The position numbers and the translations under genes are program-made. Shown here piece by piece: positions 1-64,000 of a stretch of 64,000 bases of DNA (positions within the stretch are counted from its first letter, which is position 1; each line of letters opens with the position of its first letter). The stretch comes from Beverwykella pulmonaria (taxonomy: Eukaryota; Ascomycota; Dothideomycetes; Pleosporales; Melanommataceae): contig BCHH01000002.1 in the NCBI GenBank assembly GCA_001599595.1, forward strand, positions 2,260,053-2,324,052, given 5' to 3'. The notes under the pieces were generated by a model. It saw only the letters and a list, made by a program, of their open reading frames with translations, was not told the origin of the DNA and made no database searches.

Positions 1-690
1 ACAGTCAGCAGCTGACTTCATAAATTCCTGTTTCTAGACAACAACCGTCGTAACGCCCTAAAGCTAATTGGTGTAGATGAGGCGATGCTGTCTAATCTGC
101 CATGGCTGTAGAAAGGTCAACGCCAACGCTGATCCAAAGCGCATGCACTCGTGGTCAGCCGCACCGGACGCAGGCAGCAGCTACAAGGCCTCTGGCTTTA
201 TGCGGATTCGATGTACGTGGAGTAAACGAGGCGGAGTATCTATCAGAAATGGTCCATGTCGGAGTCGGAGGAATAAATGCCAAGTTCTCCGGACTTAACG
301 GGATTTGTCCATTTTGGCATCTCGGCGTGTCGTCATGGACCAATCGAAAATGGTCGCTGGACGACGCCCGCTCTTTTCGCCCGTATCTGGCGCGGACACA
401 GGCCAGAGCGAAGCAGCGAGTGGATTATGCGGTGTGTGTCTGGACGAGCTTATATGGAGGGAGGGACGCTCTCACGAGTGCTATTGCCGGGTAAGAGTGT
501 AAAGGTTGGAATGTTTACGAAGCCTCGCAGAGGGATTTTGTTTTTCTTTCGCGACTGCTCGACTTGGACTTTCACATCGACAGCGATAAGTGCGCTTCGG
601 AACACCAAACGACCCAAATCGCCGCCTTCTTACAGCACCTTGTTCTCGCGAGCGAATTGGGCACACCCGAGATTTAGCACGACTGTGAAG
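1..690. other. left-edge region, no supported gene
   Basis: Several short overlapping reading frames occur but none resembles a known protein and none is clearly better than the others. The frame of the next gene stays open back to an ATG at 277, so part of this stretch could be 5' coding or leader sequence of that gene. Nothing else is recognised. Confidence 0.4.
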
Positions 691-2153
691 ATGAGTTCGG
701 CTGGTGTTGGGGCAGCCGCCAGCGCAGCGCTGTATGCGGTTGTGAGTAGCCCCGCCCAGGTTGGCGCGAAGCCCGAGGATGCGAGCGAGTTGAGCCATCA
801 TTTGAAGCACGGAAGAGGGTTTAGGAATCCATGGGACAGTTTTGCGGAATTTAGTGCGCCGAAAATTATGTGGGGGATGATTTCGTAAGTGCTTTCTCTG
901 AGTTGATTGCGGGTGTTGGCGATGGAGGCGGGATGGGTGACACGGGGAAGAGTAGTGATGGAGACAGGGAACTGAACACTGGACACTGGAAACATGCTAA
1001 TGCTTCTATTTGAACAGACGACGCCTCACCGGCACAGCCAACGTCCCCGATACCACGCCCCCGACCGTCCCCGTCATAGCGCCTACCTTCCTCCCAACCC
1101 GCACGACACCATCCCTCCGCGCAACCTGGCTAGGCCATGCCTGTTTCTACGTCGAGTTCCCGTCTGGCCTGCGCGTGCTCTTCGACCCCGTCTTCGAAGA
1201 CTGCTGTGCGCCCTTCAACACAAAAGCCCTCAAACGCTACACCGCACCCCCGTGCCAAATCGAAGACTTGCCCGTCGTCGACCTGGTAGTCATTTCGCAT
1301 TCGCATTACGACCATCTAAGTTATGATTCCGTAAAGAGGATACAGAAGAAGTTCCCTGAGGCGCATTTTTTTGCGCCGCTAGGGTTGAAGAAGTGGTTTG
1401 AAAGCAGTGGGATTAAGAGTGTGACTGAGTTGGATTGGTGGGATACGAGGGATGTGAAGATGGAGGTCGTGAAGGGCACGGGGATGGGGGAGAAGTTGGA
1501 TTCGGTCGCTGTTACACCGCCGGCGGAGCAGGATCAACCAACTGCGACTGAGACTGGGGAGCACAAGAGTATCACGGCGACGATTGGTGCTCTGCCATGC
1601 CAGCACGTCTCCGCCAGGACACCATTTGATAAGTGTAGGACCTTGTGGGCGAGTTGGAGCGTGGAATCTGGCGGGGCGAAGGTGTATTTCGCTGGGTATG
1701 TATCATCATACCTCTCTTCACATCCATTCTACACAGCCCGAGCTTCTCTAACACACTCCCAGCGACACAGGCTACCGCTCCGTCCCGCACCTGCCTCCCG
1801 GCACCGATGACTACGGCCCCAACTATGCCCACCTCCCCGTGTGCCCCGCCTTCGCACAAATCGGCACGCACCGGGGACCCTTCGATCTCGGTCTGATTCC
1901 CATTGGTGCCTACGAACCCCGCTGGATCATGTCGCCTATGCATGCCAATCCTAAGGATTCGGTAAATATCTTCCTAGAGACCAAGTGTAAGCAGGCGATT
2001 GGGATGCATTGGGGCACGTGGGTGCTAACGGAGGAGGACGTTATGGAACCACCCAAGAAGTTGAAGGAGGCGTTGGATGAGAAGAGCGTTGAGGAAGGTA
2101 GGTTTGCCGTTGTGGATATTGGGGAGAGTAGGGAGTTTGGGCGGGAGTCGTGA
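691..2153 (+). CDS. NAPE-PLD-like metallo-beta-lactamase hydrolase
   Basis: Predicted zinc-dependent hydrolase of the N-acyl-phosphatidylethanolamine phospholipase D branch of the metallo-beta-lactamase fold. Three exons, 691-884, 1018-1695 and 1763-2153, join in frame to about 420 residues. Exon 2 holds the metal-binding signature HSHYDHL after [10 protein letters not shown]. The second splice rebuilds the conserved AGDTGY segment, followed by [16 protein letters not shown] and MHWGTW, all typical of fungal and bacterial NAPE-PLD homologues. The start at 691 is chosen because the recognisable protein begins just after it. The frame is open to ATG 277, which would add 138 unrecognised residues, possibly a targeting sequence. 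Whether the natural substrate is NAPE is inferred from family only. Confidence 0.85.
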
Positions 2154-3042
2154 TTCGAATCTGTGCAGTTGAGCAGTTGAGTAAATCTCCTTTTCATATT
2201 TTGCATACCCGCATCTCTTCCATAGACGTTGGATTTTATCACATGTGTTGTATATCTAATGTAGGCATGTACAGTATATAATAAAGCAGCTTGGCACTAC
2301 TTTACACAAGCTTTGCACACTTCTCAACCCTCCTCTAAATTCTCTCTTTATCCCGGCGCAGCTAAAAGAAACCACAGCTATATACCCTTCGTTTTCGCTC
2401 TGGCAAGCCGATTCTCTCTTTGGTGTAAAGCGTCTAGGATCATAATAGCTCGCGCAACGCCTCCAGTCCTAGGTGCCAAGGCTCTGCTCGAGGATGGTTC
2501 TCCGTGTATAACTGCGTTCACCCTAATTAACGGCCGCTTTCGCACAGCTCGCCTACCTTCAAAGCTTCTCAGCCTTTGGCTTGTGGGAAGCGTTCCCGCA
2601 GATGGCGTTCATCGACCTCATCTCGTCCACCAGTCAGGTTGTGTTGCGATGCCTTGCATATGCTACTCGGATGGATATCTATTCAAGTGTGTGCCACATT
2701 CGGCAGCTGCTATCAATGTAGCGATGGAGAGCTAATTTAAAGACAAGAGTAATTGGACGTGGCGGCCCTTCCCACCATTCATAATTTGACTTGTCCCGCG
2801 AGGCGTCTTCAGCTTGATCATGCCATGGGTGTCGTAAGCAGCCCCAACATGCACTCCTGATTATCGAACGGTCGCGACCGCTCGGCCTTGTGAACTACTC
2901 GAAAGGCTCGCAAGTCGTGCACCTTCTGTCTATGAGGCTGAAACGTGCCTCTTAGTGGGATTGGTAATAACATAGTCTCCTCATCCTCCAAAGGCTATCT
3001 AATACACTACACTTCCTTAACTTCTGTTCGGTTTTCCACATC
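2154..3042. other. intergenic, nothing recognised
   Basis: About 0.9 kb between two genes on the same strand. It should contain the terminator of the upstream gene and the promoter of the large patatin gene. An AT-rich stretch near 2270-2290 may be part of the 3' end. The 140-codon frame at 2313-2735 has no recognisable content and is not called. Confidence 0.4.
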
Positions 3043-6000
3043 ATGTCGTACGACAAAGGGAATCAGCCGCGTAACACCAGTCAGCAGAATAGCTACTCAA
3101 ATTACAATTTCACGGAGTTACTCACGTCTCTAGCCCCGGCTTCTTCCTCACAGCCTTATCCAAACTATGAAGCCGCTCATCAGCGGCGCCGTACCGATAC
3201 CCAAGGATCGGACTTTAGCACACTTTCGCTCAGTCGGACGGATGGCCAAGCGAGTCTCACGGTACCAGCTCACAAAGAGCGCACAGGCAGGCCAAGGGAA
3301 CAAAACAATCAATCAAACGGACCGAGCCGTGGTGTAAGCCCTCTCCCATGGATGGAGCCCAATGAACTGTGCGATGCATGCGACGGCACTGGTCCAGACC
3401 TCTCGTATTGTAATGTTTGCAACACTAATCTTTGCTCGGAATGTTGGCCACGACAAGCGCCTCATAGAAAGCAACGGCTCGCACCTGGCAATATTCGGCA
3501 TGAAAAGACGAACATAGCGGTCGCGAAGAAGATTCAGAAAGTATTGGTACCGACTAGCAACCTGGAGAAACTCACACAACTACATGAAGAGGACGAGGAG
3601 ACTGCGTGGTTTGGTACGCGCCACTTCCATCTCGTTTGATAGATACTGACTTCCCAGGCATTGAGCGGCCGGATGGACACCCTCCTGTATTTCAAGACTA
3701 CGGAAGATACGCCGAATTACTTGCCAATACCCAAGAGACATGGGCATCCACATTCCAAACTTCTCAGGTTGGAAGAGATGGCCGAACCCCGAGCCTTGTG
3801 TCATTTGTCGGGCAGACAGGAGCCGGGAAGAGCACCTTGATCAAGCTCATCATTGACCTTGGTGTCAAAGAAGACCAAATGTTTCCCACTCCTGTAGTTG
3901 GGGCCTCCGGCGCAAGCGTGCCAACTTCAGAGGATGTTCACCTCTATCTGGATCCTCTGACGGCCACCTCCGAGGCACCTACTTTCTTTGCAGACTGCGA
4001 AGGGCTTCAAGGTGGCGAAAGAGAACCTTTGGGCGCTAAATTTCGGCGCACACGCAAGAAGGCAATCAAGACGGAACGCACGCCGTTGCCCATCTCCGAG
4101 AGAGAGCTAGCTTGGGCTAGCAGTACACATCTTGCCAGCAGAGAATTTGCTGTGACTAATCTATATCCGCGACTGCTGTACACCTTTTCGAATGTTATTG
4201 TATTTGTGCTGAAGAATCCGCGGTAAGTGCATATTACACAAGTTCAACGCAAAGCTGACCGTTCTGCAGGGTCATTGAAAGTGTTTTTGAACAGCTTGTC
4301 AACTGGGCGGCTGCAGCACTCGAGATGTCCTCTAACCAGCCGGTTCTTCCCCACGCCATCATTGCTTTGAATGCTTCCGAGAACGACATCGCTGAAGAGC
4401 AGTGGGATCCAAATGTAGCGACTGAAACGGTGCTGGAGTCCATCTCTCGGATCGTTTTTCGCAATGCCACATTCAAAAAGTATGCCGAATTCTGGAGAGT
4501 GCGCAAGAGGGAGATCGAAAGCGTGGAACAGTTAATCCTTTCATACTACAGTTCCATCAGAGTATGTACAGTAAATACGTTCTTCGCATTCAGACCCCGT
4601 AAGCTGACTCGTTGAGGTGGTTCGAATTCCAACAGAAGGCCGCCCTCAACTAATCAAGGAACAAATCGAAAGACTTTATAAGGAGATTTCTCGCGCCTCT
4701 GAATTTGCCAGAGATCGAAAGGCAGAGCTGCGCATGCTGCTCGATGCAGAGGAGTTGCAGTCATATCTACAATGCGCATTCGATCATTTTGCGCTTTCAC
4801 TTGATCGACCCTTCGACTTCGTCCAGGCTTCCTTCTCGAACAGCCCGATCCCGCTTGATTTTGGTGGCAATATCCTCAAGTTGGCCATCAACCTCATGCG
4901 CGTGTGGGAGAACAAAGCCGACGTGCAATTCCTTTTCCAGGAGCTTAGCTATATGGTTGCGTCATGTATTATGCTTGATTCTGCTCGGCAGAAGATCCGG
5001 GGTGAGTTAGTTGTACAGAGGTCTCTGGTCATTACGCTTACATCTTGGCAGGAGCTGCAGCTGAGATTTTTCCGCAATATCTTCCTCACCTGGACGCGGC
5101 GCTTGAGAACTTCTTCGAGAGGCACTGGCCTTGCGAGTATGTACAACCAGGAGAAGGCTTGCGCTGTGTCAACGTCAGGAGCGGCCATGGTTCGAAGGGT
5201 CACCAGCTCAAGAATGGCAGGGTTTTTGCTGTCGGGGATTATCAGTCAAGATGGTCTTTCGAATCTCTGCAGGACGAATTCCGATGCAATGTATACTTCC
5301 GACTTGAAGAGCTATTGGACCTTCTCAAGCAGAAGATGTCGCCTGGAGACGATGAAACACGCGTGGCAGCGCACATTCACCGTGATGACGTTATGGCGTA
5401 TTTTTATCGACACGTATCTGGGGACGGAAAGTCTGAGCGGTACAACAGCCACTCTGTATGTTTTTGTTGCCTTTCGGAGCCACCGGAGCACCCGTTACCG
5501 TGCGGTCATGTCTTGTGCTCTCCCTGCATCAAAACATATGGACAGCAACGAGGCAAGAACGAGATTGAAATCCAAGGCTGTCCTTTGGAAGCTCACAGCA
5601 CTCAGCTTTACCAGTCTTACAGACTCTACACTAAGCCAGAAGCCGCAGGTGTACGTGTACTGACGTTAGATGGGTATGTTTGATCGCACAAATATGAAAG
5701 ATTGGTATTGACAGCCCTCACAATAGTGGTGGTGTTAGGGGCATTGCCGAGCTAGAGATTCTCAAGAGGTTAGAGCTCGAACTGGGTGGCAGACTGCGCA
5801 TCCAATGCTTCTTCGATCTCATTGTCGGAACCAGGTCAGTATTCTCCATTAGGGGGACGAAAGGAGTTGCTCACAAGACATTCTCAACAGCACGGGCGGT
5901 CTGGTAGCGCTAGGTCTTGTCACTTGCAACTGGCCAGTGCAAACTTGCATTCAAAACTTCGAGGAGCTTTGCGAGAAGGCCTTCACTCGCCGCACCGGAG

Positions 6001-8214
6001 GAAATCTTCCCATCATTGGCTGGATTGTCGATAATTACAACCATTCGAAGTTCGAGACTGCGCCGCTTCAAGAGGCATTACAGGCCGCTTATTCGAATGA
6101 CCAGTACCTGTTCGGTGGCCGTCGGGCTTCTCAATATTTGGCCTCTTCCCTGAAGGTTGCTGTGACAGCAACAAGTGCCTCCAATGCAGCTGTGATACTG
6201 ACGAACTACAACCGCCGATGTGACGAAAAATGTGAGACTTCTCTTCAAGCTTTCGTTCGACCTCAGCTGAAAAATCAGTATCATACCAATTCCAAAGACC
6301 GGAAGGTATAGAATCTGAACTAAAGACTTGGGAAGTGTGAGTGAACTCGTGAGTGCGATTTTCAGGCAAGTGCTAACTCTACTGGTAGCGCCCGAGCGAC
6401 TTCGGCCGCGCCTCGTACCTTCAAGCCTTTCCACCACGAGCCTTCCAAACAAGTATACATGGACGGCGCCCTATATCACAATAACCCAATTCATATAGCT
6501 GACAAGGAATGGAAGCTGATCTGGGGAACCGCCCTTTGCGAACACCCAGACATCATGCTCTCTCTTGGCACCACTTACAACCCTCACGCTCAACGGAGAC
6601 CCTTGAAAAAGAGTGCGAGCTCTACCATACGGCTCGGTCTTGTCAACCATGGCAAGAACCTCATCAAGATTGCTAAAGATCACATTCAGACTGCACTTGA
6701 TTGCGAGAAGACATGGGCCGATTATAAGAGCTCTCTACCAGCCAGCATATCAAACTCTCGATTTGTTCGTTTCAATATCGCACTAATGGAAGATCCCCCA
6801 CCTCACGATGATGTCCGTAGCATGCGAAAGCTTCAAAACGAAGTCAAGGAGCGACTGTCTAGAGACCCACTTCGCTATGAAGCTCAGAAGCTGGCAATGC
6901 AACTGGTGGCAACAAGTTTTTATTTTGAAACAGAGCGTGTGCAACAGTTCGCGCACAACACAGCAACAGCTATAGGTTCGTATAGTTACCTTGACTTCTA
7001 GAATACGGCTGATTGACGTTATGTAGGACGAGTTTACTGTCGGTTGATTGAGGGTTCGCGAGAAATCCAAGAGCTTGGTAAACTTATCAAGGAAAAGGCG
7101 TACGTTCATAGGAATCCGTTCTTTCTTATACGAGAACGAGGTTTGCAAGGCAAGACAGAAAAGCGCGAGATTAGCCCAGACACCGTCGGCAACATGATTT
7201 GGAATGGCAAGTTCGAAATGCGTAAAATGAACATCGAGCTAGAGAACAAGCTATCGGAGACCGAGATCTTTCTCTACATCAATGAGAATCAGAATTATCC
7301 CATCAGTGGCTTTCCTCGATGCTTATTCTCAGACGAGAAGGATAAGACCAGTGTGTACTCTCTTTTTCCTGTATTATGTTTTCTAATCCAGAATAGAGAC
7401 GTTACATCCCTTGGCTATCAACACACGCCGGTGGGCTGGAAGGTCCAACAGCCAGCAGATGCGGCGAAACCTATGGGCGCCTCCCGAGCGTACTCCATTA
7501 TCCCGACAACGGACAATCTCGAATTACGCCGATCCCAACCATGTCATGGGCCACGCGACTGCTGAACAACTGCGACAAAGTGCTGACCACTTCTCCAATG
7601 GCGGGCCAGCGCCAGCTGAGATTATGACACATCGGGAGCTTCAACCACCTCCATTGCATGAACTTCCAGCGGAGCCGGGCGTTGTAGAGCTCTCTAGCGA
7701 TCAACAACTCAAACATCCTTGGCAGCTCTACACGCTGTTCGACGATTCTTCAGTTTCCAGGGTGACAGAAACTCGCCTTCCCGATGCTATATTGCCCACT
7801 AGCCCCTATGAGCAGTTCAACTCCCAAGAGCACGATAGTAACTCGGTGTTAGAATTCGGGGGTGGCAGCTCGGGAGACGACGGGTTCGACGCTGTGCTGG
7901 CGCAGGCTCTTAAATTGAGCCAAGAAGAGGAAGACGCCCGCCAACGGAGACTATTAGGAAACGATGATGATGATGAACCCGGGCTAGCGCGAGCTCTCGA
8001 AATTAGCTATGAGGAGGAGAAAGCCCGTCAGTTGGAGTTGAAGCAGGCAGCGAAGGCACTGGAAAGAGACGAGGACACAACGAAGCGCACAACGACGCAG
8101 GATACCGGCTCAAGCCCGAAAAGCCGGCCTCCGGCCACTGACACCATTGGCACCTCAGACGAGCCTGAAGAGTGGTATAATACAGAGGAATGGCCAGTAA
8201 GGTTCGCCGGGTGA
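3043..8214 (+). CDS. GBP-like GTPase / RING / patatin / UIM multidomain protein
   Basis: Eleven exons (3043-3613, 3658-4222, 4270-4561, 4617-5001, 5052-5673, 5727-5834, 5891-6231, 6279-6336, 6389-6975, 7027-7350, 7397-8214) join in frame to about 1556 residues. Domains in order: a B-box-like zinc finger (about 109-145, CDAC...CNVC...CSEC); a P-loop GTPase with GQTGAGKST (about 240) and a DCEG motif (about 303), the DxEG form of the GBP/atlastin class; a RING-like finger (about 739-785, CFCC...CGHVLCSPC...GCP); a patatin domain with oxyanion motif DGGGVRG (about 811), nucleophile elbow GTSTG (about 848) and catalytic DGA (about 1005); and two C-terminal ubiquitin-interacting motifs (QALKLSQEEE about 1455, RALEISYEEE about 1482). 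Predicted activity is lipid acyl hydrolysis, probably controlled by nucleotide and ubiquitin. The last junction also has a weaker alternative (7355-7391). Patatins of this kind occur in fungal NLR-like proteins; a role in immunity is inference. Confidence 0.85.
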
Positions 8215-8449
8215 AGCCATTTCCACCTTTATGGCTAGGCGATGTGCTTTCGAGACTGTTGCTATTGCGATAGATCCAATGGAGCCTCGATTCCTAGCAG
8301 TACACCTTTATATCAGGTCACGCGGGATCACATCCACCACGAAACAACTAGTGGCGCTAGAGACGAAGAAAATTCATGAAACAGACCAAATCGTCTCTGA
8401 CCTCTGCCCTAGGTGCGAGGTCACATTCATCCGCTTGGCGCATTAATCA
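8215..8449. other. gap between patatin gene and SDR relic
   Basis: No gene is recognised. It probably holds the 3' end of the patatin gene transcript and perhaps further decayed sequence of the SDR relic on the opposite strand. Confidence 0.3.
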
Positions 8450-8922
8450 AAGCTATGGCGGTCGACTGCGATGCCGAACTTTTTTCTTAGCAGTAACCAA
8501 AGTATTTCACGCCAAGTTGGCGATCAATGCCATCCCCACCTTTGCCGCATTGGTTCTTGTTGATTCCGGGGACCAGCATGAGGAAGTCTAGGCGGATTTA
8601 TCAAGTTCTGCAGCTCTGAGAACACTTCGCAGGCCTCGCACAAACTGCCTAGGTCGCACCGTTTCCAATAGACATCAGCGTCAGGTTTCCTTTCTTTGAT
8701 TAGCTTGATCGTGCTCGGAGCCTTGCCTCCCTTACGATTAGTCATGATGTATTTTACGCCCACGCGGCTGATTCCGAAGCTGCGCGCAATATTAGCAAAG
8801 GGTGAGATTCTAGAACCTTCATCAAACGAATTATACTCAATACCAAAAGGGCCACCAATCACTACTTCGACACAACCTTTGGAATTCTCTGGGTGGACCG
8901 CCTTGGGTTGAACCGCCTTCAC
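8450..8922 (-). pseudogene. relic of a short-chain dehydrogenase/reductase
   Basis: Reading the minus strand, the N-terminal half of an SDR is recognisable. A dinucleotide-fold segment reads VVIGGPFGIEYNS, then MTNRKGGKAPSTIKLI, then CDLGSL (the NAD(P)-site Asp-Leu region), then NPPRL. From there homology continues only in a different frame (FLMLVPGINKN, GIDRQLGVKYFGYC), followed by a stop. No ATG starts the frame, and the part carrying the catalytic Tyr-x-x-x-Lys is absent. I infer a frameshifted, 3'-truncated remnant of a fungal SDR of the light-dependent protochlorophyllide reductase/retinol dehydrogenase type. The exact parent family is uncertain. Confidence 0.55.
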
Positions 8923-9487
8923 CTACGTTCCTAATAACTAGGGAGAATACAGTCTTTCTCGAATGTTTTGCTTTATTTCTGAGAACGCAATAGAGTCTCC
9001 TACCTGCTTTCACACCAGCGAAACGACTAGGAGCTGGGTTGGTCGAACAAGCGAGACTAAATGTTAGGATTATGGAATTACAATAAATCTAGAAAAATTT
9101 CTATGGGCGCCGTACAGACCATAGAAATGAGCAGCAAGGATTTAGGCAGCTTCACATATTCAAATACATAAGGGCGGGGTTCTAGATCAAATTTACATAG
9201 CTTGTGTTTAATAAATGGTCTACATGCTACGTGAGCTTATTTCGACGTCCCTGGTCCACTTCCCGAAAACATTGGATTTTAGTGATAGATCCCCCACGGG
9301 TGACCCTTTATTTGAGGATGGCGAGCAAAATATCAAGCAGTCATGGGTTCCAAATCTTCGCCAACCACATTAAAAACAATATAAATTTCAGTAATGGAGA
9401 AGTAGATACACAAGAGAGTAACTCATCCCCTATTAATCAACTTTCCATAAAGCAACCAAGTCTCAAAATCTGGCGCTGTCCACGAAC
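8923..9487. other. intergenic, AT-rich, no gene
   Basis: No coding frame is supported. It contains the presumed 3' untranslated end of the DUF1996 gene on the minus strand. AT-rich patches around 9060-9200 are the only notable composition. Confidence 0.35.
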
Positions 9488-10626
9488 TTACGCGGAAGTA
9501 ACTGCAACACCTCCTGGAAGCTGTTTAATCCACGCTCCATCCTTACCAACGTCTTCGACAACTTGTTGAGCCTTCTTGCATGTCATGGAGTCCTTAGCGG
9601 ACTGTATCTTAAGAACACTGCAGTTAGCGTTAGCGCACTTGCCGCTGGGTAAAGCGTCCATGGCCTTCTGTAGAGCGTCGCCCTTCCATCCAAAGAGGTA
9701 GTCACCATGCTGACCGTAGCCGGTACTATTTGATGTCAGTAACTTGGTAGTTTGCACAATAGACTTTATTCATTGAAACTTACGCGTCGCCGAAGCTGTA
9801 GACGAAAGGCTGCTTGCCGCTACCGTACCAAGCGTCGTTCTTATATCTTCCAGTGTCCCACATGATCTCGTACATGACCTGGGGAATAGCGACGGGGTGA
9901 GTACTAGGGCACGATGTGCTACCGAGGCCACCGCTGTTGGAGTATGCAACGTGGCTCTTGTGGTCTGGGGAATCGAGATTTTTTCCATCCCAGCATGATG
10001 GAAATATGACTGTTGCTCGGATACCTTTAGGGCAGTACTTGGTCGGGAGCTCGCCAGTGTCTTTAGCATCGCACGGAGCGAAGCCCTCACCGTTTCCGAG
10101 GCAGCGGTGACAGATCGAAATTCTGTTGTTTTTCTTGGTCATGGGGTCTCCTGCGATCATTCGGAAGCCAGGCTTGAATGCCGTCATTTTGCCATTTTTG
10201 GCGCTATAAGGCATGTAGTACACCGTCATTCCTCCATCCTGCTGGAGCCCGCCATTGGCATACTGGGGAACGCGCTGGAAGGTGCCATTTTCGGGCGACT
10301 TAAAGTACAAAGAGGCGGTCCAGTAGTTGCTGAAGTCCTCGGAATATGTGCAGGATGTACAGGTAGACTTGGCGGCCGGATCATATGTACCTGGTTCCAT
10401 CTGAACCATGTTAGTGGCAGCTGCCAACGAAGTTTGTGTGCATTACCGTAAGATTGAAGGAGTTTCCCCCAACAATTTGATGGGCATGAGGGGAAGGGCT
10501 CTGTCCAGGGTTGACGAGAGGATCAGCACGCTCGATGGTGAGCTGCGAGCAGGCAAACCGAAGCATGTTCTGCGCAGAGACAGATTGCCCCAAAAGCGCA
10601 CCGGCGGCGAGAGCGTTCCAAAACAT
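9488..10626 (-). CDS. secreted DUF1996 domain protein
   Basis: Three exons on the minus strand (10626-10447, 10400-9784, 9725-9488) join to about 344 residues. The ATG at 10626 is chosen because it directly precedes a signal peptide (FWNALAAGALLGQSVSA). The mature protein begins NMLRFACSQL and carries the DUF1996 hallmarks RADPLVNPG, PHAHQIVGGNSFN, CTSCTYSEDFSNYWTA, PSCWDGKNLDSPDHKSHVAY and CPSTHP. Splicing the first intron rebuilds FNLTMEPGTYDP and the second FGDATGYGQHGDY, both family-typical. DUF1996 proteins are extracellular and probably act on or bind polysaccharide, but no reaction is established. It is the usual length, without an added WSC or cellulose-binding domain. Confidence 0.9.
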
Positions 10627-12461
10627 GGCGAAGTTCTTTGCGTGAAGTTTCGAAGTTGATGTGGCGATGCACAACGTGGAAAACCTGGGGTCTTCTTAAA
10701 CTAAAGGTCGGGGCTTTTAACGAATCTGATAAGTTACTTTGGAGATTAAATGGTAAATGTGGGGCCTTGGAAACCTCTCGGTGATCGTGGCGGCAATTGT
10801 GATGGTTAATTTCATGGGTTACTTTCATCGTCTGACGAAAAGGAACCAACTGGAATGTTGGAATTTAACTTGTAGCACTAATCGGCAGTTGTCGTTAAGA
10901 GTGCCGAAAGTAGGATATATGAAGCCGTCATTTCATATATTGCCAGACAGGGGTCAGTCTTGAGCCCTACCCTTGTCAATATTGCCCTTAAAGGACCACT
11001 TGCGAGCATTTCAGGATGCCTCAAAAAGTCCCATAGTAGATGACAAATAGATCTTGAAACCTTGTTTTCAAGATCCTGGGGCATGTGAATGAACAGTGCT
11101 TGGTTACGGTATATATATACTTCACTGTTCTGGCCCAGAACAACCTGTCAGCACCTCTCCGCATCCGGGCAACTATCATACCGTAACATCATAATATAGT
11201 ATAGAAGGCTCACATGAACGTGTGGGCGGCTAGTAAAATGAGTCTCTCTTTTGGTGAGGGTATGCTCTCACTCCACTCTCACTAATGGCTACTTATAGAT
11301 ACCACGCGTTGATGATCTTATACTCTAAACTAGCTCTCTATTAAGCTATTTTGCGCCAAGCTACTGCGGCCTGTTGCTATCTGTATTCTCTATACGCTTG
11401 TCCAATACTAACTCTACTTTCTCTGTATCAATCATTGCAGCTTTGAACTTCTTCTCAGAACTTAGCATCACTGCACGCTGGCGCGCTTGTTCATATCCTT
11501 GAGGCCATTTTGAGCGCGCTTGGAAAATATGCTTTTTTTCCATCACTCCTTTACAACTACTGTTACTAAAAAGACGTCTGAATTATATATTTCTAGAATA
11601 GACACGTATACATATATACTACTTGCAACTACTTATCTGATTTTAGCAATTAGCACGCTTTATCCCAAGACCCCCTTTGCATCACCTCGCCCATCCATCA
11701 TCTCAATGCGTCGAGTTATGCTCGAGTTTCCTACCCGCAGCTGTATACCGCACAATCAACTCATCTGGCAAAGAGCCACTTTCCCCTGTCCCACACCCTT
11801 AGCCCGTTGCAGTTGCTTCCTGATACTCCAATGCGTCGTTCGATAGGTCGGCAAGCGCAATTCCCGCACGTATTGGCTAATACGCGGGGCTTCTAGCACC
11901 ATCTTGAGTAAGTCCCAGACCTCCCGTCTGGAACTTGCAGTATTAATGACTGCGTATTCGGAGCACAGACGTGCATGCTCCTTAATGAGACTAGCGCATA
12001 TATTCCAGCCTCACGAAGATAAAAAAACGCTGTATCCCACTTCCAAATCACGTACCAGCTCTAGGATGTATTCGAAATTTTAAATGTTACTTCGCGGGTT
12101 CGGAAAGGTTAGTCTTTAAATACGACTTCAATATGCTGATAGGTATGGAAAGGATGTTATAAAATTAGAATTTGTTGATAGGGATCTTACAGCTAGCTGC
12201 ATAGTGGTGCGAGCACTAGTCGGCAAGGCATAAGACAGTTGCACGGTGTACACAGCGTACGGGGATAGTAGGGTGGGCAACAGGTTTCTGGTTATTGCTC
12301 TGCTCATCTATGTACAAACGCGAGCGATATTTAAGGAGGCGCGCCCGTGCATGGATATCACGTGATATAACCACGTGATCCCATGCCGGGCTAGACAGAT
12401 ACTTTGCGCCGTATCGCTCCTGCGTACGGACAGAATTCCAATATTAGCTTATTCAATAGCT
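10627..12461. other. 1.8 kb gene-poor region
   Basis: No gene is supported. The proximal part should be the promoter of the DUF1996 gene. From about 11200 the sequence is AT-rich with only short broken frames. A 60-codon minus-strand frame at 11361-11546 is Lys/Glu/Arg-rich and might be a scrap of a mobile-element protein, but nothing in it is diagnostic. Composition suggests degraded repetitive DNA. Confidence 0.35.
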
Positions 12462-14777
12462 TTATTTGAGGAATATCTTCTTGCGCTCCGGTTCTGCATC
12501 CCAAAATGCCTCAATTAAGCACATTCCTACACCTACTCTCTCCACCATCACATCGTCTCTCCTTTCAATCACCAAGACATCGTAAGACTGCCACTTGAGT
12601 TGAAAATCGTATACATCAAAGTAAGAAATAGCTCCTCTCTCCATACTCTTCGTGCGGAGTTCATGACGTTCGGCATAGCCAGATCGAATAGATACGACGT
12701 CTGAGTCGTCTGGAGGAGGGGATCTAGAATCCTCATTACCTTCACCGTAAGATGTTCGTGATATTACTATGCACTCGAGCGTTTCCGTGTCGAAGTTTGG
12801 GTTTGGAGAGTGGATATAGACGATGCCACAAAAAGAATCGAAGCGGTCGTAAAGGGTGTGTGATTTGATATCAGGTCCTGGGATTGCGTGGATATCCTTT
12901 TCCAGAGAGAGTGTTCCCGGTCGGGAAAATATTCGCGCCGACAAAGCGAAGAAAGCTAATGCGTGAGAGCCTTCACAGAGAAATTGATGTGTTTTCATAC
13001 TCTCCGGAATAGATTCTGAAATGGGATGAGCAAAATGAAGATCCGGTGCATTATCGTCGACGTAATACGGCGCAAGGCGAATATCGCGGTCTGGTACCAG
13101 ACTCCATCCGGTGCAATTGTCTCCGTCTATTCCACGCCAGTCATCCGTGGTGAATTCAGTCTTATCGTCAACGGCATTAATCCAAGCCACTCTACTGAAA
13201 TGGTTCGACTCATAGACCGGGAAGTTTACGGGCCCTTTCCATCCCACCCAACTCCAGGATGGGAAGAGCGGCACTCCAGTATTATCATGTAAACGTCTAT
13301 CGAGGCGAGCTAGTGGGAACCACAAGAGAGAAAGCTCAAGTTCTGAGGATGGCAGGCCGTAGAGAAAGTCTCGTCGAAAATGGGCGTGCATGAGCTTGAG
13401 AATTCCTTGGAACGCATTCAGCCCATCTTCTTGGTATGTGAGCGTACGGTCTGAATAGAAAAGGACGGCCATAGCATATAACTGGATATTTGACATTTTC
13501 AAAACGTGCGCGACGCTATTCGCGATAGGAATACCGAGCAGCCTAGGAACTGGCTTGTTGGGATCATGAGTCGGGAAATGCTGATCTTCTTTGGTGAGGC
13601 CATCTTCGCTCTCGAACATGATACCATCAAGCGCAAAATGAATACATCGGCGAGATAGAGCATGTTCCTGGAATGTCCAGCCACGATTGTGCCAAAACCC
13701 TAGACTAGCTCCAGGGAGATGGATTTGTGTGTTAGCGAGTTGAAGTCCGCGCACATTGTCGACGTACTGTTTCCACCTGTTGGGATAGGGCTGGATACCT
13801 GGTAAGCCAGCATGGCAACTCGATCCGTGAGCAGCTACAATAGTGACAACCGCACAGCTGTATATCAGGTCCATGGCATTGATTTGGGCCATTTTGCCCT
13901 CTCCGTCGTCTTGCACTATACAAAGGCTATCCACCCACAGATAGCGTTCACCAATACCCGAAACAAGATCTATGGCATCCCTTATTGTCTGGGGTAGTTG
14001 ATGGTTCGTTGAGAGACTTCCAGGTTGCCATAGAGACTGATCCGTCGCTTTCGTATTCTGGAAAACTTGAGGTCCTCCCCATACATAGCTTAAGGCTAGG
14101 TACCTGCACCCCAAAGGTCCGCTGACAGGTCTCACGCAGTAATCCACGACGTCGATTACTCGGAAACCTGGTACTGGCCTCGCCGTATTTTGCACTGGAG
14201 AGAATTGAGAAACCCATCTGCGGGTGGTTTCCAAAACAGTTTGGTCGCTGACTCGACGCCCTTCTAACGGAGCATGGTGACCATCCACGATTCTCTGCAG
14301 GAAGACTTGTTTAAAGCGTCGGAAACCGCGGTTGATGTCTGTCAATTCAATCGCCAAATCATAAATCTCATAATCAATGAATTCCTTTTTGGAATTGCCA
14401 AGCGTGCAAAAGACGAATTGCCATGGACACGCTCCGAACTCGTATTCTAGTAGTCGTTCTGGATCCGTTTCGCACGCAGCTGCAATGGAGCGGATTACAA
14501 GGCGGCAAAAGTTGCAGCGGTCGCACTTCTCTAGTATCTCAAACAAAAAACCTAGAGAGAGGTCTGGAAAGTGAAATTCTTGTGTTTCGCTTATCCAGGG
14601 GATCTTGATTGGGCGCGGTTTGTCTTCATCGTTGATCGTTGATCTGAAGTGTCGGTATCGGGCGTCCTGGAAGTTGTTTTGGAGGAGCCATGGAAAGTTA
14701 ATTTGAGAGCATATGCGACATAGATCTTCGAAGGTTTCATCCAATGAAGAGGACATATAGTAGGGCTTGTTGGTCAT
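12462..14777 (-). CDS. HET-domain (heterokaryon incompatibility) protein
   Basis: A single uninterrupted exon encodes 771 residues from the ATG at 14777 to a TAA at 12464-12462. Residues about 225-375 form a HET domain: CRYLALSYVWGG, RYLWVDSLCIVQDD, VTIVAAHGSSCHAGLPG and the later GWTFQEHALSRRC. The N-terminal part holds Cys pairs (LCRICSQI near 20, CDRCNFCRL near 85) usual in the variable region of these proteins. The C-terminal end (GVGMCLIEAFWDAEPE) also fits the family. HET proteins trigger cell death when genetically different hyphae fuse; the domain is TIR-like. No partner gene such as a NACHT or HET-S-type gene lies next to it. The frame looks intact, so it may be functional. Confidence 0.93.
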   Translation of the reverse strand: MTNKPYYMSSSLDETFEDLCRICSQINFPWLLQNNFQDARYRHFRSTINDEDKPRPIKIPWISETQEFHFPDLSLGFLFEILEKCDRCNFCRLVIRSIAAACETDPERLLEYEFGACPWQFVFCTLGNSKKEFIDYEIYDLAIELTDINRGFRRFKQVFLQRIVDGHHAPLEGRRVSDQTVLETTRRWVSQFSPVQNTARPVPGFRVIDVVDYCVRPVSGPLGCRYLALSYVWGGPQVFQNTKATDQSLWQPGSLSTNHQLPQTIRDAIDLVSGIGERYLWVDSLCIVQDDGEGKMAQINAMDLIYSCAVVTIVAAHGSSCHAGLPGIQPYPNRWKQYVDNVRGLQLANTQIHLPGASLGFWHNRGWTFQEHALSRRCIHFALDGIMFESEDGLTKEDQHFPTHDPNKPVPRLLGIPIANSVAHVLKMSNIQLYAMAVLFYSDRTLTYQEDGLNAFQGILKLMHAHFRRDFLYGLPSSELELSLLWFPLARLDRRLHDNTGVPLFPSWSWVGWKGPVNFPVYESNHFSRVAWINAVDDKTEFTTDDWRGIDGDNCTGWSLVPDRDIRLAPYYVDDNAPDLHFAHPISESIPESMKTHQFLCEGSHALAFFALSARIFSRPGTLSLEKDIHAIPGPDIKSHTLYDRFDSFCGIVYIHSPNPNFDTETLECIVISRTSYGEGNEDSRSPPPDDSDVVSIRSGYAERHELRTKSMERGAISYFDVYDFQLKWQSYDVLVIERRDDVMVERVGVGMCLIEAFWDAEPERKKIFLK

Positions 14778-15361
14778 TGCTGAGTATGTGTACCTCGGGG
14801 TAAGTGTAATAGCTCTCCAACGCTGATGCCTTTACCGAGCCGAATAGCGTACACGCTGAGCGTAAGGAAGCTTAGGTCGCTCGGGCAGCAGAAAAGCAAC
14901 TCCGCTGGGACATACAATTGTCTAAAAAGAGGAATATACGTAATAAAAAGGCTCCTACACCTCCTCTAGATGCATCTAAGGAGCCAGAGGCTGTTGATGT
15001 GGATATAGCATCCATCCTAGACGCGGTGCCTGCATCTGGCCCTGTCACACGCACTCGCAACATACAGCTCCCGCTATCGCACATAATTTGTCGTTGTTAA
15101 TTAGTTTATATAGCAGCTCTAAGTGCTACAACAAAAAAGCTAGTGATTTTACGATCTATATACCGCTGTGGAGCCTCATTTGTTAGTGATGTTCGGCGTT
15201 CGAGAGTGATCGTCAGGTGGGGGCGATCGCCAGGCGGTGAGTCACATGATGTCGCGTGAAGTTCGTGTTACTAATTTACCTCTCAATGACTCGGAGCGCG
15301 ACTTCCAACTCTGCGAATTCTGGAAATAACCCCCACCGCCCCCACCATCCCACACATCATT
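14778..15361 (+). other. intergenic with a coding-like fragment
   Basis: A plus-strand frame at about 14890-15097 is unusually rich in Lys, Arg and Pro and then acidic (KRNIRNKKAPTPP, DVDIASILDAVP), ending in a stop. It has no plausible start of its own. It could be the C-terminal tail of a decayed transposase or nuclear protein; I cannot assign it. The rest should carry the divergent promoters of the HET gene and the PD-(D/E)XK-like gene. Confidence 0.3.
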
Positions 15362-16789
15362 ATGGCAACACCGCTGCCTATGTCGCCTTCCATTCTCACC
15401 GAAAAAAGCATGCGCATCTCCTCCTGGCTCGACGAGCTCCCACCAACATCTCCCGTAGAGGAACAACACCAACTGCTGAAGCGCAAGCGTGCTAGCTCAG
15501 AGCCCACAGACGTACACCACCTCAACGCTATGGACACACATCGCAGCCCTAGCAATCGCCAGCGGCGGAATATAGCTGGCTTGTCTCCAACGCAAAGCGT
15601 ATCAGCCTCCAGCACTCACGCAGGCGCCTCGACGCCTCGACGCGGAAATATCCTACCGCGCGACGTAATTGCGGCGCTGAGAGTTGCATCGCCTCCGATC
15701 ACGACCCAACCACTGTGCGGGGTGAAGCCAGAGCCTCCTGCGCGAGTGATAGCTGTGATAGCGCGACTCCAGGACGGGCTGTATCAGGGCTGGATACCCG
15801 GGTGGCTTGAGGTGCGTATCAGCGTGCAGCTGTCTATTGCTAGTGCTGGCTAATTTGTTACAGAAAGCAATTGAAGCTAATACAGACATTGGCTTCCAAC
15901 CATTTGAGCCTACTGCCTTCAGCAAGACGGCTACACGCGATCTCTCTGACCCCAATCTTGACCCTGCCATCCGTGCTGAGTTAGAATACACATTAAAGAA
16001 GGTGGGGAAGATATTCAACTCGGCGTATGAATGCTATATTGGTGGCCGCGACGAAAATGCGTGGTGCTACGATGTGGTCATGCCAATGGTGAAGCTGGCG
16101 CTCCGGCTGTACGCCAAGGGCAAACTCCGTGTCCAGAGCGTGTACTTCTACTCTACCCAACCTACTTAAAAAATACTAACTATGGCAGGCAAACCCAGGA
16201 CATTGACCCTACGTTCCTCTCGCACGCTGCTGATGCATCCGGCAAGCAGCGCGCTCTTGACCGAAAGGATTACACACTCTACTACTCGAGCAACGCATTG
16301 CCTTTTCAATCTCTGTATGCAAGCCTTCGCCAGCACGGAAATTATTGCGTTAGCCATACCACCGACGCCTTTACTAGGGCCACGGCTGTCTTCTCCGGCA
16401 TCGAGGTCAAGGGCCCTGACGGCAACAGGAACGAGGCCGAATACCAGCTTAGCATATGGATGGCGGCAAGTCTGCGCAAGAAAGCGGAGCTGGGACGACT
16501 CGCGGGCCTGTCTGACACTACCTGCCTCGTGGAACCGGGCTTCACTGTTGTAGGACACGACCTGTATTTCTATATCGCATATCTGGAATCTGGCGAAAGC
16601 GGAGCGGTACGCATTCTACAGTTTGGCCATGCTGCAACGAATAGTGTGTCGGGCGTTTTCAAACAGCTGAGGATTTGGCGGAACGTCGTGGAATACGGCC
16701 TTGACGAGGGCCCGGACGGTTTCTGGGGTGGGTTCTTGAAGTCGGTGTTGGAGAGATTGGCGGGTGGTGATGATTGGGCTGTCGACTAA
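15362..16789 (+). CDS. PD-(D/E)XK nuclease-like domain protein
   Basis: Three exons, 15362-15811, 15864-16141 and 16189-16789, join in frame to about 442 residues. The N-terminal 110 residues are Ser/Pro/Arg-rich and probably disordered (ISSWLDELPPTSP, LLKRKRASSE). The remainder matches the lineage-specific fungal family annotated as PD-(D/E)XK nuclease-like: ENAWCYDVVMPMVKLAL, VQTQDIDPTFL, DRKDYTLYYS, NEAEYQLSIWMAA and VVGHDLYFYIAY. In that family the conserved Asp/Glu and Lys residues are thought to form a restriction-endonuclease-like site, but no activity is established. The palindromic repeat and assembly gap begin only about 20 bp after its stop codon, so a downstream rearrangement cannot be excluded. 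Confidence 0.8.
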
Positions 16790-16808
16790 CGCCAACGCAA
16801 GATCACGA

Positions 16809-17038
16809 CCCACAAAGACATGGCTTAGCACGAACCACATGGCATATTACGACCCACAAAAACACGGCATATCACGACCCACAAGAACACGGCATATCAC
16901 AACCCNNNNNNNNNNNNNNNNNNNNNNNNNNNNNNNNNNNNGGGTTGTGATATGCCGTGTTCTTGTGGGTCGTGATATGCCGTGTTTTTGTGGGTCGTAA
17001 TATGCCATGTGGTTCGTGCTAAGCCATGTCTTTGTGGG
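16809..17038. repeat. 97-bp inverted repeat around an assembly gap
   Basis: Two 97-bp arms, 16809-16905 and 16942-17038, are exact reverse complements and meet at 36 N. Each arm is built of about four degenerate units of roughly 24-25 bp, with a core like GTGATATGCCGTGT followed by a TTGTGGGTC-like spacer. Symmetry ends sharply at 16808 and 17039. This may be a real hairpin-forming palindrome made of tandem repeats, or an artefact where two contig ends of one tandem array were joined in opposite orientation. Confidence 0.9.
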
Positions 17039-17861
17039 CAAAATCAAATATTCTGGCAAAGGGTCCGAACACAGAGAATGGGTTTGATCGTAGAATAGCT
17101 AGAGCATTATTAATTTGGTAGCAATAGAGCTCCATCTCTACTTTGGATTTATGCTGTGAAGTTATTGTCTTTGCCTGCTTTAATACAATTGTTGGCAACG
17201 TGTATAAAATAGGACGCGAAACGGAATCCTCCCAGCAGGAGCAACACTCGAACTCCTCGCTTCCCTAATGCATCAATTTGGCATCGAGCGTAGGGGGCTG
17301 ATGGTCCAGTTTCTCCCTCTGACAACCAATTATCTGTACAGTCGCTTGCCAAAAGTCTCCCAACACTTCTAAATTCGTAGAAAATCGAGATTTGAGAGCT
17401 TAATTGCTAGAGCATAAATAAACCGCCCAGTATGATAATAAGTAAGATATTGGCCTAGAGGCCATTAAGGAAGGTGCTCTGGAGCTTAATATATTGTTTG
17501 CCAGCCCCTAAATTTTTATTGTGACGGTGCTGCTCACCAGGCTCACTGCGAGTCACATGATCGCGTGACGGCTTTGCCTTTCACGGACAACGCGCTCAGG
17601 GCACATCTTTCCAAGTGATGTTTACTACACAACGCCTTAAAACGGCGTCCATAGAGTTCAACAATTTCTATATTAGTTCTGAAAATATCCTGTCCAGCTC
17701 CAAGTTCAGCTCTTTTCCTGTCAAACTCCTACCCTTCCAGCACCGCTTTGACTTTGTCCACTTCGCGCCCTCACAGTTCCGGTTTCTCATCTTTCTCGGC
17801 ATTCATCTCAATTCTTCTCTCAGCTTCCATCTCGGCTAGAATGGCAAGCAAATTTGGGTTA
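17039..17861. other. intergenic, no gene
   Basis: AT-rich sequence without a supported coding frame. It contains the presumed 3' flank of the decayed minus-strand gene that ends at 17862. Confidence 0.35.
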
Positions 17862-19491
17862 TTATGATTTGGGGGCGGGGACGGTAAATCCAATTTTCGT
17901 CGCGGTCTTTCTTCTTTTCCAACGCACAATCACGAAAATGAAGGCGACGAGTGCAACAATGATAGCGACCCCACCTGCCGCTAACACTCCGATTACTGCT
18001 CCCGATAAACGTACTGGAGATTTCGCGGCTGCATTTGACGGTTGATCAGAACTTATTGCCTATGTCGTACTGGGTCCAGGAGATGGGGGTTATATCTGTT
18101 TTGGATACATTCCCGTCGTTTCCGCAGAATTCATTGATGACTCCATTTGCCTCGTCGAGTGCTCTCAGCGTGCCCATTTGAGCTCTTGTGTCCGCCTGCC
18201 AGAGCGAGAATGAATGTGAGTTGTGGTTGACGCTCAGATACGCAGAGGTGAGTAATAAGCGACCAATGACTAGGAGGTCATTGAAGTTAACTGTTGGATA
18301 GAGTTCAACACGAGGTTGCGCACGGACTCTTCTGAGTACACCTGGCCACTGGACGTTGAGATGATGCGGTCTGGCATAACCGGCTCAGTATTCGGAACGC
18401 GTATGGAGAGGCTGTTTTGCAGGGAAATTGTCAAGTCGTCGTAGTACCTATGGTTTCATCTGGCCAGTAATAACCTTCGTGCTGATGTGGCGCAGAGAAG
18501 TGAACTTACGTGTCTTCAGGTTGGTATAACATAATGAATAAATTGATACCCTTACTTCTTCTCTCCAAACCACCAGGGAAACGACCTCCTGCCAGCTCTT
18601 GGAACCTCTTCCAGTAATCAAATGGAATTTTCATTAACCCTGTAAAACTAGCTGCAATACAGGCTTGCATAACAGACGATCGTGAGCCTCTAAAGATGCT
18701 CGAGTCTGTTCCATTAGGCCAATTGAGCGATATATCATTAATTGTAAACAGCATCCCTGTGGAACAATTGTATTTGTAGTTCAACCATCCTGTGACGTTC
18801 TGCAAGGCTCCCGCAACACACTGGTCTAATCCCGCCACGATAAGCGCACTGGAAGTCTGTTGGCTTTGAGGTCCACCAACTAATCCCCAAAATATAAAAT
18901 ACGTCCGTAACCCAATGTGTCCGGCTTCTTTCAGCATGTGTAAGAGCGACGAGTTCTGACCTAGCCCAAGCTTCGCTTGGCTGATCAAAGCTGAGTTTAA
19001 GTCTTGATTGGGATTTCCAAAGGTGAAGTTTTTAAGTGATACATTCGGTGTGATTTTCCATATGTCTTTTACCCACAATGAATTCTCCATGTCGATTTCC
19101 GTTCAGTTCTCTGCAGTTGCATTGGTTGTCGAGAGGGACGCGTTGTACTGTCTACCACGAAAGAATACACAGGCCATATCTGTGTAACTTTTATCACAGA
19201 AGGCATTTTGTCCGTAAATGTAGCTTTTGTTTCGATCCCTAATTAAGCGTGAGGTTAGAGTATGTTGTATGTGACTATGGCGACACTGAGAGTACTTACG
19301 CACTAGCAAAACAGGGAGATATTCTGCAGTGAAGATCCCACTTGGAGTTAGATGCCTCTGATCTTCGCCTTGTTTAAGAGCACGATATCCTCAATGGGTA
19401 TAGACAATGGTCTCCGTTGACAAGCTGCTATTGCCAGCGGAGTGAGCAATCCCAACCATGATAGGGCTAATACTGCGCTGAAGCAATACAT
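17862..19491 (-). pseudogene. decayed aspartic-protease-like membrane protein
   Basis: Minus-strand pieces line up in order as one gene. An N-terminal signal peptide (MYCFSAVLALSWLGLL, start 19491) is followed by KAKIRGI. Next come SYIYGQNAFCDKSYTDMAC and FFRGRQYNASLS, then a 190-residue stretch at 19090-18506 (LGLGQNSSLLHML, FIFWGLVGG). Then YYDDLTISLQNSLSI, then a region ending DLLVIGRLLLTSAYL. Last is a transmembrane helix (LSGAVIGVLAAGGVAIIVAL) with a basic tail RWKRRK. The layout matches fungal single-pass proteins with an aspartic-peptidase-like ectodomain. Breaks: TAA directly after RGI near 19350, TAG near 19308, TGA near 19100, and frame changes near 18290 and 18050. These stops and shifts cannot all be explained by introns. 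Confidence 0.75.
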
Positions 19492-20232
19492 AACGAATGA
19501 ATAGGATTGAGTGACAAGAAGGAAAGTGGATGGATCTACCTAAATGAATGTTCACGAAGCAGGAAGGCAAATGAAAATTGCGTAGTAAGGGTACCCCCAA
19601 GGAAATTGGGTATATATTGAATGATTGAGTCATAAGTTTTCGATGGTTTGGAACAGGCATCGGGCATGGGCAATCAGCCCCGCTGAATTGATACTTAATC
19701 TTCCTGAGCGTTGGCTGATTGACTCCTAATTCTTAGCATCATGGTGCTGTAAGCTGGCTGAAATCAAGAAGAAATTCCACGAGTGGTATCCTTGTTAGCG
19801 AATTCAAGAGAGAGAAAAGAGTTGCGATGGTCAAAAATGGTGAAATATGACGATGGAAATCGAGTTCGAGAATTGTTGTCGCAATATTGAGTCCGACTAT
19901 AAACGCCACATCAGAATCCTGGGATCTCTTGGGTAAATGCGTTCCTGCACGGAAACGTGATTGCGACAAGGGTCTCGGCGCATAGTTTAGAATGCACCGC
20001 TGTGATACGCGGGATTATGCGCCGACGGTCTTAAAATAAGCGACTGTGCCGCTCGCGAGAAAGGTATCTCTAAGGCGTTCGCTTGTACAGCTTCGCGATT
20101 TCTTTGTTCAGTCTTCCTAGTCCTTGCTACCTCTCTCTAATAGAGGAGCCCTACGGAATCAGTCTCTGTACGCCTACTTTTACAACTCTACTAGATTTTC
20201 CCTCAAGTCCGTTGGATTGCTATTTCCTAGTT
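19492..20232. other. intergenic between divergent genes
   Basis: No gene is recognised. It would hold the promoter of the decayed protease-like gene on one side and of the DUF3431 gene on the other. Confidence 0.35.
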
Positions 20233-21330
20233 ATGCGCTCCCGGCGTCAATTCAATCTAGCGATTGGAACAGCTTGGGTCATCATCGGACTCTTCTCTTT
20301 CCATTACTACTTTGAGAAAAATGAAGATTCATGGAAGAGGTTTTCAGGCTCGTTCCAACCCACGATATATGAAAATGCAGCGCATGAAACGACCAAGTCG
20401 TTGATACAAGGTTTTTCATATCCAACAGCAAAAATGATTGCGTCTCCTGCCTCGTATGTCTCACTATCATATGACAGCTGGAATCTGAGCTAAAATATGC
20501 ATTAGAAAAACTCAATCATCGTCGATCCTAGAATCAGCACCTACTTCATCATCCTCAGCTCAGGCCAATGCGCCGCCAACTAGCCTTCCAGATCGTATTA
20601 TTGTGATGGGTAAGGTTAAATCAGAAGACACTACTTGGGTTCAAGAACATCTTCCAGAATGGCAAAGCGCCATATACACTGTAGATGATCCAAACACAAC
20701 AGCCTTACATACGTCCGTAAATAAGGGACGTGAGGCTGTGCCCTACTTAACATATCTTGTAGACAATTATCATTCCCTCCCTTCTACAATCTCCTTTTTA
20801 CATGCGCATCGAAAAGGCTATCCTGAGGCGTGGCACAACGACGCTCCAAATTACGACAATGTTGTAGCGATGCAGACTCTAAACATCAATTTCATCCAGA
20901 AGAACGGATATGCCAACCTCCGATGTATTGGCGACCCCGGCTGTCCTGGAGAAGTCCAGCCATTTCGAGATCCGCCCGAGGAACATCGCACCATCGAAGC
21001 AGCGATGCCGGACGCATGGCGAGATTTGTTCAACAACACGGAAGTGCCGCACATATTAGCGACACCATGTTGCGGTCAATTTGCTGTGTCGAAGGAACAA
21101 GTGCTGAAGAGGCCGCTAGCAGACTATCAGAGATATCTGGACTGGCTGTTTCACACCCCGTTAAATGATGAGACTTCTGGCCGTGTCTTCGAGTATCTGT
21201 GGCACATCATATTTGGACAGGAGCCGATCTAGTAAGTTGCGTTCTCCTCGAAGGAACCACAAGCCTGACTAACAATTATAGTTGTCCTGCGGTCGAAAAG
21301 TGTCATTGTGACGTTTACGGTCGTTGTTGA
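20233..21330 (+). CDS. DUF3431 type II membrane protein
   Basis: Three exons, 20233-20453, 20506-21231 and 21282-21330, give about 331 residues. The ATG at 20233 precedes basic residues and one hydrophobic helix (LAIGTAWVIIGLFSFHYYF), a signal anchor. The lumenal part has DUF3431 features: VQEHLPEWQSAIYTVDD, GREAVPYLTYLVDNYHSLP, FLHAHRKGYPEAWHND, LRCIGDPGCPGE, ATPCCGQFAVSK and WHIIFGQEPI. An apparent stop at 21230-21232 overlaps a GTAAGT donor; splicing to 21282 restores the Cys-rich tail YCPAVEKCHCDVYGRC. The family has a glycosyltransferase-like fold according to annotation and probably works in the secretory pathway. The donor and acceptor are not proven. Confidence 0.87.
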
Positions 21331-21978
21331 GAACCTAAAGATGGCCAGTAATATGGATTGTAAGAACTTCAATGGCAGAGAGAGAAGTTTTAGTACGATG
21401 CGTCGGTACATTTTGGTATGAGTGGATCATACGTGAGTACTTGGCATGGTCCATGTACGGCTGATGAGGTATGGCTGACAAGTATTAAAAGGGTTCCGAC
21501 GCCAAAAATTGAAGGAATGGTCATCGGCTGGACCATGAAGATGGCTGACGAAATGAGTCTTGAAACGGTGGTTGCATCGGTTCCATACGCTGCAGCGATA
21601 TACGAAAAGTCCAATTTAGGTCACGTGGGACAAATTTACTTGAGTCTTAAAGTCCCGACTTCCAATGACAAATGAAAAGAGCATGGAGAAGAGGTCATAA
21701 GGATGTATGAAGGAGTCATCAAGAGGGAGACCAGCTTCGTCAAGATCCCGGTAGATGTTGTAGTTGATGTAGAAATTACGGACAGCTTTGGCTGGTCCTG
21801 TAGATTGCATTTGTTATGGAGCGATAACAGTGCTTAGTGCCACATTCTTATGAGGGGTTCCAGTCTAGCATTACTGGGTACGCATACTTCTCTTCAAGTA
21901 ATTGATTAATACAAAAAGCATACTTGCCGCAGAAAATCAAGACAGGGCTTCTCAACCAACTTCAAAAAAGAAGACTCT

Positions 21979-22305
21979 TCAATTTGTAGACCTGCGAGAG
22001 CGATCGGTCCCGCTTTCACAGCAACGTATTACATGTACTTCCCATTCCTCACGCGCGAAGTAAAGTGCGGTGCTGCTGCTCTCAACATCGCCAACCAACA
22101 GAATGCGCACAGCATAAAGCTTGAAGTGAGAGCTATCGTCAAACTTTTCCCGGTCGTCGATCGTGCGGAGGAAATCCATTAGGAAGTCTTCGCCTTCTCT
22201 ATCTCCCACGACCATCGTTCAGTCCGGATTTACAGTCACTACGCTGTAATCAATAGGGCCAACACTGCCTCCCGCCGCCACAGAGTCCGTCAGTTTGGCT
22301 TTCAT
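21979..22305 (-). pseudogene. possible decayed gene fragment
   Basis: A minus-strand frame from an ATG at 22305 to 21979 contains one internal TGA (after VVTVNPD, near 22224). On both sides it reads as ordinary protein: LTDSVAAGG, then GDREGEDFLMDFLRTIDD, FKLYAVRILLVGD and SSTALYFA. A second piece at 21616-21810 (FYINYNIYRDLDEAGLPLDD) may belong to the same locus. I do not recognise a family with confidence. A changed arginine codon could explain the stop. Confidence 0.3.
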
Positions 22306-23505
22306 GAACCAGGGGGAAAGAGAAATATACGACGCACGGATTTATGAACGTTTTTAATACCTGTGTGCTAACTCACTTCAGCATATTTTGCTCAGCCATT
22401 GACGATTTGTTCCTTAAATTAAATTTTGATGTCACACTGCTTCTACAGGGCTCCAGTCTGTCACAAGGCTTAGAATCACATCATTGATAGCGATCTTTAT
22501 AGAGTCGGTGTTTAGACAGGAAATGATGGTAGTCGGTTAGAAATTGGGAATGTGTCATGCGTATATATGCTATTCTATGCACAGTTCACCTATCAGGTTC
22601 ACTGCACCTTTTGGTAGTTCATGGCCGAGTGGTATAGAGCTTGATCGTGACAGAATGAAGGAGAAATAACCCCAATCACCTCATCCACTCAACAAGGAGC
22701 CTCGAAAAGCTGGAAGGAAAAGCAGCAATATTGAAGCTCTATACGGGAACGGTGTCGCTCTATTGCCATTTAGTCTTCAAATTTGCAAACAGACGGACAG
22801 CGCTTTGTATTTGTAGGTCTCAGGTCGCTAGGCTACACTAACTTAGTCCTTAAAAGGGTATTTGATACAATACATTGCTGTTAATAGTGTAGGCTAAAAG
22901 AAACGCAAGTCTCGGCTATGTGGTGCTACCCTATCTAACGCAAAGTACAGCTCCCAATTCTAGCACACGAGCAACAGGGCCAGGAGAAATAACAGCTCAG
23001 CATACTCGAAGTGACTTCGACATGGTTTGGCACGGACAGTGGACTAACTCCTGCAGTAGTTTATAGAAGTGATCTTTGTTATGTGGTATCTCAAATACAT
23101 GTAACCACGTAGAGAGACGCTTCATAAGGAATTTCACCTCCACTGGAAGTGAGATTGATGTGCACTTTACGTGAGTGACTTGGAATATCGTAGCTAGTCC
23201 CACGACATATGGCGAGTACGACCATGCATTCGTAAGGCAATACCCAAGGTTTGGGATACGGAATGTGGAGAGCATGTCTCTCTCAATTTTTAAATGCTTA
23301 TTACGAAAAGTACTTCAAGATAGATGTTCAAGCATAGTAAAAATATCTTTCACGTGTCAAATTACCAACGATATTGGTAGAAAGAGCAGATAATGAAGTA
23401 GACAATTCAGTATTCAGTATATGCGAATATAAGAAAGATAATACACAAGATCATGGCATGCTATCAACGCCAATGTGAAATCCAAGCCGTTAACCTACTT
23501 CGCAA
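22306..23505. other. gene-poor region
   Basis: No supported gene. A 92-codon minus-strand frame with an ATG at 23275 is not similar to anything I recognise. The region contains AT-rich patches and is probably a mix of untranslated and decayed sequence. Confidence 0.35.
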
Positions 23506-25387
23506 TCAGTTGAGGATCTCTTGCACACTAACCACAGCTGGCGGGGCCTTACGACTCTTGACACCGTTGACCACAGAAGACCTGGTCACTATGCGGGTGT
23601 GAGCATGTGCCTTCTTGGCCTTTTCCTTGATCTCGGCAATCCTCGCAGCGTCTGACTTGTACTTTGCTACCGTCTCCGGTTTGAGCGCGTAAAGTGTGTG
23701 ATCAGCCTTGTGGTCATGGGCAGCCTCCTTAACGTTGATTTCGATGAATTTATCCGCAATCAAGCATGGGTCTCCTGATCCGTGGTTGTTCTTGGGCACA
23801 TATCGTCTTTCCCTTGTTGTATCCTTGATGCGGTGGAGAAGGGACGCGTGTAAGAGCGCACTCTCGGGAATGTCTCGGGCGCTGGCCATGTTGGGCGGCC
23901 AGGTTTGCAATTTCCACTGTCCCGAACTCTGGAGCTCATATCTTGGGAATAGTGGAACATAGTCTGCCAAAGGTTAGTTTCTTTGTATGTCCGGGGGGTG
24001 GGGGTGAGTAAGGTGTTGCGCTTACCCATGAACTTCCACATCAGAACTTTGAGCCAGCTGGAACCCCGGCCGAAAGACATTGTGTTGTGACGCGACGCCT
24101 TATGTGCCTCTTCTTCGTTAAAGTTATTCTTGAAACCGTCAAGTCGCTTGCTCCATTGAAGTGCGTATGCCTCCTCCTTGGCACCGATCAACTCAAGCTC
24201 GCGGATCATCCAGCTCAGGGGAATATCGCTCATTTGATAGGGGTCCTTTGAGACATCTTTTGTGGCATTCTTGTCGTCCTCTTTGTGAAAGAAGGCCCTT
24301 ACGCCAGCAGTGAAGTTCTGCCACCGACTACGCTGCACCTTTTCTTTCTCTAGCTTGCGTGCTGGCCAACCTCCGCCAACGTCACCGTGATTGCCAGGGA
24401 ACCAGACTTCCTTGACGTCTTCGTCCTTGCCATATTTCTCATGGGTCAGATCCTGGTTCAGCAATGCGGCTTTGAACTTTACGCGGAACTCGTCCACAGC
24501 GACAGCATGTCGTACATGCTCAGCAGTACCGACAACGGAAACTGGCTTTGGAGTTTTTCCGAATGGTGTCTCAAGCACGGCAACACTGCTCACGCAGTCA
24601 AAAATCCCAAGGAAGTAGATCTTAACAGGGGCGTAGCACACTTCCGTATCACCAGGGTGGTAAATCTTGTCACGACGACAGAACGTGCTTGTGAAGTTGT
24701 TCAGCTTGCGCTTTTTGTTCCATGCATCGTTTAGCAGAGGACTCGCCTCATCTGGTTCCAGGGTCTGAGGTCCATCTTTGTCGAACTCTAGGTCTTCTTT
24801 CGCCTGCTCGTACTCCTGGTAGAGAGAATAGGCAAATGGGATCATCTCATCATTACCCTTGGACAGGAGGCCGACTGTGTTGATCATCCGAGACAGAAAG
24901 CGGGCGGTGAAGGCACCCCGTGAGAAACCAAACATGTAGATTTTGGCCCCAGGTTCGTAATAGTTCATAAGAAATTTGTAACCAGCCATCACGTGGGCAT
25001 CAAAGGACGTCGCAATACCCGAGTCGACCGCCCTCGAGATCTTGCTTGCAAAATTGCCGATCATGCCCTTGTTAAGCGAGCCTCCGCTGATGCTATAAGT
25101 GCCAATACCAGCTGTGGAGTTCTAGTCAGCCAAGTTCCTCTTCATCGGTGTGTCCTTCAGCGTTGCAACAGTTCCTGATCTCGGGGATCTGGACAGGAGC
25201 TGCACTTACGCTGGTAGTAGTGGTACTGGTTGTCATCATCTCGGTCCAGCTTATCGTAGATTTTAACAACATTTGTGTCTGAGGTGTTTCCTTGGAAAGT
25301 GTTTCCAGTTCCATCAAAGCAGAGAACAAGCTTGCGGACTTTCTTGTCCGGACTGGGTAACGCTATCGGCGACTCGACATAAGGCAT
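23506..25387 (-). CDS. DUF2235 (Tle1-like) alpha/beta hydrolase
   Basis: Three exons on the minus strand (25387-25210, 25111-24026, 23963-23506) join in frame to about 573 residues. The ATG at 25387 begins [13 protein letters not shown]. Family motifs are the N-terminal [11 protein letters not shown], the segment [14 protein letters not shown] rebuilt by the first splice, the nucleophile elbow [10 protein letters not shown] (about residue 122), FDCVSSVAV, and [13 protein letters not shown] with the catalytic Asp region. This domain is shared with bacterial type VI secretion phospholipase effectors (Tle1) and is common in fungi, where it is uncharacterised. The C-terminal 150 residues are charged and family-variable. 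Predicted cytosolic serine hydrolase; substrate unknown. Confidence 0.9.
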
Positions 25388-26209
25388 TGTGATAGTAGTG
25401 GTAAGGGATCGAACTCGAAATACGAAAGGGCGAAAGGAAGGAAGTCCGAAATCAGGACGAAAAAGCGTTGAATGAGAAAAAAAAAGGCGACGAGAAACCA
25501 TCTACCGATAAAGAAGCAAGAAACCCTGGCAGAAAACGCGAGGCACAAAGACGCACATATATACCTTAGATGAGCACCATCAGGTATCTTATCTGCAAGC
25601 GAGGAGGTCTAGACGCTAGAGCTTTGCGCCCCGAAGACACATTTTGAGCCATGTTCAGCTGGTATGCTGGTATGGTGGTACGGCTTAGCTGCAGAAGGAG
25701 GCTGAATCTCTATTGAAAACAAGCGCTGGCGCAAATTGCCATGCAGGGCTTTGCGAGGCGGCGCTGAAAAAAAGGGGAATTATATGTACGTGTTGTGTAC
25801 TTGACAGCTATTACGCATATACATTCACGCTAGTTACCACTAAACATTCACCCCTTCCCACACGCGCACACCCCCCACCCCCCTAAAAGCTAGGTGCACC
25901 CAGATTGGGGGTGGAGCTAGAAATTATTTCGGTCTTCGCCGATAAAGGTGTCTCTTGTGTTCGATGATGCGAATGAGGTTAGCGGCTCGCGGATATACAT
26001 CCGAATGAAGATTTGTTTATTTGCAAGCCATCTCTGCTTTAAGCAAGGCTGCGTTGCTCAGCTAGTCATTTGTTGTAGTGGATTAGGCCTTAGTGCGTAC
26101 TATTGCGCGTACATCTGGATATGCCTGTTCCCAAGAGCAATAAAATTTTGTAGAAAACAGTCTTTGTTAAATTACGGATATTGCTGCAGCACCTTCTCCT
26201 CTTCATAAT
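25388..26209. other. intergenic, no gene
   Basis: No supported gene. It includes the promoter of the DUF2235 gene, with an A/T homopolymer near 25480-25490, and a CCC-rich patch at about 25860-25885. Confidence 0.35.
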
Positions 26210-26980
26210 TAGGTTTTAGATTATCTTTATGATTATACAGATCTTATAGATCTATTTTACGAGACGCTGGGGATTAGAAGACCTTTATAGCGCCAGAGAA
26301 TAAAAATGAGGAGTCTCAGGAGCAGGTGGAGATTCAGAATATCATTGATTATTATACTAGCAAAGTCGGCTTGAAGAGGATCCTCAGGAGGATGATGAGC
26401 TAGAGCCGTTGCCGGCTGCACGTGACACACTGAAAGCGCTGTCGACTTTGAAGCTTTTTGTGGGGGGCCAGAAGAACTCTACTGCCATTGATATCGATGT
26501 TTTTCATCGCCTTGACCGATCCTCAACCTGGCAGTCACAAAAGTGTGCAAACAAACGGCTCTAGAGGCCTATTTACGCCCAAATAGACTCTATTACAGCA
26601 GAGATGGATAGTGTCACGAGAGGCTATCTGTAGTGATGAACAAGGATCAATTGACTATCGAAACTACGGATACAATCTCAGGTGCGATAAATTATCATAC
26701 AAGACGTTGCGTGAGGAGCTCAACCAGAGGTCCTTCGCGTTCCATAAGTACCTGGCCTGGTTTGTGCGTCAGGGGTCTGATTCGTGCGCGGGCTCGGTTA
26801 AGCATTCCAGGTTAGGCCGGCTAGTTGGAGTCAGTACTGGTCGGGACCGTCGTTCGGGGGGTACTGTGTCGTAGAGTACAGTACCCTTGACAGTGTCACT
26901 CCGTGACAGGTAGCTAGAAGATGCTTTATAATCAATCTACTTATCTAATAATTCAATACAACGGTCAAATTCTTCTGTAG
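26210..26980. mobile_element. degraded mobile-element remnant, possible solo LTR
   Basis: Short plus-strand pieces in changing frames (for example ALSTLKLFVGGQ and ENKNEESQEQ near 26290-26500) look like a decayed transposase tail. Further right, inverted repeats occur: GTACTGT/ACAGTAC with a 10-base loop at 26861-26884, and TGTCAC-TCC-GTGACA at 26894-26908. The element TGTCACG also appears at 26612. TG...CA-type ends of this form are usual for fungal retroelement LTRs. Family and borders cannot be fixed by eye. Confidence 0.35.
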
Positions 26981-27097
26981 AGGTACTACCGCTATATCGA
27001 GAGGCGACTGTATACTGATAGAAGTCTCTGTCTCACCCGCGCATCTGAGTTTTCATTGAGATCCAATGGGTCTCCGAAAGGCCTCCTCGTCCTACTT

Positions 27098-28367
27098 TCA
27101 CCTCGATTGTGACCTCGTGACTGGGCGAGCGCCCGAAGACGTGAGCCGACTGCGACTCAGATAGGTGCCATCTTCGATATGAGCTCGCCGTGTCTGACGT
27201 TCCAGCTGTTCATCTTCGTCCTCAGACCAAAGCTTCTCTGGAGATCTCGCTCGCTTGCGGCTGGGCTTGAATGCGGGGATAGGATCGGGCATACTGTCTG
27301 GAGGCTCTGCGGAGCTCTTGTCGTGATCCGTTTGGATTCGTTCAGCAACACATAACGCGTCGTGAAGTTCTTTATGAGAGATCACAATCTCTGGGTCTGG
27401 GTCGTCGGGAAGCAGAGCCGACTGGGGACAAAAGTCAGAAAGACGTAGGGTAAGCGTGCCGGGTTTATGGCGAGAGAGGGTGGACTTCCTCTTTCGTGGC
27501 TGACGAAAGGCTACGTCTTCGGCCCGAGCAATGACATCGCTCCACAACTGCTCATCCTCCTCCACCTTGGTATACACGAAAACAGAGTAGGTAGACATGG
27601 GTGATTTGAACGCGTGCTTTCGAGCGGTACGGCTTTGGTGTTCGAGATTGATGGTGATGACAGTGCGAGTTCCGGCTTTGGTGTTTTCGATCCAGTCACG
27701 AGCGATCTCCTTGACATCGTCATTTCTTTGGCTGTTAGCCACCTCGATGACCAGTGGTGGGTACTTGTACCCGGTAAAGTGGAACTGGCCGTCTGGAGAC
27801 CTTTTGCTGACTGGGTCAAGACGGGTGTCGGATGTGCTTGCTCGGTGTATCGAGTTGATCAGGGAGGCCAACCGGCTAGGCTGTTCTGGTTCGGGGCTGG
27901 GGTCTGCGGTTTCTGACTGCGAAGAGCCATCATCTGGTACATGTATGTCTGCTTCCTCTCGCGACTGATGTAGGCGGCATATTTCGTCCTGGGCAGCAAG
28001 CTTCAGTTTCTGTTCGATTAGGATCTCGAGGTGGTTGGCGAATACGTCATGACGCGCGTCGGGTATGCGAAGCGTCAAGCGCTGATCGAGTTCGCTGTAA
28101 TTGTATCGGACTTTATCATCTATCCAGGACTTGAGGCGCGGGGTGGTTGAGAGGGCGTCTTCCAAACAGAAAAAATCCAACGGCGACAAGTCGAACCCCT
28201 GCCGGTCCTGTGCACGGGTGGTATGGTTGTAGTGCGCCGAGAGCGCCCGCAGCACGGCTAGGGTGAGTTTGGATATGTGCGGGCCAGATTTCGTGATTGA
28301 GGTTGAGGAGGACGATGAGTGCGATACGGAGAGGTTGGGGCTCTCCGGAGGCGTGGTGGGGAGGGTA

Positions 28368-28402
<35 letters not shown>

Positions 28403-28441
28403 GGTAGTTGTGATGTGCCGTGAAGCCGGTGGAGTGGACAT
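27098..28441 (-). CDS. hypothetical protein with PD-(D/E)XK-like segment
   Basis: One uninterrupted minus-strand frame of about 447 residues. The ATG at 28441 (MSTPPASRHI) is chosen; the frame extends further upstream but without another ATG. Order: a poly-Thr run (about residues 11-27), a Ser/Pro-rich linker, a helical region (LTLAVLRALSAHY, LEDALSTTPRLKSW), then YKYPPLVIEVANSQ with VITINLEH downstream, and a basic C-terminus (KPSRKRARSPEK). The core resembles fungal proteins with a Uma2/restriction-endonuclease-like fold, in which the Glu of IEVANSQ would be catalytic. No reaction is known. The C-terminal basic motif suggests nuclear location. The nuclease-fold assignment is inference. Confidence 0.7.
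28368..28400. repeat. GTC/GAC trinucleotide microsatellite
   Basis: Eleven perfect GTC units on the plus strand, continuing into degenerate GTG/GTA/GTT units to about 28415. On the minus strand it encodes the poly-threonine tract of the overlapping gene, so length changes would alter the protein without shifting the frame. Confidence 0.95.
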
Positions 28442-28931
28442 GTGTATAGAAACAGCTGGGTTGCAGCTTGAGGGGAGAGAATCGGAAATCGGAGAAACTA
28501 TAGCCTTCAGGATGCCTACCTCATGACTCACACATACTGTGAAATAGATGTCTATCTCCGTTGTAGCAGATCCCTCCTGTTGGAACAAGCTGCACTAGGT
28601 CAATCGCAATTCGGTTGAATTGCCTTGTTGATTGATAGTTAGGTTCTCGTCTGCTAACCTGAGCTTGTGTACAGATAGCAGGACTCTGAAACAAGAATGA
28701 TTCGAGTACGAAGCGGGTGCTTGGAGCTGAAGCTCAATCACTTACGAGGTACAGGTGCGCCATTACGCTAGAATAACCATTCAATGAGCATAGCAACGTT
28801 CCAGCGCTTAGAAGCGGCAATCTCCGTTCAGCTCAGATGCGAGCAACTCAGGAGGGAATATATGTAAAAGCGCAACATTGAAGCTGAAGCGTTCCTCACC
28901 GATTCTGTCAACCTCAAGCCATCAACCAGAA
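28442..28931. other. divergent promoter region
   Basis: About 0.5 kb between the start of the minus-strand nuclease-like gene and the start of the plus-strand cysteine-rich membrane protein gene. No further gene seen; probably the promoters of both. Confidence 0.4.
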
Positions 28932-29850
28932 ATGTCTTTTCAGCACTTGATGGTACGCATCCTACTCCTTTCCATCGCTGCAGCCTGGCAGGGCATAGTG
29001 CTTGCCTCGCGGCCTTGCTATTATCCAGACGGCACTTATCAGTCGTTTGACATGCCGTGCTACCCTAATCAGGCCGAGAGTATCTGCTGCGGCAAGGGTC
29101 ATACGTGCATGTCGAACAATCTTTGCCGATGGCCAGACAGCCAGATGGCGCCCGGCTATGCCTATGTTAGAGGTAGCTGCACTGATAAAACATGTTAGAT
29201 GCCACGATCGCTCACTCTGGTTTCTTAATGCTGATTGTTGGCAGGGGGTAACCCAGACTGCGGGCGGACATGTGCCAATGGTGATCCAGATTTTTGAGAA
29301 GTCCTTTGAATAAAGTCCTAACTCGCACATAGTCTACCCAAGCTCTTGGGATGTCATCAGTGCCTGCCCAGGAGGGAAATTCTGCTGCATGATCGGCAAC
29401 AACGCAACGGCGTGCTGCGGCAGCGCGTTCAGTCTCGACGTTGCAGCTACAACCGTGACTATCATACCATGGATCGATTCCCCAACAATGTCACCTAATA
29501 TGGCCCCGCCAACAGTTACCGCTCCAACAGTTACCGTTCCAACAGTTACCGCTCCAACAACGAATACTCCCGCGCCGGGACATGGGTCCAACAAAATTGC
29601 TATCGGGGTCGGTGTTGGTGTATCATCGGGCGTGGTACTACTACTCGCTCTTGCATTTGGGGGATTCCTTTGGAGAAGGAAGCAGAAGAAGAGGGCTCGG
29701 GTTGGCATTAAAACCTCTCCATACCCGACGGTACAGAAGGAAGTCGAGATAAATGCGAAAGTCGCTCCTGAGAGCGGCGCACTCCCTGAGTTAGAAGGGC
29801 AGCCTAGGACACGATATGTTGAGCTAGACGCGAATCTGACGAGAAAGTGA
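28932..29850 (+). CDS. cysteine-rich single-pass membrane protein
   Basis: Three exons (28932-29193, 29245-29280, 29333-29850) join in frame to about 271 residues. The start is followed by a signal peptide (ILLLSIAAAWQGIVLA). The ectodomain is rich in paired cysteines: RPCYYPDG, MPCYPNQAESICC, NNLCRWPD, then, across the splices, DCGRTCANVYPSSWDVISACPGG-KFCC and ACCGS. A Pro/Thr/Val stalk of pentapeptide repeats follows, then a transmembrane helix (IGVGVGVSSGVVLLLALAF), a basic stop-transfer (WRRKQKKR) and a short cytosolic tail. The family is common in ascomycetes and has the shape of a surface sensor or wall protein, but no function is known. Both donors (GTTAGA, GTGATC) are weak, so the small middle exon is tentative. 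Confidence 0.72.
29509..29553 (+). repeat. three 15-bp tandem repeats in coding sequence
   Basis: Three copies of a unit CCAACAGTTACCGCT (the middle copy ends GTT) encode PTVTA, PTVTV, PTVTA in the stalk of the cysteine-rich membrane protein. In-frame unit length allows stalk-length variation. Confidence 0.9.
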
Positions 29851-30176
29851 AGATTAGAATAATAGTTGTACTTTTATCTTGACAACAAATGTCCTCTAGC
29901 CTTTGCAATACACCTCACAGACAGCAGAAACCATTGTTCGTTCTAACTCGATGGGAAGAATTGCAGACAGACACGAAACAATGCCGCAGAATCAGACCAA
30001 GGCTGGAACCCTTAATCACTTTCCGTTGGGGAAATTGGGAGATAGTGCTACAAGAATTTCGATTACTACATGGCCGTTATGAACTCACATTAATTCGGGA
30101 TTAAATTTACACTACTCCGCAAACACAAATGCGAACAATTCCTAACACCGGTTGTCATACATATATTATTTGTCAT
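29851..30176. other. convergent 3' intergenic
   Basis: Lies between the 3' ends of a plus-strand and a minus-strand gene. No coding frame supported; presumed terminators. Confidence 0.4.
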
Positions 30177-32146
30177 TCAAGCCCCCTTCGTCTTCTCTAG
30201 GATAGTTTTGATCATTTCATTGCCTAGTCTTGTGGCTTCAGGGAACCGTGGCTCGAAATACGTTTGTATTGTTTCAAATTTCTCGCGGTAGCCGTCGAAG
30301 TGGCCGAGGGAGACGCGGGAACTCCAGTCCTTTCGCAAACCGTCAGCCCATGAACCTTTACAATACGGATAGGGAGGAAAGGGAGTAGAGCGAGGGGACG
30401 TAGCTTACTCTCGCCGCAAACGTAAACTCCAGATCATCGGCACGGAACGTGTTGTCTTCGATTGCAGTATCGATACACTCATCCAATAGCTCGGGTTTGC
30501 GGAACAAGTACTCTGTGATGCCGAGCCACATGCGGAACAACTGTCCTCCATATCAGCACCACTCTCACCATCTCACAAAGTAATGGTGACTTACAGGCGT
30601 TGAGCAAATCATATGATCATACGGCACAATGCCCAGCTTCCACCAACAATCCACCATGGCTAATAAACTCAAATGATTATTTTTCAACCTCTTCTCTGGG
30701 ATCTCGCCCAGGCTGAACCGATCCAGAACCTCATCGTCTAGCAACAATTCCTTCTTCCTGTCCTCTTCTCTAAATACTGCTTTTCCTGCCGTATAGATCC
30801 GCTCGCGGAGCTCTTCGCGGTGGCCTGCAAGCATCAATTTGAACAATTCAGTCACAGACTCGGCGTACTGCTTGATCTGCTTCTGGGCGTCGGGGTTGAG
30901 GATCGCAAGGCCGGCATAGACGTGCCATTTATTCGAATAGATGCGCAGTGTGACATTAATTTTAACATTCTCGATACCACCGATGTAGCGGGGGGATTCC
31001 CAGGGGAACATTTTGCTGGCGGACCAGGCGGCACCCATGCTGAAGGTTGTTAGCGGGGAAGGGACTGGTGGGGTGGGTCGGGTACCTGAGGAAGGCAGCG
31101 TGCGTAACGGCTTGTGTATCCGCGGTTATGCGGTCGTGTTGTTCGCGGGTCAGGTAGACATGCTTGGACTGGAGGCAGGAGAGCACGTTCTCGACGAAAG
31201 CGAAGTCAGCATCGGATGCGCGGTGTTTGATCAGAACCTGCGATTGATTAGTCTCTAGATTTTGGAAGGAATAAGAGAGCAATACCAATGGCTGCCCTTT
31301 CGGATCAACACCAGGGCCATGGAGGGAATGACAAGATACGATGGCAACGTCGGCAGGGAGATGCTTTTCAAAGGCAGCGATTTCGGGGGCTTTGCAAGAC
31401 GTTTGACCGCCGACAATGGCTCCTAGTTTCGTAGCTAGTATGTCTCATGTTAGTACAAAGATCAAATGCATGCAGAAACACAGCGTACAAGGTCCAAATG
31501 CCTTTACGACAGCATCGATATTTTTGGCTTCAACGCTGTAAATGATGTAGTCGCTGCAACGAGAAACGAGATGACCGCTGCGCAGAATTTTAACTTTGGG
31601 CTGGAACGAGCTCAGTAACTTTCTATTGAACATGATATATAGATGCTATCCTACGTTTTCCCGATACTCCTCTACCAACGCATCGAACTTGTCCGGCAGA
31701 TCGCAAGCATTGACCCTGGGAACAACCAAATATTAGCCTTGACGGAGCGAGTGGGATCGATATGATTGATCTATGAGGCACATAGGTTAGCTTTAACCCT
31801 CCTGAATGAGTTCAGGAAGCGACAAGGGGACAATGATGTGTTCAGAGTTGTATAAAAGTTAGGTAGCGAGAATTTACATCAGTGACAGCAGCAAGCCTGG
31901 TTCCTGCGTCCAAGACGGCAACAGGATAGACTTGCCGCCATACTCGAGCCAAATGCACTCACGGTCATCATATCACAGAGGATGAGAGTAGTAGGGAGCA
32001 GACTTACAAAGATGCAGCTTGGGGAAGCTGGCACGCGAGCAGAGCAGCGAGAAGACCTACTTCCAGCCTGCGTTGCTCAGCCGCGTCGCGTACAACTTCC
32101 CCATGTCCCCCATCCCGATAATGCCAATGCTCTTGTCATGGTCCAT
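30177..32146 (-). CDS. TYR1: prephenate dehydrogenase (NADP+)
   Basis: Tyrosine biosynthesis: oxidative decarboxylation of prephenate to 4-hydroxyphenylpyruvate. Minus-strand exons: 32146-32061, 31715-31655, 31600-31489, 31434-31286, 31237-31086, 31039-30595, 30540-30409 and a last exon from about 30365 to 30177. The N-terminal Rossmann motif is IGIIGMGDMG. Later family segments are KVNACDLPDKF, GHLVSR, DYIIYSVEA, GAIVGGQTS, SCHSLHGPG and the helical domain with HDRITADTQAVTHAAFLSMG. All junctions but the last join in phase; exon 7 ends in phase 0 at AAR, while the evident continuation (SWADGLRKDW) needs one more base with the only visible acceptor. Either the junction is unusual or there is a single-base discrepancy. 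About 440 residues, the normal fungal length. The uS11 gene starts 228 bp away on the other strand. Confidence 0.93.
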
Positions 32147-32374
32147 GCTGGATATCGCTCACAAAAAGTGAGTGAGTGTTGTGAGTGTCAAGGCATGGTG
32201 GTGGAGAGGAAAGGTCGAAGAAAAAGCTTTGCGAAAATTAGTGTCGGCGAGAGGTCGCGCTAGTGGAGAAAGGTTTTGCCGGGAACCGCCCACAACAAAT
32301 ATCTCCAAAAGTTCCCCTCGCTTGTCCACATTCACGAACCGCCAGCCGACGTCGACGATCACCACACAGCAATC
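32147..32374. promoter_or_regulatory. shared divergent promoter, TYR1 / uS11
   Basis: Only 228 bp separate the two start codons, so one short region must serve a tyrosine-pathway gene and a highly expressed ribosomal protein gene. No specific binding site was identified with confidence. Confidence 0.6.
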
Positions 32375-32933
32375 ATGCCTCCCAAGAAGAAGGTCGAGCG
32401 CGGCGCTCAGGAAAACATCCAGGTAATTATTCACTGAAATCGCGAAGAATAGCCATTCTAATATCTTGACAGCTTGGACCCCAAGTCCGCGAGGGCGAGC
32501 TCGTCTTCGGCGTTGCCCGCATTTTTGCGTCCTTCAACGACACCTTCGTCCACATCACCGATCTGTCCGGCCGCGAAACCATCTCCCGAGTCACCGGTGG
32601 AATGAAAGTCAAGGCCGACCGTGACGAATCCTCTCCCTACGCCGCCATGTTGGCAGCCCAGGACGTCGGTATGTAGAATATTACAGCCTCAAGGCGGGGC
32701 GCATGTACTAACAGAGTGTAGCCGCCCGCTGCAAGGAACTCGGCATCTCTGCCCTCCACGTCAAAATTAGGGCTACTGGTGGAAACGGCACCAAAACCCC
32801 CGGCCCTGGTGCCCAGTCCGCTCTCCGTGCTCTCGCCCGTGCTGGCATGCGCATCGGACGTATCGAGGACGTTACACCCACCCCGTCCGATTCGACGAGA
32901 AGGAAGGGTGGTCGTCGTGGTCGTCGTCTCTGA
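32375..32933 (+). CDS. RPS14: 40S ribosomal protein uS11 (S14)
   Basis: Small-subunit ribosomal protein that binds the 18S rRNA platform. Three exons, 32375-32422, 32473-32668 and 32722-32933, give 151 residues. Sequence is almost invariant among eukaryotes: [47 protein letters not shown], then [19 protein letters not shown] and [19 protein letters not shown] ending in basic GRRGRRL. The early intron after codon 16 is typical of fungal ribosomal genes. A single confident start, [10 protein letters not shown]. Confidence 0.97.
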
Positions 32934-33194
32934 GCTTTTGTGGTTACAACATTTGTGGTTACATGGTGCTGGAGAATGGCATGAGATACGGCTTCATGAC
33001 CCATATCAAAATTACGCGGGGAACGGCCTTGGCCTGGTCTCCATGTTGAGCTCGGGTCGAATGACTTGGTCAAGTTACATCAACAGAATCCTTTCTACAT
33101 GAAACGGGTTCCCTGCAACTGCAATCGAGTGCTCCGGTCCGTGATGTGCCCGTGCTATTTTGCATATTACAATATCTACTCTAGGTTCGTGAAG

Positions 33195-34244
33195 TTATAT
33201 GTGGACAACCTGCACTGGATTACCCAATTTTCCAGTGTTGCCGTGCATCTGCGCCGCATTTATCATGATGGTACTGGGCCCTTGGCCTCCCCAGACCTTG
33301 TCCCATATCAAATCTCTTACGCCTCGATATCCAATTTGGATGATACTGAGCCATAACCTTGGATTGAGCAGCCCGTGCGACCATTTTGACTTCACTTCCA
33401 TACCATTGACAAATGCGTCATGGCACCCACCCCACCAAACCACAGTTTGTCCTGCTCCCCAATGCACATGCCCAAAGATATGCAAAGCCGGTTTTATACG
33501 CTTCACCTCCTTCAGGAGATGCTCGCACCCCATTCCATCCGGCATTGGCAGATCTAAATGGTACTTCGGCGGTGTATGCGTAATCAGGATATCCGTATCC
33601 TCAGGCACTGTCTCCGACCAAGCATCTCTACCTCTGGGATACTGAAATGCATGCACCGACATTGGCCCACAAGCCGGTATTTGCGGTGCGCCATACAACC
33701 GTATTCTCCTATGCCTTGTTGCGGCTAGCAAGTGTGTTCTCGAGTCCGCATCTGAGCTCTCGACTGCGATTGTGAGACTAAGTCTCCGGTGCTGAAGATA
33801 GTGCACCCTCTTCCAGTCTATCTCACCCTCGCGCTGGCCATCTGAAAGAGAGGGCCGAGTGCGAGGATCGAGATATGTATCGTGGTTCCCCGAGATCACC
33901 ACAATCTCCTTATGTGGTAGTGAACAGAGCCAATCCACCTGCTTCTGGATCTCAGCGACACTGCCATCATTCGTGAGGTCTCCCGCATGGATCAGAATAT
34001 CTCCCGGAGGTATGTCTTCAGGGATGTGTGTATGTGTGTCTGATATGCAGACTACGCAAATTGGAGGCTCTGAGGGTGTCGGGGAGGAGCGTAGGTATGT
34101 GACGAGGTGGAAGGCGTGGTAGAGGAGGAGCTTCACGGGCGCGCGGAGGAAGAGAAGGGGAAGCGGCGTGGGTTCAAAGGGGTCGGCAGCTTGGGATGTC
34201 TGCTGCTGCCGACAAAGCCTTTCGGTGAGGGATCCGAAGACCAT
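33195..34244 (-). CDS. calcineurin-like metallophosphoesterase
   Basis: One exon, 349 residues, from ATG 34244 to 33195. Metal-binding blocks are in the standard order: CISDTHTH, HAGDLTNDG, ISGNHD, LITHTPP and IFGHVHWGAG. This fits the fungal Ser/Thr-type metallophosphatase group related to mammalian MPPED1/2 (metallophosphoesterase domain proteins). The N-terminal 50 residues include a hydrophobic stretch (LLFLRAPVKLLLYHAFHLV) that might attach it to a membrane. The substrate is not predictable. It converges with the uS11 gene, 261 bp between stop codons. Confidence 0.9.
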   Translation of the reverse strand: MVFGSLTERLCRQQQTSQAADPFEPTPLPLLFLRAPVKLLLYHAFHLVTYLRSSPTPSEPPICVVCISDTHTHIPEDIPPGDILIHAGDLTNDGSVAEIQKQVDWLCSLPHKEIVVISGNHDTYLDPRTRPSLSDGQREGEIDWKRVHYLQHRRLSLTIAVESSDADSRTHLLAATRHRRIRLYGAPQIPACGPMSVHAFQYPRGRDAWSETVPEDTDILITHTPPKYHLDLPMPDGMGCEHLLKEVKRIKPALHIFGHVHWGAGQTVVWWGGCHDAFVNGMEVKSKWSHGLLNPRLWLSIIQIGYRGVRDLIWDKVWGGQGPSTIMINAAQMHGNTGKLGNPVQVVHI

Positions 34245-34941
34245 CACCGTTGGCGTCAAATGGGTCGGGTTAGGGAATGGTAGTAGAATTATTTGGGGAT
34301 TGATGGAGTGACCAGGACCTTGCCAGGGTCCAAGGCCCGTGCACTAGCTAAGCGCCACTCACAACTAGCTCATGGATCTCCTCGCTTTCGATATGAGGGG
34401 TGACGATGTTGTAAATTGTACGAACCCTTTCAGCGCATCGGATGGAGCTATACCTTTCCATCGGCTATATATTTAGGCCTTCCTGCTTCAGGACAGAACA
34501 CCGTGGAAGTGACGACGAATTGTATCTAATGTGGCTGTGCCGTGAGGCTTGACTCGACTTTCGAGCACGACCACCTCCTACACCTGCCTGCACGAGGCGT
34601 TCTCCATCTCCTCGATACCTCGGGCCCACGCCTCAATCATGTCTCAAAAAGATCAGGTTGGTGGTGCGACAGACCTTAATTGGACCACTTAATTCACACT
34701 GCAGCATCTCACCGGTCGATAATGTCGACCAGGCTCCAGATTGGCCTCAGAGATGCAGGCCGATCTCGAGGCCGTGGAGGCTGAGCTGGGCGGCTACATG
34801 GTTTCAAAGTCGCCTTGCCAGAACGTTGTGGGTTTAAGTGTGGCCTGTTTCCTGTTCTTGTTCCATTGCTTTATGTTTTGTCGCATTTTCAGTGCCGTGC
34901 ATCCAAGAAGAGTCACCATATAGGGAACAAAATCGTCCAGT
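34245..34941. other. divergent promoter / 5' leader with a uORF
   Basis: About 0.7 kb between the metallophosphatase and the HeLo-pseudokinase start codons. An 18-codon open frame begins at ATG 34639 (ends 34692) and another ATG occurs at 34755 in a different frame. Either could act as an upstream ORF, or a spliced leader may remove them. No other gene. Confidence 0.4.
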
Positions 34942-36984
34942 ATGGCCGATCCAGGCACAATCCTCAGTGTAGTCTCGTTGACCTTTCAGGTCTTCTCGGG
35001 ATGTGTTCAAGGTCCGTTATAATCCCTTCCATACATTCACTCTTGCTAACCACTTCTAGGCTACCAGCTCCTCACAGATGCCAAGCACATGCCGTCGGAC
35101 TGTCAACACCTGCGAGTCCGCCTAAAGACCGAGCAATATCGCCTGTTGGATTGGGCCGACGTTATCCGACTTGACGAGACCGACGACCAACTCCTCATCA
35201 GCAAGTCCAGCAAGGGGCTCCTCTTAGACGTGCTGGACCAGCAAAGGCGGCTTCTCCACCAGTTCGGCCGCCTCGACGACAAGTATAAGAAGCTCTCGAA
35301 ACCGCTGCTCGTAGATTCGGAGGAAGAAAATAATGGCGTCCTGCCGGATCCCCCAGCCTACTCGCCTGCAGAGCAGAGCCCCACGGTCCAAAGAGTGGAT
35401 TCTGATTTCCAGCGCCGATTCCCGCAGTCAGAAGCTCTGCTGAACAAGTCACTTTCCTGGGCGAAGAGGTCTAGAGAATATCCCAGACGGCTTAAGTGGG
35501 CTATTTTCGATAAGACGAAGATGGAGCTCCTAGTCCTGAAACTAAGCTCCTTCAACGACTTCATGCGCGAGATGCTCAATTCAGCCCAGCTCGAGACTCT
35601 GGCTATCAAACAAACGCGCACAGAGTTCCAGATCATGCAGCTCAACTCTAGCATCCAGAACCTAGTCCAGATCTTCGAGTCCACCGCTCTGACGATGAAG
35701 CATGATGGAAAGCGGGGCCGGCATCCTACAGACCCAGTCCGCGCCTTCATGCAGGCTCGGGGACTTGATGATCTGGACGAGGAAAATGAGACAGGAAAGC
35801 CCGTGATGCAAAGCCTTGCCACGCTCGCTCAGATCAAAGCCCTCAACTCGGCTATCGAAGATCCAACTCTCTTCACCGACGAATTCGCAACGTCCATCAA
35901 CCTGACCCACACCGCGTCCGAGATCCGCTCCGTCGAGCTCTCTCGCTCAAACATCCGTATCATCGACGAAGAGCCCGAAGACTTCGGTGAAAGCCAGCGC
36001 GTGGAAGCGTACTACCAGCCTCCACGCTCCAAGAAGACCTCTGTATGGATTGAATGGAAGACGTACGAACCCATGACCTTCACATCCTCTGGCCCAGACC
36101 CCAAAATCCATGAGCGGGTCAAAGCCCTCGCAGCTCTCTTGAAGGAAAACAACCGCACCGACCAGTTCCGTGCGCCGCACTGCCTAGGCTACTTTCGCGA
36201 CATCGACCCGGAATCAGGAGAAGACCACTGCCGCTTCGGTCTCGTTTTCGAGAAGCCCAGCGAAGCTCACCCATCCACACGTCCAATCTCTCTACACGCG
36301 CTCCTCACTAGCAAAGATGTCGATATGCCCTCTCTCACCGACAGAATCACGCTCATGCGTCTCCTCTCCGAGACCCTCGAGCGTCTACACGCAGTGAACT
36401 GGCTGCACAAGGGCCTGCGCTCCTCCAACATCCTCTTCTTCTCCGACAGCGGTGCGCAGGATATTACCTACTCTGCACCCTATATCAGCGGCTTCGACTA
36501 CTCCCGCCCGGCCATGAACGACGACTTGACGGAGAAGCCGCCAGAGAATGCGGCTTGCGATATCTACCGTCACCCGCGGGTCCAGGGCTCGGGCAACAGA
36601 GACACATCGCCCTCCCCCAACTCCAACCCTCAATCTAGCTACAAGAAATCCTACGACCTGTACTCTCTCGGCGTCATCTTACTAGAAATCGCATACTGGG
36701 AGCCCATCGATACTATTCTTCAAATACCCGACTTGCAGAATGCACGTCCGAGTGTGACGATTAAGGTACGGCAGAGGTTGTTGGATGAGAAGGAGGGGTT
36801 TTTGAGGCATGTGAGGAGCTTTTTAGGGGATACGGTGGAGAGGGTCGTGAAGGCGTGTTTGGAGGGGCCTACGGCGTTTGGGATTGATGAAGGGAGCAAC
36901 GAGAAGAAGGAGGAGGTTGGGGCTGTGCTGCAGAAGATGTTTTATGAGAGAGTGGTGAGGGAGTTGGGGATGATGAGAGTGTAG
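34942..36984 (+). CDS. HeLo domain-pseudokinase protein
   Basis: Two exons, 34942-35011 and 35060-36984, give about 664 residues. The N-terminal ~210 residues fit the HeLo (prion-inhibition and propagation) domain of HET-S: the start ADPGTILSVVSLTFQVFSG, then CVQGYQLL across the splice, LRVRLKTEQYRLLDWA and LKWAIFDKTKMELLVLKL. HeLo forms membrane pores when activated. The C-terminal half is kinase-like (VWIEWK, about 350; LERLHAVNWLHKGLRSSN, about 460-475; SYDLYSLGVILLEIAYW). The catalytic loop reads HKGLRSSN, without the usual Asp, and the Mg-binding DFG position reads GFD, so it is probably a pseudokinase. The layout recalls MLKL-type necroptosis effectors and known fungal HeLo/HeLo-like kinase proteins. 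No HET-s-type amyloid motif was noticed. Confidence 0.88.
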
Positions 36985-37358
36985 TTCTTGGAGGTGGATT
37001 GGATGGGTGGGTGCCAGTGTGCGTTATTGTTCAGTATTCGGATGCGAGCCTGTTGATTCATTTGATATCCCCTGCACTCTCTTAGTCTCTGAATTCATAT
37101 GTCAACAATAGATCATGTAATGATAAGAACAGCGTGCTCCTCGAGGTGAAGACCTCGACGAATCATGTATTGACGTATGTCGATGTTTCAAAAGGAATCC
37201 TCCAAAACCTGGCAACCATCATCACTCATTTCTATCTGTGTCATTCCATCCCACCAGTCCAACCCCTCGCGAGAGGGTATGCAATTATCCTTAAAGTACA
37301 ACGTCAACATCCGACCGGTGAGCCCCCTTTATACCGGCAGAGTCGATTGAAAAGACGC
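36985..37358. other. convergent 3' intergenic
   Basis: Between the stop codons of the HeLo-pseudokinase gene and the profilin gene. No coding frame supported; presumed terminators. Confidence 0.4.
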
Positions 37359-38064
37359 TCAATAGCCCATTTTGATGAGGTAGTCGGCCAGCTCGGACAC
37401 GGCGCTGAAAGCGTTGGGGGTCTGGATCTCGGCCGGGTGATGCGCGATGAGGAAGGCCTGTTTGGTCTTGATGACGACGATGCCTTCCTTGCCCTGTGTC
37501 ATTCATCAGTATTCTTCCTCGTTGCACATTTATGGTGGCGGCCAAGGCTTGGGTGTACCTTCTTCGCCTTCAGCGCGTCCGAAGTCGACTCGATGGTCAT
37601 ATACTTCTCGCCGTTTACTTTGATGCCGTTCTTAATCACATCTTTGACATGGTTGGGGTCGGTGTTCGTGTCTGCGAAGGAGTCGATGATGATATTAAGT
37701 TCGTTTGCGGGGATCTGGGGCCTAAAGTCAGCACACCATCAGGTTGTTGGTTTGCGCCATCCATCTGCCTGCATCTGTCTCTTTGTTCGAGATGGCCCTC
37801 GAGTCGTTCGAGGGGGTGGGATGGCGCTTGCGAGAGTGGACGTACGGTGAAGCCTGGGCTTGCAGCCCAAACGGCCTTGTCACTTGCGCCGCAGATGATG
37901 GCTTTGTCGATGTTGCCAGTGCCGACGAGGCTGTAGAGATGGAGTTAGAAATCGTTGTTCCGAGATGAGTGAGTGCGGCTTACCTCTGGTCAACGTATGC
38001 TTGGGCTTGGGTTAGCGATGCCTCACTATATGCGGGTGGCCTGTTACTCACCTTGCCAGGACAT
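37359..38064 (-). CDS. profilin
   Basis: Actin-monomer-binding protein that also binds proline-rich sequences and phosphoinositides. A very short first exon (ATG 38064 to 38052, MSWQ) is followed by a short second exon (AYVDQ), then by exons reading SLVGTGNIDKAIICGASDK-AVWAASPGFT, IPANELNIIIDSFADT, HVKDVIKNGIKVNGEKYM and GKEGIVVIKTKQAFLIAHHP, ending SELADYLIKMGY. The product is about 133 residues, the normal profilin length. The N-terminal MSWQAYVDQSL and C-terminal helix are the family signature. Four introns in a small gene are usual for profilin. Confidence 0.95.
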
Positions 38065-39177
38065 GTTGAGAAAGGGGTGGGTTGCGCGGGCTGGCAGAGC
38101 GTGTGGCGGGGTGGAGGGGGGAAGATAGAGGCTGTCGGGCGCGGAAGAAACGTAGAGGGCTGTGGCGGAGGACACAGAGGATACGCGGGCTGGACGAAAT
38201 AGGAGTGAAGGCGTCTGCGATGAGGAGTTGTTGGTCAGGCGTTGGAGTGACAGTCAACAAGGCCAAGGGCTAGAAGTTGTGCGAAGTGGGGCAACAAGTC
38301 TCTTTTTTAACCCCGCTTCGATGCCAAAGCACAAGCTGCCAAACCAAATCAATACATCCCAGCTTTCAACGTCGAAAGCCAGCCGTGAATTTCCTGCGCT
38401 TCCGCCCCTGGCGCCATCACGACAGCAACGGCGAAGTGTGGGGGTTGTCTTACCTTCGCTCGCTCACGGCAATCGCTTTCGCCGCTGACGATACGGAAGC
38501 CAGTCGCGGGCAGTGCCGCAAACGTAGCGGCATATGACGATGTCTCACCGCAACGGCTCCCTGTCTTTTTCATGCACAGCATGCACAGCTGCCGATCGAC
38601 GAGTGAAGCATGTTTTGCAGGCGCACGATTCGCGAGGGCTGGTCAGAGTTGAAGTTTCAGAGAAATACCTCACGACTTATCGCTGTGTTGAAGCTCCTTG
38701 GTTGTTCCCATTCGAGTTGCCTATCTGGATAGATTGATCACTTGTGTCCGAACCTTGCATTGTGCCCCCTAGATGCAGTCGAATGACCACAAATCGCATT
38801 CTTGAAGCTCTCGTTGTTTGCATCCAACAAATCCCCCGTGTATCTACTTCACAGGATGTATCCGAAACTTCCCTATGTTGTCTCTGATTTCAAAAAGTAT
38901 CAAAGAATCAAGGAATGCTGTTGCTGTTGCTGTTCCTGTTGTTATTGCTGTTCGCAGAAATGTAATTGATTCCGATTGGTTAGGGAGGGGTCAAGGTCAT
39001 GTGTTTTGGCACTAATCCAGAACCGGCTTGCCTCTACTAGCTCCAAAGTTTTGGACGCGTTCGTTCTCGACAGCTCCAACCCCAACGTGAATTCCATCAA
39101 ACCGCCATGAAAACTTCAACCTCGCATCACTGACCACGACCACCGAATTTCGACATCCAAAAGAACATCCCGCAACC
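38065..39177. other. divergent promoter region, no gene
   Basis: About 1.1 kb between the profilin and RNPS1-like start codons. Short frames at 38277-38737 overlap each other on both strands and look non-coding. A GTTGCT/GTTCCT-type low-complexity run lies at about 38920-38955. Confidence 0.4.
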
Positions 39178-40412
39178 ATGCCGTCCGATTCTCGCTCTCT
39201 CACTCCATTGCGCTCCCGCAGTGACTCGCGTGGCCGCTCGCCCACGCGATCGCATTCTCGGTCTCGCAAGGCCATCTCAGAACACTCCAAATCCCCCAGA
39301 CGCTCGATAACTCCTCGCTCTGCCTCGCGCTCTCTATCGCCCGGCCCTGAACGATCGCCTACGCCAGCAGGAGGACGCAATGGCAGACGCAGCTACACCC
39401 CGGACAGCAGGTCACGGTCGCGGTCGCGATCAAGGAGCTCGATAGGACGGCGCCCACGATCCTCCAGTCGCAGTCCGAGTCGGAGGAGTGCTTCACCAGC
39501 ACCCAGGAGCGCAAAGGTATGCACTGTTATTTTGCAGCTGTAAAGCTTCGTGCATTGCGATTTCGGGCGCAGCCTTGCCCTGGACAGTTTCGCTAACTAC
39601 CGTTCCAGATTGTCGTCGAACAGCTCACAAAGAATGTCAAGGAAGACCACCTGCACGAGATATTTGGTAGGTACGGCATCATCAAGGACTTGAAGCTGCC
39701 GATGAACCCCGTTTGTAAGTACAGCTCATACAAACTCCAAAATAAGGTTTGCTAACACGCGGCCGCAGTCAACACGAATCGCGGCACAGCCTACATCCTG
39801 TACGAAGAGGTCGACGATGCGGAAAAGGCCATCGCGAAAATGCACGAAGCCCAACTAGACGGCGCCAAAATCCAAGTTTCTATCGTCCTGCCCCGCCGCC
39901 GCTTTTCCCGCTCTCCACCACGGGTACCTAGGGGTCCTCCGCCCCGAGACTTCGACTCGTACAATGGTCGTCAGGGAGGTGGGCCACCAGGCGCATACAG
40001 GCCGCCGCCCATGTCAGGAGCGCCAGGACGGTACAGGTCCCCCCCACGTCGTCGATCACGATCCCCGGGACGCGAATATGGGGGGCGTGGCGGCCGAGGA
40101 AGGGGTGGACGAGGCGGTAGGGGAGGCAGAGATGACTACGGTGGATACCGGCCACGATCAGTGTCTAGATCAAGGTCAAGGTCTCCTAGGCGGAGTCGCT
40201 CGAGGACTTACTCTTCGCGGTCTCCGTCTAGGACCCCTCCGAGGAGGCGGGGCGGAGGTGATAGTCGTGGAAGACGCAATTCTCCACCGCGACGGGGACG
40301 CGGAGGTGGCGGGGGAGGTGGCAGGAGGAGTCCTAGCTACAGCTCGTATGATAGCTACAGTGATCGTAGCCGCAGTCGGGACTACGGTTGGGGTGGTCGA
40401 GACCGAAGGTAG
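39178..40412 (+). CDS. RNPS1-like SR-type RNA-binding protein
   Basis: Three exons, 39178-39516, 39610-39715 and 39769-40412, join to about 362 residues. An N-terminal RS-rich domain of 110 residues precedes one RRM. The RRM has RNP2-like IVVEQLTKNV, the EIFGRYGIIKDLKLP segment and RNP1-like NRGTAYILYE, ending ILPRRRF. The C-terminus is Arg-Gly and Arg-Ser rich (GGRGRGGRGG, RSVSRSRSRSP). The order RS-RRM-RG/RS matches RNPS1, which takes part in the exon junction and ASAP complexes and in splicing. Low-complexity RS codons make the repeat number likely to vary between strains. Confidence 0.9.
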
Positions 40413-40699
40413 AGGATGTAGGACCTGGTGCGCATTCGGTTTTCTGCATCTAACTCTTCAGGGGTAATGGTAATTGACTCAGGCATTACAGACGTAAAAC
40501 TCAAAATGGAAATACCCTTTTAAATGTACCCCAGTCTCATTGCGCGTTGTGCATATCAGTAAAAGCACTCACTACCCATGTAAACATTTTGGAGGGAAGA
40601 ACACGGAGTGTGCAGCCCCGGGACGGCTCCCCTATCCCTCGTGATATAATGTTACATTCATAGAAATATGATACCGCAGGATGTCTGAAAGACTGGCCA

Positions 40700-42090
40700 T
40701 CAAGCCATCCTAAGCATAAACCCCGCCCCCTTTTGCTCCTCATCCCTATTCGCAAAAATTCCACTAAAATCGATCTCCTGGATCCCCGGCGCATCGCCCC
40801 TCCTGGGCGCAAGCGGCTCCCTCGTCCTTCTCTTCTCCTGCCCGGCCTTACTCGGAAAGGTAGGAAACATCTCTGGGGGCTTCGGCTTCGGACTCTCTAC
40901 AAAATACGGATGCTGCAGCATTTCCCTTGCTGTGGGTCTCCCTTCTGGGTTCAAACTTAACAATGAGGAGAGAAGTTCTGCGCCGGCATTTGTGAGGAAA
41001 GGAAACTTGGCGCGGATCACGGAGCCGCTGTTTCTACTATCCCTAGGAAGCTTGAGGGATTTGGCGTTTGGGAGGCGGTAGAATGCTGGCCAGGTTTTTT
41101 CCGTGGGGAGACCGCATAGGGTGAAGATTAGGGTTAAGGCGTCGACTTCATTTTTTCCAGGTAACAAGGGGGTTTTGAGGAGAAGCTCGCCGAATATGCA
41201 GCCCAAGGACCACATATCGATTGAGGTGTCGTAGGTTGTAGTGCCGAGGAGAAGCTCGGGGGCCCGATACCAGAGGGTTACAACGAGTTGGGTGAGGGGT
41301 GCGTGGGGAGGGGGGATGGTGCGAGACATGCCGAAGTCGGCGATTTTGAGGGTGCCGCGGTTGTTGATTAGGATCTGGGGATGGTTTTAGCTTGGGCTTG
41401 ATGGAGATGGAGATGGGAGGGAAGTACGTTTGAGGTTTTCAGATCCCGATGCATGATGAAGTTGTCATGCAAGAACTCCACCGCAGAGCCCAGTTGCCTT
41501 AACAGCGTCTTGACCTCGGACGCCAGAAACGGCTCCGCCATGTCCTCTTGCAACGTCTTCAAGTCGTGTTCTAGAAACTCCATTACCAGCACTACTTCGT
41601 TTAAGTCATCTCCCATGACCGTCTCCCGTAGGTCGACGATGTTCTTGTGCCGGGCTTTTTGCAGAATGCTGATTTCTCGTAATGCGGTGATGGGGAAACC
41701 ATCTTGCAAGTGATCCATTTTCACCTTCTTCAAAGCGACGATTTCCGAGGTGGAAGTATCCCGGGCCCGTGATACCCAGCCATAGGAGCCCTCTTCGATG
41801 GGGTTGAGGACCTCGAAGTTGGAGGTGTGACGTGTGGGTCCCCATCCGCCGGATTCAAAACGCAGTAATTTCCTTTCTCCAGGTCTGGATTCTCCATTCT
41901 CTTCTGCGCTCCCGGAAAGTCTCCTTCTCTTGGCGGGGCGAGAGTCGGATTGTTGTGCTTGTAACGCGGCTGCTTCTTCGGCTTGCTGTTTGGCGAGCTT
42001 GAGCCGCTTCTTTTCTTCCTTCTCTTTCTTGCGCTGGGCTGCGGCTGCGGCGTCTGCTTCGTCGTTGGCCCAGCGGGAGGCTCCTGCCAT
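40700..42090 (-). CDS. CDK11/PITSLRE-type cyclin-dependent kinase
   Basis: Two exons on the minus strand (42090-41428, 41374-40700) give about 445 residues. ATG 42090 is used; the frame continues 15 bases upstream only to a GTG. An Ala/Lys/Glu-rich N-terminus with a nuclear-type basic cluster (RPAKRRRLSG) precedes the kinase: IEEGSYGWVSRARD, VALKKVKMD, PITALREI in the cyclin-binding helix, EFLEHDLKTL, HRDLKTSN, KIADFGMSR, VVTLWYRAPELLLG, SIDMWSLGCIFGELL. The PITALRE sequence and the EYG/FLEH hinge fit the CDK11 subfamily, implicated in transcription and splicing. All catalytic residues are present. The intron falls inside HRDLKTSN-ILINN. Confidence 0.93.
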
Positions 42091-42275
42091 CTTCTCTCTA
42101 TCCACTTCTCCGGAGTTATGGGTAGGAATTGGTGTTTAGTGGTTGGGGAAAGAAAGCACGAAGGCACGTGGTGGTGAATTTAGCATGTGGTCATAGCTCT
42201 CCTCCGAGGCTCCGATCTCGAAGGGTTGGCGACTTCAAATACAAGTGTCATGGAGCTTCGGATACAGAACGAGTT
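42091..42275. promoter_or_regulatory. shared divergent promoter, CDK11 / NDUFAF7
   Basis: The two start codons are 185 bp apart on opposite strands, so their transcripts either share a very short promoter or have overlapping leaders. A CACGTG E-box-like palindrome lies at about 42165-42170. Confidence 0.5.
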
Positions 42276-43997
42276 ATGAGAGCCAATTCTCTAAATCTGC
42301 TAAGGACTACTGTCCGACATGCATGTCCGCGCTCGATTGCGCCCAGATCGGCTCGGAATACGCCGAGGTGGTCTTCGAGCAAGGCACGGCAGTGGTCGAC
42401 TCCACTTGCGAAGTCGTTGGCGGAGGCTATAACTGTATGTTCCTTGAGTTGAAATAGGATTGCAAGTGTTTAATTCCTTTCTAGACTACAGGCCCCATCT
42501 CTGTAGCCGCGTATATGCGCCAATGCCTCACGTCCCCCGACGGCGGATACTACACCAGACGCACAACCGGCCACGACCAGTTTGGCGCAAAAGGCGACTT
42601 CATAACGTCTCCCGAAATCAGCCAAGTATTTGGAGAGTTGGTCGGGATATGGCTGTACACAGAATGGTTGGCGCAGGGTCAGAAAGAGAAGGTGCAGATC
42701 ATCGAAGTCGGGCCAGGACGCGGGACACTCATGGATGATGTTCTGAGAGTACGTTGGGATCAAGAAGATCGAGAAAGATTGGCCGTGTCATTGGATGGTA
42801 GAGACTGATGAAGGACAGACAATCTCGACGTTCAAGGCTTTTGCGAAGAGCATCGAGGCCGTGTACTTGGTCGAAGCGTCACCACATTTGCGGAAACAAC
42901 AAGCGAGCCTTCTATCTGGGGCGGAGGATTTGGAGAAGACTGATTTGGGATGGAAGCGCCCATGCAAGTATCTCGCTGGGTGCGATATTGTGTGGTGTGA
43001 GGATATTCGATTTGTGCCCGAAGGTTACTGTCCTGGTTACGGCTAGCTTGAAACTTTCCTAACATTTCGAGTAGAAAAAACCTCGACACCCTTCATTCTG
43101 GCCCACGAATTCTTCGACGCGCTCCCAATCCACGTCTTCCAAAATGCAGCTTCATCCACCATTCCCGCTTCCTCCACCATCCTAACACCCACCGGTCCTA
43201 TAACGCCAAAACACGGTCCCCAAGTCCCACAGAATCATTGGCACGAACTCGTTGTATCGCCCATCCAACAACTATCTTCATCGTCATCAGCATCGAAAGA
43301 AAGTGAGGAAGAATTTCACCTTACAATCTCCAAAACCCCAACTCCACACTCCCTCTATCTTCCCCAGACATCGCCGCGCTACAAAGCGCTATCGAAAACA
43401 GAGAACGCCATCATAGAAATATCACCAGAATCCCTATCGTATATTTCAGATTTTGCTGTCCGAATAGGCGGCGCAAATCCCGCTCCCTCCGGCACGTCCG
43501 CTGTCTCTGGCTCCTCAACCACACCCATCTTTCAGAAACCTTCGCCGTCAGGCGCAGCCTTGATACTCGATTATGGACCTTCAGACACGATACCCGCCAA
43601 CACTCTCCGAGGGATACGCGCCCACAAACCCGTCTCGCCCTTTATAGCCCCCGGTCTCGTTGATCTTTCTGCAGATGTGGATTTTCTCGCGCTTGCTGAA
43701 ACAGCGCTTTCTTCCTCGCCGGGCGTCGAGGTACACGGGCCTGTCGAACAAGCATTTTTCTTGTCGACGATGGGTATCAAGGAGCGGGCTGAGCGCTTAA
43801 TACGCAAGGCAAAGCAAGAAAAAGAAGGCGGTGCAGATGTGGAAGAAAAGATCAAAAGATTAGATGTGGGGTGGAAGAGGCTGGTTGACCGGGGACCAAC
43901 GGGAATGGGAAGATTATACAAGGCTATGGCTATCGTGCCGTATGTTGAGGGAAGAGTCAGGAGGCCGGTGGGGTTTGGAGGGGACGTTGTAGGGTGA
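42276..43997 (+). CDS. NDUFAF7-like mitochondrial arginine methyltransferase
   Basis: Complex I assembly factor family (MidA/DUF185), which dimethylates an arginine of the 49-kDa subunit in animals and some fungi. Four exons, 42276-42434, 42485-42748, 42819-43023 and 43075-43997, give about 516 residues. The N-terminus is Arg/Ser-rich with few acids (LLRTTVRHACPRSIAPRS), a mitochondrial presequence. Family blocks: GPISVAAYMRQCL, GGYYTRR, GDFITSPEISQVFGELVG, the SAM-binding IEVGPGRGTLM, VEASPHLRKQQ, FILAHEFFDALPIHVFQ, LILDYGP and STMGIKERAERL. The Ser/Pro-rich insertion at about 270-320 is larger than in yeast-like relatives. Its stop lies 21 bp from that of the next gene. Confidence 0.92.
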
Positions 43998-44018
43998 GGA
44001 AATGGCACTGAGCCTTTA

Positions 44019-44705
44019 TTAATTCATGCCTGGTTCTCTATCCCATGTGCTACTAGAAATCGAAGGTGTCTTGAAGTCGTAATTTGGTCGCTTTGGAAAG
44101 GCAACAGAGCTCTCAAGCACTGTGTACCTGGTTCCTCCGGCTGCCCAGTGTATTTTGGCCGCCACCCCTCCCTCATTCACCCACTTCACCGTCTGCACCG
44201 CCTTTGGAATCGAGCCGATGAGATGCATCATGAAACCGCGGAATTTCTCTGGTATATTTTCGCCCATCTTCTCACCGCGGTAAAACCCCATCGCCCTTGC
44301 ATAATCGTCTAATTTATGCGGGTGTCGACTTCGCCACTTCTCGCTCCACTGTGTGCACAACACTGATCCCCCGAGATCCCTGTGGAAGTAGACTTCGTCG
44401 TTCAAAAGATCCCATGCGCTGAAGGAGAGGGGTGTGTGCAGGTATTGTGCACGCGCATGGTTCCTGCGAGTTCGTCGCGAGCGTAGCGGCCGCGGGTGCG
44501 GAAGTACAGGACGTATGTGTAAATCGTGTTGCGGAGTTCGCCTGGGAGGGAGTGTGGGTAATGAGGGATGTTTACGCTTACATCTAGAATTTATAAGCGG
44601 TTTCGTGGAGGAGAGTAGAGATGAGCTTACGCTGAGGTTGGGAGCATTTCCTTCGGCGCGGCGATGTAGATGGTAGGTTTTGGGTCGGAGGGAATATGAT
44701 ATCAT
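44019..44705 (-). CDS. hypothetical protein
   Basis: An open minus-strand frame of 228 codons from ATG 44705. The C-terminal 130 residues read as a real protein (WDLLNDEVYFHRDLGGS, CTQWSEKWRSRHPHKLDDYARAMGFYRGEKMG, HLIGSIPKAVQTVKWVNEGG). The first 100 residues are Pro/Arg-rich and doubtful. In the neighbouring frame over 44480-44590 a more typical sequence occurs (HSLPGELRNTIYTYVL), resembling the LPxELRNxIY start of fungal F-box/2EXR-like proteins. A GTACTT...TTCAG intron could join that frame to the C-terminal part. So the true N-terminus may be spliced differently. I do not recognise a function. Confidence 0.5.
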   Translation of the reverse strand: MISYSLRPKTYHLHRRAEGNAPNLSVSSSLLSSTKPLINSRCKRKHPSLPTLPPRRTPQHDLHIRPVLPHPRPLRSRRTRRNHARAQYLHTPLSFSAWDLLNDEVYFHRDLGGSVLCTQWSEKWRSRHPHKLDDYARAMGFYRGEKMGENIPEKFRGFMMHLIGSIPKAVQTVKWVNEGGVAAKIHWAAGGTRYTVLESSVAFPKRPNYDFKTPSISSSTWDREPGMN

Positions 44706-45282
44706 ATGGCCTACTCTCTTCCAGATAAGTATGCACTGGGAAAATTAGCGCCCCCAACTCAACACAACGAAGTCCACTCGGAAATACTGCGAGTCTCAAA
44801 GCGGACCTATGTCAAAGTGATAGAAATCCTAGACACCAAGAACACCCTCTTCGCTGCCGTCAATCACAAAAGAGCAATTCTCTCCACGATACAGATCTTG
44901 AGGCTTGAGCTAACGGGAAAGGCCTGGAGTTCTAGAGAGATAGTGGAGGGGGCTTGTCATTGTTAGGACGGAGGATATCGAAGATTTGTCGAGAGTTCTT
45001 CAGACGAAAGATGGCCATTCCATAGGAGTGACCCGTCTTTGGGCTCGTAAAAGGCGAGGTAAGATAGTACAAGGTTTGTTGAAAGAGGAGATTCGGCAGT
45101 GAAATTCTGCACCTCGGAGTCCAAAAGGTCTGCAGGTGTTCTGTGGGTATTTGCTATGGTATCATATTTGACAAGGCAAATCCACACTTGACTTGGCGGA
45201 TCTATTCATTACGGGTATATCTCAACACATGTATACTCCTCCCCATCCATTCCTGGTGTAGTGACTTATACCAAGGGTCTAT
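44706..45282. other. intergenic, no gene
   Basis: An 86-codon frame starts at 44706 but has no recognisable content. The region lies between two minus-strand genes and should hold the 3' end of the MFS gene and the promoter of the hypothetical gene. Confidence 0.35.
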
Positions 45283-46993
45283 CTACATACTTGCCTTCCC
45301 CCTGCTCTCAAACGGTAGAATCAGTACCAGCACCCCGGCAGCAATAAACAACGTCCCACTAACATAAACCGGTGCACTCGTCTGCAAATTCGCAAACATA
45401 GCAATAATCGGCGCCATTATTCCAAATATCCTATTCGCTGACGCCGTAATTGCATTGCCCGTGCCTCTATCCTTGGTCGGGAAGATCTCAGGCGTGTACG
45501 AGTAGAGCACCGCGTACATGATATTGGACATGAAATTGTACGCGCAGTTCCAGCCCAACAATGAGTTGGAATTTAATGCAGTGGTGCTGCAAAAGAGAAA
45601 GACGCCAGTGAGGACCGTGGAGAGGGAGAGAGTGCCTTTTCGCCCGAGGTGAGGGTACTCGACGAGAAAGCCGCCGAGGAGGCAGCCTGGGACGCCGAGC
45701 ACGGCGATGATAAGGCTGTTGCGGTATGTGAGGTATGTGCTGCCGTCGCCGAAGTCGGCGCCGCGGGTGGCTTGAATGAAGGGGAGGAAAGCGTTGTAGA
45801 GCGGGAAGCCGAGGCCGATGAAAGCCCAGATTAGCGTGATGAGGCTGGTGCTGAAGGCGAGTTTTTTGGTTGCGAAGAGCGCTTTAATGTGTGACGTGTT
45901 GATCTTTTGGAGGTTCCGCTTTATGGCGGCCGTGGCGTGCGATTGCGGCGGTGCGGAGAGGGGACCCGCGAGTCGATTGCATAGTTCTAGGTCCGAGAGA
46001 GAAAGGGTTGATGTCTTCCCGTTGCGGCGCGCGACTTCGTGGACGATCTTGACGGCTTCGGCGTCTTTTCCCTTGCCCATGAGGAATTTAGGTGACTCGT
46101 AGATGGTGAAGCATACGAAGCGCAGGAAGAACATGAGCATTGCTACTCCGCCCATAGCTAGCATAAAATACCTCCACCCCATATTCTCACTCTTGGTGCA
46201 GTTTGTGTCACTCTGCTGGCACGTCATGTTACCCAACAATGGCCATGCTATCAACGTCGCAAACACCTGCGCCAGCGCCCAGTCAATCGACAACACCGTC
46301 AGGAGATACTGATGACTGCCAGGCAAGAACTCGAGGAATATCGCGCTGTCCACAGGGAGATTCCCGCCTACGCCAATGCTCCACAGTGCCGCGAACACGC
46401 CTATTGCAGCAAAATTGGGGGATCCAGCAGCTACGAGCCCAAAGACAGCGGTCACGCCGATCGTGAGATTGAAGGCCCAGCGTCGTCCAAAAATATCACA
46501 GCCGAAGCCCCAGAAGATAGCACCCACTAGGAGTCCGATGTTCTGTGCGAGAGTAAGGAAGGGCGCGCGGGTTGGGTGAAATTCGTTCTTGACGGGCGTG
46601 AATATGAGTGACGTCACGATGGGCCAGAGGTTATCGGATGCCCAGCCGAATCCGATGACTATGAAGAGCTGTGGGAAGTATTAGTGGAATGTTTTTGATG
46701 GGAGCCCTTTGAATTAAAGATAAGTGCTTGTCTAGACAAGAAGAACCGCGCCTCATCGCATCGAGAGACAGAAAGTGGAGTTGAGGAAGCTGTGTACTGA
46801 CCTGCCACTGATACCGTCCCATTCCAATATCTTGAATCGCCTTGTTGAGAATATTGGCTTTGGCCTCGTACACAGGATCCAGCGAACCCTCCTCCAGCAC
46901 CGCAGCGGGCGCTTCAAGAAGCTCCGGGATTTCATGAGCTGCCTCATCATTCTTCTGCTCAGATGCGAGCTTCCTCAGTGGAGATTCAGCCAT
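45283..46993 (-). CDS. MFS transporter, SV2-like branch
   Basis: Two exons on the minus strand (46993-46802, 46668-45283) give about 525 residues. The cytosolic N-terminus is acidic and followed by DIGMGRYQWQLFIVIGFGWASDNLWP, the typical first helix of the SV2/sugar-like subgroup, rebuilt by the splice. MFS signature loops are FGCDIFGRRWAF (helix 2-3) and GRKGTLSLS (helix 8-9). SNIMYAVLYSYTPEIFPTKDRGTGNAI is the PESPR-like motif near helix 10-11. About 12 hydrophobic segments are seen. The cytosolic central loop (about 260-310) has Arg/Lys. The substrate is unknown; relatives are annotated as sugar or organic-ion permeases. Confidence 0.9.
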
Positions 46994-48065
46994 ATTGCGC
47001 AAAGCCCAGGTGGGCGTAGATAAGCAGACAGAGGGAGGAACTGAGTTAACCGACGATAGAATTGAAGTAGCAGAACTCTTCACCGAAATTACAAGAAGCT
47101 CACAAACTCTCCGACACGTCCAGCGCGATGTGACAACCAGAACATATAGCTACCGCACGGACTATGTAACATTTGGTCCTGGTGTGAGTGCAGAGTTGGA
47201 ACTGCCTTTGCGGGTTAGAGCAGCAAGATCGAGGGTCGCGCAATCAGGATCCGCGCTGTCGCCATGCAGCTTATACGATACCAGTGTCCATCATTCCTTC
47301 TCACTATGTAGTGATACAAAGAGCTCCTGTGGACATCGCCCGCGCGCATCATTCTCACAGTGCCAGGAGGCCCTGCTTGTGTGTTGGCAAACAATCTGGG
47401 ATGTGTTCAAGCCTTGAAGACGGCGATTGATGCTGAAAGCTGGAAACACGTCTTAAGGACTTGCTGCAAAGTGATCTACAAGGGGCCATGTTGGTGTAAG
47501 TTGAGATGAACGGGATCGGCCGAGCTAGCGATGGCGTCATGTCACGTGAAGACATATACGAAGGGCATGGGATATTATTACCGCAAGCGGCACCATACTG
47601 TAAAAGGACTGCATGAGAATGGATGAGCCAGTTAAGCAGTTGTAAACGGAGGATAGAAAGCTTGCACATATCCATACTAAGACCTACTTTACTCGCTAGC
47701 GGGACTTTAACAAAAATACCCGTTACCCTTTGGAAATGAGAGCATACAGAAAGCATGTCGAGTATTGTAGTTGAGCGTCTTTCACAACTTTCTACACAAA
47801 TCCTACTAAACCTTTCCGTACGGCACCACAAATGCCTAACCCCTCATATACAAACAATGTTCGTCAATGCACTTTCTCCAAAGTATGCTCTGAAATGACC
47901 AGACCTCCCAAATCCGACCCCTAAAATATGATTATAACGCCAAACGATGCTGAATCTTTTCCCAATACCAGAAAGGAATGACCGGGAAAACGCCGCGGAG
48001 TATCAGTCATACCCAAAAAGCAACTGCAAATATGTAAAAGCGAATGATAATAATGCGAAGCTTGG
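46994..48065. other. intergenic, no gene
   Basis: About 1.1 kb holding the promoter of the MFS gene and the 3' region of the RING gene. Frames at 46995-47417 and 47355-47831 overlap on opposite strands and match nothing I recognise. Confidence 0.4.
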
Positions 48066-49804
48066 TCACGTGTGCCTGCTCGTACCTGCCTCTTGACCAG
48101 TACTGGTGCTGGAAGCAGCGTCTTGCGCGCTAGATGCTGTCTGGGAGGCGCTGCTTGAAGCCTCAGCAGGCAAGGGGATTTCGTCTTGCCCGGTTCTTCT
48201 CGTCCTCCCACTGAACACGCCAGAAAATCGAGTACTCATTCTTCTGCTACGGCGAGCAGCTGTGACATCGTCGGTGCTTCCGTTCGCGCTTCCAGAGGCG
48301 ACATCACCACTTCCATTGCGACGCTGTTCGCGGAGACGTCTCAGGGCGGAGATGCGTTCTTCGGTGGAGGCGTTGGGCCGAGAGCGGAGCAGCAAAATGT
48401 CACGGAGGGCGGAGCGGCGGCGATGCGACATGCCCGCTTCGGGTTGTAGAGGCGGAGCAAGCATTTCTGGATCTTGCTCTTCGATGGAATTGCGGGAGTC
48501 CGCTGGGCGCAAGTCGACACGACTGATGTTGATTGTTAGTCGTCGTCGTCTTCCAAGTAGTAATAACAAAAAAAAATATACTTACCACAGCGGGCATGTG
48601 CCGGAGACATTCAACAACCACGGATCTACACACTCTGGATGGAACTTGTGGTTACAAGGCAGCACGCGAATGTCCTGGCCCTGTTCAAAGTCGTCGGTGC
48701 AGATTGAACATCCAAGGCCTTCATCAGACGTATCTTCCTGTGACGTTACCGTTCCTGCTGCTGCCGCCGTCACGGGCAGTGCTGGAGCGATGCCAGATGG
48801 GTGTTCGACAGCTGCGTTTCGTTGAAACTCGACCTGGTCTGCTGATCTGGTCTCAGTTTCTGCCTCCGCCCTCGGTTCTGCATTTGCATCATTTGCGCTT
48901 CTTGCTTCCGTTGTAGATCCCAATTCAACATCGGTGGGTTTGGGCGGTTCGGTTTGGCCAAACTTGACAATCGGTATTGTGTCCAGAATTGCCCTTCCTA
49001 AACCTCTTGCCCTGCTCTGCCGCGGCCGGCCAAGAACATCTCGTGGGCCATATCGGTCGGGGTGACGATGTGCTCTGACAGCTCCAGTGATGATGATTAC
49101 GAGGAAAAGAGCTGTAATAATTCCAGTGATACTGTACAGAATGATCATGGCCACAGCAGTGGAAGGCGAGGGGCCTAGTGGATTCTGCTGTGGATTGTTA
49201 CCACTGCCAGTGCCACCACCACCACTGGCGTTGCTACTGCCCTCAGAACGAACGATGGAAATGAAGTACTTGGTTGAAACATCGAGGTTGTTCGTCTCGT
49301 TAAGAACCTTTTGCGAATCTTGTTTGTTGGTCATAGAGAATATCCGGAAGTCCTGCAGGGAAGGAGTGAGGTCGGTATAGTCACAGAAATCCGAGGCTGT
49401 GCTATACAATATGATGGCCTTGATGTTGTCGGTCTCATACGCTTGCTGGAAGACTCGGGAGGCATCGGGTACGCCTGGATAATCGGAGGGGTTGCAGCTT
49501 ATATAGGCAATGTCCTCGACGCTTAAATTTCCAACGTTGTTAAAGTTTGTGTAAAAGAGGTTCCCCGTTAGCGGGGCGTTCTGTCAACCGTCAGCTTTAA
49601 TGTCCGAGACAGTCCGAGATGGGCCAGACGAACAGCACCACGCGAAATAGGAACCAGCCTAGATAAGTTCTCGCTCTTCTGGTTCTGCAATTCAAGAATG
49701 CCGCGGTAACTGCCCAGCCCTGTCGTTTGGTTCGAGGCCACGACGCTGGCAGCGGCAGAGACGGCGAAGAGGAGTAGCGCGCACGCCACCTGTCGGAAGG
49801 CCAT
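48066..49804 (-). CDS. PA-TM-RING E3 ubiquitin ligase
   Basis: Three exons on the minus strand (49804-49655, 49580-48586, 48522-48066) give about 533 residues. Layout: signal peptide (ACALLLFAVSAAASVVA); a lumenal protease-associated-like region (LTGNLFYTNFNNVG, AYISCNPSDYPG, KAIILYSTASDFCDY); a Gly/Ser linker; one transmembrane helix (VAMIILYSITGIITALFLVIIITG); a basic cytosolic segment; and a RING-H2 finger (CSICTDDFEQGQDIRVLPCNHKFHPECVD, then CPLC). The final RING cysteine pair is rebuilt by the last splice (CPL-C). The cytosolic tail is Arg/Ser-rich. Such ligases sit in endosomal, Golgi or vacuolar membranes and ubiquitinate membrane cargo. A tandem repeat lies just upstream of the start. 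Confidence 0.92.
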
Positions 49805-49863
49805 GCTGCGTGCGAAAGGTCGTCAACGCGCAGTCGCGGGACGTTCGGGCTCGCTCGGGAATG

Positions 49864-49917
49864 TAACCGCAGTCGCAGTCACAGTCACAGTTGCAGTCAC
49901 GGTCGCAGTCGTGGTCG
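49864..49917. repeat. hexanucleotide-type tandem repeat in a promoter
   Basis: About eight degenerate 6-bp units of CGCAGT/CACAGT/TGCAGT type run without interruption, ending in a GTGGTCGTC-like stretch. It lies 60 bp upstream of the start codon of the PA-TM-RING gene, in its leader or promoter. Confidence 0.8.
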
Positions 49918-51017
49918 TCATGCGGCAAGACGGATGGCTTCTTATCGATGGCTGGCACTTGGCAGCGTATGCTCCATGGACAATACGCGGGGCTGCTTCG
50001 ACGACTCAACCGCGGGCGGGATCAGACATAGACAGGCGTTGTTCGGTATGGCAGCGAGTTCATGGTGTGGAGGAGAGATCAAGCAGCTGTGGCCATCGAC
50101 ACCTGGCACCCCAGTCCTTAGTCTAGTGAGGTGCAGAATTCCAGACCCAGCAATCTCGCGATCGGCGGCTTTGACCGGGACGACGAATGCGTGAGCAAGG
50201 TGCAAGGGTAGTAAGAGGTACTGAAACCCGGCGCGTCGCCCATTTGTCTGCACTGCCTCAATCTATGTGCTTTTGAATTCATCAAAGTCCGCCGTCTCCC
50301 TTATTTTTGTCCGTAGACACAGTGTCATCCATTCCGCGACCTTCCGTCTGAATTCCACGTCGCAAGAATGACCGCACCCAGCCCATTCGTATCAAGCCGC
50401 GAGAGGGGAAAGGCCATAATACAATACGCCAGCCACAAATCCTTACAGCGACAAACATTCTCAAACACCGCTCGGAACCAGGGAGCACCAAGTCCTCACT
50501 CCGAGTAACAAGTGTAGCTGGCAGTCATCAATGCCTTAGTGTGAGAAGAGGGACATCCATGCTCGAGCTTGCCTCAACACGTCACCTCGTCGCCCCAAGT
50601 ATCAGAAATCTCTATCGCGCGTCGATCTTTGCCAGGTTGTCGAATAAATAATGTAAAGTACAAGTTTTACAATCTATCGTGACGCTTATGCGCTCTAAAT
50701 AAGAACAGGCCTTAAAATGCGCGCACAGCGGGGTAAAAAGCAACCAAGGAACCTAGAGGTCAGATGTCGCTCAGCTGTCACATAACAACGAATCGACAAC
50801 AGATGGAAGTGGGAAAAGAAACCAAAAAGAATTGTCTGAGCCAAAGCAACTCTCCATCAACCTGTAACTCCTGCGCCATGCGCCGCCAAATGCATGTGCC
50901 TCCCATTATGCAGAAAAAAGAACCATTATCTTGAAAACAAATACGAAATCCTCCGAGTACCGGTATTCTAAACAATATTCCTTCCCACCTCTCCTTTCAA
51001 TGTACCACCCTCCTTGC
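49918..51017. other. intergenic, no gene
   Basis: About 1.1 kb between the start of the RING gene and the 3' end of the cation exchanger gene. Overlapping short frames on both strands at 49930-50260 look like GC-rich non-coding sequence. No known element seen. Confidence 0.4.
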
Positions 51018-54000
51018 TCAATAAGTGTGACCATTTTCGCTTCGTCCCAAAGTCTTCAACGACATCGACTGAAACTGTTGCTCGACCAGCCCACTCACAG
51101 CCAAAGTGTCGGCTACATTAACGCCCATCCGGTCCACATCGTTGAAGCTGGACAAATAAAAGCCGACGACAACGACTAGATACGAAAGGATGAGAATCGA
51201 GCCCTTGAAGTAGTTGCTCTTTCCCTCGCCGTACATGTACGAGAGAAGAAAGACGCAGAGAATCACGGTGATCATGTCCCACTGTGGGAAGATCAGGGCT
51301 ACACTTGGCGTCAGTATGGTTCCGATGGCCCAACTAGAGACCATGGATGGACTTACTAAATGTTTGATAAATGATATCCGCAGGCTCAATGTAGAGGGTG
51401 TGGATGGCGCTGTATAATACAAGCGCAGGGATCTGGAGCAAACAAACCTGCAGCGCGTAGGCAGATCCAATCTCCATGGAGAGAGCAATGTTGCCGTTCA
51501 TGGCGAAGGAGATGGCGTTCAGGAACTCTGTGGTGTTGGGAACAAGCGCGAACAAGGTAATGCCCAAGAACTTTTCGTCAATATCAGAACCTTCCAAAAC
51601 AGCGTCGACTGTGTTAACCAATATCTCCGCAATGACGGCATATGCAATAGTTGCAGTCATGAGAACAACAGCGCTTTTGCCTCTGCTCCAATTGGGTGCG
51701 TCATGTCCACCTGCTGCTTGACCATGCTCTTCTGTCTCTTCCACTACGGTTGTAGTTCTCGTGTGAGGTGGCCGTTCAGAGTGACGTTTGGCGGTCGTGT
51801 TGGCCATGAGCGAAGCCTTGCGTGGCGCCTTTGTGGCATCACGCGTAGCCAAGGCAGTTGTCGTAGCTGCTATTTCGCTGATCTGGCGGAGTAGTGATTG
51901 GTTGTTTTCATCCGATAAGCCCTCGAGATGGAAGGCAGTCGATCCTGGATGTTCATCTCCATCTTTGGGTGGGACAACATGTGGGGTCTCTCCAGCCTTC
52001 GAGTTTGGTCGCCTCTGCTCTGCTGCTTCTCCGTTAGGCCCGAGTCCAACCTGCTGGTAGGTTTGGCCGATGATACGCTTGTACAACTGGCTATCTCGTA
52101 TGTTTGCTCGCGCAACAGAATTGTTGGTTTGTTGTCTTGAAAGCATATTTGGATGCTCGAGTTGTCCACTCTGGCTTAGATGACTCGTCGACATATCCGC
52201 GATCTTCTTCTCGTCCAGTTCGCTACTCCAAATCACGGCAGCATGTGTTCTCAAGGTGAACAGTAGGCCGATGACATACGAAAGGAAGAGGAGAACCGCC
52301 GCGAACCAAATGTACGGTCGTACAGCCTGGTTGAAAAAGGGGTCGTGAATTGCCGGGGTCTGGGAGTAATAACATCTCCGGCAATCCCTCTCAACTTGGA
52401 CATTGGGGGGAACATGGCATTGGTGACATTTCAGTTCGTGCTGTAATGGGTCAATAAGTAGTCGAGGAGAGATGATAACATATACTTACACTTCCATAAA
52501 TCTGATAGAACAATGTTGGCCCAAACGCAGCGATGACGGCGAACAGAAGCATGGTAGAAGTGACACCGGCTGATTTGACATTGAACCGCTGAGTCTTTCT
52601 CCTGAGGGCTCCGAAGCACATTGACAAGCCAGGAAGGAAGAGGATACCAGCGAAGATACTGCCAATGATACTACCTTCGACGAGCTGGGCCTTGCCTTGG
52701 TTTAAAGCCACACAGTAGAGGAAAACTTCGACGATGGTGGAAAAGAATGCGTTGATGGTAGCACCTACACCCATGGAAGATTGGGCAGAGATGGAAGCAA
52801 CTGCTTGGCCGATAAAGTACGCGAGAGGGATGATGGAAAACAGGGCAAGTACGAAGACGAAGAACTGGTCTGTCAACCAAATCTTGAGGCCGAGGGTAAC
52901 ATCCAAGACCCAGTAGTCGAAAATGACAAAGGCCACCAGCCCTAGCAGGTTAATGAGAAAGATGTTTGTTCCATCGATGGTGTACTTCCAGTACTTGGTA
53001 CCCACAGCACGGTACGTGCATAGCAGAATGGATGAAGATTCTCCAGGCCGTCGCACAGTGCCGCTGTCGGTATGGAATGACAAGGCGAGGGGATGTTTCC
53101 GGAGATGGTCGAACAAGAGAAGCGTTACTTTGCCCATCGGGATGGTGAAGACCATCAACCAGCACAAGCCCGAGACGATGAAGAGTGCAGGGCTGAAGAT
53201 GCCGTAGAAGAAGAGGAAGAATATGACTCGTCCGATGTTCCACTTGCCACGTCCAAAAAGTCTCCTCTTGATCTTCACAGTGTCGCTGTGACGTACGTTG
53301 GCACGGCCATCCCTTCCAAGCAGACTGGTCGTCTCATCGGAAGAATCGATGCTGTTCCTACGTCGGCCGACAAGCGATCCTGCGGTACTTGTCGGGCCAA
53401 AGAAAAGTCGTCCTTCCTCAATATCCCCACTCTGCCATTGTTCGTATTCGCTGATGCTCCGACCATCGCCTTCATCTTCTTCCGCATACGCTTCATCCTG
53501 CAGCAATTTGACGTATTTCCCGAATGGATAGAGCACATAGCCGGAGAGATGGAACAGGAGATGAGAGTACTCCACAGAGCTGTCAGAAAAGAACACCAGA
53601 GCACAAATGAGACCGCCAGCTGCGGCAATGAGCGCGAGCCACCACCCGAAGATCAACGTCCAGGCAATATTAAAGAGTAGAAGCCAGTTGTTGACGAAGA
53701 GCCCGGGGGTCGAGTGGATGTCACCTTCAGCATTACGCTGGACTGACCTGTCTTTCTTGTACAAAGCAGGCTTCCATATCCTGATCCCGAAAGGATGAGT
53801 AACGTTGATAGCCTCCTGGCGATCCTTGAGTGTGAAGCTTTCTGCATCGCTCAAGTCATCAACATCATCCTCGCCGCCATTGCCGCTATCCTCTTCCTCC
53901 GCCCTCATAGTGTCTTCTTCCGAGGTGGTAGGCTGCACGTCGGGATCGACGTCCTTGGACGCGCCTACCGACTCCGGCTCTGGAGTCTCCCCGTCGGTTG

Positions 54001-54551
54001 ACTCCACAGTCGTAAGCGCAGGGGGTTGTGCTACGGTCCTTCGTCGAACCGTGGACGACTTCCTGCGCAACGTTGGGGCTGGGCCTTGTCTTTGCAGCTT
54101 CTGCTGTTGCTCTTGCTCTTCAGACAGGATTTCGTCCTCGGCGTCGTCCACCGAGAACTCCTGTCCCTTATGGGGGATGCGTGCGGAGGTGGTCCTTCGG
54201 TTCATCGGGGGCTTCTTTGCTTTGGACGCGAAAGGTTGGTCGGGGGAAGCCAAGGTTTGTTGCTGTCGACGCTCGATGGAGGAAGTTATAGAGCCTATGT
54301 TGTTATCAGCAGCTGCTCGGATGATCGGATGATTAGACAATGTGCAGATGGACGGAAGGCTCACCATATCCTGCGGTATGGGATTGAGTATGTACTGCGA
54401 GTGGTCTTCTGCGTGCCGATTCTGAGCTTGTTGCCGTCGCAAACTGCGCTGTCGGGGAGTCGGCGCCATGATCAGAGTTCCGTCGAGATAGGTTAGGAGA
54501 CTGAGGCTTGCTTTTTCCTCCCGCTATGGGCATTCGGTCGCCTTCGGTCAT
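51018..54551 (-). CDS. Vnx1-type vacuolar cation/proton exchanger
   Basis: Four exons on the minus strand (54551-54365, 54294-52490, 52440-51357, 51298-51018) join to about 1118 residues. The start at 54551 is preferred because splicing GTGAGC...ATAG gives an uninterrupted N-terminus (NLSRRNSDHG... GYG-SITSSIERR); ATG 54469 is the alternative if unspliced. A long acidic and Arg/Ser cytosolic N-terminus (about 1-250) is followed by hydrophobic helices and the first exchanger repeat (VASISAQSSMGVGATINAFFSTIVEVFLY). Next is a loop with CHQCHVPP and CRRCYYSQ pairs, a charged cytosolic loop, and the second repeat (NTTEFLNAISFAMNGNIALSMEIGSAYALQ). These alpha-repeats mark the CaCA/CAX superfamily; length and N-domain fit Vnx1, which moves Na+/K+ or Ca2+ into the vacuole. 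It is divergent to RPT6. Confidence 0.92.
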
Positions 54552-55247
54552 GGCGAGCGACGCGATGTGAATGGATGTAACGGGACTGCGCGAGGCGGGC
54601 GGCTTGGCTTATCTTGGAATTTATCAAAAGGAGCTCAGGTGATTTTAGGTCTCTGCCATGAGAGATGTGTGGCGAGGATGAGAAGAAACCAGCATAGGCA
54701 TATCACGCAGAACGACGCAGCGTGCCTCCGGGGAGGGTTGGAGGGGCCTCACGGCGTGATGGTACAGATGACACTGGTGTGGATCAGCAGCCATCCATCA
54801 CTGGAAGCAAGCTGCAGGACGGCCGGAATTCCGAATGGCGTCTGGGGATCGCGCCAAGATAAGCCAGCGCTGCGTCGCATACACTGGTGCTGCTGGATGA
54901 TTGGGACTGGCTTACGCTTGAAAACTGTAAATGAGCATCCGCTGGACAACTCCCTGGCGATGATGTTACTGTCAAGCTTGCACGAACGGTGGCAGGCCAA
55001 GGAAGCCAACCCTGCACGGGCGCTTGTCCGATTGAGACCGGAAGCGGTGTTTTTCCGGCTCCGGTTCATAGACGCAGCTCTCGATACCTAAACATCACCA
55101 TCACCGCCTCCATCTTCAACCCCAATCTTACCCTCCAACCGTGCCTTGACCCCTGCAGCGTCTGAGCAGCCCCCGTCTCTCACAGAACCGCGATATTTGC
55201 CAAATAATCACACATTCCGTCCATTCGCCGCGCCCGCCACCACCGCC
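54552..55247. promoter_or_regulatory. divergent region between VNX1-type gene and RPT6
   Basis: About 0.7 kb between opposite start codons, holding both promoters. A frame at 54567-55091 has no recognisable content and is not called. No proteasome-associated control element was identified with confidence. Confidence 0.45.
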
Positions 55248-56470
55248 ATGGCGCTCGATACCTTCTTCCACAACAAGATCGAGAGCATGAAGCTCGAGAT
55301 CATACAAGGGCAAGCAGTGCTGCGAAGATTAGAAGCCCAGCGGAATGACTACAACTCCCGCGTGCGGTTACTGCGAGAAGAGCTTGGCCTCCTCCAGCAG
55401 CCAGGGTCCTATGTCGGCGAGGTCGTGAAGGTTATGGGCACCAAAAAGGTGCTCGTCAAGGTGCACCCCGAGGGCAAATATGGTGAGATTTGCATCAACA
55501 AGAGTTAAAAGCTGCGCTGACTTACCATCCTCCAGTTGTCGACATCTCCGATAACGTGGACATCACCAAACTCACCGTCGGCAAGCGTGTCACGCTCCTC
55601 AGCGACTCGTACAAGCTAGAGAAACTGCTGCCGTCGTCTGTCGATCCGCTCGTATCTCTTATGATGGTGGAGAAAGTTCCCGACAGCACATATGACATGA
55701 TCGGAGGCTTGGATCAACAGATTAAGGAGATCAAGGAGGTCATTGAGCTTGGTCTGCAGCACCCCGAACTGTTCGAGTCACTCGGAATCGCACAGCCTAA
55801 GGGTGTGTTGCTCTACGGCCCCCCCGGAACCGGAAAAACACTGCTTGCACGTGCAGTAGCCCACCACGCTGACTGCAAGTTCATTCGAGTCTCTGGTAGC
55901 GAACTGGTGCAGAAATACATTGGCGAGGGAAGTCGCATGGTGCGAGAACTTTTCGTCATGGCCCGAGAGCACGCACCCAGCATCATCTTCATGGACGAAA
56001 TCGACAGCATCGGCTCGAGTCGTGTGGAAGGAAGCTCCGGCGGTGATTCGGAAGTGCAGCGAACTATGTTGGAGTTGCTCAACCAGCTTGATGGTTTCGA
56101 GCCGACGAAGAACATCAAGATCATCATGGCCACCAATCGCCTCGATATTCTAGATCCCGCATTGCTTCGACCCGGCCGAATCGACCGAAAGATTGAGTTC
56201 CCCCCACCCACCGTGGAGGCGCGCGCAGACATCTTGCGAATCCACTCGAGGAGCATGAACTTGACTCGTGGAATCAATCTCAACAAAATTGCGGAGAAGA
56301 TGAATGGTTGTTCAGGTGCCGAACTGAAAGGTGTGTGTACTGAGGCGGGCATGTTCGCTTTGCGGGAAAGGAGAGTGCACGTCACACAAGAGGATTTCGA
56401 TCTTGCAACTGCCAAGGTGCTTAACAAGCACGACGACAAGGCGACTAGTCTGAGCAAGCTATGGAAGTGA
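55248..56470 (+). CDS. RPT6: 26S proteasome regulatory ATPase Rpt6
   Basis: ATPase subunit of the 19S base (PSMC5/Rpt6), which unfolds ubiquitinated substrates. Two exons, 55248-55482 and 55536-56470, give 389 residues. N-terminal coiled coil ([17 protein letters not shown]), OB-like fold ([22 protein letters not shown]), then the AAA module: Walker A GPPGTGKT, pore loop [14 protein letters not shown], Walker [12 protein letters not shown], the second region of homology [24 protein letters not shown]. The C-terminus ends [10 protein letters not shown], as in Rpt6. The coiled-coil start and C-terminus set it apart from Rpt1-5. Slightly shorter than yeast Rpt6, as is usual in filamentous fungi. 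Confidence 0.97.
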
Positions 56471-56639
56471 GAAGACGCCTTTTTAGGAAGACTACAACTG
56501 CAGTGGAGATTTCGGTGCTTGCTAGAGCTGCGGCATTTCATGTACTACAATCCTATGAATGAATGAGTAGCGTCACAGGGGCCACTGTGGCAATTGGCTC
56601 GTGCGTAGAATGGTAATTTTATATGTAAATTACATACAA

Positions 56640-57860
56640 AAGATCCTCAAGTCAACGCTTCTGCCTTGATTCTATCACCACTTTTTGTGCAGTCCACCTA
56701 CTTGGATAACTGCCGAGCAGCGCTCTCGCATAGATGAGAAATACTTCTTGTAGTCCTCAATTAAAGACCTATCCCACTTTTCCGTGAAGTGTTACTTTAC
56801 CTCAGCATTAGTCTTTGGCAAGCGCTCTGCAATCCTCCACTTCCACATTTGCTAAATATTCTCAATAAAATTGAGATTTGGGGAATTGCTGACCACGACA
56901 CCTTCCTGATGCCTAGGGCTATCTCAACGGCAGCAATCACCTTCGATCGGTGGATAGAGGCTCCATCTATGAAAATGAAGTTTCTATTCGTGTACTGCTT
57001 GTAGAGCCCCTAGTACGCCGAAACTAGAGGTATGATTGTGGAGGAGTGGATAACTCAATAAATAGGTATAAGACTATAAGTATAAGCATGTACAAGAACG
57101 TCAAACTCCCCTCGAGTATCGGTTGTTCGAAGTCAGGATTGTCCCGATGTTGGATCGGGACCCCTTTCTAGAGCCAGGTGGCCTGTGGGAGCACGTGAGT
57201 GCGCACCCACACTCTACTCCACCACAGGGTATGCATAATGTACCCTCGAAGTCGACGGTCCTCTTATCGTTTGTACGCCACTCCTTCTCAAAGAAAACCA
57301 GCAGTCCTTTAGCATTAGCTGATATTATACTCCATACCATACAGCTGCTAAATCCCTAAATCTAGGTATCAAGCAGTTAAGATGTGGAGCCTCTCCAGTC
57401 ATCCAAGTGACGTACACCCCTCCTAGACTAGTTTAAGCTAACATCTTATCACTCCAGCCTACGTAGGCCCAATCCTCCCCAGTCCAATCAAAGTGCTCCC
57501 ATGCTCAGCTTAATCAATCAATTCTGTATGAGGTGGAGAGGAAAAGCTTCTTAATAACCTTCTGACAGTAGTAGAGCTCCTTCTCAAAGGTCTTGACTAG
57601 AGTTTGACAGCAGAATTTGATTCATAACTCACCAACAATCTCCTTGCGAGTTTTCTGACGTTGTTCAGCATTCACAGTAGCGTGGCGAACTAGAAGGTGT
57701 CGAATAGGCGTATATAGTATAGGCGATTGACCCTTAGACTTCGTAGGAGTTTCTCGTTCTCGAAGGCATCGAGAAATCGTCGCCGAGGGCTCTAAGTTGG
57801 AGGGTAATCGCAGCTTGTGTCTATCTAAGCTCTGATAGTGTATGGATTTTGACACGCTCC
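56640..57860 (-). mobile_element. degraded Tc1/mariner-type DNA transposon
   Basis: Pieces of one transposase lie in order on the minus strand. An N-terminal helix-turn-helix region is at 57855-57622 (LRLPSNLEPSATISRCLRER). A central piece lies at about 57340-57130 (FFEKEWRTNDKRTVDFEG). The catalytic C-terminal part at about 57000-56700 has NRNFIFIDGASIHRSK, the second catalytic Asp region, then GIRKVSW. Several stops and frame changes separate the pieces, so the element is dead. AT enrichment suggests repeat-induced point mutation. Terminal inverted repeats and a TA target duplication were not located, so borders are approximate. Confidence 0.6.
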
Positions 57861-58325
57861 TTGCAGGTAAGTCAGTGGTAAGATTGGGTTGCTTTAGGCT
57901 AAGTTACATTGATTTCTATAGGCTTCTTATATGATTTGATTTACTATTTCCAGAAGTCTCACCTTACTTCCATGCACGGGCCATGACCTCTGTGGCGCAG
58001 CTCATTCATTCATAGGGGATGCTGTATCATTCTGAGAATGCCTGGGTACCACCAACGTAAAACATGATACATTAGATACATATAGCGAGAGGCCTTACTG
58101 AACGCCCAATCTATACTGGAATCCGTAACATCTAAATCTGGCAACGTTTATCTTACCATCTTCGTTAATATTAGAACGAGTGCGTAGAAGGGGCGAACTG
58201 CGACATGCGGCGTAGTCAAGGCGTTCCGCCCATAGATAAATAGGCCCCCTACACCCACCCCAAGTAAGTTCGTTTTTACTAACCTATACTTCTTTTCTAT
58301 CCTCTCCTCTGATTACTAGATCACG
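57861..58325. other. promoter region of the adenylation enzyme gene
   Basis: No coding frame supported. A pyrimidine-rich stretch just before the start (58290-58320) and AT-rich sequence around 57940-58080 are seen. It includes the flank of the degraded transposon. Confidence 0.35.
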
Positions 58326-60162
58326 ATGGGTTCCCTACCACTAAACGAGATGCAAACCAAAAAACTTTTCATCAATATCATCGAGGAGAAAGCGAAATGG
58401 CTCGCAGATCACACATTCATGCGCTATCCCACTCCCAACTGGGAAGTTGACGGTTATAAAACCATAACGTGGAGGCAGTATGCAGATGCGATTAATAAGA
58501 CGGCATATTGGATTGATGAGCAGCTCGGGGGGGTAGGGAGGAAGGCAGAGGAGACAGTGGCATACCTGGGGCCGAATGATGCGAGGTATAGTATTATCTT
58601 GCCGGCTATGGTCAAGACGGGTAGGAGGGTACGTTTTTTTCACTGTTTAATTGAGAATTGGAATGGGAGCTGTATTAAGTGGCTGATAGAATGCAGCTCT
58701 TCATACCAGACGGCCGTGTAACGCACAACGGACTACGCAGCCTGATCAAATCCACAAACTGCACCGCGTGGATCCACGCAGGAGATGAAGCAGCAAAGTT
58801 GGCTAAAGAGGTTGACGCTGGGCTAAAGCTCAGTGAGATGCCAAGTTTTGAATGGTGTCTGGAGAGTAAAGATTATGAACATTATCCGTATATTAAGCTG
58901 TTCGAGGAGGCAAAATGGGATATCATACTCATTATTCATACTTCTGGGACTACAGGTGAGTTTTCTGTTGGTTTTGGATGTAGGCTTTACTAAGCAAGGT
59001 GGGAGGCATGCCCAAACCGGTCTATCACACCAATGGCTTCCACAGCTGTGCTAGCACTGTCAATACGCTGTCGCTGAACCACCATCCACGGGGAATCGTC
59101 TATGATGCTTGGATCGGCAAATCAGTGCTCACATCCTGCCCCCCGCAATGGCTCGCCGGAATCCACGTCTACGTTTTTGGGCCCGTCTTCCACGACACAT
59201 CGTCCATCATTCCACCCCCCGACCTGACCATCCTTCCCCCTCCCGTCTTCAAGAAACTTCTGCAAATGAATGTAGTCGACGGTATCACGTGCCCTCCGCA
59301 CACTATCATCCAGCTGTATAAAGATCCTGAGACACAACCGCTCCTCAGGTCGCTCAAATTCGTAGTATACCTCGGCGCTGCGCTCGATCAAACGGTGGGC
59401 GATAGTCTGTGCCAGTACACAAAATTGAGTTGCATCATTGGGAGTACAGAAACAGGGCCGCAGATCGATTTACAGCCCATGGATAGGAAGTTGTGGCATA
59501 CACATGAGTATGTGCCAGAGCAGGGGAGTCGAATGGAACGTGTCCCAGGATCTGGTTTTGCGGGTGACGGATCTGATGATCTTTACGAGCTGGTGCTTGA
59601 GAGGCCAAATGAGAAGGAAAGAGACTTGTTTCAATACGCATTCTGGAATCCTATGTGGAAGGATGCTACACGTGTCGAGACGAAGGAAATGTATGCGCCA
59701 GTCAAGGATGCAGATGGAAGGACGCGATGGGTGTTTAGCACAAGGAAAGACGACCTGACAAAATTGAGTTGGCTCGCTAAATTCCACGCGCAGGAGATCG
59801 AAACTAAGATCCAGAAACATCCAGATGTCCTCCATGTTTTCGTGGGCGGTGAGGGAAGACCGACGCCTTATGTTATCATTGAGCCGAGGGATGGGGCCCT
59901 GGAGAGTAAGTGTGCGGAGGATTTGTTGAGTGAGCTTTATAGGGGTGTAATTGCGAAAAGTAGTAAAGAGGGGATTGAGGAGATTAAGATACCGAAGGAG
60001 ACGGTTATGATTGCGAAAAAGGAGAAGCCATTCAAGTTGAGCGCTAAGCAGACCGTATTGAGGAGTCATGTTCAGGCAGATTATGATGAGGAGATTGAAG
60101 AGGCATACAAGAGATTGAAGAAGGTAAATGGGGCTGAGGAAGGTGTGAGCTTAAGAGGTTAG
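58326..60162 (+). CDS. stand-alone adenylation (ANL/NRPS-like) enzyme
   Basis: Three exons: 58326 to about 58620, a second to 58955, then 59006-60162; about 580 residues. The first junction is unclear: a GTAGGA or GTACGT donor could be used with acceptors near 58678-58690. Adenylation motifs: KTITWRQYADAINKTAYW, AYLGPNDARYSIILPA, the P-loop IHTSGTTG-MPKPVYHT rebuilt by the second splice, SCIIGSTETGPQ, ELVLER and the hinge FSTRKDDLTKLSW. The C-terminal lysine region reads KKEKPFKLSAKQTVLR. Relatives are the A domains of fungal NRPS-like reductases, but here the protein stops soon after the A domain. There is no thiolation motif (LGxDSL) and no reductase or thioesterase domain. It would activate a carboxylic acid as an acyl-adenylate; substrate unknown. 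Confidence 0.82.
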
Positions 60163-62004
60163 ACTGTAGTTTCCAACGTACCTCGGAGAAATTCTGGTGT
60201 AGAAAGGACTAATAGAGTTAGTGATAGATCCTGTATAACAGGACCTGCTTTAACCGCGATCGCTGAGCTGTTTTTCATTTCAGTGCCCACTTAGACTACC
60301 ACCGAGGTTTCTTCAGTCCATCGTCTCACGAACCCGCCGTTCGCCACCACACAAGCCCAAAACATTGTTGAGCGATCCCCAATTTCATCGTGGGTACGTA
60401 CTCTGAATATTATCATGCGTTCACAGACTTCGTCAAAGCTCCGCGCTCTGACAACTCCAAGAGTGTTCCTTGATTATGTCCGTTTTGTTACGAAAACACA
60501 TTTGAATACTGTCAGGCAACCTCTTGGTCACGGTTTCACGGGTCAAAATGATGGTGGCTGTTGAAGACTTAGACGGCTTGAAAGATTCGGTGACGAATGG
60601 GATCCTCCGAAGAAGCGCAGAAAGATACGAGATATCGACATGAGGCGTATCGGAACCGAGCAATTTTAGTGTGAGAAGACGCACAGCGAAAGAAGAACAG
60701 GCTTGATGCACTTTGAGGTGTTTTGTGTAGTTCCATAGGGTGATATTGTCGGGATATCCTGTTTCGCATTGAAATGGATTCGTAAGCCTAGATCTCTAGC
60801 CGTCTGATTTGTGTGAACTGTTATTTAGTGGAAACGTTTAAATGCACTTTTTAATTCGTCATTTGACGAGGTGATGCGATGAAGAGAGTAAGATGAATAG
60901 CTTTGCTAAAGCCCATCATGAATAGACGAATAATTCTGGCCTTTTTACAGTTCAACGTCTTTCCAGAATCTCCTGTTTGTCTACTTAATATAACAATATT
61001 TCGGTTTATTCAAGAGCTAAAACGAGGGTATCATCCAACCCTATAGCCAGTCGGGATTCTTTTGGACCAATACGAAATCTGCGGGTCAACACGAGATATT
61101 TAGGTAGTCACATTCTAGAAAAGCAAAAATCGCATCTGTTACCTACGTGACGCTGGGGGGTATGTTGCTCATATACCCGCCAGTTCTCAGATAACCACAC
61201 GGTTTTCACACGAAACAACCGGGAATACAGTTAGCAGTGTTCCTATCTAAGCTTTGCCAACTCATCCTCCAATCGAGCCGCAGATTCGGATAAGATCATG
61301 ATCTCACAATCCTCCTTCGCCCCCCAAATCGCATGTTGTGTCATATCTACCAAGCCAAGCACTTGATCGTACTTGGCTCGAACGGGCATGCTCGTCGCTG
61401 AATCGCTGACAGTGCAAGTTCCATGCAAGCTAGCGGGTATGTTCCGCAATACGCGCCACTTTATGCATCGCAATGCCCTCCCATAACTCCGTTATTGGAC
61501 CGAGGGTTCCCAAAACTTCTATCAGGCGATTTCTGGTTCTCCAAACGCTAGTTCTTGTTCTCCAACGTCTCTAGACCTGGATTGCGTTGTTGAGCTTGTC
61601 AGGGCTTGCGAATGCTCCGCACTCAAAATACCTGTGGTAGTCAGGGGAGATTGTGCTGCTATTGCTAGAAATACCCTGTTCCCGTAACAAAATGCGATGA
61701 CTGCCTTCAATATATCGCTTACATATGCCAGGAGTCACAGTCATCCCCTTCTCACCAACAAGGCAGACTTGCCTGGGTGGATGCACTCCCCAGATAGGAG
61801 TAGCCCAAGGGGCCGAAAACCTTAACCTTAACCGGACCCTGGACCGTTTGACGACTCTCCAACGCTCAGCCACATGCACTCGCACCGATCGTCTGGGCTT
61901 CCCGTATAATTATAAAGCACATGCCGTTAGCGCCTCATCATGCACCACATCAACTCCAGACGTTGACCTCGTGCTCCTTTGTTCAGTGTCGCACCCACCC
62001 GGCC
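60163..62004. other. 1.8 kb gene-poor region
   Basis: No gene is supported with confidence. A minus-strand frame at 60433-60711 contains HVDISYLSALLRRIPFVTE, which hints at an F-box/LRR-like relic, and a small minus-strand frame lies at 61243-61473 (AIWGAKEDCEIMILSESAA). Both are isolated. The right end should hold the promoter of the Zn2Cys6 gene. Confidence 0.35.
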
Positions 62005-64000
62005 ATGGACGAGACCAAGCTGCGCCAGCTCGAGCGCCAGTACAAGTTGCGCGTGAAGACGGGCTGCGAGACCTGCAGGTAGGCAGCAACCGGTCTAACA
62101 ACCAGACTACCTAGATACTGACTCGACGTTAGACTCCGGCGCGTCAAGTGCGACGAAACCAAGCCAGAATGTCTGAAATGTACAAAAGCCGGTCGGAAAT
62201 GCGAAGGCTACAAACACGTGTCGCGACATTCTCGAGGCAATTCACCCTCTGCTGCTGCGTCGTTTAGAAATCCATCATTCTTGGTTGTCCCACAGAAAAT
62301 ATCTCCCGTCAGCGTGCCAAGAAACCCATCTCGAAGTCTCTCCCCAGATTCTGCCGAGAATCGCTCTTTTTTCTACTTTCGAACTCACACCCTTCCGAAA
62401 TGGACCGAATTCTTCGACTCGGATCTCTGGAGTCAGAAGATTATGCAACTGAGCCATACCGAGCCAGCCATCAAACATGGCATCCTAGCCTTGAGCACCA
62501 TGCATGAACGATTTGAGAGCACCACCCCGATATTTAGCGCCAAAACGAACGATTTTGCTTTCGTGCAGTACATGCAAGCTGTAAAGCATTCAAACGATCT
62601 GCTCACTGCTCACGAAGAGGGGAAAGTTGACCTTGAAAAGGTTCTGATAGCATGCATCATCTTTACATGCTACGAAAACCTCGCAGGCAACTACAGGGCG
62701 GCGAACATGCATTTGCGCAACGGGCTGCGTATTTTGAGTCAACACAAGCGAGGAAGTCCCGTACAGACTCAATCAACAGCGGCGCAGGAGTCCATTGCAA
62801 ATGTTCTGTATCGTTTCGACCTACAGGCTATGACCTTTTCGGACAATGCTTCACCGTACGACTATGGCCTAGACAACTCCCCAGACTGTCCGCAAATTCC
62901 TGAAACATACACTCAGAATGCGAACGCTCGGAACGACCTTGTAGGTCTCTTGCGATGTATGATGTGGATATCCGGCGTCGCAAACATTAACCCACAAGCG
63001 CCGGAGCATCCAACCTGGCTTCGAATATACACACAGTTAATGGGATCGTTCGAGGCATGGGAGGTCACATTCGACAAGTACCAGCAAAATATACCCCCCC
63101 ACGAGCAGGGCGATCCGAAGATTTATGCAGGAAACACCCTTCTGAAGATATACGCGATAATGGCACGCACAATCGTCGCCGCTGGCGCTGGATTGAAGAG
63201 CGAAATGGCTTGGGACTCGCTCGTGGACTCCTTCAAAACAATCGTCGACCTGGCCGAAACCCTACCCACTCTCGCACGCCCAGCATCTCAATCCTCTTCC
63301 ACCACCTCGCCATCCTCTCCTCCGCGCAGTAATCCTGGTACACCGCAGCCACAAGCAGCAAAACACCGTGTTATTGCCCCCAACCCAGCGACAGCCTCAA
63401 CCCCTCCGCCTCCTGGTGCATCAACGCTGGTATTCCTCCCCGACTCGTTCTCGCAAACTCCTACATCGAAGTTCCTCTCCGAATGCATAACTGCCCCAAG
63501 CACGACTCGAGAGCCGGCATCATACTCGCCCCCATTCGACCTTCAACCTATTGTCTCCACTTCTTCCCCACTTCCTAGTACTTCAACGCTAGTCTTTATT
63601 CCCGAAGTAAGCCCTCAACCGCCCGTCCCCCCGACACCCTCTGAGTACGTGGCCCCTCCTCCGGCAAAACGGAAACCATCCTCGTTCTCGCCTTCTTTTG
63701 AACTCTCTCCCATCGTACCGCTATTTGTCACGGCCTGCCGATGTCGAGATCCCATCTTGCGACGACGAGCGATCGCATTTCTCATGAACTGCAGGCGGCG
63801 GGAGGGCGTGTGGGACTCATTTGGCGCGGGCATGGTGGCACTAAATTGCGTGAAGATCGAGGAAGGAATTGACCCGGTTGTCGATCTTGGGCCTGAGAAT
63901 TGGTTGCCGTTGAACCCAAGATGCAAGTCTATGGGCGACATTACCGAGCGGAAGAGAGTGCAAGATGTTTTTGTTCAGGTTAATATGGCGGAACGGCAGA
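62005..64000 (+). CDS. Zn2Cys6 fungal transcription factor (3' truncated)
   Basis: Starts at ATG 62005, first exon 62005-62078, second from 62133 running open to the window end; about 647 residues are visible. The first splice lies inside the zinc cluster and rebuilds CETC-RLRRVKCDETKPECLKCTKAGRKC, six cysteines binding two zincs. A Ser-rich linker is followed by a family-typical middle region (FFDSDLWSQKIMQLSHTEPAIKHGILALS, ACIIFTCYENLAGNYRAANMHLRNGL) of the kind found in C6 regulators with a weak transcription-factor domain. A Pro/Ser/Thr-rich region at about 410-560 is probably disordered. The 3' end lies outside the window. Target genes are unknown; the nearest candidate is the adenylation enzyme 1.8 kb away. 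Confidence 0.9.

What the first reader, a model, noticed from the sequence alone, without database searches (positions are those of the whole stretch)
3043..8214. Protein combining GBP-like GTPase, RING finger, patatin lipase and two UIMs
Splicing eleven exons in phase joins B-box-like zinc finger, P-loop GTPase with GQTGAGKST and a DxEG motif, RING-like finger, full patatin catalytic set (DGGGVRG, GTSTG, DGA) and tandem ubiquitin-interacting motifs in about 1556 residues. Patatins and GBP-type GTPases are both immune effectors in other systems, and the RING and UIMs imply that lipase action is coupled to making and reading ubiquitin. It may be a fungal NLR-like or xenophagy-like defence enzyme. 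I know of RING-patatin annotations in fungi but of no functional account of this full architecture.
Basis: partly seen in the sequence, partly recalled or inferred. Interest (0 to 1): 0.88.

Follow-up and report, generated by a model that had tools for sequence, protein, structure and literature searches.

The report
Fungal GTPase-RING-phospholipase fusion protein
A real and widely conserved fungal protein joins a dynamin/GBP-type GTPase, zinc fingers and a CapV-like phospholipase in one chain, an arrangement that looks like a switchable membrane-attacking enzyme and for which we found no published functional account.

Summary
Eleven exons (3043-8214, +) splice to 1556 aa. In the 120 listed of 317 homologues, at least 60% of the GTPase is covered in 118, of the RING in 112 and of the patatin in 119. 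Of 24 short homologues examined, 9 end at the intron-4 or intron-5 boundary like unspliced predictions; 15 end elsewhere.

Corrections: the UIMs are weak and not conserved; the RING has Glu at its eighth ligand position; an unreported C-C-H-H motif precedes it.

New: 20 of 109 scorable homologues lack the lipase Ser; the tree needs at least three changes, most simply repeated loss, while P-loop and RING stay intact in 18 of 18 checked. The genome holds about seven such loci.

Most likely a nucleotide-gated cytosolic phospholipase of fungal regulated death or defence: inferred, not shown.

The parts
3043..3613 (+). exon 1: disordered-looking N-terminus and B-box/ZZ-like zinc finger (residues 107-153; about 3361-3501)
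   Evidence: Pfam zf-B_box 16.7-18.6 bits, below cut-off 24.1; each of eight C/H ligands kept in 88-102 of the 88-103 members that cover its column
3658..4222 (+). exon 2: GTPase core with P-loop GQTGAGKST (3810-3836), switch-I-like PTSEDVHLY (3921-3947), DCEG (from 3993)
   Evidence: GBP/atlastin fold
4270..4561 (+). exon 3: more of the GTPase, LNAS at the presumed G4 position (4367-4387 = LNASEND)
4617..5001 (+). exon 4: end of GTPase and helical middle domain
5052..5673 (+). exon 5: helical hairpins, conserved C632-C643-H650-H655 motif (5132-5203), RING-like finger residues 741-784 (5459-5590), start of patatin
5727..5834 (+). exon 6: oxyanion loop (GGVRG part) and the first two bases of the nucleophile codon
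5891..6231 (+). exon 7: nucleophile elbow (GTSTG, Ser848 codon split by intron 6) and patatin core
6279..6336 (+). exon 8: patatin core (SYQFQRPEGIESELKTWE)
6389..6975 (+). exon 9: patatin DGA (catalytic Asp1006, 6462-6464) and CapV/iPLA2-like C-terminal lobe
7027..7350 (+). exon 10: post-patatin region
7397..8214 (+). exon 11: stretch shared with P0002 (WAGRSNS ... DPNHVMGHAT), then a variable tail with two UIM-like helices (7888-7929, 7975-8016)

Best explanation
The gene encodes a cytosolic multidomain enzyme of a family spread over Pezizomycotina: B-box/ZZ-like finger, GBP/atlastin-fold GTPase, helical stalk, C-C-H-H motif, RING-like finger, CapV/iPLA2-like patatin phospholipase, variable tail. 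Shown here: the single-chain gene model, the predicted folds and the intact Ser-Asp dyad of this copy. Inferred: nucleotide binding makes the GTPase dimerise or oligomerise, as in GBPs and RNF112; the stalk passes this on and gathers patatin modules at a membrane, switching on phospholipid hydrolysis much as ligand-driven filaments are thought to switch on CapV. The finger modules and tail vary the input, partners or turnover. The likely use is damage-, non-self- or stress-triggered membrane attack or regulated cell death, in parallel with patatin NLRs. Family members without the lipase residues would act as regulators or scaffolds within the same assemblies.
Against: No expression, biochemical or genetic data. 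The GTPase has Gly where the Arg finger sits in GBPs in 115 of 116 members and LNA where RD is expected, so GTP hydrolysis and even guanine specificity are unproven. 20 of 109 scorable homologues lack the catalytic Ser, so lipase activity is dispensable in some lineages. In RNF112 the E3 and GTPase activities are reported as unrelated to each other (PMC12012479, passages), which warns against assuming coupling between modules here. No significant linkage to HET genes (P about 0.08).
Confidence: 0.42

Rival explanations
1. A housekeeping membrane-homeostasis enzyme: an iPLA2-like phospholipase coupled to a membrane-remodelling dynamin-type GTPase for organelle or lipid-droplet turnover, with no immune role.
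Against: Multi-copy in this genome, with a lipase-dead and degenerate copies, which is more typical of defence or accessory families (inference); no transmembrane anchor stands out.
Confidence: 0.27
2. Primarily a GTPase/RING scaffold or ubiquitin ligase in which the patatin is a binding or sensing module.
For: 20 of 109 scorable homologues lack the nucleophile, with at least three changes of state forced on the tree, while P-loop, DxEG, seven RING ligands and C-C-H-H are intact in 18 of 18 checked; RNF112 is a precedent for RING plus dynamin-type GTPase with E3 activity (PMC12012479, passages).
Confidence: 0.2
3. The nucleotide domain is an ATP sensor or catalytically dead switch, not a GTPase, so the protein reports energy or infection state as NLR ATPases do.
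For: Unusual G4 (Asn413 in 118 of 118, no RD) and Gly in place of the Arg finger; SMG9, whose G domain is atypical (recalled), is among the structural matches.
Against: P-loop Lys (116 of 116) and Ser (117 of 117), switch-I-like Thr (116 of 117) and DxEG are kept, as expected for a working Mg-nucleotide site.
Confidence: 0.08
4. Artefact: two neighbouring genes joined by a wrong splice model.
For: Short predictions with the GTPase and no patatin exist (537 at E<=0.001 in the short length band, 120 listed); of 24 examined, 15 do not end at the intron-4 or intron-5 boundary.
Against: Junction 5, which joins the RING exon to the patatin exons, is crossed without gaps by 111 of 120 listed homologues; 9 of the 24 short homologues examined end at the intron-4 (7) or intron-5 (2) boundary, as unspliced predictions would.
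Confidence: 0.03

Closest known systems
CapV, cGAMP-activated phospholipase of bacterial CBASS
   Different: CapV is a separate small enzyme switched on by a cyclic nucleotide; here the lipase is fused behind a GTPase; a cyclic-nucleotide partner was not searched for
Fungal patatin NLRs (PLP-1 of Neurospora crassa)
   Same: Patatin plus a P-loop nucleotide switch in one fungal protein; PLP-1 drives regulated death (PMC12881547, passages)
   Different: PLP-1 has an N-terminal patatin, NB-ARC and TPR repeats; here a GBP-like GTPase is N-terminal, the patatin is C-terminal, with zinc fingers and no Pfam repeats found
GBP / atlastin / RNF112 dynamin-superfamily GTPases
   Different: 10-15% identity, no Pfam GBP hit at E<=1, Gly at the P-loop Arg position, no RD motif; RNF112 has its RING at the N-terminus and no lipase
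TRIM-type RING / B-box proteins (or ZZ fingers)
   Same: Weak sequence matches of the two fingers to TRIM31, TRIM34, Midline-1 and TIF1-beta; the first finger also weakly matches ZZ fingers such as Sequestosome-1
   Different: Order and spacing differ: the first finger is far N-terminal and the RING starts about 590 residues later
PLP accessory genes of Starship transposons
   Same: Patatin-domain genes are reported as Starship accessory genes (PMC12506042, one passage); two related loci here lie 6 and 11 kb from DUF3435 matches
   Different: The window copy has no DUF3435 match on its contig; whether the reported PLPs have this architecture was not tested

Membership tests
Patatin-like phospholipase (PF01734) | Pfam match above cut-off over the whole domain | tested here: met
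   87 bits against 27.7, profile 1-191 of 191
Patatin-like phospholipase (PF01734) | Oxyanion DGGGxRG, GxSxG nucleophile, DG[AG] | tested here: met
   the window protein has all three; 20 of 109 scorable homologues lack the Ser
Patatin-like phospholipase (PF01734) | Acyl-hydrolase activity | not testable with these tools
   needs protein
GBP/atlastin (GB1/RHD3) GTPases | Large-GTPase fold | tested here: met
GBP/atlastin (GB1/RHD3) GTPases | Pfam GBP family match | tested here: not met
   not among the families at E<=1 for the window protein; not among the 25 of 40 families shown for the 33 members of A1
GBP/atlastin (GB1/RHD3) GTPases | Arg finger in the P-loop (motif recalled) | tested here: not met
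   Gly at that position in 115 of 116 and in the window protein
GBP/atlastin (GB1/RHD3) GTPases | G4 RD motif (recalled) | tested here: not met
   LNA; Asn in 118 of 118, next residue Ala in 113 of 118; register taken from the strand position in the model, not from a superposition
Fungal NLR (STAND) receptors | NACHT or NB-ARC domain | tested here: not met
   none in Pfam at E<=1; the domain in that place matches the GBP fold
Fungal NLR (STAND) receptors | C-terminal repeats | tested here: not met
   none in the window protein in Pfam at E<=1; ankyrin in a few relatives
C3HC4 RING E3 ligase | Eight zinc ligands | tested here: inconclusive
   seven C/H kept in 110-114 of the 112-115 members that cover each column; eighth is E 50, H 36, D 9, C 4, others 10 of 109
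C3HC4 RING E3 ligase | Ubiquitin transfer | not testable with these tools
   needs biochemistry
Ubiquitin-interacting motif (PF02809) | Pfam UIM above cut-off | tested here: not met
   17.0 bits against 21
B-box zinc finger | Pfam match above cut-off | tested here: not met
   at best 18.6 bits against 24.1; CEBP_ZZ 15.8 against 29.8

The most novel reading that the evidence does not exclude
An unrecognised class of fungal innate-immune effector that unites two immune folds known apart, the GBP-type GTPase of animals and the CapV-type phospholipase of bacteria, in one self-switching protein: nucleotide-driven oligomers fire a membrane lipase to kill or wall off a compromised hyphal compartment, and lipase-dead paralogues act as brakes or decoys.
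Probability: 0.27. Interest if true: 0.88.

Novelty: new variant of a known kind. Interest (0 to 1): 0.62.

Why it matters
Patatin effectors fused to nucleotide switches drive death in fungal allorecognition, and patatin effectors act in bacterial anti-phage defence. A further coupling, of a GBP-type GTPase to a CapV-like lipase, spread over Pezizomycotina and multi-copy, would be a new route to regulated membrane attack and a new place to look for fungal immunity beyond NLRs. The lineages without the lipase residues give a natural test of what the GTPase and RING do on their own.

Full report
What is there. The window is fungal DNA from a 45.6-Mb genome (fungal by its introns and homologues). 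Close homologues (Periconia digitata 69% over 79% of the query, Ascochyta lentis 66% over 81%) point to Pleosporales (order recalled). Homologues were sought among 5.8 billion proteins: 317 at E<=0.001, 120 listed. Counting a domain as covered at 60% or more, the first finger is covered in 91 of these 120, GTPase 118, helical 120, RING 112, patatin 119, post-patatin 99, tail 4. The named species among the listed rows span Dothideomycetes, Eurotiomycetes, Lecanoromycetes, Leotiomycetes, Sordariomycetes, Pezizomycetes and Orbiliomycetes (names; class placement recalled). Among named rows I saw no basidiomycete or yeast, but many rows have no name and only the best 120 were listed each time.

One gene or two. 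Junction 5 (RING exon to patatin exon) is crossed gaplessly by 111 of 120 homologues, and junctions 2, 3, 4, 6 and 8 by 107-113. A search limited to short proteins found 537 with the GTPase, 120 listed. Of 24 of these that I examined, 7 end within residues 605-610 and 2 at residue 812 of the window protein, where introns 4 and 5 lie, and several carry a few extra residues that fit unspliced intron; the other 15 end elsewhere. The nine look like unspliced or truncated predictions; intron-retention forms and genuine short genes cannot be excluded for the rest.

Details that matter for mechanism. P-loop Gly/Lys/Ser, switch-I-like Thr and DxEG are kept in all or nearly all members that cover them. 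The P-loop position that carries the Arg finger in GBP, atlastin and RNF112 (recalled) is Gly in 115 of 116, and the presumed G4 position reads LNA with Asn in 118 of 118. So the fold is GBP-like, but the chemistry and the base specificity are open. The RING-like finger keeps seven ligands (110-114 of the 112-115 members that cover each); the eighth position is Glu 50, His 36, Asp 9, Cys 4, other 10 of 109. The UIM-like helices in the tail are a private or sporadic feature: Pfam 17.0 bits against 21, strict pattern in 4 of 121.

Dead lipases. In 20 of 109 scorable homologues the nucleophile Ser is replaced (Gly in 19, Asn in 1), and in 11 of these the Asp is gone too; 11 further homologues could not be scored. 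On a tree built from the GTPase and helical region alone (114 rows, 103 labelled, quick method, LG+G4), the labels need 4 changes, at least 3 of them forced by well-supported branches; the direction is not proved by the tree, but repeated loss is the simplest reading. Ten members with neither residue form one supported group (SH-aLRT 99). In 18 of the 20 that I read motif by motif, P-loop, DxEG, seven RING ligands and C-C-H-H are intact in 18 of 18; the first finger is complete in 12 of 18 and gapped in 6. Mean patatin identity divided by mean GTPase identity is 0.77 in the ten-member group, 0.86 in the second dead group, and 0.87-0.92 in four hand-picked groups with an intact lipase: a hint of relaxed constraint in the first group only. 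The window copy is intact.

Family in this genome. tblastn places six further loci that span from the first finger to beyond the patatin dyad, one partial relic (L036), and one divergent relative (L038) whose nucleotide domain has lost P-loop and DxEG but which keeps RING and patatin-like motifs. L032 is of the dead-lipase type (GSG, ECG). Integrity of the other paralogues was not settled. A multi-copy family with dead and degenerate copies fits an accessory or defence role better than a strict housekeeping one, but does not prove it.

Mechanism. Shown: gene model, predicted folds, residues. Inferred: nucleotide-driven assembly that activates or positions the lipase. Precedents are CapV filaments (title lines of PDB entries), nucleotide-coupled dimerisation of RNF112 (PMC12012479, passages; the same paper reports that its E3 and GTPase activities are unrelated, which speaks against assuming coupling), and PLP-1, where patatin activity and the nucleotide-binding motif are both needed for death (PMC12881547, passages; patatin need also in PMC10197012, passages). 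[quoted passage not shown] any link to this family is a guess.

Verdict. The architecture is real and conserved across many Pezizomycotina, and I found no functional description in the open literature searched.

Noticed in passing
window 12500-14789 (-): HET-domain gene (PF06985, E 3.1e-29; piece scanned, ends not modelled), about 4.3 kb downstream; the genome has at least 155 HET matches, so the closeness is near chance.
   Followed up: yes
window 1001-2150 (+): Lactamase-B-fold gene in at least two exons (PF12706 in both pieces), resembling NAPE-hydrolysing phospholipase D (name recalled), directly upstream: a second lipid-type enzyme next door.
   Followed up: partly
window 16202-17040: PD-(D/E)XK nuclease-like domain (PF20516, 16202-16789), followed by inverted repeat arms (by eye) around a masked or gapped run of N at 16906-16941.
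   Followed up: no
window 9488-10700 (-): Gene of the secreted DUF1996 type by eye (name recalled); not searched.
   Followed up: no
G000:C11:50494 (L034) with L035, and G000:C6:771115 with L038: Two loci of this family lie 6 and 11 kb from DUF3435 (Starship captain) matches; 2 of 9 loci, P about 0.001 under a simple post-hoc model.
   Followed up: partly
L038:1566-4848: Relative with a degenerate nucleotide domain (no P-loop, no DxEG) but RING and patatin-like motifs.
   Followed up: partly
P0109, P0118, P0119 tails; P0016 N-terminus: UIM-like helices in a few distant relatives, below Pfam cut-off where scored; perhaps repeated gain.
   Followed up: partly
P0011, P0106, P0259, P0261, P0265: Relatives with added SH3, SPRY or ankyrin domains: variable accessories on a fixed core.
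   Followed up: no
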